64,000 nucleotides of DNA, taken from positions 372,001 through 436,000 of the forward strand of contig OZ005696.1 of assembly GCA_963930775.1 (NCBI GenBank), read 5' to 3'. Position 1 is the first letter of the stretch. Every line of letters begins with the position of its first letter. Under the pieces are notes generated by a model. The model did no database searches. It was not told the origin of the DNA and saw nothing but the letters and a program-made list of their open reading frames with translations. The translations under genes were made by a program, and so were the position numbers. The stretch is from Cliona cf. orientalis (lineage: Eukaryota > Porifera > Demospongiae > Clionaida > Clionaidae). Shown in pieces: positions 1 to 64,000 of the stretch.

Positions 1-218
1 TAATCAACCAGTGATCATCAAATTGAAGCTTTAGGCAATCATGTACTGACAATTATTAATAATTTTTCTTGAACTTTGTGTTGTGAATACGAAATGTACA
101 ATAATGTCACAAAAATTTAATCACATTATACCTGGGGTTTTAATAATAATATTATAATTATTACTTTTTTAAAACCATTATCTTAATAATTATTAGTGAT
201 ATAAAGAGAATTGAAAGG

Positions 219-3200
219 CTACGAGAAACCGAATATGTCTGGAAGTTTTCTTGCTTGTGAGTCGTGATCCTTTTTTTCAGAGTTTTCGCCATCTTTGGTG
301 CTCTTATTCGACAGAGATCCAAAGGCACTATCAATTTTCAGGTCATCGCCTAGACCCATGTTCAAATGTGCTAGATACGATGGTACTTCAGCAGACTTCG
401 AACTAGAATCTCCGTCTTTAGTTTCGTCTGGGTTTGTTGATTCCGATGGTACACTATCTTTCTCTTTATCAATTTCATCATCTTCTTTGGCTTTCGTAGG
501 CGAGGGGTCAGCCCCCATCGTTATCTCGCCAAATTTCTGAGATGGACCTGCTGATTCAGCATTATTTTCTTCTGACTCGGACGATGGTGCTTGTGGAAAT
601 GTACACTATACTAGAGTTGAAAGGAATTCCAGATATCAGTAACTGTTAGTATAATCACCAAAAATGGCTGATCTATATTTAGTAACACACATGCACACGA
701 TGATACGGCATCCTGTGCTCACATTTTTGCAGTTTCCATTGAGGAAATACTTGCATGGCTGTGCCTTCTTGGATTCCTCGCTAGCTGCTTGCTTGATCTT
801 CTCTTTCTCCTTCTGCTTGCTCCACCACATGGAGTCCTTCACCTTACGACGCGCACTCTTACCCTTTTTATCCCCTGAAGCATGATCATAATTATAAGGA
901 AAGAAGGGAGAGGACCAATTACTTAATGCCTTTCTATATAGTATGGACCAGGGTTTATTTTAGGGGGCCAGGGGGTGCTTTTGCCCCCTCTTGGGATTGA
1001 CTTGCCCCCCTTGGAAATTGGCCTTCTTTATTACGTCTCCCCCCCCCCCTAAAATTTGCTGCTATGCATTCGCCCCCTCTTGAGTGAAATCCTGAAATAA
1101 ACCCTATGAACAGAGAATTTATCTCCTCTAAAGTATGAAATTATATAGAGGGAGGCTTAATACCTTTCAAATACGGACAGAGAAATTATCCTTTTTATCT
1201 CTTAAAGTATGATAATCTCTATTGTGAGCAGGAAGATAGGGAGAGGGTTAATGACTTTCTAGTATGGAGAGAGAAGTATTGGATGCTTATATGAATAGAG
1301 GAAGAAATAGCAGTCATTGCTAGTTACAAGCGAACCATGACAACACATGTCCCAAGGGCACATAGAACACGCACATTCACATGATAAGGCCACTACATAC
1401 TCTACAGCTGTCATTGCTTGCTGCTAAACAGACCCAGCTAAACAAAATTCCACAAGTCATGAAATACAAAGGCTGTTGCTACAAGCTGTTCCAAATTGGG
1501 GATTGGAATTTCATGATATTGTCTTTGGTACAAGGAACACACTGAAAAAACAGAGGGAGAGATATTATATAACTATATTTACTATAATATTATATATATA
1601 TGCTCTCAAATTTATGCATGCCTGGCTGAAATTATTGCCACGGGTGTTCAACTGAAATACATGACATTGTTCATTCTTAAGTATAGAATCATAATATACA
1701 GTCCATGCACAATACTATCACCACATTTCCCACATGCACAGTGCATTCGTTTTTATCAGTATCCACAATCTATGCATACATACGCCAATAAAATCAACTT
1801 TTGGTGTGCTTTTTTGCTCACCTTGTGTTTTGTCCGTATTCTTGTCGATGATCTCTTGACCTCCGGCTATCAGAGACATCAAGCTGTTCTGCTTGGTTGA
1901 TGATTTATCAGCATCCTTCCCTATTGTTGGAAAATCTTCGCTAAAGGGATCTCCCACTGAGCCAAGAATCTGATTGGACGCATCTTCAGCCTTGTCGCCA
2001 GCTTCGAATAATGACGTAAGGTTTGGAGCTGATGAACCACCAATCAGAGGGAATCCCTCGCTTAAAGTGTTTGCCAGCAGCGATTTGCTATTTTTAGTAT
2101 CGATTACTTCATCCTCTTCTTCGTCCAGCTGGTCCAAATAGTCATCATAGTCTCCTTCACTATCACTATCACTCATAATCTTTGGTCTGAACACCCCCTT
2201 GGGGCGTGACGAGGGAGCCCCTTTCATTTGGCTGCCTGATTGAATTGGTATGGTGGGCGAGAGGCTGGGTGAGTGTGAGTGGTCTGAATCCATCTCAGTG
2301 GGCTCGGAGCTGATTGTGAGTGGTGTAGGGATTGGCTTGGTGGGAGGAGCCTTTTCCGGGAGGTGGGCGGAGTCTGAGGTTGGTGCTGATGATTGAGGGG
2401 GCGTGGCAGTAGAAGTAGAGGGATCGCTGGGTAGAGATTGAGGAGCCGACTCAGCAGTATTAGAACCAGTGGTCGTTACGGCAATAGTTGTAGTCATAGT
2501 GATGGACTCTGTAGTGGTCGTGACCGATGTTGCTGTGGCAGTGGTTGCTACGGTAGTGGTAGCAGTTGGAGAGGGAGGTTTGGTAGAATTCGCTTCAACA
2601 ACAATTTTCGCTAACTCCTTGAGTGGCTTGACACCTGCAGTTGTGCTGCCAGCATTATCACTCACCATTGCAGCAGGTTCGCCGCTCTCAGTAGACGATT
2701 CTGGAGCAGTTTCCATTGGTTCAGTCTCCGGCTGTGTGTCTTTGTTTTCTTCAGACGATGCCGGCTCTGTGCTCTTGTCTTCTAGTTCACTCCCATCTTC
2801 CATGACCTCCAAGGAGGGGTCATCGTCAGATACTGGTGAGGAGACAATCTCCAAGGCAACGCTGGATGTCCTTCGAAACAGTGGGGATATTGGTCTCCTT
2901 CGTTCAGTCACTACTTCAGTTTTACTCTCTTTGCTTTCCTCCTCGAGATTTGCTTGAGGTTTTGTAGCTTGATCAGTACTCTCCATCACAGCTCCTTTCT
3001 TTTTCTCATCCTCTCTCTCCTTCTCTCTCTTCTCCCAAGCTTCCAGCTCCTCAAGATACCAAGATGGTGGAGCTGGGTAGTTGTACTGATCTAGGTTGCC
3101 ACACTTGTCCAGGTTTGGCTGAGGCAAGAGAGGCAATCCATCTTCTCTTCTTTTCTTTACCTTCGCCGCTAGAGTATGAAATTGCTGAGGTGTCATTCCC

Positions 3201-4613
3201 GAGTTCATCAGTCCTGGCTGTACGCTGCTGGTATATCCTCCTCCACCCCCTCCCCCCGGCCCCGCTCCCGAGGCTCCACCCCCTTGGAACTTGGACACTC
3301 CGTAGCCCCCTCTCTGTTGATATCCCCCATAACCCCCTCTCGTTCTCCCTCCATATGCAACACCACTCTGCCTACCATAGTATGTCGAACTTCCACTACT
3401 GCGATACTGCTGATCTTTATCATCACTGCTATCCTCATCGTTCCGAGTCCGATTCCCACGATCACGATCACGGTCACGGTCACGTTCCCGATTTCGATTC
3501 CGAGATCCTCCATATTTGGGACTACTGTGACGGTCTCGGTCTCTCTCCCTGCTTCTCGATCTTGCTCGTTCTCTACTACTAGTTGATTCCGTCTCTGACC
3601 CATCCCTGTCTTCAAAAAACAACCCTTGCTCCTTTGAATCAGACGCCTGCGTGCGATTCTGCTGATAAGTACTGTCTGATTCACTCTCCGGAGAGCTACG
3701 TAGATTTCGTTCTCTTTCATATCGATCCCTCGATCTTCTCCCAGAACGAACACCCGAGAGAGATTCGGTATCACTTTTCTGACTTTCGGTGTCAAACTGT
3801 TTCGTTGCATCACTTGAAGCTTTCTTTTCTGAGGGTCGAGGCCTACTCTTCACATGCTGAGGGTAGTAGGCAGCTTCCTCATCGTCGGAGAATATCTCTC
3901 CATCTTCCGACCCCTTTATTTCATTCAGATCTACATCAGCCGTAGTCGTCTTTGCCGCCTCTGGGCTACGTGCTGAACTGTGGTTTGTGCTAGCTATAGC
4001 TGTGTCAACTGGCTGTTTTACGTCCAATTCCAACAGTTTAGGAATGGCGGAGGTTTGAGGCTTGACAGAGGTCTCTTTAGGAGACGATTCCTGTTGTATG
4101 TATATGTATGCATTAAAAATTTTGTGTGTACGTGTGTATGTATGCATGTATGTGTGTGTCCATTAAAAAGCTAGTACACATGCCCTTACATGAACCCATG
4201 TGATATTCAGCATGTTTAGAATTATATATAGTCCATACACTAAATTTGGCATGATCCCAAATATACTTGTACTATACTATGGTGTGTGCCTTCGCTAAAT
4301 AATCTGAGCCACCCCCCCCTCCCCACATGCATGCAGCTACTGAATCATGCAGGAAGTTTATTAGGGAAAGGTGTAAAGGACTCAAAAACCAGTCAGCACA
4401 TTCCTCATACTAATGTACATGCACATGTAAACAGGTGCCATGTTACTAAAAATAGCACAGGCAGCCCTACCCTAATATGGCAGTGATACAATTACCAAGA
4501 TGGAGGGTGCCAATAGGATAATTACACACCTTCTGCTGTGGTCCCTGGTCAGGCTCCTCATCGCTAGACAACAATTCACCATCTTCTAGTTCACCTTCCT
4601 CAAGGTTGGCCAT
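219..4613 (-). CDS. Arginine/serine-rich CCCH-type zinc-finger-like nuclear protein, 4 exons
   Basis: My model has exons 4613-4530, 4090-1822, 874-723 and 605-219, which sum to 2892 nt (963 residues plus stop) with matching phases. The start was chosen because its 28 residues are acidic, with EEGELEDGEL, echoed by EDGEIFSDDEE early in exon 2; such acidic starts occur in ZC3H4/6/18-type proteins. Exon 2 carries an RS/RD-dipeptide stretch (RERDRDRDRDRG), a glycine/tyrosine-rich patch, a conserved-looking block ending PPSWYLEELEAWEKREKERE, a long Ser/Thr/Pro-rich region and an acidic DEEEDE run. Exon 3 has MWWSKQKEKEKIKQAA, then CKYFLNGNC, the first half of a CCCH finger. The expected third Cys and His spacing is not completed in exon 4. 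RS domains and CCCH fingers point to RNA binding in the nucleus; that role is inferred. I could not assign an orthologue. The open frame and domain content are clear; the last intron (722-606) is the least certain part. Confidence 0.75.
951..1107. repeat. Short inverted-repeat element in an intron of the CCCH gene
   Basis: The left end contains AGGGTTTATTTTAGG and the right end the complementary CTGAAATAAACCCT. The interior is a run of near repeats of 'gccccctcttg'. It lies in the 947-bp intron 1821-875. It looks like a small non-autonomous foldback element of about 155 bp. No coding capacity. Confidence 0.55.
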
Positions 4614-5381
4614 GCCCCTTCACAAATTAAGTGAATATTGGCCCACACAGAAGACAGAAAGAAAGCTTAGAAGCTTTTAAAAAAAAATGGACGGGTCCCA
4701 AAGTTTAAATTGGAGAAGACAGGGTATTGTACACAAGACTTCCTTTTCAAGGTATACACACCTATACCAGTAAAGGCTTACTCTTGGAAATACTCCAGCA
4801 GATTTTAAACACAGAGTTATGGTGTGGTATTGTACGTGTATGCAGGGTGGGTACAGTATAGTTCATACACAGCAAATTACAACTTTATATTCCACTGTAC
4901 TGTTCGCGCTCACTCCCGGGATCGACCTTTCAACGGTGCACAATTGTGGACACAGACTAAAATGTGTGTCGTGAAAGAAACTAACGGCTGTGGGCTAATT
5001 TCTGATCATTCCGACTAACTCCATCATCTCGAAGTTCGGCCATTTTGTTGTGGTCAAAAAATGAAGCAATCTCAGCGTGTGCACTCGAACTCGAGGGGTG
5101 TTTCCGGCGGGGTCAAAGGACGGAAATCATCGTGTGCGCATGCGTAATACGTAATCAACGGCTGCGTGCGCATTCATTCTTTAATACGCATTGTTTTCGA
5201 CAAAAAACTGTTACTATTGGGAATCGAAAGACAATGTAGTTATTTTGTACAAATGATAACATCAATCAAAATAATTATACACACACACTAAAGTAATATT
5301 ATGCTACATGTATATATATTGGTTGAAAATTAATCATCAATGATGTCATCGTTAATACGTTCTCCCTGTGCTGTGCTGTGA
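4614..5381. other. Intergenic region between the CCCH gene start and the G-gamma stop
   Basis: Both flanking genes read leftward. The part next to 4613 should hold the CCCH gene promoter and 5' leader; the part near 5382 should hold the G-gamma 3' UTR. Small open frames here show no recognisable domain. No TATA box stands out. Confidence 0.5.
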
Positions 5382-6998
5382 CTATAAAATGATACACCTT
5401 GCCTTCTCCTTGAAAGGGTTCACCTCAGTTGGGTAGAGTAAAGGATCATCAGTTTCATTATCCTGAACAAACTTTGTCAAACTGTAGAGAGACAAAAAAT
5501 ACGTGATATTTGAGCGAATTTTCTACTAGCTTATATATAACAAGGAGTGAGCTCGCTTCGCTCGCTCACTCCTTTATCCCGATCCCTGCGCTATTCTGCA
5601 TGTGTGGTCGACGACCTTTACCTATATAGTTATGCGCATGCGCAGAGAGCAAGCTAGTACACGTGCACATCCTGCCTAGTCATGTGACTTCGTCAATCAG
5701 CTAGCTAAAGAATTCGTTACTTATCTTGCAGCTTCGCTCGCAAGAGGTCCCAAGAGAAGGCGCTTAGAATAGAATCGCCTCCCTCTGAAAAGCACCTATG
5801 GGCAACATCGACTCCAGAATGTCACCCTTTCGCATTCTCCAGGCCGCCATATGTAAGTGTACAGTTCAGTCTAATTCTGCCCTGCCGTTTTTTTGAAGCA
5901 GTTCACGTTAGTGGCTGCTGGGGCCATAGCCAGCCGTGTCAGTGGGCTGTCTGTTGTATCGCCCCAAGTCCAGTGACGCCGAGAAAGAAAACTTTTTAGC
6001 TCGGGTCGAATCGCTTCCGGTCACCTCCCGCTCGTACGCACGCACAGACAACTATAATCTTAGTATAATGATGGATACTAGCAAATTCAACAGATGTCTT
6101 TATGAGTCTCTATGAAACTGGGTGTATGGCTTAGCCTCCTCCCCCCCCCCCCCCCCCACCCACCCACCAGCGCCACCAAAATGAAGAAGCTGACCATAAT
6201 ACACCAAAATTCAAAATTGGGCAAAATGGATTTTTTGTTATAGTTCAACTCATTACCTTGGCATGTTAATGCACACATGAGCATCGTTAGCCTATTGAAG
6301 CAACCAAGCTCACAAATAATAAAGGGCAGAGCAAAGCCTCAAAGACGCTGAACCTATAATACTGCTGCTGCTGTGGTCAGACTAACAGATTCAAAAACCA
6401 CATAAAGAGAACCAGCCCATGTGCTCCCTCTGGGAAATTTCAAAAAAAAAATTTTACGTTTGCATTTTCTTGGTGTGGTATTACAAGAGTATCGCTCCAA
6501 TAGAATTTTAGAGTGGATGCTAGAGAGGGGTACATACATTCAGATGGATAGCTTAACATACAAGTATCCACCTATGATACATCTTTTGGGACATCTAGAA
6601 ATATGATGAGGGCTACACACGTTAGTTCCCTTATGACATATAATTATACCTAGCCATGAACCTGATTGACTGTTGAGCTATATAGATGTACTCTTCCTTT
6701 TCGCCTATACTATTAAACGCGCTCCATCTGCTATTGTATTTCACACATTGTACCACAGGGAGGAGGGAAGGGAAGCAATGCCTTTTTTGGTAAATGATTC
6801 CTAACTGACTACAACAATCTTGTTTGTACGACCCACTCCAAATTACGCGACATACAGATACATGTACATACATACAAACACGGCCACTCACTCTTTGCTA
6901 GCTTCGGAGACGTGGATTCTCTCGATAGCAGCCTGTTGTCTCAGCTGCTCCAGGAGGGCAGTAGCGTGAGAGGGCGTAGTCTGAACCGTGGCCGACAT
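5382..6998 (-). CDS. GNG: Heterotrimeric G-protein gamma subunit, 2 exons
   Basis: Exon 1 (6998-6892) encodes MSATVQTTPSHATALLEQLR and a helix ending EASK, and stops inside a codon at a GTGAGT donor. Exon 2 (5481-5382) completes the codon (Asp) and encodes LTKFVQDNETDDPLLYPTEV and then NPFKEKARCIIL plus stop. The joined protein is 68 residues, the usual G-gamma size of about 67-75. The signature is the family's DPLL...NPFKEK...CaaX ending. CIIL has Leu in the last position, so geranylgeranylation is expected, followed by proteolysis and methylation. The protein would pair with a G-beta subunit as a coiled coil at the plasma membrane, downstream of GPCRs. The 1410-bp intron holds a poly-C run (about 6139-6157) and a 29-nt hairpin. 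The start lies 517 bp from the Ras start, head to head. Family assignment is confident; the subtype is not resolvable. Confidence 0.9.
5544..5572. repeat. 29-nt GC-rich hairpin in the G-gamma intron
   Basis: GGAGTGAGC at the left is the exact reverse complement of GCTCACTCC at the right, separated by TCGCTTCGCTC. The style resembles hairpins at the ends of small mobile elements, but I see no element boundaries. Confidence 0.5.
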
Positions 6999-7514
6999 AA
7001 TGAACCAATACGTCGGCAAATTCTATCAAAGGGAAGGCGTGTGCAAAGCAGTGTAAAATATGTCGAGTTAGACCCTCTTCATACGAATTTTTGTCTTCTA
7101 CGCATGGTACATGGTTAGTAAACTCTTTAAAAAGGTGAATGGAGGGATAAAACGTACCTGAAACGGTCAGAGAATCGAGAGAAAACCTGCTTCTTGTTCA
7201 GAAAAGGGGACCTTGGCCGGTTTCAAGAATTTGTTCACGTGACTAACGCATGGGGCGGCGCTACGCCGCAAGCGCAGTGCGCGGACACCGCCCATGGAAA
7301 CAGCCGGCTTAGGAAATCTCCATAAATGGAAAGAGGTCGCCGGATTGTGCTAAAAATAGACCAGATCGGATGAATCTATAAATAGTCTGGTGTGAATTAC
7401 TTCCCTTTGGGTTACCCACACGCATACACTTCAGTTCTGATCTGTGATTGGGCAGCGAGCGAGATCTCCAGATCGAGTTGGGCTGGTGCTGCGGATCAGC
7501 CGTCAAGAGACGCC
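6999..7514. promoter_or_regulatory. Shared divergent promoter region between G-gamma and Ras
   Basis: This 516-bp gap separates two divergent start codons and contains no gene. A TATA-like TCTATAAATAG lies at 7376-7386, about 130 bp upstream of the Ras ATG, so it could direct Ras transcription. A GC-rich stretch (about 7250-7290) is unusual for this AT-rich DNA. The promoter role is inferred from gene layout. Confidence 0.5.
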
Positions 7515-10324
<2,810 letters not shown>

Positions 10325-11612
10325 TTAGAGCACACCACACTGACTCTCGTCGTATGCAAGTGTCATTATTATTTAGTAAACTGCTGTTTTTTCAAGTTTT
10401 TCACATGCACACGTGCGCACACTACTCTGCAAGATTACTACTGTATGTCTGTATATTCAAACTATATGCAATTATGTGTTAATTAAATAATTAATTTACA
10501 ATTAGACAACTATTGATTCGACACTTTTTCTCTCACAATTTTTTTTTTGCTCCTAAATGTACGATTTTAGTGAATGGCTGGAAGTTGTTTGCCTGGTCAC
10601 AAGTATGTTCTTACATATTATTGTGTTTTCAAAACTTTTTTCACACCAGAGAGAAGATTGATGATTATTGTTATAATTATTGGGGTTCTCCCCCCACCGT
10701 GTATCATTATGTGCTTAGGTATATATGTAATTATGGTGTTTTTGAATGAAGCAATATATTTTCCTCACAATTAAAAATCTATTTTTAGCAGCATATAGCC
10801 ATAACAATTACGCGGAATGTTTGGATACAGCTTTGTGTGCGTTTTCCCACTAACTCCTTGACCTCCAGAGGTGTATCTATTTTTAGTAACATTCCTACAT
10901 GCATACGTACATATTTGGGGGGAGGGGGCCTATATATATATAAATGGCCCTATCTTTCTGGCTACTGGAGTACTCACAAACATCTCTTGTTTGCACACTG
11001 CTCAGACCACATGACTCTTGTCCCAATTAGGGTACATAATTACATGGGCGTGCCCCAGCATAACGACATCTATTGTCGGACAATGCAGCTGTGGCTTGCA
11101 TGCGGCGGTCGCCTAGCAACTACCGTAGCAACCACGTGCTCGCAACAATGCAATCGATGATCGCATGAAGGAACCGGAAAGGGAAGGATGGTGGAATAAG
11201 CGAGGGAGGGCATCACTTCCTGTGGGCTACCGGTGACAGGAAGACTGGAGTGCCATTATCTGGTGAGGAGGTGCTCTAAGTGCCACGGGTGATGGGTGCT
11301 CTCGGTGTCACTGTAATGAAGTCATGAGGAAGCAGGTTGATCTATTAATGTAAAGGTCCGTTGCTGTGCTACATGTAGAATAGATTGTTGAGGTTGACAT
11401 AGCATAGACTTGAAATAGCTGATGAAACATCTATATACACGAACTATTTCAAGATTATACCATATTAATATTAATTTCAATATTGCCATATCTGATATCT
11501 TAAAATCATCATATCATCATTATGAATGACTTTTGACTAATGTAAATAACTTGTGAATGGGTGTGGTCTACGTTTTGGTACAAAACCTGTGCAAGAATGG
11601 GATCTTCCGCAG
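10325..11612. other. Tail-to-tail intergenic region between Ras and the kinesin
   Basis: This holds the 3' UTRs of two convergent genes. It is AT-rich, with AATAAT/ATTAAA-like words around 10476-10500 and 10770-10790 that could act as polyadenylation signals. No convincing coding segment; small open frames show no domain. Confidence 0.5.
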
Positions 11613-14600
11613 TCAAGAGGTGTCCTTTGAACTCTTGTGCTTCTGCTGCTTGAGAGCGGCAACATCAGACGCACTGCATCGATCAAAATTAATGACATCA
11701 TCGTAAATGATATCATCACAAACTAACGTTAAAAAAAAGCAATGCTCCACCAGGAGCACACATGCCTTTAAACTACCTTCCTTTGGGCGGCTCATACACC
11801 CCAGCTCAGGTGCTGGTTATGTAATATATGCACATGACCATAACCATGTGCGTGCATGCAGGCTCATATTATTGGTAAATTTGTATAATTATTATTATGG
11901 ATAATTCAGTCACATGTTCAAGACAGTCGTGCACATCAATCAATCATGGTACATGTACATATACACACATAAAATATCTATCCACACGATCATCATCATC
12001 ATCATCATGCATCATTATGAAATCATGACATTGTATGGAGTATCTATACCATTTCCTGCATACACAACATTAGCGTAGTGTACACTATCATGATAAACAT
12101 ACAATGTCATGGATATGGAGACAATGATTACTGCATGCATAAGCACCTGGGCACACCAGGGATTAGCTAGCAATACACATGCCAGGTCACATGCACAGAG
12201 ACATACATAATATCACCTTCAATTAGCATTGGTATAGACTAATTTTTTTGCTTACCTCAGCAGTCTTAATTGTTTCTTTTGCTTCCGTACCACCTGTTGC
12301 TGCTGTGCCTCGCCAGTGGGTGGAGCAATGGGCGGGGCCTGTTCCACCCTATCTGTTGTACTACTCGAACTGGCAGTAGTAGTAGATCTCTGTTGTCCCT
12401 TAGTGCCAGTGATCAGGGAGGTCCCAGAAACAGCCAAATCCTTATCTTCTGCTGCAACGTTTCTAACTTCAAGCGAGTCAGTCACTCCATCATCACGACT
12501 CATGATGACGTCATGGCGAGAGCTACCACGAGCAGATTTACTCTTTCCTTCTCCTCCTCCACCCTCCTCTCTCCTTCTCCCCTTCAACTTGGTCGCACTA
12601 CTACCAGCATCATGGCCACCACCACTGCTAGTCTGGCTTTGAAATTGCTGCAGTCGTTTCTTCAACTCTCTGCTGGTCTTTTTGTAGTAGAAGAGGTCTT
12701 TTTCCAACAGCTTGACTTTTGACTCGAGCCCCTGGACTCTCTCACTCTCTCCATCTCCCCCTCCTTCTCTCTCTTCCTCCTTTGGTACTGATGACGTCAA
12801 GGCTACCTCACTTGTGCTGGGGGCATTGGCCTCTGCTAACTGCTGAATCAGCACTTGTACCTGCTTCTCATGCTCCTGTAAAAAATTAAATATTTGAGGA
12901 GAGGTAATTTCACGTAAAATTTGCAATTATATACATGTGCTGTAATAACTAATATGGGTGTAATCTTACAAATCTAGCAAAATAAAAACTTTCATATCAA
13001 AAAAAACAAACAATTTCATCAAAATTTTATTGGTGATTCCATACTTTTTGCTGACTAAGCAGTTCTCTCTCGCAGTCCGCCCTCGTCTGTCTGAGGGATC
13101 TCTCCAGCCTCCTCACCGCGTCCCTCTCTCCCTCCAACCTCACCTCCGTCTCCCTCGTCCTCTGGGCCTCTCTCCCTCCCTCGAGCCTCAGCCGCACCAC
13201 CTTGTGAAAATAGCTGACGAGCAGAGCCCTTGCATCGCGAGGTGAGAGGGACTGTAGCTTGGTGTGAAGCTGAGAGTGGTGGTAGACTTCTTCCGAACTG
13301 TCCTCCGAGATTAGCTGAGATAGGTGGAGCTCTCGAGAGCTGATGGAACTGTTCTTGAAGTTGATGGTGGCCTCCAGGATGTCTATGTGCTCATTCAATT
13401 CATACAATCTGCAGAAATATTGATCATTGGGCTAAAGTGAAGGCCTGTTCAGTTTTTCAATTTTGCATGATTGTATATAATACTCTTTAGCAATGGTCCC
13501 TACCTCTGTTCCTGGTCAGGTGGCAGCAGAGCTCCCTCCTGAACCTTCTTTCTCACTGCTTCACACTGCCTCACCAGCTCCTCCCTGGGGTGGACAAGTG
13601 TACAAGGACATTGTCTATAAAATAGTAACTTTGGTAATTTCTATGACTTATTCCACTGAATATCCATGTACCTACATGTATAATGCACGGGTTGGCAAAA
13701 TTTTTTGGGTATAATATTATGTACATGTAATTATGATTTGAACACTGGCACATGGATATTGTATAGCAAAATAACAAGTATTTTTTGGCCGAGTATTATT
13801 GCTGACATCCTTATGATGCCTTTGTGGAATAATTATGAAGAATATTTTTATGTGTGCTATGTGCTAGATATAAAGTATATAGCATGTTCAGGACCATGAT
13901 AGCTGCTTTCATCTGGTTATGAGCTACGTTCTGGTTTTTGCTCCAGCTCCATAGCTCTTTCCGTTATCGCGATGTACACTTATGCGCGCCGCGATATAGT
14001 TAATGATATTCATAGGTTTTAATTAATTACGTCACGGTCCGTACATTCCAATGTGAAACCCATACGCGTTTTGCTACCCCCTGTCCCAGCTCAATAAATA
14101 GCGATTTCCGGTAGGAACTATCGGGGCTAGACGATGTCAGTGGTATCACCTCTGGCATCTGCAGCTGAAAACTGCACATGGTCCTGGGCATATATGGCTT
14201 AGGGGTCGCCCAGGTTCCTCCCTCGAATACCCCCCATCCTGGACAAAGCCTGGTAATCCACCATAGGCTGACTTCGGTCCCCTGTGGCTGTGACACAGAA
14301 GCCTAACTGGCTGCAGTAATGTCTGCAGTGTACCCTGACCAACGTTCCTATGGAGCGCCATAGTGGACAAAATTCATGATTGCATAATCGCATCAATGCG
14401 TCTCGATCACTGATGTTCATGTATCGATCATCGGTGTCGACGTTTCGATAATCGATGTCGACTTCTCGATCACTGATGTTCATGTATCGATCATCGATGC
14501 CGACGTTTCGATAATCGATGTCGACGTTTCGATCATCGATGTCGACTTCTCGATCACTGATGTTCGTGTATCGATCATCGATATCGATGTTTCGATCTTG

Positions 14601-17600
14601 GATAGCTATGTTTCGATCTCTTCTATTGACGTGGATGTTGGCTGCTGCAATATGCGTTTGCTATCGCTATCACTAATGTAATTTTACTGTTGCTAATGTC
14701 TATGTTTCTGACATCGATGATCGATACATGAACATCAGTGATCGAAACGTCGACATCGATGATCGATACATGAACATCAGTGATCGAAACATCGACATCG
14801 ATGATCGATACATGAACATCAGTGATCGAAATATCGATATCGATGATCGAAACATCGACATCGATGATCGAAACGTCGACATCGATGATCGATACATGAA
14901 CATCAGTGATCGAGATGCATCGATGCGATTATACAATCATGAATTTTGTCCACTATGGCGCTCCATACGTTCCAGCCTAGAGCTCGGAAGGTCGACGGGA
15001 GGATGGGGCTATTTTTTTTTTTTCATTTGTGTTCATATTTCTTGAAATATTTCTTTTCATTTGCGTTCATATTTCTTGAAATATTTTTCCAAGTATGTTG
15101 AATGTCACGATCATGGGATAATGTGGCCGCAGCTTCAGTGATCCGTATGAAGTGGCGCACGATCAACGGGGCTAGACGGTAGCTGAAAACTGCCGCATGG
15201 TCCTGGGCATATAGGGTTTAGGGGGCTGCCGATCTCCCTTGAATACTGGAAGCATGCCTGCGGTAATGTCTGCAGTGTCACTTCATACGGATCACTGAAG
15301 CTGCGGCGACTTGGCCCAGGGGGAGGGATGATTGGGACTATTTTTTTTCACAAAATTTTATATTATTATGTTTGATGTAACAATCATAAATTATCCATAC
15401 GCTTTGCATCGTTCGTTTGAGAATGCATCTCTATGGCTGTTGGCCTTCTGAACTTGTAGAAGAGCGCATCTTTTATGCCCTCCAGGTTATATAAGAAAAA
15501 TATTTTTCATAATTAATGGTACTGACCTCTCTTTTGTGAGTCTGACAATCTCTTGTTCCTTATCACCAGCACTGCCACCTTTGCCCCGCCCCTTGACTCC
15601 TCCCCCTTCCTGTCTGAGCCGTATCGAGTCTTCTAGCGTGTTGATCTGCTGGGATAGTCTGACGACGTCCCTGGCCGCACTGTGGCTGCTGCGGATCTTC
15701 TCAGCCTCCAAACTGTCCCTCTCGGCCATCAGTGCCTCCCTCTCTGCAATTACCCTCTCCCTAGCGGCAAGCTCCTGGTAATTTAGAGTAATTAAGTTCA
15801 CAGGAAATCAAATTTATAGCAAATAAGGTATGTTGTACCGTAGATCACGAAATTTTCATCGTTAAAAAAATTTCGTCGATGACCTTTTCCGACAAAAATT
15901 AAACACGCGAAATATTTTGTGTAACGTACACGTACGTCGACCTATACCTATTTTGGATGCTTAAGTCTGGCGACAAAATTTGGACTACGCGAAAAATTTA
16001 CAAGTGAAATATTTTATCGGCAAAAAAATATCCCAATCTACGGTATATACTTGCTTACTTTTTCCAAAGATTCGATGTCTTTCTTTCTCTGCAGTACTTT
16101 CTCCACTTCCTCATCAAGCCACGCCCTCTCGGAGCTGGCATTGATAGTGACATCATAATGACATCACTATAATAATATTATTACCATACCCCTCTCCTTC
16201 TTTATGTGATGATGGTCGACTTCCACTGTTCAGCTGTCTGAGCTTTCGCTGAGCCACTGCTGCCTATATGGGTGGTCAAAATTCACTTCTCTCTCTTCTC
16301 TCTCTCCCTCCTCCCTCTCTCTCTCTCTCTTCATCCCTCCCTCTCTCACTCACATATACACTGATGATATAATTATTAATGGTTGAGTATTGCATGCAAG
16401 TACATGTGTGTAGAGATCCCTATTGCATACCTCTTCTGTTTTTCTCTTGAGCACTTTGCTCTGTTGTTCACTGTGAGCCTGCAGACTCTTTATCCTAACT
16501 TCATACTTTTGAAGATCATTCTGTATCATGGGAAAAACAAACCAACTACAATAACAGCCATTCAACAGTAAACATCCCCCATGCATGCCAGTACTATAGT
16601 GATACATAATAATAATTATTATCTGCCAGCAATTCTTCAGAATCTGCCCAGATATTAGACAAAGAAGCTTTAGTATATTCCAAACACCTTTGATATAGGC
16701 TCCCTCCCCTGCTAGCTGGGGGATAACCTCATGCACACCATGTACATGTATAATAATGTGCATGTGTATGCATAATAATATTATGTATAATAATTATCAT
16801 TATGGAAGCAAAATACCCAAAGCACACTCAAGCATACCTCTAGTTTTTGCTTTCTCTCTGCTTGTTTCTTGAGCCTTCTCTTCATCGATTGCTGCTGGTT
16901 CCTCAATCTCTCAATGCCAGACTCCAACTCATCGATCCGTCGCTCCCTCCTACCCTCCGATCCAACCAGCCGCTGGGCTTCCTGTCACATGACACATCAT
17001 GTGACACCAACCACTAGCTAAATATTGAGCTAAGGTGTTTCAAACCTACTTTTTGCTTTCTTTGAAAAGCTTTCAATTTCTTTTCTGTCATGGTCAACTT
17101 CTTTTTATGCTCTCTATACATCAATAAGAAATTAATTAACATACCGTATAGCTGGAAAATTTGGCGGGGAACTAAATTTGGTGGTTTGGCGGTCTACATG
17201 TACATGAACCGCCAAATAAAAATCTGCCAAAATTTCCTACTCGCATAATTATATACATATGGCGATCCTGTACCAAACCGCCAAATTTAATATTCCTTCA
17301 AAAAGCGATTTTGGGCTCAACTGCCAAACTTAATTCCTGCCACTATATGGTAGCTTAGACACAGCTGCAGGTCACATTTGTAAGATTCAGAATGTTCAAA
17401 CTTACTCAACCAGTTTAACGAGTTGTCTCTCCTCATGTGATCCACTAGACTGATTGCGTTGCTTCAGCATTAGCTCCTGAGTCCTCGCTAGCTCCCTCTG
17501 CACTGTGGACGCCTCCTTTTCCAGCTGATGGATCTTGGCAACATAGGACTGGTTCAGCTCCTTCATCGATCTACTGCTCTTTATTAGCTCACGAATCAAT

Positions 17601-20600
17601 TCCTCCTTCATTCTAGAAGAGCCATGTGGGGGCCGGGGGGGGGGGGGGGGGGGGGTAGAAGAGAGAAATGTTGTGAGCATGTGTGTGTGTGATTAACTGA
17701 GGATATGAAGACATGTGTACATATTATGTACGATAATTATCCATCCTAACTCCGACCTTTGAACTGGAAAGGGCTGTAAACTACCGGTAACGCACCTAAT
17801 TTTGAGGTTGAGATTTCTATGCTCCTCCTCTGCTCTCGACAACCTAGCAGCAACAGAGATAGCTGTAAGAATTGTTCAACTTATTTTGTGACTCACTTTT
17901 CCTCGGCTGTGTTGAGCTGTCTCCTGGACTCCACTGCACTCTCATTCAACAGCTCGAGCTCCTCCGCCTGTTGCAAAGCCATGCCCACAGCCCCTCCCAC
18001 TTGGAGGATCTTCCCTCCGTCTTCAACCTTGTACGTTCCACCCAATGATGTGGGCGGAGAATGGGCGTGGCCTCCGCTAGACTTGGACTGCAGTGGTTCA
18101 CGATCACTTAGGCTCGTCTCGAGAGGGGTCGTAGGTCGAAGTTCACTGAGTTCACTTGGAGCGGCTTCTGGTTCTCCAGTTTGACTAGATCCACTACATG
18201 TATAAAATTAGCATCAATGAAAATTGGATCCCTCAAAATTTCCCACTATACAGATAATTATCATGATTGTACATACCTATTTTTCTTTAAGAGTGGCAGT
18301 AGGTGCTGAGCTAGGCACGAGTTGAGAGTGATCAGTGACTCAGTCACAGCCTCCTCACTGAAGTCCTATATAGCAACAGAATAAGTCACGATTTTATAAC
18401 TTTTTTGTCTTATATACTTGCAGAGAAGCTGTTTTGACTTTGCCTTGCAGTAGTGATCGGGTTGCTGTGAATCTGTCCTCTCTCTCTCCTCCTCCTCCCC
18501 CTCCCCCCTCACTAGTCTCACCAGCCTCACGACCCTCATCAATGGCATGGTGTTGGGACGATGACTCCAGCTCGCCAAATACTTCACCTAAGTGATATCA
18601 AGAGTACAATAATATTATACTCCTGATGATAATATTATGAAGGTACTGATATGAAAGAACGTTCCACGGATGTACATGTAGATGTAGAATACTGCTTCTT
18701 ACCTGGTTTAATCTCCCCGAGTGAGTCTGTCTCTCCCTCGTCCTGGGTAGACCCCACCCCCAGGCTGTCTCTCTCCCTCTCTCCCCCTCTCTCGTCCCTC
18801 CCGTCCCTCTCCACCAGCTCTCTGGTCATCGATGATAAGTGCTCCTTCAACTGAAACACTTCAGACTGCAATAAACCTACAATCAAAAACATATTATAAG
18901 CCATTATGATGCCATGTTTACAACGTTCTACATTACAATAGCTACTGTCAATGATCTTATAATAATATTTATGGTCTGAAATTGTAATCATAATGTTATT
19001 ATTTGTTTGTAGGGCACCCTCTAAAGATTTTCAATGTTGCTGCAATTCTTTATACCGTATAGCCAGAAAATTTGGCAGGGAATTAAATTTGGTGGTTTGG
19101 CGGTCTATATTACAACCGCCAAATTAAAATCCACCAAAATTTCCTACTCGCATATATACGTATGGCGATCCCATACCGAACTGCCAATTTTACGTAAATC
19201 CGCCAATATTCTTGAAATAGCAATTTTGGGCTCAACCGCCAAATTTACATGTAATTCCCGCCAATATTTCTGGCTATACGGTAATATATGTTACCTTCCT
19301 TCTCCTGAGCAGCTAGCCACATCTCCTCCAGTCTCTCCTTCTCCCTGAGGAGCTGGCTGTAGGCAGACTGGACCTCGCTCAGCTCATCCACCTTCTCTGC
19401 AAACAGCTCTTCGTCAGTTTGAAGGTCGGCATGGCACTGCTCCAGTTCCCTGCGGAGTAGATAAATCGTCTCCATGGCCCTCTCGGTGAGAACAGAGGAG
19501 GATGCTGGATTAGTATCACTAGGAGGGCCACCTGTATGATTGATTTCGTGTGATAGTAATATATTATTTGCCCATTGTCTTTAATGATTTGTGGTGCAAT
19601 TGTGTAGTAGTAGTAATTATTACAATATCGAGGAAAAAACACCATCGCTTCGTATAAGCAAGGCAGCATGCATGGCATTTCACCCCTACATGTACATGTA
19701 ATTCTCAAGGCCAGGTACCTAGGTTTGCCAGAGCAGGCAATGGGATGGTTGCTCCTTAGGTTTGGGATTAGTAGTAAAAGATAACCAACTGAATATTTTT
19801 TTTACTCATGTGCAAACCTTCAATGCTTTCAATGTGCTCCAGCCAGTGTTTAATCTGCTTAGAGAGGTCAGAGGTCACAACAGCCCCCTCAGTGCCAAGT
19901 TGACCAATCAGATCCCTGACGGAGGAGAGGGCGTGGTAGTAGTGCTGGCTCCGCCTCCTGGCCTCTTGAAGCTCTGCCTCCAGCTCAGTCATGTGACCTT
20001 CAACATCTGAAAGCTACAACATAACGATTATTATAAACACAGGTACAGCTGCCCCAGAGTGAATATAGACCCAGGAATGAAATCTGGGAATGAGACTAGT
20101 GAAGTTAGAAAGCTTTAACATGCTTAATTTTGACAGTCCTCAAAATTTTTAAGAACACCTGAAAACTCTCACTTTCTAAAAACCCAGCAGCCACAGGTCT
20201 ACAAAAACATCAGCTTTGTCCCCAGGCCATGTATCCCTAGCTATTCAATGGTTATTAAAAAAATCAGGGAAAGGTCACGCATGCCTGTAGCTGAGATGGT
20301 GCTAAGAAACATTGATTACCTCCACCATGACGGATGAGTCTACAGTGTGCAGAGTGTTGGTGGCTGCAGTGGTTGGCTTGGAGGCATAGGAGAGCTGAGT
20401 GCGATGGAGCTCATCTCTCAGAGCAGCTATCTCCTCTCTCATCTCCAGCAGGCGACTGACGGCCGGATCCTTGTTCACTACTGGACGATTACGAATATTA
20501 CGAGCCTACATGGGGAGAAATGAAATAGAAGTATGCATGCTCATTGAGTTGGCCTTATATCCAGGCCCCATTCTCGTATAAAAAAGTGAAAAAATATGGG

Positions 20601-23599
20601 AATACCCAACAAAAATAAAGATGGTATGACCAGTGTCAGGAGTACATTATAACTGCCAGTGTACATGTACATGCACTGAGAAATCAAAAATTAATATGTA
20701 CTAAGGTGTACAGTAACACATAAAAATTCAAATGAGGGCACTCCAATTCTACATAATTACAAGATATTTTATATCTCTCACTCTCTTTGCGTACTCAAAA
20801 GTGTCTTACCCTCTTGGCGTATTTGAGTGTGTTGAGGTTCTCTGGGAAGTTCTCCATGGCAGGGCTGAGGCAGGCTATCATGGCGGTGCGAGCGTTGCCC
20901 CCCAGAGAGTCCTTCAGTAGTCTGGTGATCTTTGACTCACGGTAGGGGACATGCGAGGATTTTCGCTTTGGGTCCCCCAGAGCACTGATGACGTTCCCCA
21001 GCGCTAGGAGACCACTGTTGATATGCACGCTTTCTGAAATGAAAATTACGACAGGTCGGCTAGCTAACAATTTAATCAAGCATGCATAGTAACTGCTCTA
21101 AAAATAAATCTTTGGACATAATTATACTATAGATTTCCCAGAAATCAAGATATCTATTATAGCTAGGACATACATTAATACAAGAAATAAAATTTTGAAA
21201 TCTGCCCCCCCCCCCCTCCCCAAGACTACCTGTACATATACCTTTGAATCTCTCTCCCTTGTTGCCAGTCTTACTGACCCTCTCTGAGCCAGCTAGGTCA
21301 ACAAAATGGAACTTCCCAGACACAAACTGCTCCATCTCCTGCTGCCGCTGCTGCTGCCCTGGGTTCTCGTTAACGTCTTCAACTTCAGGAACCTCCCCTC
21401 CTCCGGCTCGGCTGTCCACACCCTTGCCTTGGTCAACCTTCCATCGCTGCTCTGTAGACAGGCAGTCAATAATTTTATGGTGGATCACATAAAAGAAGTT
21501 GTTTCAACATCGCTGATCTTTCAGGAGGGGGATATCAAACATATTTCAGTAGTTTAGTACCGTATAGCGGGAAACTTTCGAGGGAGAAAACTTTCACGAA
21601 TTTCGCGATTTTTCAGCCATCTGCGAAAGTTTTCTCCACGAAATTCTAGGCATGTCACGTCCATTATGCGACCAGTTTTAGCATTCCGCGAAAGTTTTCT
21701 CCACGAAATGCTCCTTTTCTACCGATCCGTGAAAGTATTCTCCCTCGAAAATTTCCCGCTACACGGTACACTATTATTCTAGGGTGGAAAACCTCGGTGC
21801 TCTACACTCTCTAACTATATCTCTGAGCATAAGTTATTTTTCATTCATCTTGCTGACTCACCAATGTGTAGAGTGAAGACAGCATGGGATCGACTTGACC
21901 TCTGGTTCATCTGCGTTGCCGCGGTAACCCTGGCAGTATTCCCTGCCTCCAGCCATCCCAGCGCCTCATCAGCAGAATTCACCTCTACCTCCAGAGCTCC
22001 AACAAGAACTCAAAAAAAAAATATATATATATATATATATACATGCAACAAGGGTAATGTTGCCTACGGCACCAATATTACTAACTTTACCAACTTTACC
22101 AACATTACCCTTGTCGCTGCTATCACCTATGGCACCAACATTACTAACTTTACCAATATTACTAACTTTACCAACTTTACCCTTGACGCTGCCGTCACCT
22201 ACGGTACCAACATTATTAACTTATCGCTGCTGTGGCCTATGGCACCAACATTACTAACTTTACCAACTTTACCAACATTACCCTTGTCGCTGCTGTCGCC
22301 TATGGCACCAACGGTATACTATGGAGCCAAAATTTTCAGTAAACAAAAAAGTTTTTCATCAATGTGGTAAAGGTCACCATATCAACTTTCGCCAACGAGA
22401 GCAGGTGGCGAAATTTGTGAAAATTCACACAATTGATAATAATAATTTCTCCTAGGATGTGAGATGTACCTGTGTTTCCCTGCTCATCTTCCCTAATTAC
22501 CAGGGGCTGCTGGACCACGCCCCCTCCGTCCAGAAGGTCCCTTAGCTCCTCCTTGTAAATCTCTATGTAGGAGAGAGTGACCCTGTACCAACCCGGCGCA
22601 GAGAGAGGACGGCTACCTACCAGATGGAACAGCTCGTCCAATGCTCTGAAAAAGAAATTTCAATCCTCAATAGAATTTTTGGGGGGGGGGGGGGGGGGGG
22701 GGAGGGGGGGGGGAATTCTGATAAAAATGATCCCCATTACTAGCACCAGTAATGTATATGCATACGGAGTCACTGCATAATATGATAGCAAAAAAAGATA
22801 AATAAATACATGTACATGTGCATGGATCATAATATTATATCAACTTTTGATAAATGCTACTATGCCCATCTATGACACTGTATCATTAGATGTGTGATTG
22901 AATGCATTACCTTGGTATGAGTCCCCTACTCTCAGCTAGCTGATATCCATGAGGGGCTGTCTCACTGCCCAGAGTGAACGATTTACCAGACCCAGTCTGA
23001 CCATAGGCCAAGACGGTAGAGTTGTAGCCATCAAGGCAGGAGGAGAGGAGGGGCGAGACACAGGACTGGTAGACTGTTGACTAGAGGGAGGAGGAGAGAG
23101 AGAGAGAGAGGGAGAGAGGGAGGGAAGGAGATGGGGACAGAGGGGTGAGACAGAGAGGGAGAGAAAGAGAGAGAGGGAGGGGGGAGGACCTAATAATATG
23201 GCATTTGACGATGTTATATTATGTAAGTGTGCCTGTCCCCACACCTGTGTAGTGTCTTGAGGGAATATGTAGTCAAATCGGAAAGATCTGTCGTTGCCGA
23301 GCACCAGTTGATCCTCACTGACCAGCCTCACACACTCCTCACTCGATTTGAGCCTCTCCAGCTCCAGCAGAGGACGAACCTGAGCAAAGAAATTATACTG
23401 AAAGAACACACACAACTACTAAAACACATACACATTGGCTGTACATGCACATGTGCCAAAATCATTTCAATCAATCTTGAACAGACCACATAGCTACTCT
23501 TGGTGCAAACTTTTTAATATGACTTGAAAAGACATGCATAATTTGGCACAGATTCCTCACACATACCCTAACGAACACTTTCACTGGTACTTCAGCCAT
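11613..23599 (-). CDS. KIF7/27: Kinesin-4 family motor of the KIF7/KIF27 (Costal-2) type, 26 exons, 1506 residues
   Basis: Exons: 23599-23567, 23379-23245, 23080-22911, 22645-22470, 22008-21862, 21451-21242, 21033-20810, 20505-20320, 20013-19818, 19531-19295, 18876-18703, 18587-18418, 18365-18277, 18193-17897, 17843-17796, 17612-17406, 17113-17050, 16981-16838, 16520-16431, 16263-16190, 16134-16059, 15774-15527, 13584-13504, 13408-13045, 12875-12256, 11673-11613. They total 4521 nt and phase agrees at every junction. The motor is N-terminal: it opens [16 protein letters not shown], with P-loop GQTGSGKS near residue 83, switch I NQRSSRSH near 205, switch II DLAGSE near 273, and ends at [12 protein letters not shown] near 365. 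The rest is mostly coiled coil with low-complexity linkers. The motif [12 protein letters not shown] in exon 24 and the start favour KIF7/27 over KIF4 or KIF21. In other animals these are ciliary/Hedgehog-pathway kinesins; the role here is inferred. Human KIF7 and KIF27 are about 1340-1400 residues, so the length fits. Confidence 0.92.
14350..14965. repeat. Large inverted repeat carrying 21-bp tandem units, in a kinesin intron
   Basis: The left arm (about 14350-14630) and right arm (about 14710-14965) are inverted copies; GGAGCGCCATAGTGGACAAA at 14352 recurs reversed near 14946-14964. Both arms consist of tandem 21-bp units rich in ATCGAT, alternating cgatgatcgaaacatcgac-like and cgatacatgaacatcagtga-like versions. 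Because 21 is a multiple of three, the array stays open in several frames, but it shows no sign of being a gene. It lies in the 1942-bp intron between kinesin exons 22 and 23. Confidence 0.8.
15129..15304. repeat. Small inverted-repeat element related to the neighbouring foldback
   Basis: The ends carry GCAGCTTCAGTGATCCGTAT at 15129 and its reverse complement ending at 15304. The interior shares 'gctgaaaactgc...catggtcctgggcatat' with the segment at 14163-14205 beside the larger foldback, so the two probably come from one family. About 176 bp, no coding capacity. Confidence 0.7.
15836..16045. mobile_element. MITE, family c (TACCGTAGATC termini), kinesin intron
   Basis: It starts TACCGTAGATCACGAAATTT and ends with the inverted ATCTACGGTA. 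The interior repeats 'gcgaaatattt'-like words in both orientations. The outermost TA pairs may be the target duplication, as in Tc1/mariner-type MITEs. About 210 bp. Confidence 0.75.
17142..17352. mobile_element. MITE, family a (TACCGTATAGCC termini), kinesin intron
   Basis: It begins TACCGTATAGCTGGAAAATT and ends with a degraded inverted TATATGGTA. The interior repeats 'ggcggtttggcgg' and 'gccaaatt' motifs on both strands. Same family as 19053-19283, 50515-50726 and 57693-57903. About 211 bp. Confidence 0.8.
19053..19283. mobile_element. MITE, family a, kinesin intron
   Basis: It starts TACCGTATAGCCAGAAAATT and ends TTCTGGCTATACGGTA, nearly perfect inverted termini. Internal words such as 'aaccgccaaatt' match the other family-a copies. 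It lies in the intron between kinesin exons 10 and 11. Confidence 0.85.
21558..21768. mobile_element. MITE, family b (TACCGTATAGCGGGAAA termini), kinesin intron
   Basis: It starts TACCGTATAGCGGGAAACTT and ends TTTCCCGCTACACGGTA. The interior has several 'gcgaaagttttctccacgaaat' type words in both orientations. This is the best-preserved family-b copy; others lie at 26494, 48233, 50755 and 60754, with half copies near 27470, 49210 and 63597. Confidence 0.85.
22050..22315. repeat. Minisatellite in a kinesin intron
   Basis: Imperfect tandem copies of 'aacattactaactttaccaa' alternate with 'cccttgtcgctgctatcacc' blocks, with a period of roughly 60 bp. An (AT)n run at 22021-22040 lies immediately beside it. 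It stays open in some frames only because of its period. Confidence 0.75.
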
Positions 23600-23725
23600 G
23601 CCTAGAATTCCACCTGCTCAAACGCCCTCCATTGTTGACCTTTGACCCGTCACGCCCACCGATGTGATCCAGCTCCAAAAAAGGGGGTGGAGTTCATTGA
23701 TTGTGCAGTAACTGGGTCTTCTTTC
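23600..23725. promoter_or_regulatory. Compact divergent promoter between the kinesin and the SDR gene
   Basis: The kinesin ATG (23599, minus) and the first SDR ATG (23726, plus) are 127 bp apart, so both transcripts must start inside or very near this stretch. No TATA box is evident. The region contains 'gttgaccttt' and a purine run. The promoter role is inferred from layout. Confidence 0.55.
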
Positions 23726-25069
23726 ATGCTGGGTGGTGTGATGGCTTCAAGACTTGGTTATCGCCTCGCTCTGAGGCTTTACTCAACGGCAGCTGCTAAC
23801 AGGTTCAATGGCAGAGTGGCTATTGTCACTGGAGGTGCTTCAGGTGAGGCAACCAGTGCAAAACTGCACCACATTGCAGGGGTTAAATAAAAATCAACAA
23901 ATTCTATGCTGAATATTGGACAGTAGGCTAGCTAGCTCTATTAATTTCTGCATTAATTTTTAAACAAATATCATCAAAAGTATGCCTAATACTTCATGCA
24001 TCAAGCAATTTTGATAGCTATCCTGGCCCCTTTAATTTCTGACCTTTCAACATGCATAGACTCAATAATAGTACATTACCAGTGCTCCTTGCTAATACTA
24101 TTACAGCACTTTGCACAATTATTCAGGTATTGGCAAAGCAACAGTTGAGCGTCTAGCCAGCGAGGGAGCAACCGTTGCCGTCTTTGACATCAACAAATCA
24201 GCCGGAGAGAAGCTAGTCAGCGATCTCACCTCAAAATCCCAGAAGGCCACCTTCACAGAGGTAGATGTTTCCAGCAAGGAGCAGTGCTTGGATGCAGTGA
24301 AGACAGTCGCAGAGGCTAACTCTGGCCAGATCCACGGCCTGGTCAACAGCGTGGCATACTTTGGTTCCAAGGGTATCACGGCAGAGAAGGATGACTGGGA
24401 CAAGAGCTTCTCTGTGAATGTGATTGGCTACGCTAACATGGTGCAGGCTTGCTATGAGTACATGAGGAAGATGCCAGGGGACAAGTCGATAGTGCACACT
24501 GCCAGCATCTCTGGTCACAGATGCCAGCCCACAAGGTATAAAAATATTAAATATCACAAGTTAATGGATGGTCATGCCATGTCACATGTACCTCAATGCA
24601 ATTATATAGTAGCTACATACCTCTGTACATATTTAAAAAATGCAAATTGTAGCATTTGCTATGAAGTGTGTAAATTCTCTTCTCCCCCCCCCCCCCCCCC
24701 CCCCCCCCATAATCCAGATGGACGTACTCCGCTACGAAGGGAGCCATCCTGATAATGACCAAGTGCATGGCCCTTGACCTCTCTACCGACAACATCCGTG
24801 TCAACTCAATCAGCCCAGCGTGGGTGTGGTCTCCTGAGGTTGCCAAGGCAGCAGGAGGGGACAGGGAGAAATGGGAGCCGGTCTGGGGATCATTCCACAT
24901 GCCTCGACGATTCTGTGAGACTTCAGAGGTGGCCAGTGTTATCAGTTTTCTGCTCTCCGATGATGCGTCTTATGTGACTGGGTCTGATATTCCTGTGGAT
25001 GGGGGGTACCTCAGCATGACCCCAGAGGGGTTCGGGGAAAAATCATCCTTCGCTGGAACTGAGTACTAA
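23726..25069 (+). CDS. Short-chain dehydrogenase/reductase with likely mitochondrial presequence, 3 exons
   Basis: Exons 23726-23843, 24127-24535 and 24718-25069 join in frame to 292 residues (287 from the second ATG at 23741, which starts MASRLGYRLALRLYSTAA). The classical SDR features are present. The cofactor loop TGGASGIG spans the first intron. NSVAY stands where NNAG is usual. HTASISG carries the catalytic Ser. YSATK (from WTYSATKGA) carries the Tyr and Lys. The end is the SDR C-terminal pattern YVTGSDIPVDGGYLS. It should be an NAD(P)-dependent oxidoreductase; the substrate cannot be told. The Arg/Leu/Ser-rich, acid-free N-terminus suggests mitochondrial import. The last intron ends with about 26 consecutive C's just before the acceptor. 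The gene is divergent from the kinesin. Confidence 0.9.
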
Positions 25070-26493
25070 TACAATGTTATGATGTAGAGTATACTAATAA
25101 TTTTAGATATATCCTGATCAGCCTTGTATCCTAGGCAACAGCCATGGTTTAACTGTGATATTCACCAGGAAATATCACTGATATTTCCCTTGTCTTGTAA
25201 ATTTAAATTACAAGCCTCTGGCTATTATTCTGTCATTCCTTTAGTAGTTACTTAGCGTGTGCATCTATGGTTTGCATACACTATACTTCAGCATTATGTA
25301 TGCATGCATACAGTGCAGCAGACATTGTTTACACAGACACGGAAACACACACGCACTAATTGAGACTAATCAGGAACCAATTAGTTATCTCTCAATCTGG
25401 CAGTTCCACCACGTGGCAAAGTTCAATAGTATAGTGCAGTGGAGAAGCAATACCTGCGTAGCTGATTTTGCAGTCTATATTAAAATAGTTAGCGTAGCTC
25501 TACTAAGTAGCCATCGCGAACAGTGAAACTACTTTTGAATTTGGTTTCAAAGCTGCCTGGCTGTCATCCACTCACGGAAAGCTGAAGCACTGGTCTGGCT
25601 CGACACTGGTTGACTCAACTACCCATGGTCAGCTCACCCAAGAGTTGTTATGTACTCTTGGTTCACCTTATTCTGTGCGACTCTCTTCTGCTCTTCTGTT
25701 CAGAACTCGATTGTTGCTAGGTCAGAACGGTTGTTGCTATGCATGTAGTAGTACAGTACTAGTACACTATGGTGCGCACGTGACTTTCGGCCAATCAGGT
25801 GGGATATATAATACTTACAGCACGGTTGCCAGGGATTTATGGCAACGTAAACCGCCCTTGTCCTCGGGCTTCGCCCTCGGACTCGGGTCGGTTTACTGCC
25901 ATAAATCCCCAGCACCCGTGCTATAACTATAACTTAAATATTAAATTTGTAACATCATAAATTTTGTTCCAAAAAATTTCTGCATAAGAAATTATCACCC
26001 AAGAAATTAATAACTTTTTTGACCTTGAGAATAAGATTATGGTGGACAAACATAAGACTAGTAACAAATCCTTGAATACAGGAAATGATAGTAAACCACA
26101 TTAACACAATACATACACAATAATATGTCTGCTCACAAAATTTGAATATCAGCAGAAGATAGTGCAACTCTGACTAGTTCATTGTAACTGCATAAAAATA
26201 ATATTAACGAGTGATATTATTGTGCTTCACCGCATTATCAGAAGAGCTCTACGCTGTGAAATGGTGGTATGTGAACCATGCCATATTATAGCTATGGGCT
26301 GTGTGGTTGCAGTTGTGCTGCACAGTATCTGGTCAATACTATTCATAGGCTTGTGGCCACACAGTTGTCACAAAATCATGTACAGCTTATGATGCCACAT
26401 CACAGAATATGTAATGTACTCTCAAAGTTACAAACCAAGATAGCAACCATTACTACTAGTATGAACCTGCCATAAGTGTACACATATATAATT
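25070..26493. other. Intergenic region downstream of the SDR gene
   Basis: It holds the SDR 3' UTR and AT-rich DNA with no supported gene. Tracts of alternating tgcatgca and a 105-bp hairpin (25818-25923) are the only structures I see. Confidence 0.5.
25818..25923. repeat. Hairpin element of about 105 bp
   Basis: The left arm contains CCAGGGATTTATGGCA and GTAAACCG; the right arm carries the inverted CGGTTTAC and TGCCATAAATCCC. The loop region 'cctcgggcttcgccctcgg' is itself a hairpin. The outer AGCACGG and CCGTGCT also pair. Probably a small foldback mobile element. Confidence 0.7.
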
Positions 26494-26679
26494 ATACTGG
26501 AAAAATTTTGAGGAGAAACTTTCATGAGTTTTGTAATTTTACAACACCCCACGAAATTTTAGGTATGCCACACCCATCTATGTGATAGGCTTAACATTCC
26601 GCAAAAATTTTCTCCGCGAAATGCTCCCTTCCTACCGATCCATGGAAGTTTTTTCCCACAAATTTCCCGCTATACGGTA
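26494..26679. mobile_element. MITE, family b, diverged copy
   Basis: It ends TTTCCCGCTATACGGTA; the left end is worn (TATACTGGAAAAATTTTG). It precedes the spacer of the tail-exon block in the same arrangement as at 48233, 50755 and 60754, so this copy was carried along by block duplication and was not a new insertion. Confidence 0.7.
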
Positions 26680-27170
26680 CACACACATACACATTCAGTG
26701 ACACACACAGAGAGAGAGGATGAGGTGCTTTAGAAACAGGTGTGTAGGGTTGTGGAATAACCACTCAAAATACACTCTATTCCTCCCTAAGAGTTTTTGG
26801 TCTGCACACCCTAAACAACTGACATACCCCTCTCCCTCCACTTACTGTGTTAAGGATGCTGTATTATTGTGTATACATGTTCGGACACACCTCTACACCT
26901 CTTTAAATCAGCCACTCTCTGCCACTGCCACTGAAGTTTGGTCCATAGGTGACCGATACAGACAGCTTCCACAGTCTCTAGTTTTCACGGCTGATAATCC
27001 TCGTCTTTCATATCTGTATGGACAAAAAGAAATCTTTATGGCTCATGCTGGCCTGACTAGCCTACATGGCAAAACACAATCATTCAACCACACGATGTAC
27101 TCCTAACATTAACTCACTCTTTGTTGGTTTGCTTTACCTTGTTTATGTCGTGAGTATAGAGGCTCATCAC
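26680..27170. repeat. Spacer of the duplicated tail-exon block, copy 1
   Basis: This roughly 450-bp stretch is nearly identical to those at 48,430-48,890, 50,955-51,415 and 60,956-61,415. It contains a conserved open frame on the plus strand starting MRCFRNRCVGLWNNHSK, but the conservation extends equally over non-coding flanks, so I read it as duplication and not selection. Confidence 0.6.
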
Positions 27171-30100
27171 TCAGTTCCTTCTCCAGTCTCTGTTCTCTGT
27201 CTCGATGTCTTTGGTAGGGGGCTGAGTTTGGTACGAGCTTTGCTCTTCCTTCCCTTGTGCTGGTGTGGGTGGGCCAGGGGGCGTGGTCTTCAGCTTCTTC
27301 ACTGGAGGTTCAGAGTCCCTTCCACTCAAGGCCTGAGGTTTAATTAAGGTAGTAGAGTTTTATAGGTTGGATTTTTTTGTTAGAATAATTTTGCAAAATA
27401 CTCTTGGGACAAAAAATTTCTCTTTTGCAAACAAAATACTAGGGAAGGGAAGGAGTGTACATCGAAAAATAAAAGAACGTACAGTGGGAAATATTCAAGG
27501 GAGAAGCAGAATGCTAAATCAATCGTATAGGGTGGGTGGGGCATGCTCAAATTTTGAGGAGAAACTTTGTGGATGGCTCTGAAATCATAAAATTCGTGAA
27601 TGTTTTCTCCCTCAAAAGATTCCCGCTATAGTAAATTAAGTATAAATTAGCCTCAATATCTAGCACACTTGCAGAGGATCAGGATGGGTGCTATATATAC
27701 ATGTACTGCATTCGGAGCATGCTATACACAGTATATCCACAAGAAAACTTCAAAAACTTTCATAATATAATATTATATGAATATTTTATATAATAAATTA
27801 TTATTATGGATATTTCATATAATATGGATATTCTTAATCAACAATTGTTTAAATGTGGACAGGTATTTTTATACGTGATAAACATCTTGTATGTCATGCA
27901 ACAATGCATCATCCACTGGGGGAGAAATCAGTAAAGCAAAGTAGCTAGTTACAGTACATAGATTCAGATCAGCTCACCTCTTCATGCACTTCTTCCTCAA
28001 GACTCTTCTCCCTCTCTCGACGACGTCTTGTCTGTTCCTCTTCATCTCTCTCTCGATGTCTAGCCAATTCGTCCTTCAGCCTTCCCATCACCTCTTTATC
28101 ATGTATAACTGGATTGTTGGAAAAGCTACTGATACCAAATGTGTATCTACCACACCACAGACGAGGCAACAGTGGTAGGTGGTCTATTAGAGCAGACACA
28201 CCTCTGCCACCTATTTGATTATTCCGAAGGTTCCATTGTTTTAGCTTACTGCAAAGACCAGGAGATGAAGATTTGAGTTTACCAAGAAGCCATATGAGGT
28301 CATCAGAAGTGATACCACAGTCACGGGTATGGAGACTCAGCAAATTTGGACACAAGTGCATGAAGCCAGCTAGAATGTGAATACCATCGCCTGTAAAGCT
28401 ATTATGATCCAGATTAAGTTCGACTATGGTGCTAGTTTGAGGCATTAGACAAAGCTGTTGTCCCACAGCCTCACAAGATATAGAGTCAGTACTGGGAAGA
28501 CCACCTCCAGCTGTTGTTAGATTACACCTGGACAAGTAAATACTGAGTGACTTACGGCGACTACCACTGAGCATTCTACCAAAAGCTATCGTTCCTTCAA
28601 GTCCTAGAGGGTTACCTCTGAGATGAAGCGCCTTCAGAGAGTTTGACACCATCAAAAGCTCCCCTAAATAAACAGCATCACCCAAGCATGAAACACCAGA
28701 GGCATGGATATCACTGTCTGCCAATCTGAGGTCTATTAGAGCAGACACGCCTCTGCCATTTATTTGGTTATCCCAAAGGTTCCATCGTTCTAGCTTACTG
28801 CAAAGACCAGGAGATGAAGATTTGAGTTTACCAAGAAGCCATATGAGGTCATCAGAAGTGATACCACAGTCACCAGTATAGAGATGTTCCAAACGTGGAC
28901 ACAAGTGCATGAAGCCAGCTAGAATGTGAATACCATCACCTGTAAAGCTGTTGTGATCCAAAAAAAGCGTCTTTATGGTGCTAGTTCGAGGCATTTGACA
29001 AAGCTGTCGTCCCACAGTCTCACAAGATATAGAGTCAGCACTGGGAAGACCACCTCCAGCTGTTGTTAGATCACACCTGGACAAGTGAACACAGTATGGT
29101 TTACCATGACTACTACTGAGCATTTTACCAACAACTATGGTTCCTTCAAGTCCTAGTGGGTTGCCACTGAGATCAAGCGCACCCCAAAACTTCTCTCTAG
29201 CATCAGCCAAGCATGAAATACCAGAGGCATGGATATCATTATCTGCTAATCTTAGGATTTTGACTTTGAGACTCTTAACCAAAATAGTCAAACCTTTGTC
29301 ACCAAGATAGATCTTATTCAAATTTAACTCATAACGTATGTGTAGTTTTGCTAGAGCAGATGCTCCAGGTACACCAAGATTGTTGTTAGAAAGATCAAGA
29401 CGCTTCAGGTTAGGACAATGATCTGAAAGAGTAGCTAACCACTTAGCATTAGTGTCAGCATCACTGGCGAGAGACCCATCCAGGTTGAGGTCCTCTAATT
29501 TAGCTAATACGTCACCACATACTGCACTCTCCAATGCCTGCAGACTAGAGACTGTTAGTCTATTACCACTCAGATCCAACCAAGAAATCCATAGCTTTCC
29601 TTTCTTACTAGCTAGTATGTGCATTAATTCTTTAATTTGGTTCTCACTAGCATTACAAAAGTTAATCTTCAAACCACGACCACACTCCTGCAAGTTAGCA
29701 CTTACATAGAGTACTACACTACAGTCATGAGCAGTGCGAGGAAAACCCAAGTCAAATGTACCACCAACTGTAACTGTATTAATGAAGCGGGGCATGATGA
29801 AATACTGGGTAGCTGCTTTATTAATTAAGTCATTGTGGGCTTCAAAGGCACAGTGGCAAATGGATAGATTATCTGCTACACATTTCAACATTGATGAAAT
29901 TGTATCTCCATTGAACTTAAGACTAGAATTAATGCCAAAAAAAAACCTCCACACCATTTTAAAACTATGTAAAGATTTTGACTTGTGTGTCTGAAAGACC
30001 TCAAGTTGTTTGTCTGTTGGCTGTCTTGTCAGGTACAGGGCAGCAAGATACTCCTGGAAGGTCAGATGGAGAAAGTGGAAAGATATGCCAACACCAATTA

Positions 30101-33100
30101 AGTCAAAGGACTGTAGTAAGCCAAAGCTCTTATCCAAAGCTAAGCCTTCGGGGAATAATGCCTCCAGCTCTTCTTGAGAAAAGACAAGCTGATCTTTTTC
30201 CAACGCCAAAAATGCAAACCTACACAGATGCAACAATGACTGTTGTAAGTCTGCAGGGAGTGAATCAAACTTAGGCAGCTTTAAAACAAATTTGTAAGTG
30301 TCAAGTTTACGCATATTTCGAAGAACTAAGTTAAGAATGATCTTAGTGTAGAGCTCTGTCATGGTGGTGGGAAGGGCTTCCTCAAGAGTGCGCCACAAGT
30401 GACAAACAATGGCACAGTTGAGGGGAACACTGCACACACTCTCAACTAGTGGGTTGCCCTCTAACTGCTCTCTGAGACGATCTGCCTTTCCCTGGTCACT
30501 GGTAAACTCAGACTGGATGTACTCTACAATGTGGTCTTTGCTGAAGCCACGCACCTCAACAAATCGATCAATATCAGGAAGCTCACGAAGTGGAGCAGAA
30601 GCAGAAGGTCGAGAGGTCACTACAACTGACATGAGACAATGACCAAAAAGAAATTGGTACAGAAATGATCCTTCTTGTCGTTGAGATTCACCAAGCTCAT
30701 CCCATCCATCGGCAATGATGAGCACACTCTCTCCCTCCTCATCTTCTAAATACCTAGCTACTGAGTCACAGAGCCTTGGACTAGGGTGCAGTAGCTTGAG
30801 CAACTCAGGAAGGGAGCCTGCTGAGGCTACTGCCTTCATCCGAAGTGGTAAGAGGAGAACCAACTCAAACTGCTGAAATAGCTTCCCATTTGCCCAGTCC
30901 TCAGAGACTGCTATACAGAGAGTGGTCTTGCCTATGCCAGCATCACCTTCTACAAGGACCTTTCTAACTTGCCTCTTCCCATTCTCCACCTTAAAGAGGT
31001 CACCATAAGCTAGGGGAGTGCGTTTGATACCCTCATCTTCTCTGCCTCTCTGTGCGTTAGCAGAGTAGTCCTCTCCTTTCTCTCTCTCTACTAATTCTAA
31101 CCTCACCAGTTTGTCCGAGTGGCAAGGGGGCCACTGTTTCTCACGATTGATACGCCTTTCTCGATACTTTCCTTTCATACTGGAGATAAACCTGGAGCAT
31201 TCATCTGATATCTTACTGGGAATACCTGTGAGTAAAATATAATCAAAAGTGATATAGATAACACCAATAAACTGCTAGCCTGGCAATGAATGAGTTTGGT
31301 ATGTAACAAGCATTCTATAGTAGATAGCACACACGTACCCTGCAAACGTCTCTTCATCATAAATTTTACGTGTTTTGATGGCAGCTACTAGTCATCAGGA
31401 GAGGCCCCTTCAGTAAACTCATGATCAAACTAAATTTAGTATGCTTAGAGTCCTAGTGACGTTAAAGTGTTAAAGGAGTGGGTGGGGGGTGGGACTATGG
31501 TGTCAAGGAGGTAGCTACTAACTTGAGAGGAGGAGGGGTTGGGTGGGTGGGGGATGGAATCACACAATTACAAATGTAGCATAAGTGGTGCAACACTACT
31601 TGCTAAATCAACTCCATGCAGGATCAAACAATATTATTTGTCTTACCTCTTGTATCACTGCTGTCCTTGAGGAGGGAGCACACAGCATCAGCATAGTCTA
31701 GTCTACCAGCTTTGAAGAACACTTCAATCAGAGCCCTGTAAGTGGCTCCACTGCCAAGCCGAGACTTCCATATCCCAAGGGCCTCTCTCCTGTCATGATC
31801 ATACACAATCATAACATTAGTTGGGCCAATCATATAATCATAGAGTCGGTAGACTCTATAAGTAGGGATGGCACAGATACTCCATATAATATGTAATACA
31901 TTACAAATATCCAAATATCTCAAAACAGGTAATTTGTGAGATTTCTAAGTGTCAAAATCAGAATCTACAGCAAATTATCTATCTAACAAGACCAAGATCA
32001 TTCATCAATTCCATTGTATATGCCAGAACCAGATGTTCAAAAAATAGCCATTTCTCAATCTTTCTTTCTTTCTTTCTGGCTAACTCAAGACTACCATGAC
32101 CGCTCACCTTAGTTAGAGCATAAATCCACTCCATTTTGGAGCGTGCACGTCTGTATGGGGGGTGGATAGTGTCAAAAGTACAGTCACTGTTTTGGAGGAG
32201 GGTGACTTCACTGAGGAGGGGGGTGGTTTCAACTGGAGGGGGTGCTTTTCAGTTGGAGGATAGTGTCAAAAGTACAGTCACTGTTTTGGAGGAGGGTGAC
32301 TTCACTGAGGAGGGGGGTGGTTTCAACTGGAGGGGGTGCTTTTCAGTTGGAGGATACCACTATTTGTGGAGGAGGGGTGCGTTTTGATCTCGAGGAGGGG
32401 GTCTAGCTCATCTGGAGTAGGGGTCATACTTCGCTGGAGGAGGGGTGCATTTTGATCGCGAGGAGGGGTCTAGTTCATCTGGAGTAGGGGGTCATAGTTC
32501 GCTGGAGGAGGGGTGCGTTTTGATCTCGAGGAGGGGGTCTAGCTCATCTGGAGTAGGGGGTCATACTTCGCTGGAGGAGGGGTGAATTTTGATCTCGAGG
32601 AGGGGATCATACTTTCGCTGGACAAGGGGTACATTTTGATCTCGAGGGGTCTGCTACCTCCACTGGAGGAGGGGCATATTTGAAGCAATGGAACGGAGCT
32701 AGCAGTTGCCGATAGATGATTATGTGGGTGTGGCACATTTCGCGCATGCGCATAAAATCTTCGCGTCACGTGGCATGGCCTGTACGCTTTGAATTTGGAC
32801 GTGGCTATAGGCTGGGAAGCTAGTGGCGTGATTCTGGACTACTGTAGATGTATTACCGGGTACTGGTGTCTCTTGTACAAAGGTGCTACATTTATTCAAG
32901 GAAGCGCAGATATTTGATAATTTGTTCGTAGCACATACAATTATTGAACCTTTGTACGACAGGAGACACCACCAACACATTTATAGTAGTCCAAAATAAC
33001 TCATTTCCAAGCGACTTGCTTCCCAGCACACAGCGCGAAGACTAAAATAATGTTAACGGATTTGCGCATGCGTAAAAAATGTGCCACACCCACAATATTC

Positions 33101-36100
33101 CGTTCAGTAGTCGGCCCCTCGATATCAAATGCATCCTCGTCCAACCAGAGTATCACCCCCTACTTCAGATGAACTAGAGCCCTCCTTGAGATCAAAACAC
33201 ACCCCTCCTTGATCCTCCAGCAAAAGTGTGTGACCCCCTACTCCAGGTGATGTAGACCCCCTCCTCGAGATCAAAACGCACCCCTCCCCAGCGAAGTATG
33301 ACCCCCTACTCCGGATGCGCTATACCCCCTCCTCGAGATCAAAATGCACTCCTACACAAAAACTGGTATCCTCCAATACAAAAGTACCCCCTCCAGTTGA
33401 AACCACCCCCCTCCTCAGTGAAGTCACCCTCCTCCAAAACAGTGACTGTACTTTTGACACTATCCACCCCCCATACGTCTGTGGCACACTCGTTTAGTAT
33501 TATCAGGGCAGCGATTTAATTGTGGGCGTGTACAGCGCATCTTGCGAGTGGGTGTGTCTGATTAGCCATTTTGTCATATAATGCGCATGTTCATACAGTG
33601 TTGCCATGGTGAAGTCATGTGACCGATGTCAGTGGCACGCATGCGCCGGCGCATCCACAATTGAACCAGGACCTGCTCAAGTGCTCAGCTGATCAGCTCA
33701 GTGAACTGTCGATTATGGTGGCTACTACCAACAGTAAACTTACTGGCCTATAAAATATGCTCCCAAAACGGAAGGTTTTCGTCGCTACTTGGTTCTAAAC
33801 AGCCTTCTAATCTTTCAAGTTTGCTGATCTAGCCAGCTTCAGGATTGAGATAACGAGGGGCATGGCTTCAATCGCAGGTCACTGGTTACCTGAGTTGTCT
33901 CGAGAATCCCACTGATGCGTGTTCAATACTATGTGTGTAGTGCAAAAGAAGACGTCCTAGCTAGCTATCAAAAGACTGCCTGGGATTTGCACTTATAGGA
34001 GTATTCAAGTTTGAACTCATGGTGTATTTGGGGTACCATAGCTGCCCGACTCAAAGGCTAGGATCGCACAAATATGCTGAATCAGTGATGTACCTGCTTC
34101 CCTATAATATTGTAATAATACATTATTGTTGGATATAGCTAGGTCCAGAAACTGGTTCCATGCATTTCTTAACGATGAATAGGCAAACCATAATATCTGG
34201 TCACAATGGTGAGTCTCATGCCCAGCCTCTGTCCCCACGAGATTAGTCAGCTAGGTGGCATTGATGAAAATTCATGACTATCATGCATGAAATACCCTGG
34301 GGGCACTAAAAAAAGAACAGTAACAAGTATAAAAAACAATTGAATAAAATTGAAGGATGAAGTAGGGATGGCAGTGCCAAAAAATGCATAAACAAGATTT
34401 ATAGGGATAATGTATCGCATTCACTATACATCCCTACACTTGCTTTTTGAGTAGCCGTGCACACACGTGTTATATATGGGGCACATGCATGCAGGAATGG
34501 AAAATCAATGGATCAATATCAAAATACCGTATAGCGACACTTCATATACTGAATCAGGAATGTATGATGTTAATTATTGAGAAAAGCAAGCATATGGATG
34601 TATAGTGGATGTGATACGTTATCCCTACAAACCTTGTTTGTGTATTTTTTGGCACTGCCATCCCTACTTCATCCTTCAATTTTATTCAATTGTTTTTTAT
34701 ACTTGTATATATAGTTGTCCGTCCGTCTATCTGTCTGTAACGGAAGGTCAGCGGAAGTAATTTGATCTCACGACATAAGAGGTTATATCTCTGGCCCTCG
34801 AGCATTAGATGCTAGCTACAACCAGGCGATCTCTGTGAGCGTCAGCCTTGGGACTAGCTACAGGCACGAACACTAGCTTCTCAGATGGACTGTACAAAAC
34901 CAAGCAACAAATGTGGACTTACATTCGGCCTGCATGCAGTTAGGTAAGCAGCTCAATTTGTGAGAAGATGTTGTCTGAGTGGTCATTACGGAGGTAATAG
35001 ATTCTGACTTTGACTTCTCGTCTATTCAAGTCTTGCAAGGGGAGCTACGAGCAAGCTATCAACTTTTTGGATAGTTGATTGATTTAGCCATGTGCTCAAA
35101 CAGGATGCCATGATCATGAATGCGCATGCTCAATAGAATGTTCCAGAACACAGGTAAAGGGCACTCTCAGCCACTTTGCTGATCTGCAGTTGCAATGAAA
35201 GCACTAAAGTGCAAACGCTCGGCGCAAATTCAGCATATTAAACAGTAGCTACTTATTATGGTTAACAAATGCTGAGATTGTGCAATGTGAGTCACAAGTC
35301 TAGTAGTTTTGTGCAAATGATGTTCTGGGGTGTTCTTACAGTGATTACTATTTAAATAGTGCTGATGTGTGTGAGCTGTTATTCATCAAAGCATTAATAC
35401 TGGCCAGGTTGCTAGACTGCAGACAGCTAGTTACTATCATCAAGATACAACCATATGCATGCAAGCTTGGCCTCATGCACTACAAGGCTATGACAGGATA
35501 GTGCAACTTACTCAATTCTAAGATGAGACCATAACTATGATCTAGCCTCAAACCCAGGCTCACTTCAGGAAAAGCTATGACCAGGATGAATGGTGGGCTT
35601 TTATTAGACATGCACTGCCACGTGGCAACTACAGTTTATATTGCATTCCTGAGATGCTCTATATATATATTATAGCCTATGCACTGTATCCTGTGGCCAT
35701 ATATGGTTATAGGTATTACCACAAGTAGTACACAGTAAAATATCCACACACTGTTACGGACCCGTAAGAAAACTTACAGGCCGCGCGCGTTACAGCATGG
35801 TAAGGTACGGACACGTATGCAAAGTCTCGTTTAGTTGCTATGTATGCACCCGTGGGCATACATATCTGTGTGCACCTGTATATACATGTCCGTATGCACA
35901 TATAATTGCGCTATTGATTGCTTGTAATTTTCGCGCTCTACATAGCAATACTGTACAGCAATATTGAATCAGTTGTGAAGACGTGTATAGAGTGCAACAC
36001 AAAACTAGAAGGTATATATTGATACAGTGACTCTATAAAGTCTAAATTGAATACAAGACAAGAAATATCAATAACAGCTAGTGCTAGCAGCAATAAAAAT

Positions 36101-39100
36101 GACCTGTATATACACTATACTTCAATCTGTCCAGTTGGTTCAAGCCTTCATGTTGGCAACTTGAATGACTGTGATTATGGATCCGATGAACTGTCACCTA
36201 CAGAGAAAAAAGCAAAAATCACCTGTAAATATTACTACTTATTGAAGGGCCTCTACTGTCAATACAACACCCCACCCCTTTAGTTACTGTAGATGCCCCA
36301 GGACGCCCAATAGTCGGAACAGTATAAGCAATATAGAAAAGAGAAAGTAATGGTGAAAGTGATCTTATTAATAATTGCTAAACTAGAGCAAATCTAAGTT
36401 ATTAGTCATGGCTTGATGACGTCATCCAGTTGAAATCTGAATATCAAAAGTACACACAGAGGGTTTAATGTACGTGCGGGTGGGGACGAGAAACAGAAGA
36501 TTAACTTTGCATGGCCTTAACATTATGACACAAAGTGTTATAAGTCAATACCATGCTGGGCTGCATTTGTGTGTGTGGTGGTTGGGGGGGGGGGGGGTAA
36601 TCTAGCGGAGCCAGACCCTTACGCAGGGGGAGAGGGTCTGGTGACTTGCTATACTCAGAGTTTGTAACGTTACCGACCGAGGATACAATCAGTTCTTGAC
36701 AAGATCAGAATTCATTAACACACACGAGGTAGATAGGGTATTGCACAACAACGACACAAATCATGTGATAATCATAATAATATAATCGCTACAGAGTTTT
36801 GCTGCTAAAATGCAATGTACGGCACATGCTTGCCTGTCATTCTTTTAATGGGCGTGCAATGATAACGCATATTATTGCAGATAGGTAATGCAGAAAAACT
36901 GAAGTCATCAAATTATCCCCCTCCCCCCATGTACATGTAAGGATCTAGTCTCGTGCCCTGCCCCCTTCATGCACACACGAGAAAGGGTCTGGTCAAAAGG
37001 GTTGCACTAATGCGTCCGGCTGGAATGCAATAATTGGCAATTCTGGTATGCGTAAAATAGAAACTAACCGCCACTTCCGCGATCCATACCATACCGTATA
37101 GACCGATTGCACGCGCATGCTTACGGACCACGCATAATTACATTCCACTAATGTCATGTGACCATGGATAATATCTTCATACTTCTTTTGTGTGGATAAG
37201 AAATTTTCGCTGGATAAAACTTTCGCCAACCCCTGCTACCTTTGCATGAATATTAATTTAATTTTCGCCAAGAGTATAATACATTATAGTTTTCGCCAAC
37301 ACAGTAAAAATGATAGGGTTGTGTAGGGATCACCAAACATCGCAAAAATGATCAGCTAACGCACAGAAAGATTAGGAATTAGACTATCCCAGTGGACAAG
37401 GCTAATGAGAACTACTATCATTCTATATCTAAGGTACTCGATAATATAGTCCCAACTAGTCCCGTGCCCAGCCCCCTTTCACGCATGCGGAGAAGGGGTC
37501 TGGCCAAATGTGTATTGGGCCCGTGTCACCGAGGAATGTATGACGTCACGTATTTATGGTGTCCATGAATAAAAAAATGCAAATAAATTAACATTCCTTT
37601 GGATAGAAGACTCTATGGGTGAAAATGTACAGAGGTTGCCTTTATTGCTCGTTTACTAAGAAGGCAAGTATCCGTTTTCTCAAGGTTTCATACATGTATG
37701 TTAGACTAACCCCAGTGTGCTTCAACGTATCACTTAGTTGGCTGGCGCCCATACACAATGATTGAGCAATAGCACCATTTAGCGCACACTAGTACAAGTT
37801 ACATAGACGCTTGTCCTCCACCCATGGCTACTGTTACAGTTTCACATGGTTAGGGAATGGTATCGGAAATATTCCCGTTGGAGTGCCGGTTCTAGTGCCC
37901 GCCAAAAAACTTAGAAATTTTTCGAGAGTAGGGAAAAAAAAAAGTTCACACCCCAAGCGGGATTCGAACCCATGATCACTGCTCTACCAGCCCAGGCCCT
38001 AGTCCACTCAGCCACCCGGCTCGCCGCTGCTGGCTCCAATTTTTTGCCAAATTTACAGTAGCGGCCAATAAAAAGTTAACGTTCAGTTCCGTTGTACGAT
38101 TGTTTTGAGGTGAGAACGTTTCCGTTTTCACACCGTTCCGCGGTACGGGGAAGTACGCACGCGCGCGCATCCATCTTTTTTACGTTTGTGCAAACGCTTA
38201 ATTGGTAGGCATGACCGTACTTCAATAATTGACCGTTCTCGATGCCGCGTGGAAGAAACGAGCTTTCGGGAAGCTGTGAGCGACGGAGAAGCACAGGCAA
38301 CCCTCGTACGGACTCGATAATGTAGCAGACATCGAAAGAAACCTGTATCTTTGTGTCTTATCGATCGTCAGGTACGTTTCGAGCGATCGCCTCGAGCTAA
38401 AGAAGCTATCGGCTTGGCTTCCAGCAAGCGGCTGAGTAGAGCTGCCTAGCGATCGTAGAAGCCAGCGCAGCAAGCGACTAAGGCTGTCTTAATACGCACT
38501 GTGCTCGCTCTGAACGTTTCTCACCTACCAAATGAATGCTTGTCACCTTTTTGTCCGTACTGTTCAGCTACCGTTTCGTTCTCGTTTTCACACCGTTCAA
38601 CTACCATAGAGTAGGAAACGGAATGTTAACTTTTTATTGGCTGCTACTGTATACACCTTAAACCCATAATACTAACCCTCGTCAACAACTGATCACCGAA
38701 ACCCAAACCCTTCGTCAACAACCGATTACCTAAACCCAACCCCGCGCTACTAGTCTCACTTGCCGTGTATCGCTCAGTAATAGCTTGTTCTTATTAGTTA
38801 CCTATAGATCCCAGCCCCCGAAGGGGGCTGGGATCTATAGATCACGTGAGTTATGCCGGCTCTTTAAGCCTTATATTTGGGTGCCGGTCCCGGCACTCTA
38901 GCCACAGCATAATATATTCAATGGGTCTAGAACACAAATACATACAGGCTTGAGTACAGCCATGCTTTATAAACTATTGTAGCAACAAAAACGTACTGTT
39001 TATGATCCCAGAAATCCCAAGTGACACGTCTGGTACTCCAGCATCACTACAAATATTTATAATAGGTCTATATTATATCAAATTTACTATTACTTATCCT

Positions 39101-42100
39101 TTGTTTACCGTATTAAAGTATTGTTCATCTAGAATCACACCATGAGAAACCTGCAAGTTCATTCAACCATTATGGCATGCATTATTTGTGACCATCCACG
39201 ACAAAACCAACCATATTGCGCTGGATATCAATCTGAGATACAGGCCTATTTAGTTGCCCAAGGTGATAATTATCATTTTTCACTTTTTGGCATAGATCGA
39301 TAGAGGAATCATTCCTCTACACAAAAATCTGCTTCGTGGCTTCTAGAACGCTATACTTACTGAGTTATGGCTCGAAGAAGTCGGCCGGGTAGCTAACATT
39401 GACCGTCCATGATACGGAGCCGTTGCCATAGTTGCAGGTAGGCAAGCACGGCAGCTGCACAGAAAAAAACTCTCCAGACACTTCTTTCTTCGATTTTGTG
39501 TACTAACGATCTATAGACACGCTTATCTTTTCGTTCCTTTCCATCGAAACGCCGGCTGCTGCTTTCTTTCCAAGGTTTTGTCCGCCATCTGGCTCTTTGA
39601 CTTAGTGGGCGTGGCCACGTACTTTGCATAATCGGCGAGTATACGGACTTCCGCGTGCAACGTACGCAGCAATGTTTCATTGTGCTTGCTGCACATTTTT
39701 ATTATGGGCGATCCGGGTACATTTTGGCTCACATCTCCATGACTACACGGGCTAGAGACTTCAAATTTGCAGGAGCAATAGTTCAAAGGTTGTACTTGGT
39801 AATCGTGGCCTTAACTAAAAATCGGTTGTCAGCGCAATATGGTTGGTTTTGTCATGGAAGGTCACATTTAGAGACTCACTGCTCACCTCATTAATTTTTG
39901 TGCTTCAGCGTTCAAAGATGCAGTTTGCAGCTAGCTGAGTGTGAGGAGAGAATGCATATACACTCAGCCACTCTGTCCTAGCGTGCAAATATCATGCATG
40001 GAAGCCTCACCTCCGAATGCACCCCGAGTCAAAAGATTTTGTCCCATTCTGTCATTCATTGGCCCCTAGATAGTTGGCCTGGCAACGGTTGCTCCGCCCA
40101 CTTGACCATCCCACGGCCTTTTCCAGCGCTGAAGATACAGTCCGTAGCATGGACGTAGGTACCACGGGCTGTTACATCGCTCCAAAATACGCTCACGTAC
40201 GTATACGTATATTCCATGTCAGATACAACGTGAATGTACGGCCTGTACTGCGCCAATGGAGGTCCACACAGCCTGTAGGCAAGCCGTAAGCTACGGTCCA
40301 CGTTCTTGGCCGTAGTCGTCCACGGGCCGTTACACTTCCGTATACGGATCCGTACACGGCCGTGTACGGACATGTGGATAGTTTGCTGTGTATACGGAGG
40401 GGATTTAACCATAGTTACTGAAAAATGGCTGACCTCGCTAGGCTATTAAAAGACAAAGAATAAGCTATAACTTGTGAGAGAAAGCTTTTTAGCGAAACCC
40501 CTCTGTTGAAAACTTTTGGGGTTTGGTGCAAAATTGGCTGGTACGTTCATTTTGTTACATAAATGTCCTACGCAGGCAGTAGACAGACAGACAGACACAC
40601 AAACAGACTATACTGTAACCCTCGTGCGCATGCGCCGAGCGTTACTTACACTAGCACTCTGGCCTGTGGCTGTGCACCCTTAAAAAGAGTATAGTGTAAA
40701 TTTGTGCCTTATCACAGGCAAGACCACTCTATAATAATATTATGTACACGCAGTTGTACTTACTATCCCCTACTTTTGTGGGTCCTAAATGCCAAAATAG
40801 AACATCATGTACAGCAGGGGGCAAGCTTCTTGTACATTACTAGAGCTCTCTAGAGCCCAAAACCCTCGGCGTGTTGTATGGCACTTGTCTCACAATTAGG
40901 CAATACAACATTAGGCGATGCATGCAAACTGCATTGACTTCCTAGGTTAGCACGAGTAGTTGCACATGCATTAGTTCTCCTATTTCGATGAAAGAGGGGT
41001 GTGGCAGCAATCTATGGGCTGACTAAGGTACAAATTCCTTGTCCCGGGTTTGGGAATGTGACTAGCCATCAACATCTAATAGCCTTTGGTTGAAATACAT
41101 TCTGTAAGTTAGTTCTCTAGGTCTCTCAGCTGAACGTTCCACTACCAAAGCAAAATTTGTCAGTTTTAAACAAAGTTAGGATCTGTCATGATAAACAATG
41201 GTCTCTGTCCTTCAGCTGGTGCTACAGAAATGATAGCCTCAGGATGCTCTAGGGACATCATGCTGGCTGTTGGGCCACCAGTGATTTGTATGGTGTGCTC
41301 ATCACCTTGCTCAATGGTTGCATCATCTAGGGGATTTTCGTTCGTGCTAGTTTGGCCTTGTCCTTGGGGTTAGTAGCTATGGCTGTATCTTCAGTTGCCA
41401 CTGCAGTACTGTCAATATCCATGCTCATCTGGTAGACAATCAAGTAAGTAGAGGACATGTTGTCACCAGAAAGTCTCTGAAAATTGCGAGCTTGACAATG
41501 ACACACACTTCACTGGGCGAACCATAGATGCTAAAAGTATTCTAGACTGAGAGCGAGCGTAGCTATCTTTACATCCCCAGACCCCGCCCTCATAACCCTC
41601 GCGCACGCATGCGTATATATAATGGGCCTATGCCATATATAGCGCGAGACACATAACGTTCTATTTATACGTAAAGTCAAAGCAGAGCATTGGGCAGAAA
41701 GAAGTCAAGAAGCTTAGAATCAGCAAATGACGCCAAAACTGGCCAACAAAGCGTTTTCTACGAAATCCACACAAATTATGTGTTTGGAACGCCATAAGGA
41801 ATGTTATAACACCGCAGTTTGGACTCATAAATGAGGTATGTAGCAGTTAGTGTGGTAACCGATAGACAGACACACAGAACGACTACAGTAACCCTCGTGC
41901 ATGCGCCGAGGGTTACTAAGGATACTTGGCACCCCCTATTGAGGAACATAACAGAGACTCAGTCTCTAGTTCCCCAAAAGCCCAGTACACCAAATGGTGT
42001 TTACCCAGTGAAGCAACAGGTAAACTTACTTTTTACGTTTGAATAATGTTCATGTCTGTTTTTGTTTGTGAGATTATCCAGCACAAAAGGTGACCATCTT

Positions 42101-44999
42101 TGTCAAGTAAATTTTTAAACTTGGGGGGTCTTGTGCTCCTAGAGTACCTTCCAGCTCAAAAGAATACTGTACACCCAGTAAAGCAAGATTGGGGCTTACT
42201 ACTCGCGCTGTGTAGAATACTGTGAGAGCTTCACTTTCTGAGCTAATCCAGCACAAAGCATTGCCAGGTCATGAAAATGTAGCCATACTGAACTTTTTCA
42301 CTCATAGAGTGCACTCAAAAGCACTCACCACAAAAATGGTTCAGCACATTGTACTACAACTATGGTCTATTGTAGATGCCCTCACAGATACTGACTCCAC
42401 TGTCAGGTGACCACAGTTGGTGTTTCCAAGCAGCCTTTAAAAGGTAGCTTCTTATTGCTCACAAGATTTTCTTTTACTCTTAAAGATGATTGCAGAAACG
42501 GAAATGTGTACTTTGTAATAGGATGGCACACACATTTCCAGCCCGATAATGTATAGTCCCTGGTCAATCGTAGCCATCTCGGTAAGTAACCTCGTTATGC
42601 ACCTGTCAATGGTATGCCCCAGTATCCCCCTCCCGCTCCAAGTAGGGGCATACTAGGGGATTTGACATTGATCATTTCAATTGCCCCAGGGTCGGAGCAA
42701 TATTTGAAGTCAAATCCCCTATTCAGTACCTAGTGTATCCTAGGGGAACATAGGGGATTTGATTGCATTCTGTTATGACGTGGCAATCATAGTCTCGTGA
42801 GCCACACCCTCTAATTTACAAATAAAATCAAATGCCCCACCCTATGTCCAGCTTCTCCTGTAAAATCCCCTTGGTACCCCTTGGTTTGCACCAGAGGGGG
42901 ATAGTGGGGCATACTGTTGACAGGTACAGGTGCATTAGTACTTCCTTTCTGAAGGTCAACAAGTGACCTAAAAGCCACACTGGAGTAAAGTATTTCCTGT
43001 ATATACTAACCTCAGACAGGATGCCAAACCCAAACTAATCTACTAAGGAATGATGAGCAAGGTAATAACAAGAGTAAATAATAAGGAGGGGAAGAGAGTA
43101 TCGAACGCGCTATATACTCCGTACAAGATGTTTTCGGAAAGTCACGCGCCAGGAATTCAAAAATTGACCAATCAGAGCGCTCGATTCGAATGGTACGTTG
43201 TGGGCGTGGTCTCGAGTGCAAGCTAACGCGAGCGCGATTTCAACCGAAAGTACGAGCAGATCACAATAAAAAACGAACGTTTATGAAGAATCTAGCATAA
43301 AACTCATGAAAAACGCCTCTATTCTTCTCAGTTCTTAAAAAAATCAAGTGTTCAGCCCCTTGGGCTAGTCACGTGCGCACGGCTGCAAGTCACGTTACTT
43401 GCCGAAAACATATTACACGGGGTATATAGCGCGTTCGACACTCTCTTCCTCTCCTTATTATTTACTCTTGGTAATAATAATAATAATAACACAGTACCTT
43501 AAGCATGATATGCACGCAGGTGCGCCTTAAGGCGTATCTGTGTACAATTGAAGCCTGCTAATAAAAAAGCCTAAACGCACATTCTCATACTCATAGTCTC
43601 GTCCCCAGACCCCACCAAAAACAGTCTGGTGAACTTGAGCTGAATCCTGGTTCTCATCTATGGTGCGCCCTGACAAGGCCATGCAAAGATTGGTTCTGAT
43701 TAGTCGCTATGGCTGTATTTGCATGTAATTGCAACCAATAGTAAAGCAAATCTTGAACCTGATTGGTTAGTGAAATTGAATAGCTTATATAGCTATACAG
43801 CTATGTTGCATTCCTATGGTTAGCTTGTCATGTGACTGAGCAGAGCTGTGATCTCATTGGTGTGTGGGAAATCCTTAGTGCAGGCCCAAGGATTCTGCAT
43901 GCCCAAGTTCACCAGACCCTTTTCCTCTTTGGAGGTGGGATCTGGGGATGAGACCAATGTTCTCACAATGTCGACACACAGGATAACAGGGGGCGTGGCC
44001 ATCGTGGTACATGCTGCTGCTGGATAGCTCACACCAGTTCATTGTTGTTGAGCTTCTACATAAAAATTAATGCCTCCATGACCACAGCCTCGATCATATG
44101 CAACTCTTGTGCCATTTCTCGATCTCCACTAAGTATAAATACAATCGATCAATTAGCTGGTTCTAACGTGATTTGAGCCACGGTGTGTGTGTGTGCAGTA
44201 AGATGCGGAACCTAAAAGATATTGCGGGTGGAGCAGCTCTGGAATATCCATCCGCAAAAATTAGATTGCGAAATCGCTTTCTGTGAATATTGGATCCCTC
44301 AATCGAAAATTTTTGGCCATATAGTAATCAAAAATGGAGGCAGTAACCCCTAAAATATCATTTTTTTTCACCCCCAGGACATCAATAATATAGCCTCAAA
44401 TCCATCCCAAAATCCTGCCACCCCTTCAGGAGGTAAGTTAATCTCTTTTCTACACAGCCCTTCACACTCCATTTCTTTCAACACTTTTTGCAACATTGGC
44501 CAGCCAAAGATAAATTGGGAGTAAACTTCTATGCAGGACTCAAATTATGTCTGGATAAAGTCTAGGGGTGAAAATTAACTGTGTCCTGGCCTAATTTACG
44601 TATACCCCATTAAGTTATGTCTTGAGTATCAAATTGTTCCTCCATAGGGTGTATCTTCATTAAATGGAATAGCCCATTATCAGCGCTTATAGCTTCACAA
44701 AAAAATCACAGATCAGTGCCCTAATTATTTTCTTATCAAGAAACGGCTCCTATTACTTACCTTTGTAGTTCTAGTTCCTTGGGGTACTTGTATTTGATCT
44801 CGCTCCTGTCTGGCTCGCTCAGGTCGAGGTGATCGGCTATCACTCCCTCCCAGTCTGTCATTGACTCGGCCATCTTGCCAAGGTGCCGAGGTATCAGTTG
44901 GTCTCTCTCGTTCCTGTGCTCAAAGTCGATCTCTCGATCCAATTTCCATCGATTAGCGTCAGGAACAGAGGATAAGACTGCGTCTAAGCTTCTAGGCAT
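27171..44999 (-). CDS. NLR-1: Death-NACHT-LRR receptor, 4 exons with a 13-kb intron
   Basis: Exons 44999-44761, 31789-31647, 31225-27978 and 27332-27171 join with consistent phases to 1263 residues. Exons 1-2 form a Death domain: TDWEGVIADHLDLSEPDRSE, then RREALGIWKSRLGSGATYRALI and ADAVCSLL. Exon 3 carries the NACHT NTPase, with Walker A GDAGIGKTT near residues 221-229 and Walker B VLIIADGWDEL near 295, a winged-helix/HD region ending FLHLTFQEYLAALYL, and then RNase-inhibitor-type LRRs. Exon 4 (tail exon C) gives 53 Lys/Pro-rich residues and a stop. The layout is that of a cytosolic innate immune sensor that oligomerises on ATP exchange and recruits Death-domain partners. The LRR region has an internal 549-bp tandem duplication. 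Exon 4 is the least certain part: it has an extra C relative to the 51.5-kb copy and so ends in another frame. Confidence 0.85.
28182..29260 (-). repeat. Tandem internal duplication in the NLR-1 LRR region
   Basis: Two copies of about 183 codons, with breakpoint words GTCTATTAGAGCAGACAC at 28182 and 28731. Each encodes the same series of LRR motifs (IHASG.SCL, NPLGLEGTI, SRC.LTTAGGGLPS, DHNSFTGDGIHILAGF, CGITSDDLIWLLG). NLR-2 has the series once. The copies are diverged at many sites, mostly in the concave-face strands. Confidence 0.85.
32148..33483. mobile_element. 1.3-kb foldback element with internal tandem repeats
   Basis: The left end reads CGTCTGTATGGGGGGTGGAT and the right end is its near-exact reverse complement finishing at 33483. 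The pairing continues inward: GTCAAAAGTACAGTCACTG, then gagg-rich 70-bp units with 'gcgttttgatctcgaggagg', then GTGGGTGTGGCACATTT, GGTGTCTCTTGTACAAAGGT and others. The centre is near 32,900. The left arm also has a 92-bp direct duplication (32,166 and 32,258). No transposase frame. Confidence 0.85.
34312..34712. mobile_element. Foldback element, about 400 bp
   Basis: Left arm 34,318-34,445 contains AAAACAATTGAATAAAATTG and GTAGGGATGGCAGTGCC; the right arm 34,580-34,712 carries the reverse complements in the same order. The internal spacer is about 130 bp. No coding capacity. Confidence 0.8.
37951..38025 (-). repeat. tRNA-derived SINE remnant
   Basis: Read on the minus strand, the segment contains an A-box-like GTGGCTGAGTGGACTAGGGC and a B-box GGGTTCGAATCCC with typical spacing. 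The acceptor-stem ends do not pair well, so it is unlikely to be a working tRNA. An A/T-rich stretch follows (aaaaaaaaaa at 37,934). This fits a tRNA-type (Leu/Ser-like) SINE head. Confidence 0.5.
38055..38649. mobile_element. Foldback element, about 595 bp
   Basis: The left end AGTAGCGGCCAATAAAAAGT pairs with the right end ACTTTTTATTGGCTGCTACT. Further inside, 'gttttcacaccgttc' appears near both ends. The minus-strand open frames within it have no recognisable domain. Confidence 0.75.
38802..38840. repeat. Perfect 18-bp hairpin with 3-nt loop
   Basis: CTATAGATCCCAGCCCCC is followed by GAA and then the exact reverse complement. A perfect GC-rich hairpin of this size is like those near Helitron ends or in strong terminators, but there is no adjacent element or gene end to support either. 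Confidence 0.65.
39180..39870. mobile_element. Foldback element, about 690 bp
   Basis: ACAAAACCAACCATATTGCG near 39,200 is the reverse complement of the segment near 39,833-39,852, and flanking words (gaccatcc / ggaaggtc) also pair. The pairing is weaker in the middle. No gene seen inside. Confidence 0.65.
41180..41425 (-). pseudogene. Possible fragment of a Helitron-type protein, frameshifted
   Basis: On the minus strand, a segment starting MSMDIDSTAVATEDTAIATN shifts frame into one encoding NENPLDDATIEQGDEHT, then SVAPAEGQRPLFIMTDPNF and a stop. The string 'APAEGQ(R/K)PL.I..D' resembles a conserved region of large Helitron helicase-like proteins; that likeness is from memory. At least one frameshift and missing flanks mark it as dead. 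Alternative: an unrelated retrocopy. Confidence 0.35.
42595..42935. mobile_element. Foldback element, about 340 bp
   Basis: GCACCTGTCAATGGTATGCC at the left pairs with GGCATACTGTTGACAGGTAC near the right end, and the words 'ggggatttga' and 'tcaaatcccc' recur in opposite orientations inside. No coding capacity. Confidence 0.7.
43065..43482. mobile_element. Foldback element, about 415 bp
   Basis: AAGAGTAAATAATAAGGAGG (43,069) pairs with CCTTATTATTTACTCTTGG (about 43,453-43,471), and TCGAACGCGCTATATACTCC pairs with GGTATATAGCGCGTTCGA. The right boundary runs into a (taa)n tract. Confidence 0.8.
43597..43960. mobile_element. Foldback element, about 360 bp
   Basis: The left end contains AGTCTCGTCCCCAGACCCCACC and GTCTGGTGAACTTG; the right end has the reversed CAAGTTCACCAGAC and GGGATCTGGGGATGAGACC. 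Similar 'gagaaggggtctgg' words at 36,600, 36,980 and 37,490 suggest related solo pieces elsewhere in the intron. Confidence 0.7.
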
Positions 45000-45417
45000 C
45001 GCTCAAGGAATCAAATAAAATGCAGTTTTAGAGATGGACAGCAAACAAGCAACAACTCGCGCACACAATGTAGCTAGCCAGATGGTTGAATGACGATACG
45101 GAAATAGGGCTGGAGCTGGAGGTATATATTATAGCTAGCTAGGGCCTCAGCGCCATGTAATCTGGGCATGAAACCACACTGGAAGAGGGGCGCCGACAAG
45201 GCCAGGGAGGTTCCTATTCATACGTAGCACAAATTCAGTGGTTTGTAGCTAAGTTAACAGTAACAGCTACTGCACGTAATATGTGGCCAGCTATGAGAAA
45301 AGGGGCCGTTTGGGAGCTAGTTTTTGTTTGTTTGTAGCTTGTTGTATGTATGGAGTAATGTACTGTTCATGTAGCTGATCTGCTCTGTTTGTGCCTATAC
45401 AAACATAGGCTGTAGCT

Positions 45418-46397
45418 AGAGTCAGCAATCAAATATCAGCCACCACATATAATCAGACACCTGTATCTCAGGAATGGAAAGAGCTATGATCACCAGTCTT
45501 GCGCTGACTGGCAGCTCTAGTCAAATGCTGATCACATACCAAATCCAAAATCTTTGCGATAAACCACGTGTGAGCTAGAGACTAAAATGTTCACCCTCTG
45601 ATTTAAGCAATTACCAGACGTTTGTACCATATTTCAGACAATTAGTTCCATCACCGCTAAAAATGATGTGTGAAGTGCCAGATTTGGAACTTATGATCAC
45701 CTACCCTTGCTGTCACTGGCTACCAAATTTTAGCCCACAGTATTACTTAAATCAAATATGACAAGGCTTTAAGTAGATACTCCTCATGTCATCAATATTC
45801 AGACACTTTTTATGGAAATCAGGTGCAAGACTTGGCTGAGAAATTCAAAATTGGGTAAAAGATCTTCAATACATTAAATTAAGACAAGTACAGCCTAGTT
45901 ATATGTTCTATTGGTCAATTTGTGATAATCCAAGGGATGCAAAGGTGATTTTAAAAACTTTATGATAATTTTGAATCCTTGAATCGGGAAAAATGGAACA
46001 AAAGTGTCTGAATATTGATAACGTGAGTACAATCTATTTAAAGCCTTATCACATTCAATTACAGAAACATTGTAGGCTAAAATTTGGTGGCCAGTGACAG
46101 CAAGGGTAGACAGTCATATATTCCAAATCTGGCAGTCCACACATCATTTTTAGCGGTAACGGAACTAATTGTCTGAATTTTGGTACAAACGTCTGGTAGT
46201 TGCATAAATCAGACAGGTGAACATTTTTGTCTCTAGCTCACATGTGGTTTATCACAAAGACTTTGGATTTGGTATGTGATCAATATTCGACTAGAGCTAC
46301 CAGTCAGTGCAAGGATGGTGTTCATAGCTCTTTCCATTCCTGAGATACAGGTGTCTGATTATATGTGGTGGCTGATATTTGATTGCTGACTCTACTC
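45418..46397. mobile_element. Large foldback element, about 980 bp, upstream of NLR-1
   Basis: GAGTCAGCAATCAAATATCA near 45,420 is the reverse complement of TGATATTTGATTGCTGACTC near 46,373-46,392. Pairing runs inward over several hundred bases ('cagacacctgtatctcagga', 'gataaaccac'/'gtggtttatc', 'gccagatttgg'). It lies about 420 bp upstream of the NLR-1 start codon. Confidence 0.85.
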
Positions 46398-46499
46398 ACT
46401 AGCTACCAGCTACATAATTTTGTTGAAAGAAGGCTATTTGGGCATAAAAATCGAACACTATCATTGTCCACAAATGGTCCCTTTTCTCATAGCAGATCA

Positions 46500-47085
46500 C
46501 ATACTACCGTCGAGCCTCCGAACAAAGGACACTTTGGAAACAGGCCTCTTGTCCTTTGTTCGGAGGTTGTTCCTATCTCGGAGGTTCATGATTTTTCGGC
46601 AACCCATTTTGATTGTATTATCCTTAATTAACAAGTTAGTAAATGCACTGAAATGCATGATAAGAGCAGTAGAGATGATAATCAAGTGGTTGGTATGTTA
46701 TCAACATACCACAGGCTGAATTTTCTTGTTTCTGAAGTAATGGCTACTCCAAAATCGTTATCTGGATTCAAGCTGATATTATTATCGCGCATGCGGCATA
46801 TTATCGCGACCGCCTAGATTGCGGCAAAGGTCGGCGTGGCATTGTTATTAAGGGCGTGGTTTCCGGATGTCCGCTATTTAGAGGCAGTCTTGCATTGAGA
46901 AGTCACGTTGGGAGCTTGGATCTTGTCCGCTGTCCGGAATCGAGAAGCGTCCGCTTCTCGGAGGTTGCTAATAATATTATACTATAACTATGCTAAATTC
47001 AATCGGTAACACGGCACTTGTCCGCTGTAGAGAGGTTATCCGCTTCTCGGAGGGTCCGTTATCAGAGGCTCGACTGTATAATGAT
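46500..47085. mobile_element. Inverted-repeat element with 'CGAGCCTCCGA' / 'TCTCGGAGG' motifs
   Basis: The left end TACCGTCGAGCCTCCGAACA and the right end ATCAGAGGCTCGACTGTATA are related inverted ends. Inside are repeated 'tccgcttctcggaggtt' words. The TACCGT start resembles the smaller MITEs of this window. About 580 bp. Confidence 0.65.
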
Positions 47086-47169
47086 AGGATAACAATATGA
47101 CACAAACTGGCTACAAAACTATAATTGGGATATAGCTAGAAATCTTCTAGTAACTACTGATAGCAGCAG

Positions 47170-49075
47170 ATACGTGTGGTTTATAAAGATGGCGTCCATG
47201 ATCCATCCATCTGGCTCAGCTCTCCTCATCAAAGTGGAGCTGCCTTGGTCGGAGGAGAAAGCTCCTAGCCTCCTTTGTCAGCAGTCTGACCACAGGCATA
47301 CTTACACCCCTCAGCAGGAAGCTGTTTTGGGGGGGGGGGGGGGGGGGGGGGGGGAAGAGGGTCAAAATTTAATGATTGAGCGGTAAGAATTACTGGGATT
47401 TTACCTTTGTTTTCTGTGATGGTGTTTCAGAGAGTGATTTGTTGATGGGGACCTATATATACCAGCGAGGTATTTCCCATCAAATTCACACTGCTACTGA
47501 GATTGGTCGGGTACGCTACTGGCTGTGTAGTGTGAGCCTGTGGATTGTACAACGACGATATCCCAGGCAAAAACCCGGGAAAACAGACTGGAGAGGTGGC
47601 GTAGCTCTGCATGGGGACGAAGCTGCCAAATGCAGGCACGATGGGGTTAAACGGATAACCGAGAGTGGGGTTGATGAGAGTAGCTTGTGGCGAGAGGAGA
47701 GTGGTTTGGTTTGGTAGCGCTGCTGACTTTTGTAGCATGGGGTAGACAGTGGCCATACTCTGATGTGGTAGAGCGTTAGCCTGGTGGGGCTGATGTTGTC
47801 CCTGCGATAACACAAGGCTGGCCGCAAGCTGTGGAATACTACTAGCACTGTAGCTTGGAGTGGGCGGGGCAAGGGTGGAGCCTGAGGTTGTGCTGACTCA
47901 GCAGTCATTGATGGGCGGAGTTGTCCGATGATAGCGCTGGATGTGGACGGTGCTTGTGTGTGTGGAGGTGGAGAGGGGGAGAGTGTTTGGGAGGGTGCAG
48001 TTGAGGTCACAGAGGTCACTAGTGGGCTGGGCTGGTGGGTGTGGTCAGCATTGGCGATGGGACTGCAGGCGTTCTCCAGTAGGGGGCTGAGTTTGGTGCG
48101 AGCTTTGCTCTTCCTTTGTGAGAGTGAGGGTGTGAGGGGGTGAGCCTCGGCTGCTGTGAACCTGATGACCCCTTCAACAATATACCTGGAGCTGAGAGAA
48201 TATACACACAATGACACATACACACATAATTATACTATATAGTGGAAAAATATTGAGGGAGAAAATCTTCACGAGTTTTGTAGTTTTATACCACCCCATG
48301 AAATTTTAGGTATGCCACACCCATCTATGCGATAGGTTTAACATTCTGTGAAAATTTTCTCCACCAAATGCTCCCTTCTTACCGATCCGTGAAAATTTCT
48401 TCCCACAAAAGTTTCCCGCTATACGGTACACACACATACACATTCAGTGACACACACACAGAGAGAGAGGATGAGGTGCTTTAGAAACAGGTGTGTAGGG
48501 TTGTGGAATAACCACTCAAAATATACTCTATTCCTCCCTAAGAGTTTTTGGTCTGCACACCCTAAACAACTGCCATACCCCTCTCCCTCCACTTACTGTG
48601 TTAAGGATGCTGTATTATTGTGTATACATGTTCGGACACACCTCTACACCTCTTTAAATCAGCCGCTCTCTGCCACTGCCACTGAAGTTTAGCCCATAGG
48701 TGACCGATACAGACAGCTTCCACAGTCTCTAGTTTTCACGGCCGATAATTCTTGTCTTTCACATCTGTATGGATAAAATGAAATCTTTATGGCTCATGCT
48801 GGCCTGACTAGCCTACATGGCAAAATACAATCATTCAACCACACGATGTACTCCTAATATTAACTCGCTCTTTGTTGGTTTGCTTTACCTTGTTTGTGTC
48901 GTGAGTATAGAGGCTCATCACTCAGTTCCTCTTCTCTCGATGTCTTGATGTCTCCAGTAGGGGGCTGAGTTTGGTGTGAGCTTTGCTCTTTCTTCGCTTG
49001 TGCTGGTGTGGGTGGGCCAGGGGGCGTGGTCTTCAGCTTCTTTGCTGGAGGTTCAGAGTCACTTCCACTTGAGGC
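47170..49075 (-). pseudogene. Duplicated tail-exon block, copy 2 (exons C, B, S, A), degraded
   Basis: Descending: exon C (49075-48889) stays open for 62 codons in a frame that differs in the middle from the 51.5-kb copy, because of one extra C. Exon B (about 48,187-47,480) starts RYIVEGVIRFTAAEAHPL, but a 1-nt deletion near 47,870 shifts its frame before the rejoined MATVYPMLQKSAALP part. The region between B and the small exon S is deleted, so S abuts B internally. Exon A (about 47,324-47,200) has a deletion and an early stop. This looks like a decayed copy. It would lie 3' of NLR-2 and could be transcribed with it. Confidence 0.6.
48233..48428. mobile_element. MITE, family b, in tail block copy 2
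   Basis: The right end CCCGCTATACGGTA is intact; the left end is worn (TACTATATAGTGG). It sits at the same block position as 26494, 50755 and 60754, hence an insertion older than the duplications. Confidence 0.75.
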
Positions 49076-49496
49076 CTGAGGGGAAAAATTGAAGGTAGTA
49101 TAGTCTTATAGGTTGGACTTTTTTGCTAGAATGATTTTGTAAAATACTCCTGGGACAAAACATTTCCCTTCTAGGGAAGAGAAGAAATATACATCCAAAA
49201 AATAAAATAACGTACAGCAGAAAATATTCGAGGGAACTTTTGCGAATCAGTAGGAAGTGAAAATTTGTGGAGAAAACTTTTGTGGAATGCTAAATCAATC
49301 GTATAGGGGGTGGGGCATGCTCAAATTTCGAGGAGAAAACTTTTGTGAATGGCTCGATCACAGGAAGCTGTGATCATTAGTGTGTGTGTGTGTGTGTTGG
49401 GGGATGAACAGAGGTTAGATGATTGAATTTGGAACAATAAAATTTGCTGGAATTTACCTTTGTTTTCTGCAATGGTGTTTCAGAGAATGATTTGTT

Positions 49497-49500
49497 GATA

Positions 49501-49583
<83 letters not shown>
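49497..49583. repeat. GA microsatellite
   Basis: About 85 bp of GAGA/GATAGA. It replaces the 5' part of the small exon S that is intact at 59799-59737 (AGA TCC AGG ATG ACT...), so copy 3 probably lost that acceptor by repeat expansion. Confidence 0.85.
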
Positions 49584-49586
<3 letters not shown>

Positions 49587-49624
49587 CAATACTTCATTAA
49601 TCAAAACCATCACTATTCCCTCAC

Positions 49625-51613
49625 CTTGCTGTCGGCTCTCTTGTCTGAGAAGATGAACCAAGGAGGGACACTTTGAAGGTGGCTCTGGTGACCTGAGCTG
49701 GCCTGCTGGGGGGAGGAGCACACTGAGCCACCCCACTTGCTGTGCTGGGGACCCACCAGCGAGGTATTGCCCATCAAATTCACACTGCTACTGAGATTGG
49801 TCGGGTACGCTACTGGCTGTGTAGTGTGAGCCTGTGGATTGTAGAACGACGATATCCCGGGCAAAAACCCGGGAAGACAGATTGGAGAGGTGGCGTAGCT
49901 CTGCATGGGGATGAAGCTGCCAAATGCAGGCACGATGGGGTTAAACGGATAACCAAGAGTGGGGTTGATGAGTGTAGCTTGTGGCAAGAGGAGAGTGGTT
50001 TGGTTTGGTAGCGCTGCTGACTTTTGTAGCACGGGGTAGACAGTGGCCATACTCTGATGTGGTAGAGCGTTAGCCTGGTGGGGCTGATGTTGTCCCCGCG
50101 ATAACACAAGGCTGGCCACAAGCTGTGGAATACTACTAGCACTGTAGCTTCGAGTGGGCGGGGCAATGGGTGGAGCCTGTGGTTGTGCTGACTCAGCAGT
50201 CATGGATGGGCGGAGTTGTCCGATGATGGCGCTGGATGTGGATGGTGCTTGCGTGTGTGGAGGTGGAGAGGGGGAGAGTGTTTGGGAGGGTGCAGTTGAG
50301 GTCACAGAGGTCACGAGTGGGCTGGGCTGGTGGGTGTGGTCAGCCTTGGCGATGGGACTGCAGGCGTTCTCCAGTAGGGGGCTGAGTTTGGTGCAAGCTT
50401 TGCTCTTCCTTTGTGAGAGTGAGGGTGTGAGGGGGTGAGCCTCGGCTGCTGTGAACCTGATGACCCCTTCAATAATATACCTGGACCTGAAACACATACA
50501 TACACATACATAATTACCGTATAGCCGGAAAATTTGGCGGGGAATTAAATTTAGCAGTTTGGCGGTCGATATTACAACCGCCAAATTAAAATCCGCCAAA
50601 ATTTCCAACTCGCATATATACGTATGGCTATCCCGTACCAAACTGCCAAATTTAATATTCTTGCAATAGCGATTTTGGGCTCAACCGCCAAATTTAATTC
50701 CCGCCAATATTTCCGGCTATACGGTACACACAATGACACATGCATACATAATTATACCATAATACAGCGGAAAATTTTTGAGGGAGAAAATCTTCACGAG
50801 TTTTGTAATTTTACAGTACCCCATGAAATTTTAGGTATGCCACACCCATCCATGCGATAGGTTTAACATTCTGTGAAAATTTTCTCCATGAAATGCTCCC
50901 TTCCTACCGATCCGTGAAAATTTTTTTCCCACAAAAGTTTCCCACTATACGGTACACACACATACACATTCAGTGACACACACACAGAGAGAGAGGATGA
51001 GGTGCTTTAGAAACAGGTGAGTAGGGTTGTGGAATAACCACTCAAAATACACTCTATTCCTTCCTATATAAGAGATTTTGGTCTGCACACCCTAAACAAC
51101 TGACACACCCCTCTCCCTCCACTTACTGTGTTAAGGATGCTCTATTATTGTGTATACATGTTTGGACACACCTCTACACCTCTTTAAATCAGCCACTCTC
51201 TTCCACTGCCACTGAAGTTTGGCCCATAGGTGACCGATACAGACAGCTTCCACAGTCTCTAGTTTTCACGGCTGATAATCCTTGTCTTTCACATCTGTAT
51301 GGACAAAATGTAACTTTATGGCTCATGCTGGTCTGACTAGCCTACACGGCAAAACACAATCATTCAACCACACAATGTACTCCTAACATTAACTGGCTCT
51401 TTGTTGGTTTGCTTTACCTTGTTTGTGTCGTGAGTATAGAGGCTCATCACTCAGTTCCTCCTCCAGTCTCTGTACTCTATGTCTCGATGTCTCCAGTAGG
51501 GGGCTGAGTTTGGTGCGAGCTTTGCTCTTCCTTCGCTTGTGCTGGTGTGGGTGGGCCAGGGGCGTGGTCTTCAGCTTCTTCACTGGAACTTCCGAGTCAC
51601 TTCCACTTGAGGC
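49625..51613 (-). CDS. Tail exons C and B, copy 3: the intact Pro/Ser-rich version
   Basis: Exon C (51613-51418) encodes ASSGSDSEVPVKKLKTTP, basic HKRRKSKARTKLSPLLE and EEELSDEPLYSRHKQ, and ends phase 1. Exon B (about 50486 or 50480 to 49625) is a single open stretch of about 285 codons, starting RYIIEGVIRFTAAEAHPLTP, repeating the basic KSKA.TKLSPLLE motif of exon C, then Pro/Ser/Gln-rich with YPFNPIVPAFGSF and YATSPICLPGFLPG, ending FSDKRADSK at a GTGAGG donor. Only this copy of B has no frameshift. The basic clusters could be nuclear signals. I do not recognise the family. Whether these exons splice onto NLR-2 or form a separate gene is unresolved; the NLR exon and exon C share phase 0, but the C-to-B phases do not match in my model. 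Confidence 0.5.
50515..50726. mobile_element. MITE, family a, inserted only in block copy 3
   Basis: It starts TACCGTATAGCCGGAAAATT and ends TTCCGGCTATACGGTA. The equivalent positions in copies 2 (about 48,215) and 4 (about 60,740) lack it and read straight through similar flanks, giving a natural empty-site comparison. A TA target duplication is consistent. Confidence 0.9.
50755..50954. mobile_element. MITE, family b, in tail block copy 3
   Basis: It lies 30 bp beyond the family-a insertion. It has the same internal 'tgaaattttaggtatgccacaccc' words as the other block copies and the end CCCACTATACGGTA. Confidence 0.75.
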
Positions 51614-51939
51614 CTGAGGAAAAAAATATCGACTCAATTAAAATAGTATAGTTTCATGGGTTTAGTTCCGCCCCCTCATGTGACCATCAAAATAAGCTCC
51701 ATAATATAATGCGCATGATATTTTTAATTTTCCATATCAGTTGTGTTTGTCACATGAAAATGCATATTGTGTTCATCACGTGTTTATTGCCTTTTGCATT
51801 GTTACTTGCTCGTAACAATAAGCAGAAATAACTTGTGATATTTCCGGTTCTACTATGGCAATAATCGATAGCTGGGGGAGGGGTATACATTAACTCGGGT
51901 GACTAATATTAATTGGAATAATAAAGTAACCTGGAATAA

Positions 51940-52326
51940 TACCGTATTTTCTCGTTATTAGGCGCATTTCGCATATAAGCGCATACTAATATTATGTGAC
52001 CATTGACCTCGATATCTGGACGCTTGCTAGCTTGCCCAGGGCTCCAACCTTTTCAAGTTAGTCGAAATTACGATGGCTACTGTCGATTCTCAGATTCTTC
52101 CAGTAATGAACGCCATTTCGACCTGGGCAGAATGTAGCAACGTGAACGATCGTGCGATCGATCGATTGGCCACGCCCCTTAAATGATACCGCGAACGCGC
52201 ATGCGTTCTTGATGTAGCTATTTTTTGTTAGGCGCATCTCGCTGTTAGGCGCACTTCGTTATTAAGCGCAGGTTTTCTTCCTGTGGAGATATAAACGCAT
52301 GCGCTTAATAGCGAGAAAATACGGTA
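51940..52326. mobile_element. MITE, family d (TACCGTATTTTCTCG termini), inserted in block copy 3
   Basis: It starts TACCGTATTTTCTCGTTATT and ends with the perfect inverted CGAGAAAATACGGTA. The interior repeats 'ttaggcgcatttcgc' and 'gcgcttaata'. Block copy 4 (about 61,915) lacks it, reading cctggaatattatttcagagc where copy 3 is interrupted. 387 bp, with a TA target. Confidence 0.9.
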
Positions 52327-52676
52327 TTTTAGAGCAATGGGAATTTCCCTGGTTAGCAATGTACATTACAATGGAATTATATTATACATGAGGAAACATG
52401 TAAACGGCCATACTTTTTTTTACTAGGTAATTCCAGTACCAAAACAAAAAGTAATATAAAACTGAAACTACTAGAGTTGCTATTGCCTGAGCACATCATA
52501 TTATTTCATACTATCAAAATCCTGCTTTATGACACAAAATAAGCTCTATAGTTAATTTCATTATAACTATTGTGGTACAATGACACCTGGTTAAGTAATT
52601 ATGCCTAACTAAACTACAAATGTCATGGTTGGGAAAACAACTACCAATACGTATCGCCATGGTGACAAGGTTCAAC

Positions 52677-53160
52677 TTACAGTGAGTTGATGGCTCGTTT
52701 GAGCTCCTTTGATACATCACAGAGCTCTGCATCCTCCAGCAGGCGGATCAGTCCCTGCCATGACTTGGGGTACCTGTCAGCAATGGGAAGGTCATCAGCA
52801 TTCTCCAACCATCGTCCCATCACAACAGTGATGCAGCGATATCTGGTGCGATTGTCGGCATCAACAGATTCAATCTCTCCTCGTTCCAAGCCCAGCACAG
52901 TAGCAATCTGTCTCCACTTGTGAGCTATCTTGGAGTAGATCCTGAGCTCTCTTTTTACCCCTTTTTCATCCTTCCACTTTATCAGTTCCATGAAGCGGTG
53001 TTCAACGTCAATACAATCTACAAGAGAGAGATAACACATAATAGCAAATCGTCCACACACTGTATACATGTACATTTTAACTAAGCACCTTGTTTAGGTC
53101 GTTTTGTAGGTGGGGGTCGTAGGTCAGGTGAGGTATCTGACCCAGAATCACTGGTGCTTC
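52677..53160 (-). CDS. Tail exons E and F with a Death domain, NLR-2 side (copy 3)
   Basis: Exon E (53160-53089) encodes a short Ser/Asp then Pro/Lys linker ending TKRPKQ. Exon F (53017-52677) encodes a Death-type domain: YSKIAHKWRQIATVLGLERG, MGRWLENADDLP, KSWQGLIRLLEDAELCDVSK, then a stop TAA that also forms part of a GTAAGT donor. The E-F junction is phase 1 on both sides. In the related third locus the preceding exon D feeds these exons in frame. Here exon D stops early, so this Death domain may not be translated from NLR-2. The domain itself is intact and is nearly identical to the copy at 62.4 kb. Confidence 0.7.
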
Positions 53161-53225
53161 CTATTGTGGTTTGGTAATTGTGAAAGTTGACAGCAATCAA
53201 TTGTTCAGCTACTTACCTTCTGATG

Positions 53226-56200
53226 TTATTTGCAATCAGTTGACTCCTTACTGTAGTCAGACTTGTCTCTGCTAGGCTCCTCATCCTCATGACCAGTGGG
53301 TGACTCTGAGGTTGACAGTAGCTGGACAAAATTAATTAAAAATTAATCTTTATTATATTATATAGACTGGATGTACTCTACAATGTGCTCTTTGCTGAAG
53401 CCACGCACCTCAACAAATCGATCAACATCAGAGTCACTTCAACTCGAGGTCTGCATGAGTGAAAAAAAAACATTAGGTGCAAAAGATATATAAATAATTA
53501 TTTCCTCAATTGAGGTGGCATAGTTTCATAAATGTATACGTTGGACTTTTTTTGCTAGAATGATTTTTGTATTTCTCTTCTAGGGAAGGGAAGGAGTGTA
53601 CATTGAAAAATAATTATCATCTAGGCCTAGCTATACTTAGAGAGGATCACGATGAATGCTGTGCATGTTCTACATTTGGAGCGTTACAAGTTCTAGTTAT
53701 ATTCTAGTTATATTATGGCAGGCATCTTCCTTGTATTGGCCCCTCCTTTCGCATGTTGCCCACAGTGTCACTGTGTACACTAACATGAAACTGCTTGAAA
53801 CTATAATATTGATGTTCCTTTGTATTGGAGAATATTCTGTCACTAGTTACCTAGGCAACATCTAACAATGTGCTGTACACTATAACTTCCATATATTATT
53901 ATTATTATGGATATTTTAACTTGAATAGGACGGGTATTTTTATACAATGTCATGATAAACATCTTGCATCCACTGGGGGAGAAATCAGTGAAGTATAGTA
54001 GCTAGTTACAGTACATAGATCCAGATCAGCTCACCTCTTTATGTACTTCCTCCTCATGACTCTCATAATGAAGTCTTGTCAGTTCCTCCTCTAGCCTCTC
54101 CATTATCTCAATATTGTGTTGAACTGGGTTGTTGGAAAGGTAAGGGTACATACCAAACATTATGTCTGGATAACGCCACAAATGAGGGAACAGTGGTAGG
54201 TGATCTATTAGAGCAGACACACCTCTGCCATCTATTTGATTATTCTGAAGGTACCATTCATCTAGCTTACTGCAAAGACCGGGTTTGAGGTTACCAAGAA
54301 GCCATATGAGGTCATCAGAAGTGATACCACAGACACTGATATCGAGAAAATCCAAACCTGGACACAAGTGCATGAAGCCAGCTAGAATGTGAATACCATC
54401 GCCTGTAAAGCTGTTGTGATCCAGATCAAGCCCATTTATGGTGCTAGTTTGAGGCATTTGACAAAGCTGTCTTCCCACAGCCTCACAAGATATAAAGTCA
54501 GTACTGGGAAGACCACCTCCAGCTGTTGTTAGATCACACCTGGACAAGTTAAAACGCCTTGTTTCATAGTGACTACTACTGAGCATTCTACCAACAGCTA
54601 TGGTTCCCTCAAGTCCTAGTGGGTTGCCCCTGAGATCAAGCATATCACAATCATCCATATTCTTTGACACCAGCTTAAGCTCTCCTGAACAAACAGCATC
54701 AGCCAAGCATGAAACACCAGAGGCATGGATATCATTGTCTGACAATCCCAGGTGGGATATGGCTTTGAGACTCTTAACCAAAATAGTCAAACCTTTGTCA
54801 CCAAGATTGGTCTTATTTAAATATAACCGACCACGTGCATGTAGTTTTGCTAGAGCAGATGCTCCAGGTACACCAAGATTGTTGTCAGAAAGATTAAGAT
54901 GCTTTAGTTTAGGAAAATGACCTGAAAAAGAAGCTAACAACTTAGCATTAGTGTCAGCGTCACTGGTGAGAGACCCCTCCAGGTTAAACTCCTTCAATTT
55001 AGCTAAAATGTCACCACGTACTGCACTTTCTAATGCCTGCAGACTAGAGACTGTTAGTCTACTACCACGCAGATTCAATTTAGAAATCCACAGCTTTCCT
55101 TTCTTACTAGCTAGTATATGCATTAATTCTTTAATTTGGTTCTCACTAGCTTTACCAAAGTTAACCTCCAAACCACGACCACACTCCTGCAAGTTAGCAA
55201 TAACATGGAGTATTGCACTACAGTCATAAGCAGTGAGAGGATAACCGAAGAAAACCATCTTTGATGAGGCTAAATATTGAGTAATGTTTTTATTAATTAA
55301 GTCATTATTGGCTTCTAAGGCACAGTGGCAAAGAGACAAACGGTCGTATAGAGCACCTGCTACACATTCCAATGTTTGCTGAATAAAAGAAGTTGTGGCT
55401 CCACTGAACTCATTAATGCCAAAAAAAAACTGCCACACCATTTTAAAACGATGTGAGGATTTTGACTTGTATGCCTGAAAGTTCTCAAGTTGTTTATCTC
55501 TTGGCTGTCTTGTCAGGTACAGGGCAGCAAGGTACTCCTGGAAGGTCAGATGGAGAAAGTGGAAAGATATGCCAACACCAATGAAGTCAAAGGACTGTAG
55601 TAAGCCAAAACCTTTATCTAAAGCTAACCCTTCGGGGAATAATGTCTCTAGTTCTTCTTGAGAAAAGACAAGCTGATCTTTTTCCAATGCCAAAAAAGCA
55701 AACCTACACAGATGCAACAATGACTGTTGTGGATCTGCAAGAAGCGACTCCAATGTAGGCAGCACTAAAACTGATTTGTTACAGTCAGTTTTGCGTACAT
55801 ATATGTCCCGAAAATTTAAGTTACGAAGGATCTTAGTGTAGAGCTCTGTCATGGTGGTGGGAAGGGCTTCCTCAAGAGTGCGCCACAAGTGACAAACAAT
55901 GGCACAGTTGAGGGGAACACTGCACACACTCTCAACTAGTGGGTTGCCCTCTAACTGCTCTCTGAGACGATCTGCCTTTCCCTGGTCACTAGTAAACTCA
56001 GACTGGATGTACTCTACAATATGCTCTTTGCTGAAGCCATGCACCTCAACAAATCGATCAATATCAGGAAGCTTACGAAGTGGAGCAGAGGCAGAAGGTC
56101 GAGAGGTCACTACAACTGACATGAGACAAAATCTGTGACCAAAAAGAAATTGGTATAAAAAAGATTCTTCTCGTTGTTGAGATTCACCAAGCTCATCCCA

Positions 56201-59200
56201 TCCATCGGCAATGATGAGCACACTCTCTCCCTCCTCATCTTCTAAATACCTAGCTACTGAGTCACAGAGCCTTGGACTAGGGTGCAGTAGCTTGAGCAAC
56301 TCAGGAAGGGAGCCTGCTGAGGCTACTGCCTTCATTTGAAGTGGTAAGAGGAGAACCAACTCAAACTGCTGAAATAGCTTCCCTATGCCAGCATCACCTT
56401 CTACAAGGACCTTTCTAACTTCAAGTTGCCTCTTCCCACTCTCCACCTTAAAGAGGTCACCATAAGCTAGGGGAGTGCGTTTGATAGCCTTTTTCTCACT
56501 GCCTCTCTGTGTGTTAGCAGAGTAGCCCTCTCCTTTCTTTCTCTCTACTACTTCTAACCTCACCAGTTTGTCTGAGTGGCAAGGGGGCCACTGTTTCTCA
56601 CGATTGATACGCCTTCCTTGATACTTTTTTTTCATACTGGAGATAAACCTGGAGCATTCAACTGACATATTCCCATGAGCACCTGAGGATAAAACACAAT
56701 GATCTCATTTAGTGCGTGCATGTTTGACCAATCAGATCATTGATACCACAACAAACTGCTAGCCTGTCAACAAACGAGTACAGTAGATAAGTTATCACAT
56801 GCATGCCCATAAAGGACCCGTTACTATTTACATCCGCTACTAGGCATCTGGACAATAATCTGGTATCTCCTAACTTAATGTCACAGTGATGTTAAAGTAG
56901 TGTGCATGTGTGTGTGTGTGTGTGGGGGGGGGGGGGGAGGCTATTGTGTCAAGGAGGTACGTACTAACTTAAGAGGAGAAGGGGTTGGATGGGGGAAGAT
57001 CCACCCAGGTTACAGGCCTGTGTGTGCATATATATATATTATAATATGTGTGAAGGGTGGGGTACTACCTTAGGCTATGATTATTTGCGGGTACAAATTT
57101 TGGAAATAGTGTGTTTAGCGGGTACTCATTTTAATGAGTTTTCAAAATAAAAGGTTGATATTCGTGGGTAAAATTTTGTGCAAATTGGGCAAATCGCTAA
57201 TTTAGCTAAATTTAATACCCGCAAACAAGTGTCCTTAAGCCTTGATCGTTAGTGCATGATATTCATAGCTTACAATATTATAATAGCCTATCGATATCAT
57301 GGCATCAATACATGACCAGCTAGTGTATAGCTACTCACCAGTTGATGGATGTGGCAACTTCTCTTGTGTTTTCATAATCTATTACACAAAGAATGCAGTG
57401 TGGGAGAGGTATAATAATACTGTGTGTGTAGGCATGCATTTCTGTGGTTAGTGTATGTTATGACACAGCATGGCAGTCTGCATACCTATGGTATAATAAC
57501 ATTATTGAAACATTTAAGGAACTAGTATAATACATAATAATATTATAATATGGGAACTAGTATAGGAATATCTGTCGTCACATAAGAAAAAAGAGCTGAT
57601 AGCTATAGCAGCTATCCATGTAATGTTCTAATAATATACATCAGGTCAAATCAGGTAATTGAGGTACGATCACTATGTACTACTGGATAATATACAGTAT
57701 AGCCGGAAATATTAAATTTGGCGGTTGAGCCCAAAATTGCTATTGCAAGAATATTGGCAGATTTAAATTTGGCGGTTCGGTACGGGATTGCCATACGTAT
57801 ATATGTGAGTAGGAAATTTTGGCGGATTTTAATTTGGCGATTGTAATATAGACCGCCAAACCGCCAAATTTAATTCCCCGCCAAATTTTCCGGCTATATG
57901 GTATACACAACGTGTACAACAAGCAATCTTGGAGTTGATACATTAATTTTAGTATACTAGAGCAGCAAATAGCTAGCTAGCTACTCTAGTGTTCAGACCA
58001 GAATCAATTCTCATTCATGAGGTCCCAAGTTATGCTCAGTGGCCTAAATTAGTACGGATATAGGTTTAAATCCATTGAGCCACATGTACACTGCACACGA
58101 AAAGCTATTGAGTAGGTACATGGTAAAAATGATGATAGCAGTGGAAAGCTCTTCTTATGACCGTATCTTGGTGTAGCTTGTGAAATAATGGTTACAGTAA
58201 TCAGTCCCCTGGATTATCCCTTGGGCCTTGGCTCTTATCAATATCCCCTTATCAAAATGATCTCAGTATAATATTATTATGTGTGGACAGAATAGAAAAA
58301 TACATACCTTATCTTTCAAAGATTTGATCACAGCATCCTTTTCCTCCTTTCTGAAGTGCTTTTGTCCCGTTCCAATTCTCAACAGCCACTTGCCGGCATT
58401 TTGGTGGTCGACAACATCCTCATCTTCCAACAGCATTGGAATGATCGTTTTCGGCTTGGGGTCTTTTTGCAGTGCAGCATAGTATAGTTCCCTGAGGCAC
58501 CAGAGGGAGGTAGCATAGCCACCGGTCATGATGGGGATGATAAAATCACACTGTTTAATCACCCTAAAGATCTCCTTGCTCAGGATATCTCCATAATCAA
58601 TCCCTTTTTCGTCCATCCACGGTTTGCATCCTTGGGCCTCTAACTCGTCATAGAGGCATTTGGCTTCAGCGTATGCATCTGGTGAGTCATCAAATATTTT
58701 TCTCCTACTGAAGCTAATAAACACTTTGGGGCGATTTTCTATAAAAGTAAGCAGATAATAATTAGTTGAAATCTCATTACTCTAAGGATATAATACAGTA
58801 TACCTGATTCAGCTTCAGGATCTTCAGGTGAACTGGCAGGAATATACTTTCTCATTTCCACTGTAAAATCATAATAATATTATTATAATGTGCAATGAAC
58901 TAGTGTCAACTCCTCACATCATATCTCACTCATTCTTACACTGAAATGTTGTTTCCATCTTTCTGATACCGTCATTGAAGCGATTCCCAACATTCAGAGC
59001 GGTGCCAACGACATGTTGCAAGGAGTAATAGTTAACGGGATCGAGAGAAATCTCGTTCAGGACCGCCTTCAGAGGCGGATTTGATGGATCATCGTCGGAA
59101 GAGGGAATCAGTCCACAGCTATATGCTTGACTAATAAAATCTTTAGGAATAATCGCCGAGTTAATCTCTCCATACGATTTTCGAACAGTGTTGTACTCAG

Positions 59201-59246
59201 GAGTAGTGTCACCACTCGAGGGAATCTTGATACTGCCAGTAGCCAT
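53226..59246 (-). CDS. NLR-2: helical domain-TIR-NACHT-LRR receptor, 6 exons, P-loop damaged
   Basis: Exons 59246-58940, 58860-58804, 58738-58308, 57378-57339, 56682-54035 and 53321-53226 join in phase to 1192 residues. Residues 1-102 form a helix-rich domain (YNTVRKSYGEINSAIIPKDF, AYSCGLIPSS, DPVNYYSLQHVVGTAL) like a CARD/Death fold. Residues 122-265 are TIR: RPKVFISFSRRK, then DFIIPIMTGGYATS and LWCLRELYYAA, with the Glu of the NADase-type W-C-x-x-E motif near 205. Then NACHT and LRRs, closely related to NLR-1. The Walker A ends GDAGIGKLFQQF: 45 nt found in NLR-1, including the two Thr, are missing; Walker B (IIADGWDEL) is kept. Exon D gives an acidic/serine tail that ends at an in-frame TAA. 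The start could instead be the Met at 59291. A separate TIR gene ending before the NACHT exon is less likely, as the TIR exon ends at a good donor. Confidence 0.78.
53376..53455 (-). pseudogene. Chimeric fragment: start of exon C joined to a NACHT segment
   Basis: After a CAG acceptor-like site the sequence follows exon C (GTGACTCTGA) and then continues as the NACHT piece encoding VDRFVEVRGFSKEHIVEYIQ, found also inside NLR-1 and NLR-2. It has an in-frame stop near its start. The twin at 63,375-63,430 has the same junction, so the fusion preceded the block duplication. Confidence 0.7.
56685..57338. other. NLR-2 intron between linker exon and NACHT exon
   Basis: AT-rich intron of about 650 bp. 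It contains a poly-G run (about 56,923-56,937) and, at about 57,060-57,245, an inverted-repeat element with 'atttgcgggta' / 'tacccgcaaac' words and 'cttaagg'-like ends. No coding content. Confidence 0.5.
57693..57903. mobile_element. MITE, family a, in an NLR-2 intron
   Basis: It starts TACAGTATAGCCGGAAATAT and ends TTCCGGCTATATGGTA, inverted relative to the copy at 50515. It contains the same 'ccgccaaaccgccaaatt' words. It lies in the intron between the TIR exon and the 13-residue linker exon. Confidence 0.85.
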
Positions 59247-59536
59247 TTTTTGGACCACGAGTTGTGGATCATGGAGGTGGTTACGTTGCATCGCATCATT
59301 ATCGATGTGTATAACATTGACGACCTTTTACCACATGCACCATTAGAACTGCAGCTACTGGGGTTTTTCAATAATAGGGTAACAATTGTACAACTATACA
59401 CATCTATAACAGTAACAATAAGACATAAACTGGCTACAAAACTATAACTGAGGTATAGAAATCAGTTCTAGCAACTCCTGACAGTAGCAGATACATGTGG
59501 TTTATAAAGATGGCGTCCATGATCCATCCATCTGGC

Positions 59537-60715
59537 TCAGCTCTCCTCATCAAAGTGGAGCTGTCTTGGTCGGAGGAGAAAGCTCCTAGCCTCCTCTGTC
59601 AGCACCCTCTGGTCAGCAGTCTGACCACAGGCATACTTAGACCACTCAGCAGGAAGCTGTGGGTGGGGGGGGGGGGGGGGGGGGGGGAGAGGTTAGATGA
59701 TTGAATTCAAAGCAGTAAGATTTGCTGGGATTTTACCTTTGTTTTCTGCGATGGTGTTTCAGAGAGTGATTTGTTGATAGCCTCAGTCATCCTGGATCTC
59801 TGCAGAGAGAGAGAGAGTCAATACTTGATTAATCAAAACCATCACTATTCCCTCACCTTGCTGTCTGCTCTCTTGTCTGAGAAGATGAACCAAGGAGGGA
59901 CACTTTGAAGGTGGCTCTGGTGACCTGAGCTGGCCTGCTGGGGGGAGGAGCACACTGAACCACCCCACTTGCTGTGCTGGGGACCCACCAGCGAGGTATT
60001 GCCCATCAAATTCACACTGCTACTGAAATTGGTCGGGTACGCTACTGGCTGTGCAGTGTGAGCCTGTGGATTGTAGAACGACGATATCCCGGGCAAAAAC
60101 CCGGGAAGACAGACTGGAGAGGTGGCGTAGCTCTGCATGGGGACGAAGCTGCCAAATGCAGGCACGATGGGGTTAAACGGATAACCGAGAGCGGGGTTGA
60201 TGAGTGTAGCTTGTGGCGAGAGGAGAGTGGTTTGGTTTGGTAGCGCTGCTGACTTTTGTAGCATGGGGTAGACAGTGGCCATACTCTGATGTGGTAGAGC
60301 GTTAGCCTGGTGGGGCTGATGTTGTCCCTGCGATAACACAAGGCTGGCCGCAAGCTGTGGAATACTACTAGCACTGTAGCTTGGAGTGGGCGGGGGGAAT
60401 GGGTGGAGCCTGAGGTTGTGCTGACTCAGCAGTCATCGATGGGCGGAGTTGTCCGATGATGGTGCTGGATGTGGACGGTGCTTGCGTGTGTGGAGGTGGA
60501 GAGGGGGAGAGTGTTTGGGAGGGTGCCGTTGAGGTCACAGAGGTCACCAGTGGGCTGGGCTGGTGGGTGTGGTCAGCCTTGGCGATGGGACTGAAGGCGT
60601 TCTCCAGTAGGGGGCTGAGTTTGGTGCGAGCTTTGCTCTTTCTTCGTGAGAGTGAGGGTGTGAGGGGGTGAGCCTCGGCTGCTGTGAACCTGATGACCTC
60701 TTCAACAATGTACCT
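59537..60715 (-). CDS. Tail exons B, S and A, copy 4 (B frameshifted, S and A intact)
   Basis: Exon B (about 60,715-59,857) begins RYIVEEVIRFTAAEAHPL but changes frame near 60,395, where copies differ by small indels in a G-rich stretch. It ends FSDKRADSK at a GTGAGG donor. Exon S (59799-59737) encodes RSRMTEAINKSLSETPSQKT plus K, phase 0 on both sides. Exon A (59656-59537) encodes LPAEWSKYACGQTADQRVLT, continues to RQLHFDEES, and stops. This is the only place where B's end, S and A all join in one frame, so it shows what the ancestral C-terminus looked like. I do not recognise the family. Exon A's acceptor is preceded by about 23 C's on the coding strand. It would belong to the third NLR locus or to a separate gene. 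Confidence 0.5.
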
Positions 60716-60753
60716 GGACCTGAGACACACAATGACACATACATACATAATTA

Positions 60754-60955
60754 TACCGTATAGCGGAAAACTTTTGAGGGTGAAAACCTTCATGATTTTT
60801 GTAATTTTATAGCAGCCCACAAAATTTTAGGTACATGTATGTCACACCCATCTATGCGATAAATTTAACATTCCATGAAAATTTTCTCAGTGAAATGCTC
60901 CCTTCCTACCGATCCGCGAAAGTTTTTTCCCACAAAAGTTTCCCGCTATACAGTA
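60754..60955. mobile_element. MITE, family b, in tail block copy 4
   Basis: It starts TACCGTATAGCGGAAAACTT and ends TTTCCCGCTATACAGTA, with the family's internal 'ctaccgatccgcgaaag' word. Same block position as the other three copies. Confidence 0.8.
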
Positions 60956-61417
60956 CACACACATACACATTCAGTGACAGACACACAGAGAGAGAGAGGA
61001 TCAGGTGCTTTAGAAACAGGTGTGTAGGGTTGTGGAATAACCACTCAAAATACACTCTATTCCTCCCTAAGAGTTTTTGGTCTGCACACCCTAAACAACT
61101 GACATACCCCTCTCCCTCCACTTACTGTGTTAAGGATGCTGTATTATTGTGTATACATGTTCGGACACACCTCTACACCTCTTCAAATCAGCCACTCTCT
61201 GTCACTGCCACTGAAGTTTGGCCCACAGGTGACCAATACAGACAGCTTCCACAGTCTCTAGTTTTCACAGCTGATAATCCTTGTCTTTCACATCTGTATG
61301 GACAAAAAAAAATCTTTACGGCTCATGCCGGCCTGACTAGCCTACATGGTAAAACACAATAATTTAACCACACGATGTACTCCTAACATTAACTCGCTCT
61401 TTGTTGGTTTGCTTTAC

Positions 61418-61601
61418 CTTGTTTTTGTTGTGAGTATAGAGGCTCATCACTCAGTTCCTCTGTTCTCTATGCCTCGATGTCTTCGGTTGGGGGCTGAGTT
61501 TGGTGTGAGTTTTGCTCTTCCTTCGCTTGTGCTGGTGTGGGTTGGCCAGGGGCGTGGTCTTCAGCTTCTTCACTGGAACTTCAGAGACTTCCACTTGAGG
61601 C
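61418..61601 (-). pseudogene. Tail exon C, copy 4, with altered frame
   Basis: Compared with 51613-51418 it has small deletions early in the exon (around 61,588) and near its end (around 61,460). Entered from the phase-2 donor of exon F, it stays open through VEVSEVPVKKLKTTPLA and TKLSPQPKTSRHREQRN before a stop; entered at phase 0 it does not. So either this copy serves as an alternative end after the Death domain, or it is decayed. Confidence 0.45.
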
Positions 61602-62254
61602 CTGAGGGGAAAAATATCAATTCAATTAAAATAGTATAGTTTCATGGGTTTAGTTCTGCCCCCTCATGTGACCATCAAAATAAGCTCCATAATATAATGC
61701 GCATGATATTTTTTAATTTTCCATATCAGTCGTGTTTGTCACATGAAAATGCATATTGTGTGTTTATTGCCTTTTGCTTTGTTACTCGCTTTTAACAATA
61801 AGCGGAAATAACTTATGATATTTCCGGTTCTACTATGGCAATAATCGATAGCTGGGAGAGTGGTATACATTAACTCGGGTGACTAATAGTATGGAATAAC
61901 AAAGTAACCTGGAATATTATTTCAGAGCAATGGGAATTTCCCTGGTTAGCAATGTATATTACAATGGAATTATATACATGAAGAAACATGTAAACGGCCA
62001 TACTTGTTTTTACTAGGTAATTCCAGTACCAAAACAAAAATAAAACTGAAAACTATTAGAGTTGCTATTGCTTGAGCACATCATATTATTTCACACTAGT
62101 ACTATCAAAATCCTGCTTTATGACCAAAATAAGCTCTATACTAACTATTGTGGTACAATGACACCTGGTTAAGTAATTATGCCTAGCTAAACTACAAATG
62201 TCATGGTTGGGATAACAACTACCAATACGTATCGCCATGGTGACAAGGTTCAAC

Positions 62255-62937
62255 TTACAGTGAGTTGATGGCTCGTTTGAGCTCCTTTGATACATCACAG
62301 AGCTCTGCATCCTCCAGCAGGCGGATCAGTCCCTGCCATGACTTGGGGTACCTGTCAGCAATGGGAAGGTCATCAGCATTCTCCAACCATCGTCCCATCA
62401 CACCAGTGATGCAGCGGTATCTGGTGCGATTGTCAGCATCAACTGATTCAATCTCTCCTCGTTCCAAGCCCAGCACAGTAGCAATCTGTCTCCACTTGTG
62501 AGCTATCTTGGAGTAGATCCTGAGCTCTCTTTTGACTCCATTTTCATCCTTCCACTTTATCAGTTCCATGAAGTGCTGTTCAACGTCAATACAATCTACA
62601 AGAGAGATATAATACTATAATAGCAAATCGTCCACACACTGTATACATTTTAACTAAGCACCTTGTTTAGGTCGTTTTGTAGGTGGGGGTCGTAGGTCAA
62701 GTGAGGTGTCTGACCCAGAATCACTGATGCTTCCTATTGTGGTTTGGTTATTGTGAATGTTGACAGCAATCACTTGTTTAGCTACTTACCTTCTGATATT
62801 ATTTGCTCATTGCAATCAGTTGACTCCTTACTGTAGTTAGATTTGTCGCTGCAAGGCTCCTCATCCTCATGACCAGTGGGTGAATCCTCATCATTGGGCG
62901 ATTCCTCATCACTGGATGACTCTGAGGTTGACAGTAG
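62255..62937 (-). CDS. C-terminal exons D, E, F (acidic linker and Death domain) of a third NLR-like locus, partial
   Basis: Exon D (62937-62790) encodes LLSTSESSSDEESPNDEDSP and further acidic residues, ending at phase 1. Exon E (62733-62662) encodes SISDSGSDTSLDLRPPPTKR and a short end. Exon F (62595-62255) encodes a Death domain with YSKIAHKWRQIATVLGLERG, RWLENADDLPIADRYP and SWQGLIRLLEDAELCDVSKE, then stop. All three join in frame, unlike the NLR-2 copy. By analogy with NLR-2, exon D should follow a NACHT-LRR exon ending in phase 0, which would lie beyond 64,000. A C-terminal Death domain would let an NLR recruit downstream Death-domain adaptors. Confidence 0.7.
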
Positions 62938-62983
62938 CTGGACAAAATTAATTAAAATGATCACTGAAGTTAATTTTTATATA

Positions 62984-63350
62984 TACCAAATAGAAGCTGC
63001 ACCCCGAATAGTAGCCGCCCTTGAATAGTAGCCGCACGCATGCGTGAACACAATTAAGTGGGTGTGGCCACGTTCCCACGACATGCGATTGTCAGTTCTA
63101 GACAAAACCATGACAGACGACGTCCCTGGCTTGGTTCTGCTGCTGTTTTCGATCATAATATCTCGAATATTCGAAAAGTAGTCCTGAAAAACTAGTCTAT
63201 CTCAAATAAATACCACCGGATCGGCGAAAAGGTATCCCTCTAAAATAAATAAGAGCCGTCCTCGAATAAGAGCCGCCCTCAATTAGTAGCTGCACTCCAG
63301 CAAGGCTGAAATTAATAGTAGCCGCGGCTAGTATTCGAATAAATACGGTA
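62984..63350. mobile_element. MITE-like element, family e ('gaatagtagccgc'), in block copy 4 only
   Basis: It starts TACCAAATAGAAGCTGCACC and ends TATTCGAATAAATACGGTA. The interior repeats GAATAGTAGCCGCC-like words on both strands. The matching place in copy 3 (about 53,360) lacks it and reads tatatagactgg directly. About 367 bp. Confidence 0.8.
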
Positions 63351-63374
63351 GACTGAATGTACTATACAATGTAC

Positions 63375-63430
63375 TCTTTGCTGAAGCCACGCACCTCAAC
63401 AAATCGATCAATATCAGAGTCACTTTCACT
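63375..63430 (-). pseudogene. Chimeric exon C/NACHT fragment, second copy
   Basis: Same junction as at 53376: exon-C-like LSESDSD is followed by DIDRFVEVRGFSKEYIV and a stop. The flanking upstream DNA (agggaagggaagaagtgtacatcg) matches DNA beside the real exon C at 27,430-27,470. Confidence 0.65.
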
Positions 63431-63596
63431 CAAGGTTTGAGGGAAAGAAAAACACTAGGTGCAAAAGATGTATAAATTTCTTCAATTAAGGTAGCATAGT
63501 TTCATAAACGTAGGTTGGACTTTTTTCGCTAGAATGATTTTTGCATTTCTCTTCTAGGGAAGGGAAGAAGTGTACATCGAAAAACAAAGTAGCTAC

Positions 63597-64000
63597 CGTA
63601 TAGCGGGAAATATTTGAGGGGGAAAACTTTCATGAATCAGTAGAAAGTTAGGATTTCCCAAAATGCAGAGTTTCCTCTAGGACTGAATTCAAACAGGGTA
63701 GTTGAGTGCTAACATCACTATCACTGAATATTATTATTGGATATTATATTGGCCATGAAGAGGAAATGATTTGCTTTTGCACGCTTACTATTGCAATGTG
63801 CACTTGGATAGTCACTGTGTTTGTACACGAGTGCATGTGCTGTGTACACCACTAGAGCTCTAGTACATTTCAACCACTAGACTAAGTGACTGTGGGAAGC
63901 CAAAGATACCCACAACACTTGGGAGCTACTACTGCAGCAGCTGTCAGCATTTTTGCAAACCAGCCAGTGCTAGAGACAAGCACAATATGTTGGCATCCCT
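63597..64000. other. Half MITE (family b) followed by featureless DNA to the window end
   Basis: 63597-63660 starts TACCGTATAGCGGGAAATAT and breaks off mid-element. From there to 64,000 I see no exon, repeat or motif that I can support. Confidence 0.55.

Follow-up and report, generated by a model that had tools for sequence, protein, structure and literature searches.

TIR domains at the start of NLRs are best known from plants, where the resistosomes of TIR-NLRs bring TIR domains together. In animals, the consulted part of the literature sorts NLR N-termini into four major groups, namely CARD, PYD, BIR and the acidic transactivating domain (PMC10952240), and fusions of TIR with NACHT occur in cnidarians, as a preliminary description of the present locus had stated, and also in amphioxus (PMC8260672, PMC2575513). 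As to sponges, published counts give Halichondria panicea 36 TIR and 151 NLRP-family domains and Terpios hoshinota 56 and 143, whereas Amphimedon has 5 and 10 (consulted portion of PMC12465263). For D. avara, partners are given for 7 of 14 TIR genes (six Ig, one Death); a few NLRX receptors carry other N-terminal domains, and the legend of the NLR figure names no TIR (consulted portion of PMC12909245). A TIR-NLR is not mentioned in the portions of the sponge literature examined.

The stretch of Cliona cf. orientalis DNA analysed here, 64,000 nucleotides long and hereafter called the window, contains a locus that is best explained as a member of a lineage-expanded NLR family with the full form [~100-aa N-terminal domain]-TIR-NACHT-LRR-linker-Death. 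Together with the mechanism proposed below, this reading is given a probability of about 0.72. At the sequence level it is backed by the domain order and the splice phases, by a full-length copy that is open throughout, and by a conserved TIR alongside diversified LRRs.

Structure of the locus and its family

The features of the window copy are as follows.

58940-59246, minus strand: exon 1, start codon and ~100-aa N-terminal domain, common to TIR-bearing paralogs
58804-58860, minus strand: exon 2, linker of 57 nt with phase 1 at either end
58308-58738, minus strand: exon 3, TIR domain of the TIR_2 type (PF13676, 62.1 bits)
58488-58502, minus strand: W-C-L-R-E motif, its glutamate aligned to the plant TIR position
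57339-57378, minus strand: exon 4, 40-nt exon linking the TIR and NACHT exons, IMKTQEKLPHPST
54035-56682, minus strand: exon 5, NACHT and LRR body
56376-56390, minus strand: 45-nt gap relative to paralogs (15 aa, the end of Walker A and the following stretch), from paralog comparison
53217-53321, minus strand: exon 6, acidic linker with two possible donors
53089-53160, minus strand: exon 7, 72-nt linker exon, STSDSGSDTSPDLRPPPTKRPKQ, of equal length in the paralogs c462 and c581
52677-53017, minus strand: exon 8, Death domain with stop codon, taken to be C-terminal (PF00531, 23.8 bits; cut-off 22.6)

Exons 1-5 have GT/AG borders and phases 1, 1, 0, 1 and 0, and are free of internal stops. The Pfam matches are TIR_2 (62.1 bits, cut-off 28), NACHT (35.3 bits, cut-off 26.7) and LRR_6 (39.8 bits, cut-off 23.4), so that the TIR domain and the NACHT-LRR body of the preliminary description are both borne out. 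The same description had proposed six phase-matched exons, of which the first five hold by splice sites, phases and recurrence in paralogs. Exon 6 as the true end of the gene was rejected, since three paralogs (C9, c462 and c581) run on to a Death exon. The 45-nt Walker A gap, the Death exon at 53017-52677 and the family of about 20 members were not part of that description.

This family includes 22 TIR copies in the genome, the window's among them, with at least 72% identity over nearly the whole of exon 3. The order exon 1-TIR-NACHT was found in 13 of the 23 paralog segments read and, by coordinates, in two more. Of 22 paralogous segments, 17 have a small exon like exon 4 after the TIR, with scores from 37 to 69 (the other five reach at most 23), and the 40-nt exon itself scores 69 against its own peptide, where no rival AG..40/43..GT candidate in the window reaches 30 on the minus strand or 25 on the plus strand. 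The 57-nt form of exon 2 was also picked by script in c303, c328 and x9; in the remaining segments the script chose shorter or longer readings or none. Because the splice phases fit and both the exon 1-TIR-NACHT order and the small exon downstream of the TIR recur, the five-exon core of exon 1, linker, TIR, 40-nt exon and NACHT-LRR is judged to be real.

The full-length copy on C9 (C9:3982440-3987772) is a phase-matched, open gene of seven exons encoding 1384 aa, with Pfam matches to TIR_2 (50.2 bits), NACHT (72.1 bits) and LRR_6 (34.5 bits) and a borderline Death match of 20.8 bits, below the Pfam cut-off of 22.6. In Pfam, NACHT followed by LRRs, the order that marks an NLR, was found in both this copy and the window copy, and in both the TIR sits upstream of the NTPase and the LRRs. 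NB-ARC is absent from the Pfam lists (window copy at E up to 1, C9 copy at 0.01), in which NACHT is given instead.

Median pairwise dN/dS is 0.31 for the TIR exon (range 0.16-1.09), 0.53 for exon 1, where some pairs with the window copy exceed 1 (1.32, 1.52 and 1.41), and 0.75 for the NACHT-LRR exon, in which the first five 100-column blocks give 0.37-0.50 and later blocks 0.66-1.23. The genome also has close NACHT bodies that lack a TIR, as well as many Death, CARD and NACHT matches, as expected of an animal. The family suggests that NLR bodies of close similarity within a cluster exchange their N-terminal modules. Within the window, a NACHT-LRR body without TIR lies at 31274-27969, and a sister NLR seems to bear an N-terminal Death exon. 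For a prokaryotic origin of the TIR, a scan of genome contigs with the TIR alignment found no relative: 36 stretches matched a pattern and none was confirmed, which is weak evidence as the scan used two short peptide patterns.

Exon 1 had been described as a death-fold or CARD start, a claim that found no backing in the libraries searched. None of the 15 exon 1 sequences scanned matched Pfam, NCBIfam gave no match, and the PDB profile search gave two matches, both to an azoreductase at E 0.34 and taken as chance. Alignment by hhalign to eight Death exons of the genome, run without a positive control, gave a probability of 0.1. Single-sequence AlphaFold2 models had a mean pLDDT of 44.5 for exon 1 and 44.9 for the TIR exon, too low for a fold search. 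Judged by eye, the proline-separated segments of exon 1 could suit a helical bundle.

State of the window copy

Walker A (GxxxxGK[ST]) is intact in the family, with GDAGIGKTTLC.. in all 12 paralogs read (DNA inspected for 11 of them), and not in the window copy, which runs GDAGIGKL with 15 aa missing (GDAGIGKLFQQF); its Pfam NACHT match starts at profile position 27. Exon 6 is changed as well. Spliced at the donor that c462 and c581 use, it measures 105 nt, a length of 0 mod 3 where its counterparts measure 235 nt (c462) and 274 nt (c581), both 1 mod 3, and the frame is lost, with a TAA at 53228-53226. As part of Walker A is missing and the Death domain is lost at this donor, the window copy has probably decayed, or else may act as an ATP-independent modulator of its sister copies.

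The odds are about even that it is a pseudogene whose family still works, its receptor function gone and its TIR and LRRs persisting by recent descent or gene conversion; this is compatible with the TIR-NACHT-LRR-Death family explanation. Besides the Walker A loss and the exon 6 frame, codon differences from the paralog majority in the NACHT exon favour it: 30 synonymous and 80 non-synonymous in the window copy against 25 and 51 in its nearest sister c462, with 59 ambiguous codons set aside. On the other hand, the Walker A loss keeps the frame, exons 1-5 are free of stops, dN/dS of the TIR against c462 is 0.17, and a second, upstream donor (GTAAGG) gives an exon 6 of 70 nt (53321-53252) that keeps the phase and preserves the Death frame.

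The TIR domain and its possible output

The likeness to plant TIR-NLRs noted in the preliminary description is upheld by the PDB search, in which the five best matches of the TIR profile are plant TIRs, from resistance proteins (39.7 to 31.0 bits). In sixth place stands a TLR15/TLR2 chimera (30.9 bits), ahead of several plant TIRs; TLR1 and TLR6 follow lower. No chain named MyD88 or SARM1 is among the 31 PDB sequences matched up to E = 10, a comparison by name and not by phylogeny. This supports placing the window TIR, among solved structures, nearest to those of plant TIR-NLRs. The proposal of a MyD88-like adaptor fused to an NLR found no support: exon 1 has no match in the libraries searched, no MyD88-named chain was matched, and the Death domain that is present lies at the opposite end of the gene.

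The motif SLWCLREL aligns with WCLMEL of flax L6 and WCLEEL of ROQ1, in which the glutamate at this position is the catalytic residue. The window copy keeps this glutamate, as do 20 of the 22 copies in all (Q in c1070, A in c1063). The preliminary description had linked it with the NADase activity of SARM1, plant and bacterial TIRs. The glutamate occurs in more than 70% of TIRs (PMC7075850) and is therefore not diagnostic of an NADase TIR.

The TIR might serve as an assembly scaffold only, in the fashion of TLR adaptors and with no cleavage of NAD+. That reading is a serious contender, rated somewhat below even: the matches to animal TLR TIRs, the wide occurrence of the glutamate and its loss from two copies speak for it, and the lead of plant TIRs in the PDB search and a motif near the plant form speak against it.

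Under the preferred reading, a TIR-NACHT-LRR-Death receptor, the variable LRRs would sense a microbial or self cue, upon which the NACHT ATPase would switch and oligomerise. The resulting clustering is predicted to juxtapose TIR domains, as plant TIR-NLR resistosomes do, leading to NAD+ cleavage or templated TIR assembly, and the C-terminal Death domain is predicted to recruit Death-fold partners for an apoptotic or NF-kB-type output. Perhaps the copies are even tandem plant-style TIR-NLRs with two outputs per protein, an enzymatic TIR near the N-terminus and Death at the C-terminus with a polymorphic LRR sensor between them, and with copies lacking Walker A as ATP-independent partners or decoys; this more elaborate version is rather unlikely.

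The borders of the gene

Relatives of exon 8 were found 3' of NLR bodies, and the Death exon continues the frame of the LRR exon in C9, c462 and c581, and in the window copy only through the upstream donor of exon 6. In the C9 copy the LRR donor is of phase 1 and the linker a single exon of 159 nt, whereas in the C8 copies the donor is of phase 0 and the linker consists of two exons; the exon structure that links LRR to Death thus varies. The Death domain nevertheless appears, by this sequence comparison, to form the C-terminal end of intact copies.

Alternatively, the Death exon could be a separate gene or the start of the next NLR. Death exons and NLR bodies alternate in the C8 array, which makes position alone ambiguous, one copy (C10:7501715) lies 1.3 kb ahead of a NACHT exon, the window copy is out of frame at the donor of c462 and c581, and the sister NLR in the window seems to start with Death. 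This alternative is nonetheless improbable in view of the C9 gene, where Death follows the LRR exon in phase, of the agreement of LRR, linker and Death phases in c462 and c581, and of a gap of 21 kb before another NLR body follows on this strand in the window.

A NACHT after the TIR was not found in c245, c254 and x14_4892, for which 6-8 kb were read. Two adjoining genes, one for an adaptor of exon 1 and TIR, the other for a NACHT-LRR protein beginning in exon 5, would fit the TIRs without NACHT in c254 (next exon 1 ~3.8 kb on) and c245 (none in 6 kb), the TIR-less NACHT-LRR bodies such as the one in the window, and an in-frame ATG early in exon 5, but are very improbable given an exon of only 40 or 43 nt, which could not exist on its own, after the TIR in those 17 segments, a NACHT exon downstream in 15 of them (none seen in x14_4892 and x14_5639), a conserved NACHT acceptor and fitting phases in the C9 gene. 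A single gene joining the TIR to the NACHT-LRR body is supported by the sequence.

Comparison with known receptors

Death comes first in MyD88. The family resembles MyD88 in having Death and TIR domains within one protein, but here the order is reversed, a NACHT-LRR body lies between the two, and the TIR profile matches no MyD88-named chain. With the sponge NLRX, NLRC and NLRD receptors it shares membership in large, partly clustered NACHT-LRR expansions (consulted portion of PMC12909245), and another NLR of the window, a sister, apparently has a Death exon at its N-terminus. It differs from them in its N-terminus, as the study of 11 sponges, in the portion consulted, sorts NLRs by CARD or Death starts (PMC12909245). 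The TIR-NACHT proteins of cnidarians and amphioxus have the fusion of an animal TIR with NACHT in common with it, although no exon 1 domain or C-terminal Death is described for them in the consulted portions of these papers (PMC8260672, PMC2575513).

Plant TIR-NLRs (flax L6, ROQ1, RUN1, RPV1 and SNC1) share with it an S-x-W-C-L-x-E-L TIR placed before a STAND ATPase and LRRs, and the sponge family differs in having NACHT where they have NB-ARC, and in its additional N-terminal domain and its C-terminal Death domain. If an early-branching animal does have a conserved and repeated TIR-NACHT-LRR-Death family, the plant-like layout would be seen there on a NACHT scaffold, and the C9 copy offers a concrete protein for asking whether NAD+ cleavage serves an animal NLR in signalling.

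Gene structure and its conservation among paralogs

The exons of the preliminary description are present on the minus strand, five of them joining with phases 1,1,0,1,0 and zero stops.

Exons of the gene in the window
59246-58940, minus strand, exon 1, N-terminal domain
58860-58804, minus strand, exon 2, linker
58738-58308, minus strand, exon 3, TIR (Pfam TIR_2 and TIR)
57378-57339, minus strand, exon 4, 40 nt
56682-54035, minus strand, exon 5, NACHT-LRR (Pfam NACHT and LRR_6; NLRC4_HD2 and NOD2_WH sub-threshold)

Paralogs were searched in a genome of 216.8 Mb in 149 contigs, in which the window is C8:372001-436000. The TIR exon has 32 matches at E <= 0.001, of which 22 (window copy included) reach at least 72% identity over nearly the whole exon, the rest being one fragment with two stops and nine distant matches. 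Exon 1 returned 23 match rows, 18 of them, by coordinates, <1 kb from a family TIR exon. The order exon 1, TIR, NACHT-LRR homolog on the same strand was found in 13 of the 23 paralog segments and, by coordinates, segments c1063 and c1070 add a NACHT 1.7-1.8 kb downstream. Segment x14_4873 has exon 1 and no TIR in the 9 kb covered, one segment holds a broken TIR fragment, and c264, x14_5639 and x1_36550 were covered only 1.5 kb past the TIR. No NACHT-LRR homolog occurs in the 6-8 kb after the TIR in c245, c254 and x14_4892. In c254 (C8:252107-260546; L046, L012, L067) the next exon 1 precedes any NACHT, and the TIR exon of c245 (C8:243813-251700; L004, L060) has none within the 6 kb covered; these two TIR exons could possibly encode free TIR proteins.

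Wherever covered, the exon 1 donor, the TIR acceptor and donor, and the NACHT acceptor are kept across paralogs. Of 22 paralogous segments, 17 have, after the TIR, an exon resembling exon 4, with a peptide like IMKTQEKLPHPST and mostly flanked by TAATAG and GTGAGT (scores 37-69; 23 or less in the other five), and a NACHT exon is known downstream in 15 of these 17. The exon is 40 nt long, or 43 in c303, with a 55-nt scripted reading from the same start in c519 and c1070; when the entire window was scanned for such exons, only the real exon 4 was recovered. As an exon of 13 residues has little reason to persist unless it joins TIR and NACHT, this is the strongest evidence for one gene. Exon order in the paralogs, splice sites and exon 4 in 17/22 segments thus bear out the proposal that TIR and NACHT-LRR lie in one gene, and the predicted product is a family-wide TIR-NACHT-LRR receptor. 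Short repeats (CGCCAAATTTAA and like), seen by eye in the intron between the TIR and exon 4 (57880-57690, minus strand), are perhaps a mobile or tandem element.

N-terminal domain and apparent module exchange

Exon 1 is conserved and, where placed, accompanies the TIR. Its earlier label as a CARD/Death-like domain should be dropped until a fold model built on an alignment is available: it has no recognised match in the Pfam, NCBIfam or PDB profile libraries, comparison with eight Death exons of the same genome gave a probability of 0.1 (a comparison without positive control), and a single-sequence fold model was of unusable quality.

A sister NLR body at 31274-27969 (minus strand), whose NACHT-LRR exon encodes 1101 aa and keeps Walker A intact, shares 76% identity with exon 5 across 852 columns. 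Neither TIR nor exon 4 lies upstream of it; the exon just ahead matches Death weakly (18.7 bits against a cut-off of 22.6), and its donor fits the sister NACHT acceptor in phase. Genome-wide, NACHT bodies 85-92% identical to residues 1-229 of exon 5 occur with a TIR and, by coordinates, without one, so the members of the array seem to exchange N-terminal modules.

A probable C-terminal Death exon

The gene was first taken to end at the TAA at 53226 in exon 6; a Death exon lies just past it (PF00531, 23.8 bits). Eleven other copies of this exon exist at >= 60% identity, seven of them about 0.4-2.8 kb 3' of a same-strand NLR body, judged by coordinates and ORF lengths. The other four (C10:7489428, C10:7501715, C8:584549 and C13:2259069) lie farther off, beside broken bodies or ambiguous, and that at C10:7501715 stands 1.3 kb ahead of a NACHT exon.

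Death-exon phase was examined in three paralogs: c462, c581 and the copy on contig C9, which is the clearest case. There, exons 1 and 2, TIR, exon 4, NACHT-LRR, linker and Death follow one another at 3982440-3987772 with phases 1,1,0,1,1,1, and the frame stays open for 1384 aa. In Pfam the protein matches TIR_2, LRR_6 and NACHT, the last starting at position 2 of the profile, with Walker A present, and its Death scores 20.8 bits, under the 22.6 cut-off. The contig has no second family TIR or exon 1, but it does have a broken NACHT relative 30 kb upstream of the gene. The LRR donor is in phase 0 in both c462 and c581, with an exon 6 of 235 and 274 nt, respectively (each 1 mod 3), an exon 7 of 72 nt and Death in frame after it. 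C9 instead has one linker exon of 159 nt, unlike these, so linker structure is not conserved.

In the window, exon 6 read to the c462/c581 donor is 105 nt and loses frame, leading to the TAA, and an upstream GTAAGG donor (70 nt) would retain the Death frame; the window copy would reach Death only through this donor. On these grounds we take the family form as TIR-NACHT-LRR-Death. The C-terminal Death domain is well supported for the family, not proven, and appears clearer in C9, c462 and c581 than in the window copy.

Window positions 47461-53303 and 59804-62883 are duplicated at 90-96% identity; these stretches include proline-rich ORFs (50680-49613 and 60432-59845) and, at 62596-62258, a second Death exon. 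Short NACHT relics ahead of the linker and Death exons on the minus strand (53426-53364, 21 aa, 90%; 63418-63350, 23 aa, 83%) are possibly leftovers of unequal exchange.

TIR affinity and the conserved glutamate

Of the 14 PDB sequences that a profile built from 10 of the 22 TIRs matched at E <= 0.001, nine carry the names of plant TIRs (L6, flax rust resistance protein, ROQ1 twice, RPV1, RUN1 twice, SNC1 and AT1G72930). The remaining five are a TLR15/TLR2 chimera, ranked sixth at 30.9 bits, Cat1, two chains of ADP-ribosyl cyclase/hydrolase and one entry called "TIR domain protein"; as the PDB is rich in plant TIRs, this order ranks solved structures, not phylogeny. Relaxing the limit to E = 10 gives 31 sequences, including TLR1, TLR6 and at least two that are unrelated, and none is named MyD88, SARM1 or TIRAP.

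The WCxxE glutamate recognised earlier in the window TIR indeed aligns to the plant position in the PDB profile alignment. It is E in 20/22 copies, Q in c1070 and A in c1063; the W of the motif is absent from x14_4892 and c264. The c1070 and c1063 copies (L053/L018, L041/L020; C8:1063-1071 kb) adjoin and have also lost five residues after the PWMD motif. Their glutamate loss offers a natural test of whether this residue matters.

Selection and the state of the window copy

Median Nei-Gojobori dN/dS over pairs, which are not independent, is 0.31 for the TIR (range 0.16-1.09, 22 sequences), 0.53 for exon 1 (0.16-1.52, 17 sequences) and 0.75 for the NACHT-LRR exon (0.44-1.02, 11 sequences). Exon 1 exceeds 1 between the window and c328 (1.32), c254 (1.52) and x1_36550 (1.41). 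By 100-column block, the first five blocks of the NACHT-LRR exon give 0.37-0.50 and the later ones, mostly LRR, 0.66-1.23. A conserved signalling end with diversifying LRRs is the pattern of an immune receptor.

At Walker A, the paralogs read GDAGIGKTTLCIAVSEDWANGKLFQQF with small changes, in full-length form in 12/12 covering that place. The window copy reads GDAGIGKLFQQF, is 45 nt shorter, and is without the Walker A Ser/Thr and the stretch after it; by analogy with the P-loop NTPase family, ATP binding should therefore fail. The Walker A loss and the exon 6 frame together point to a window copy that has decayed or, alternatively, serves as a switch-less partner. Codons of the NACHT exon unlike the paralog majority number 30 synonymous and 80 non-synonymous in the window and 25 and 51 in c462 (59 ambiguous codons left out), counts that are suggestive of decay, not decisive, because arrays of this kind are likely to undergo gene conversion. 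The c607 paralog has a stop in its NACHT exon.

Comparison with known receptors

Architecture, conservation and the Walker A loss of the window copy are read at the DNA level. In a working receptor the LRR would act as sensor, the protein would oligomerise, the TIR would cleave NAD+ or assemble a scaffold, and the Death domain would serve recruitment.

The accessible parts of the open-licence literature yielded neither a sponge TIR-NLR nor a C-terminal Death domain on a sponge NLR. None is mentioned in the accessible text on Halichondria and other sponges (PMC8242945, PMC6208332, PMC12465263), the first two of which searched PF01582, not TIR_2. A survey of 11 sponge genomes (PMC12909245), in the text covered, distinguishes NLRX, NLRC and NLRD groups, with a few NLRX carrying other N-terminal domains; six of 14 D. 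avara TIR genes have Ig, one has Death and is taken as MyD88, and no partners are given there for the other seven. A TIR-NLR could be listed in its supplements. Outside sponges, TIR and NACHT together have been reported in cnidarians (PMC8260672, in the part available) and, likewise, in amphioxus (PMC2575513).
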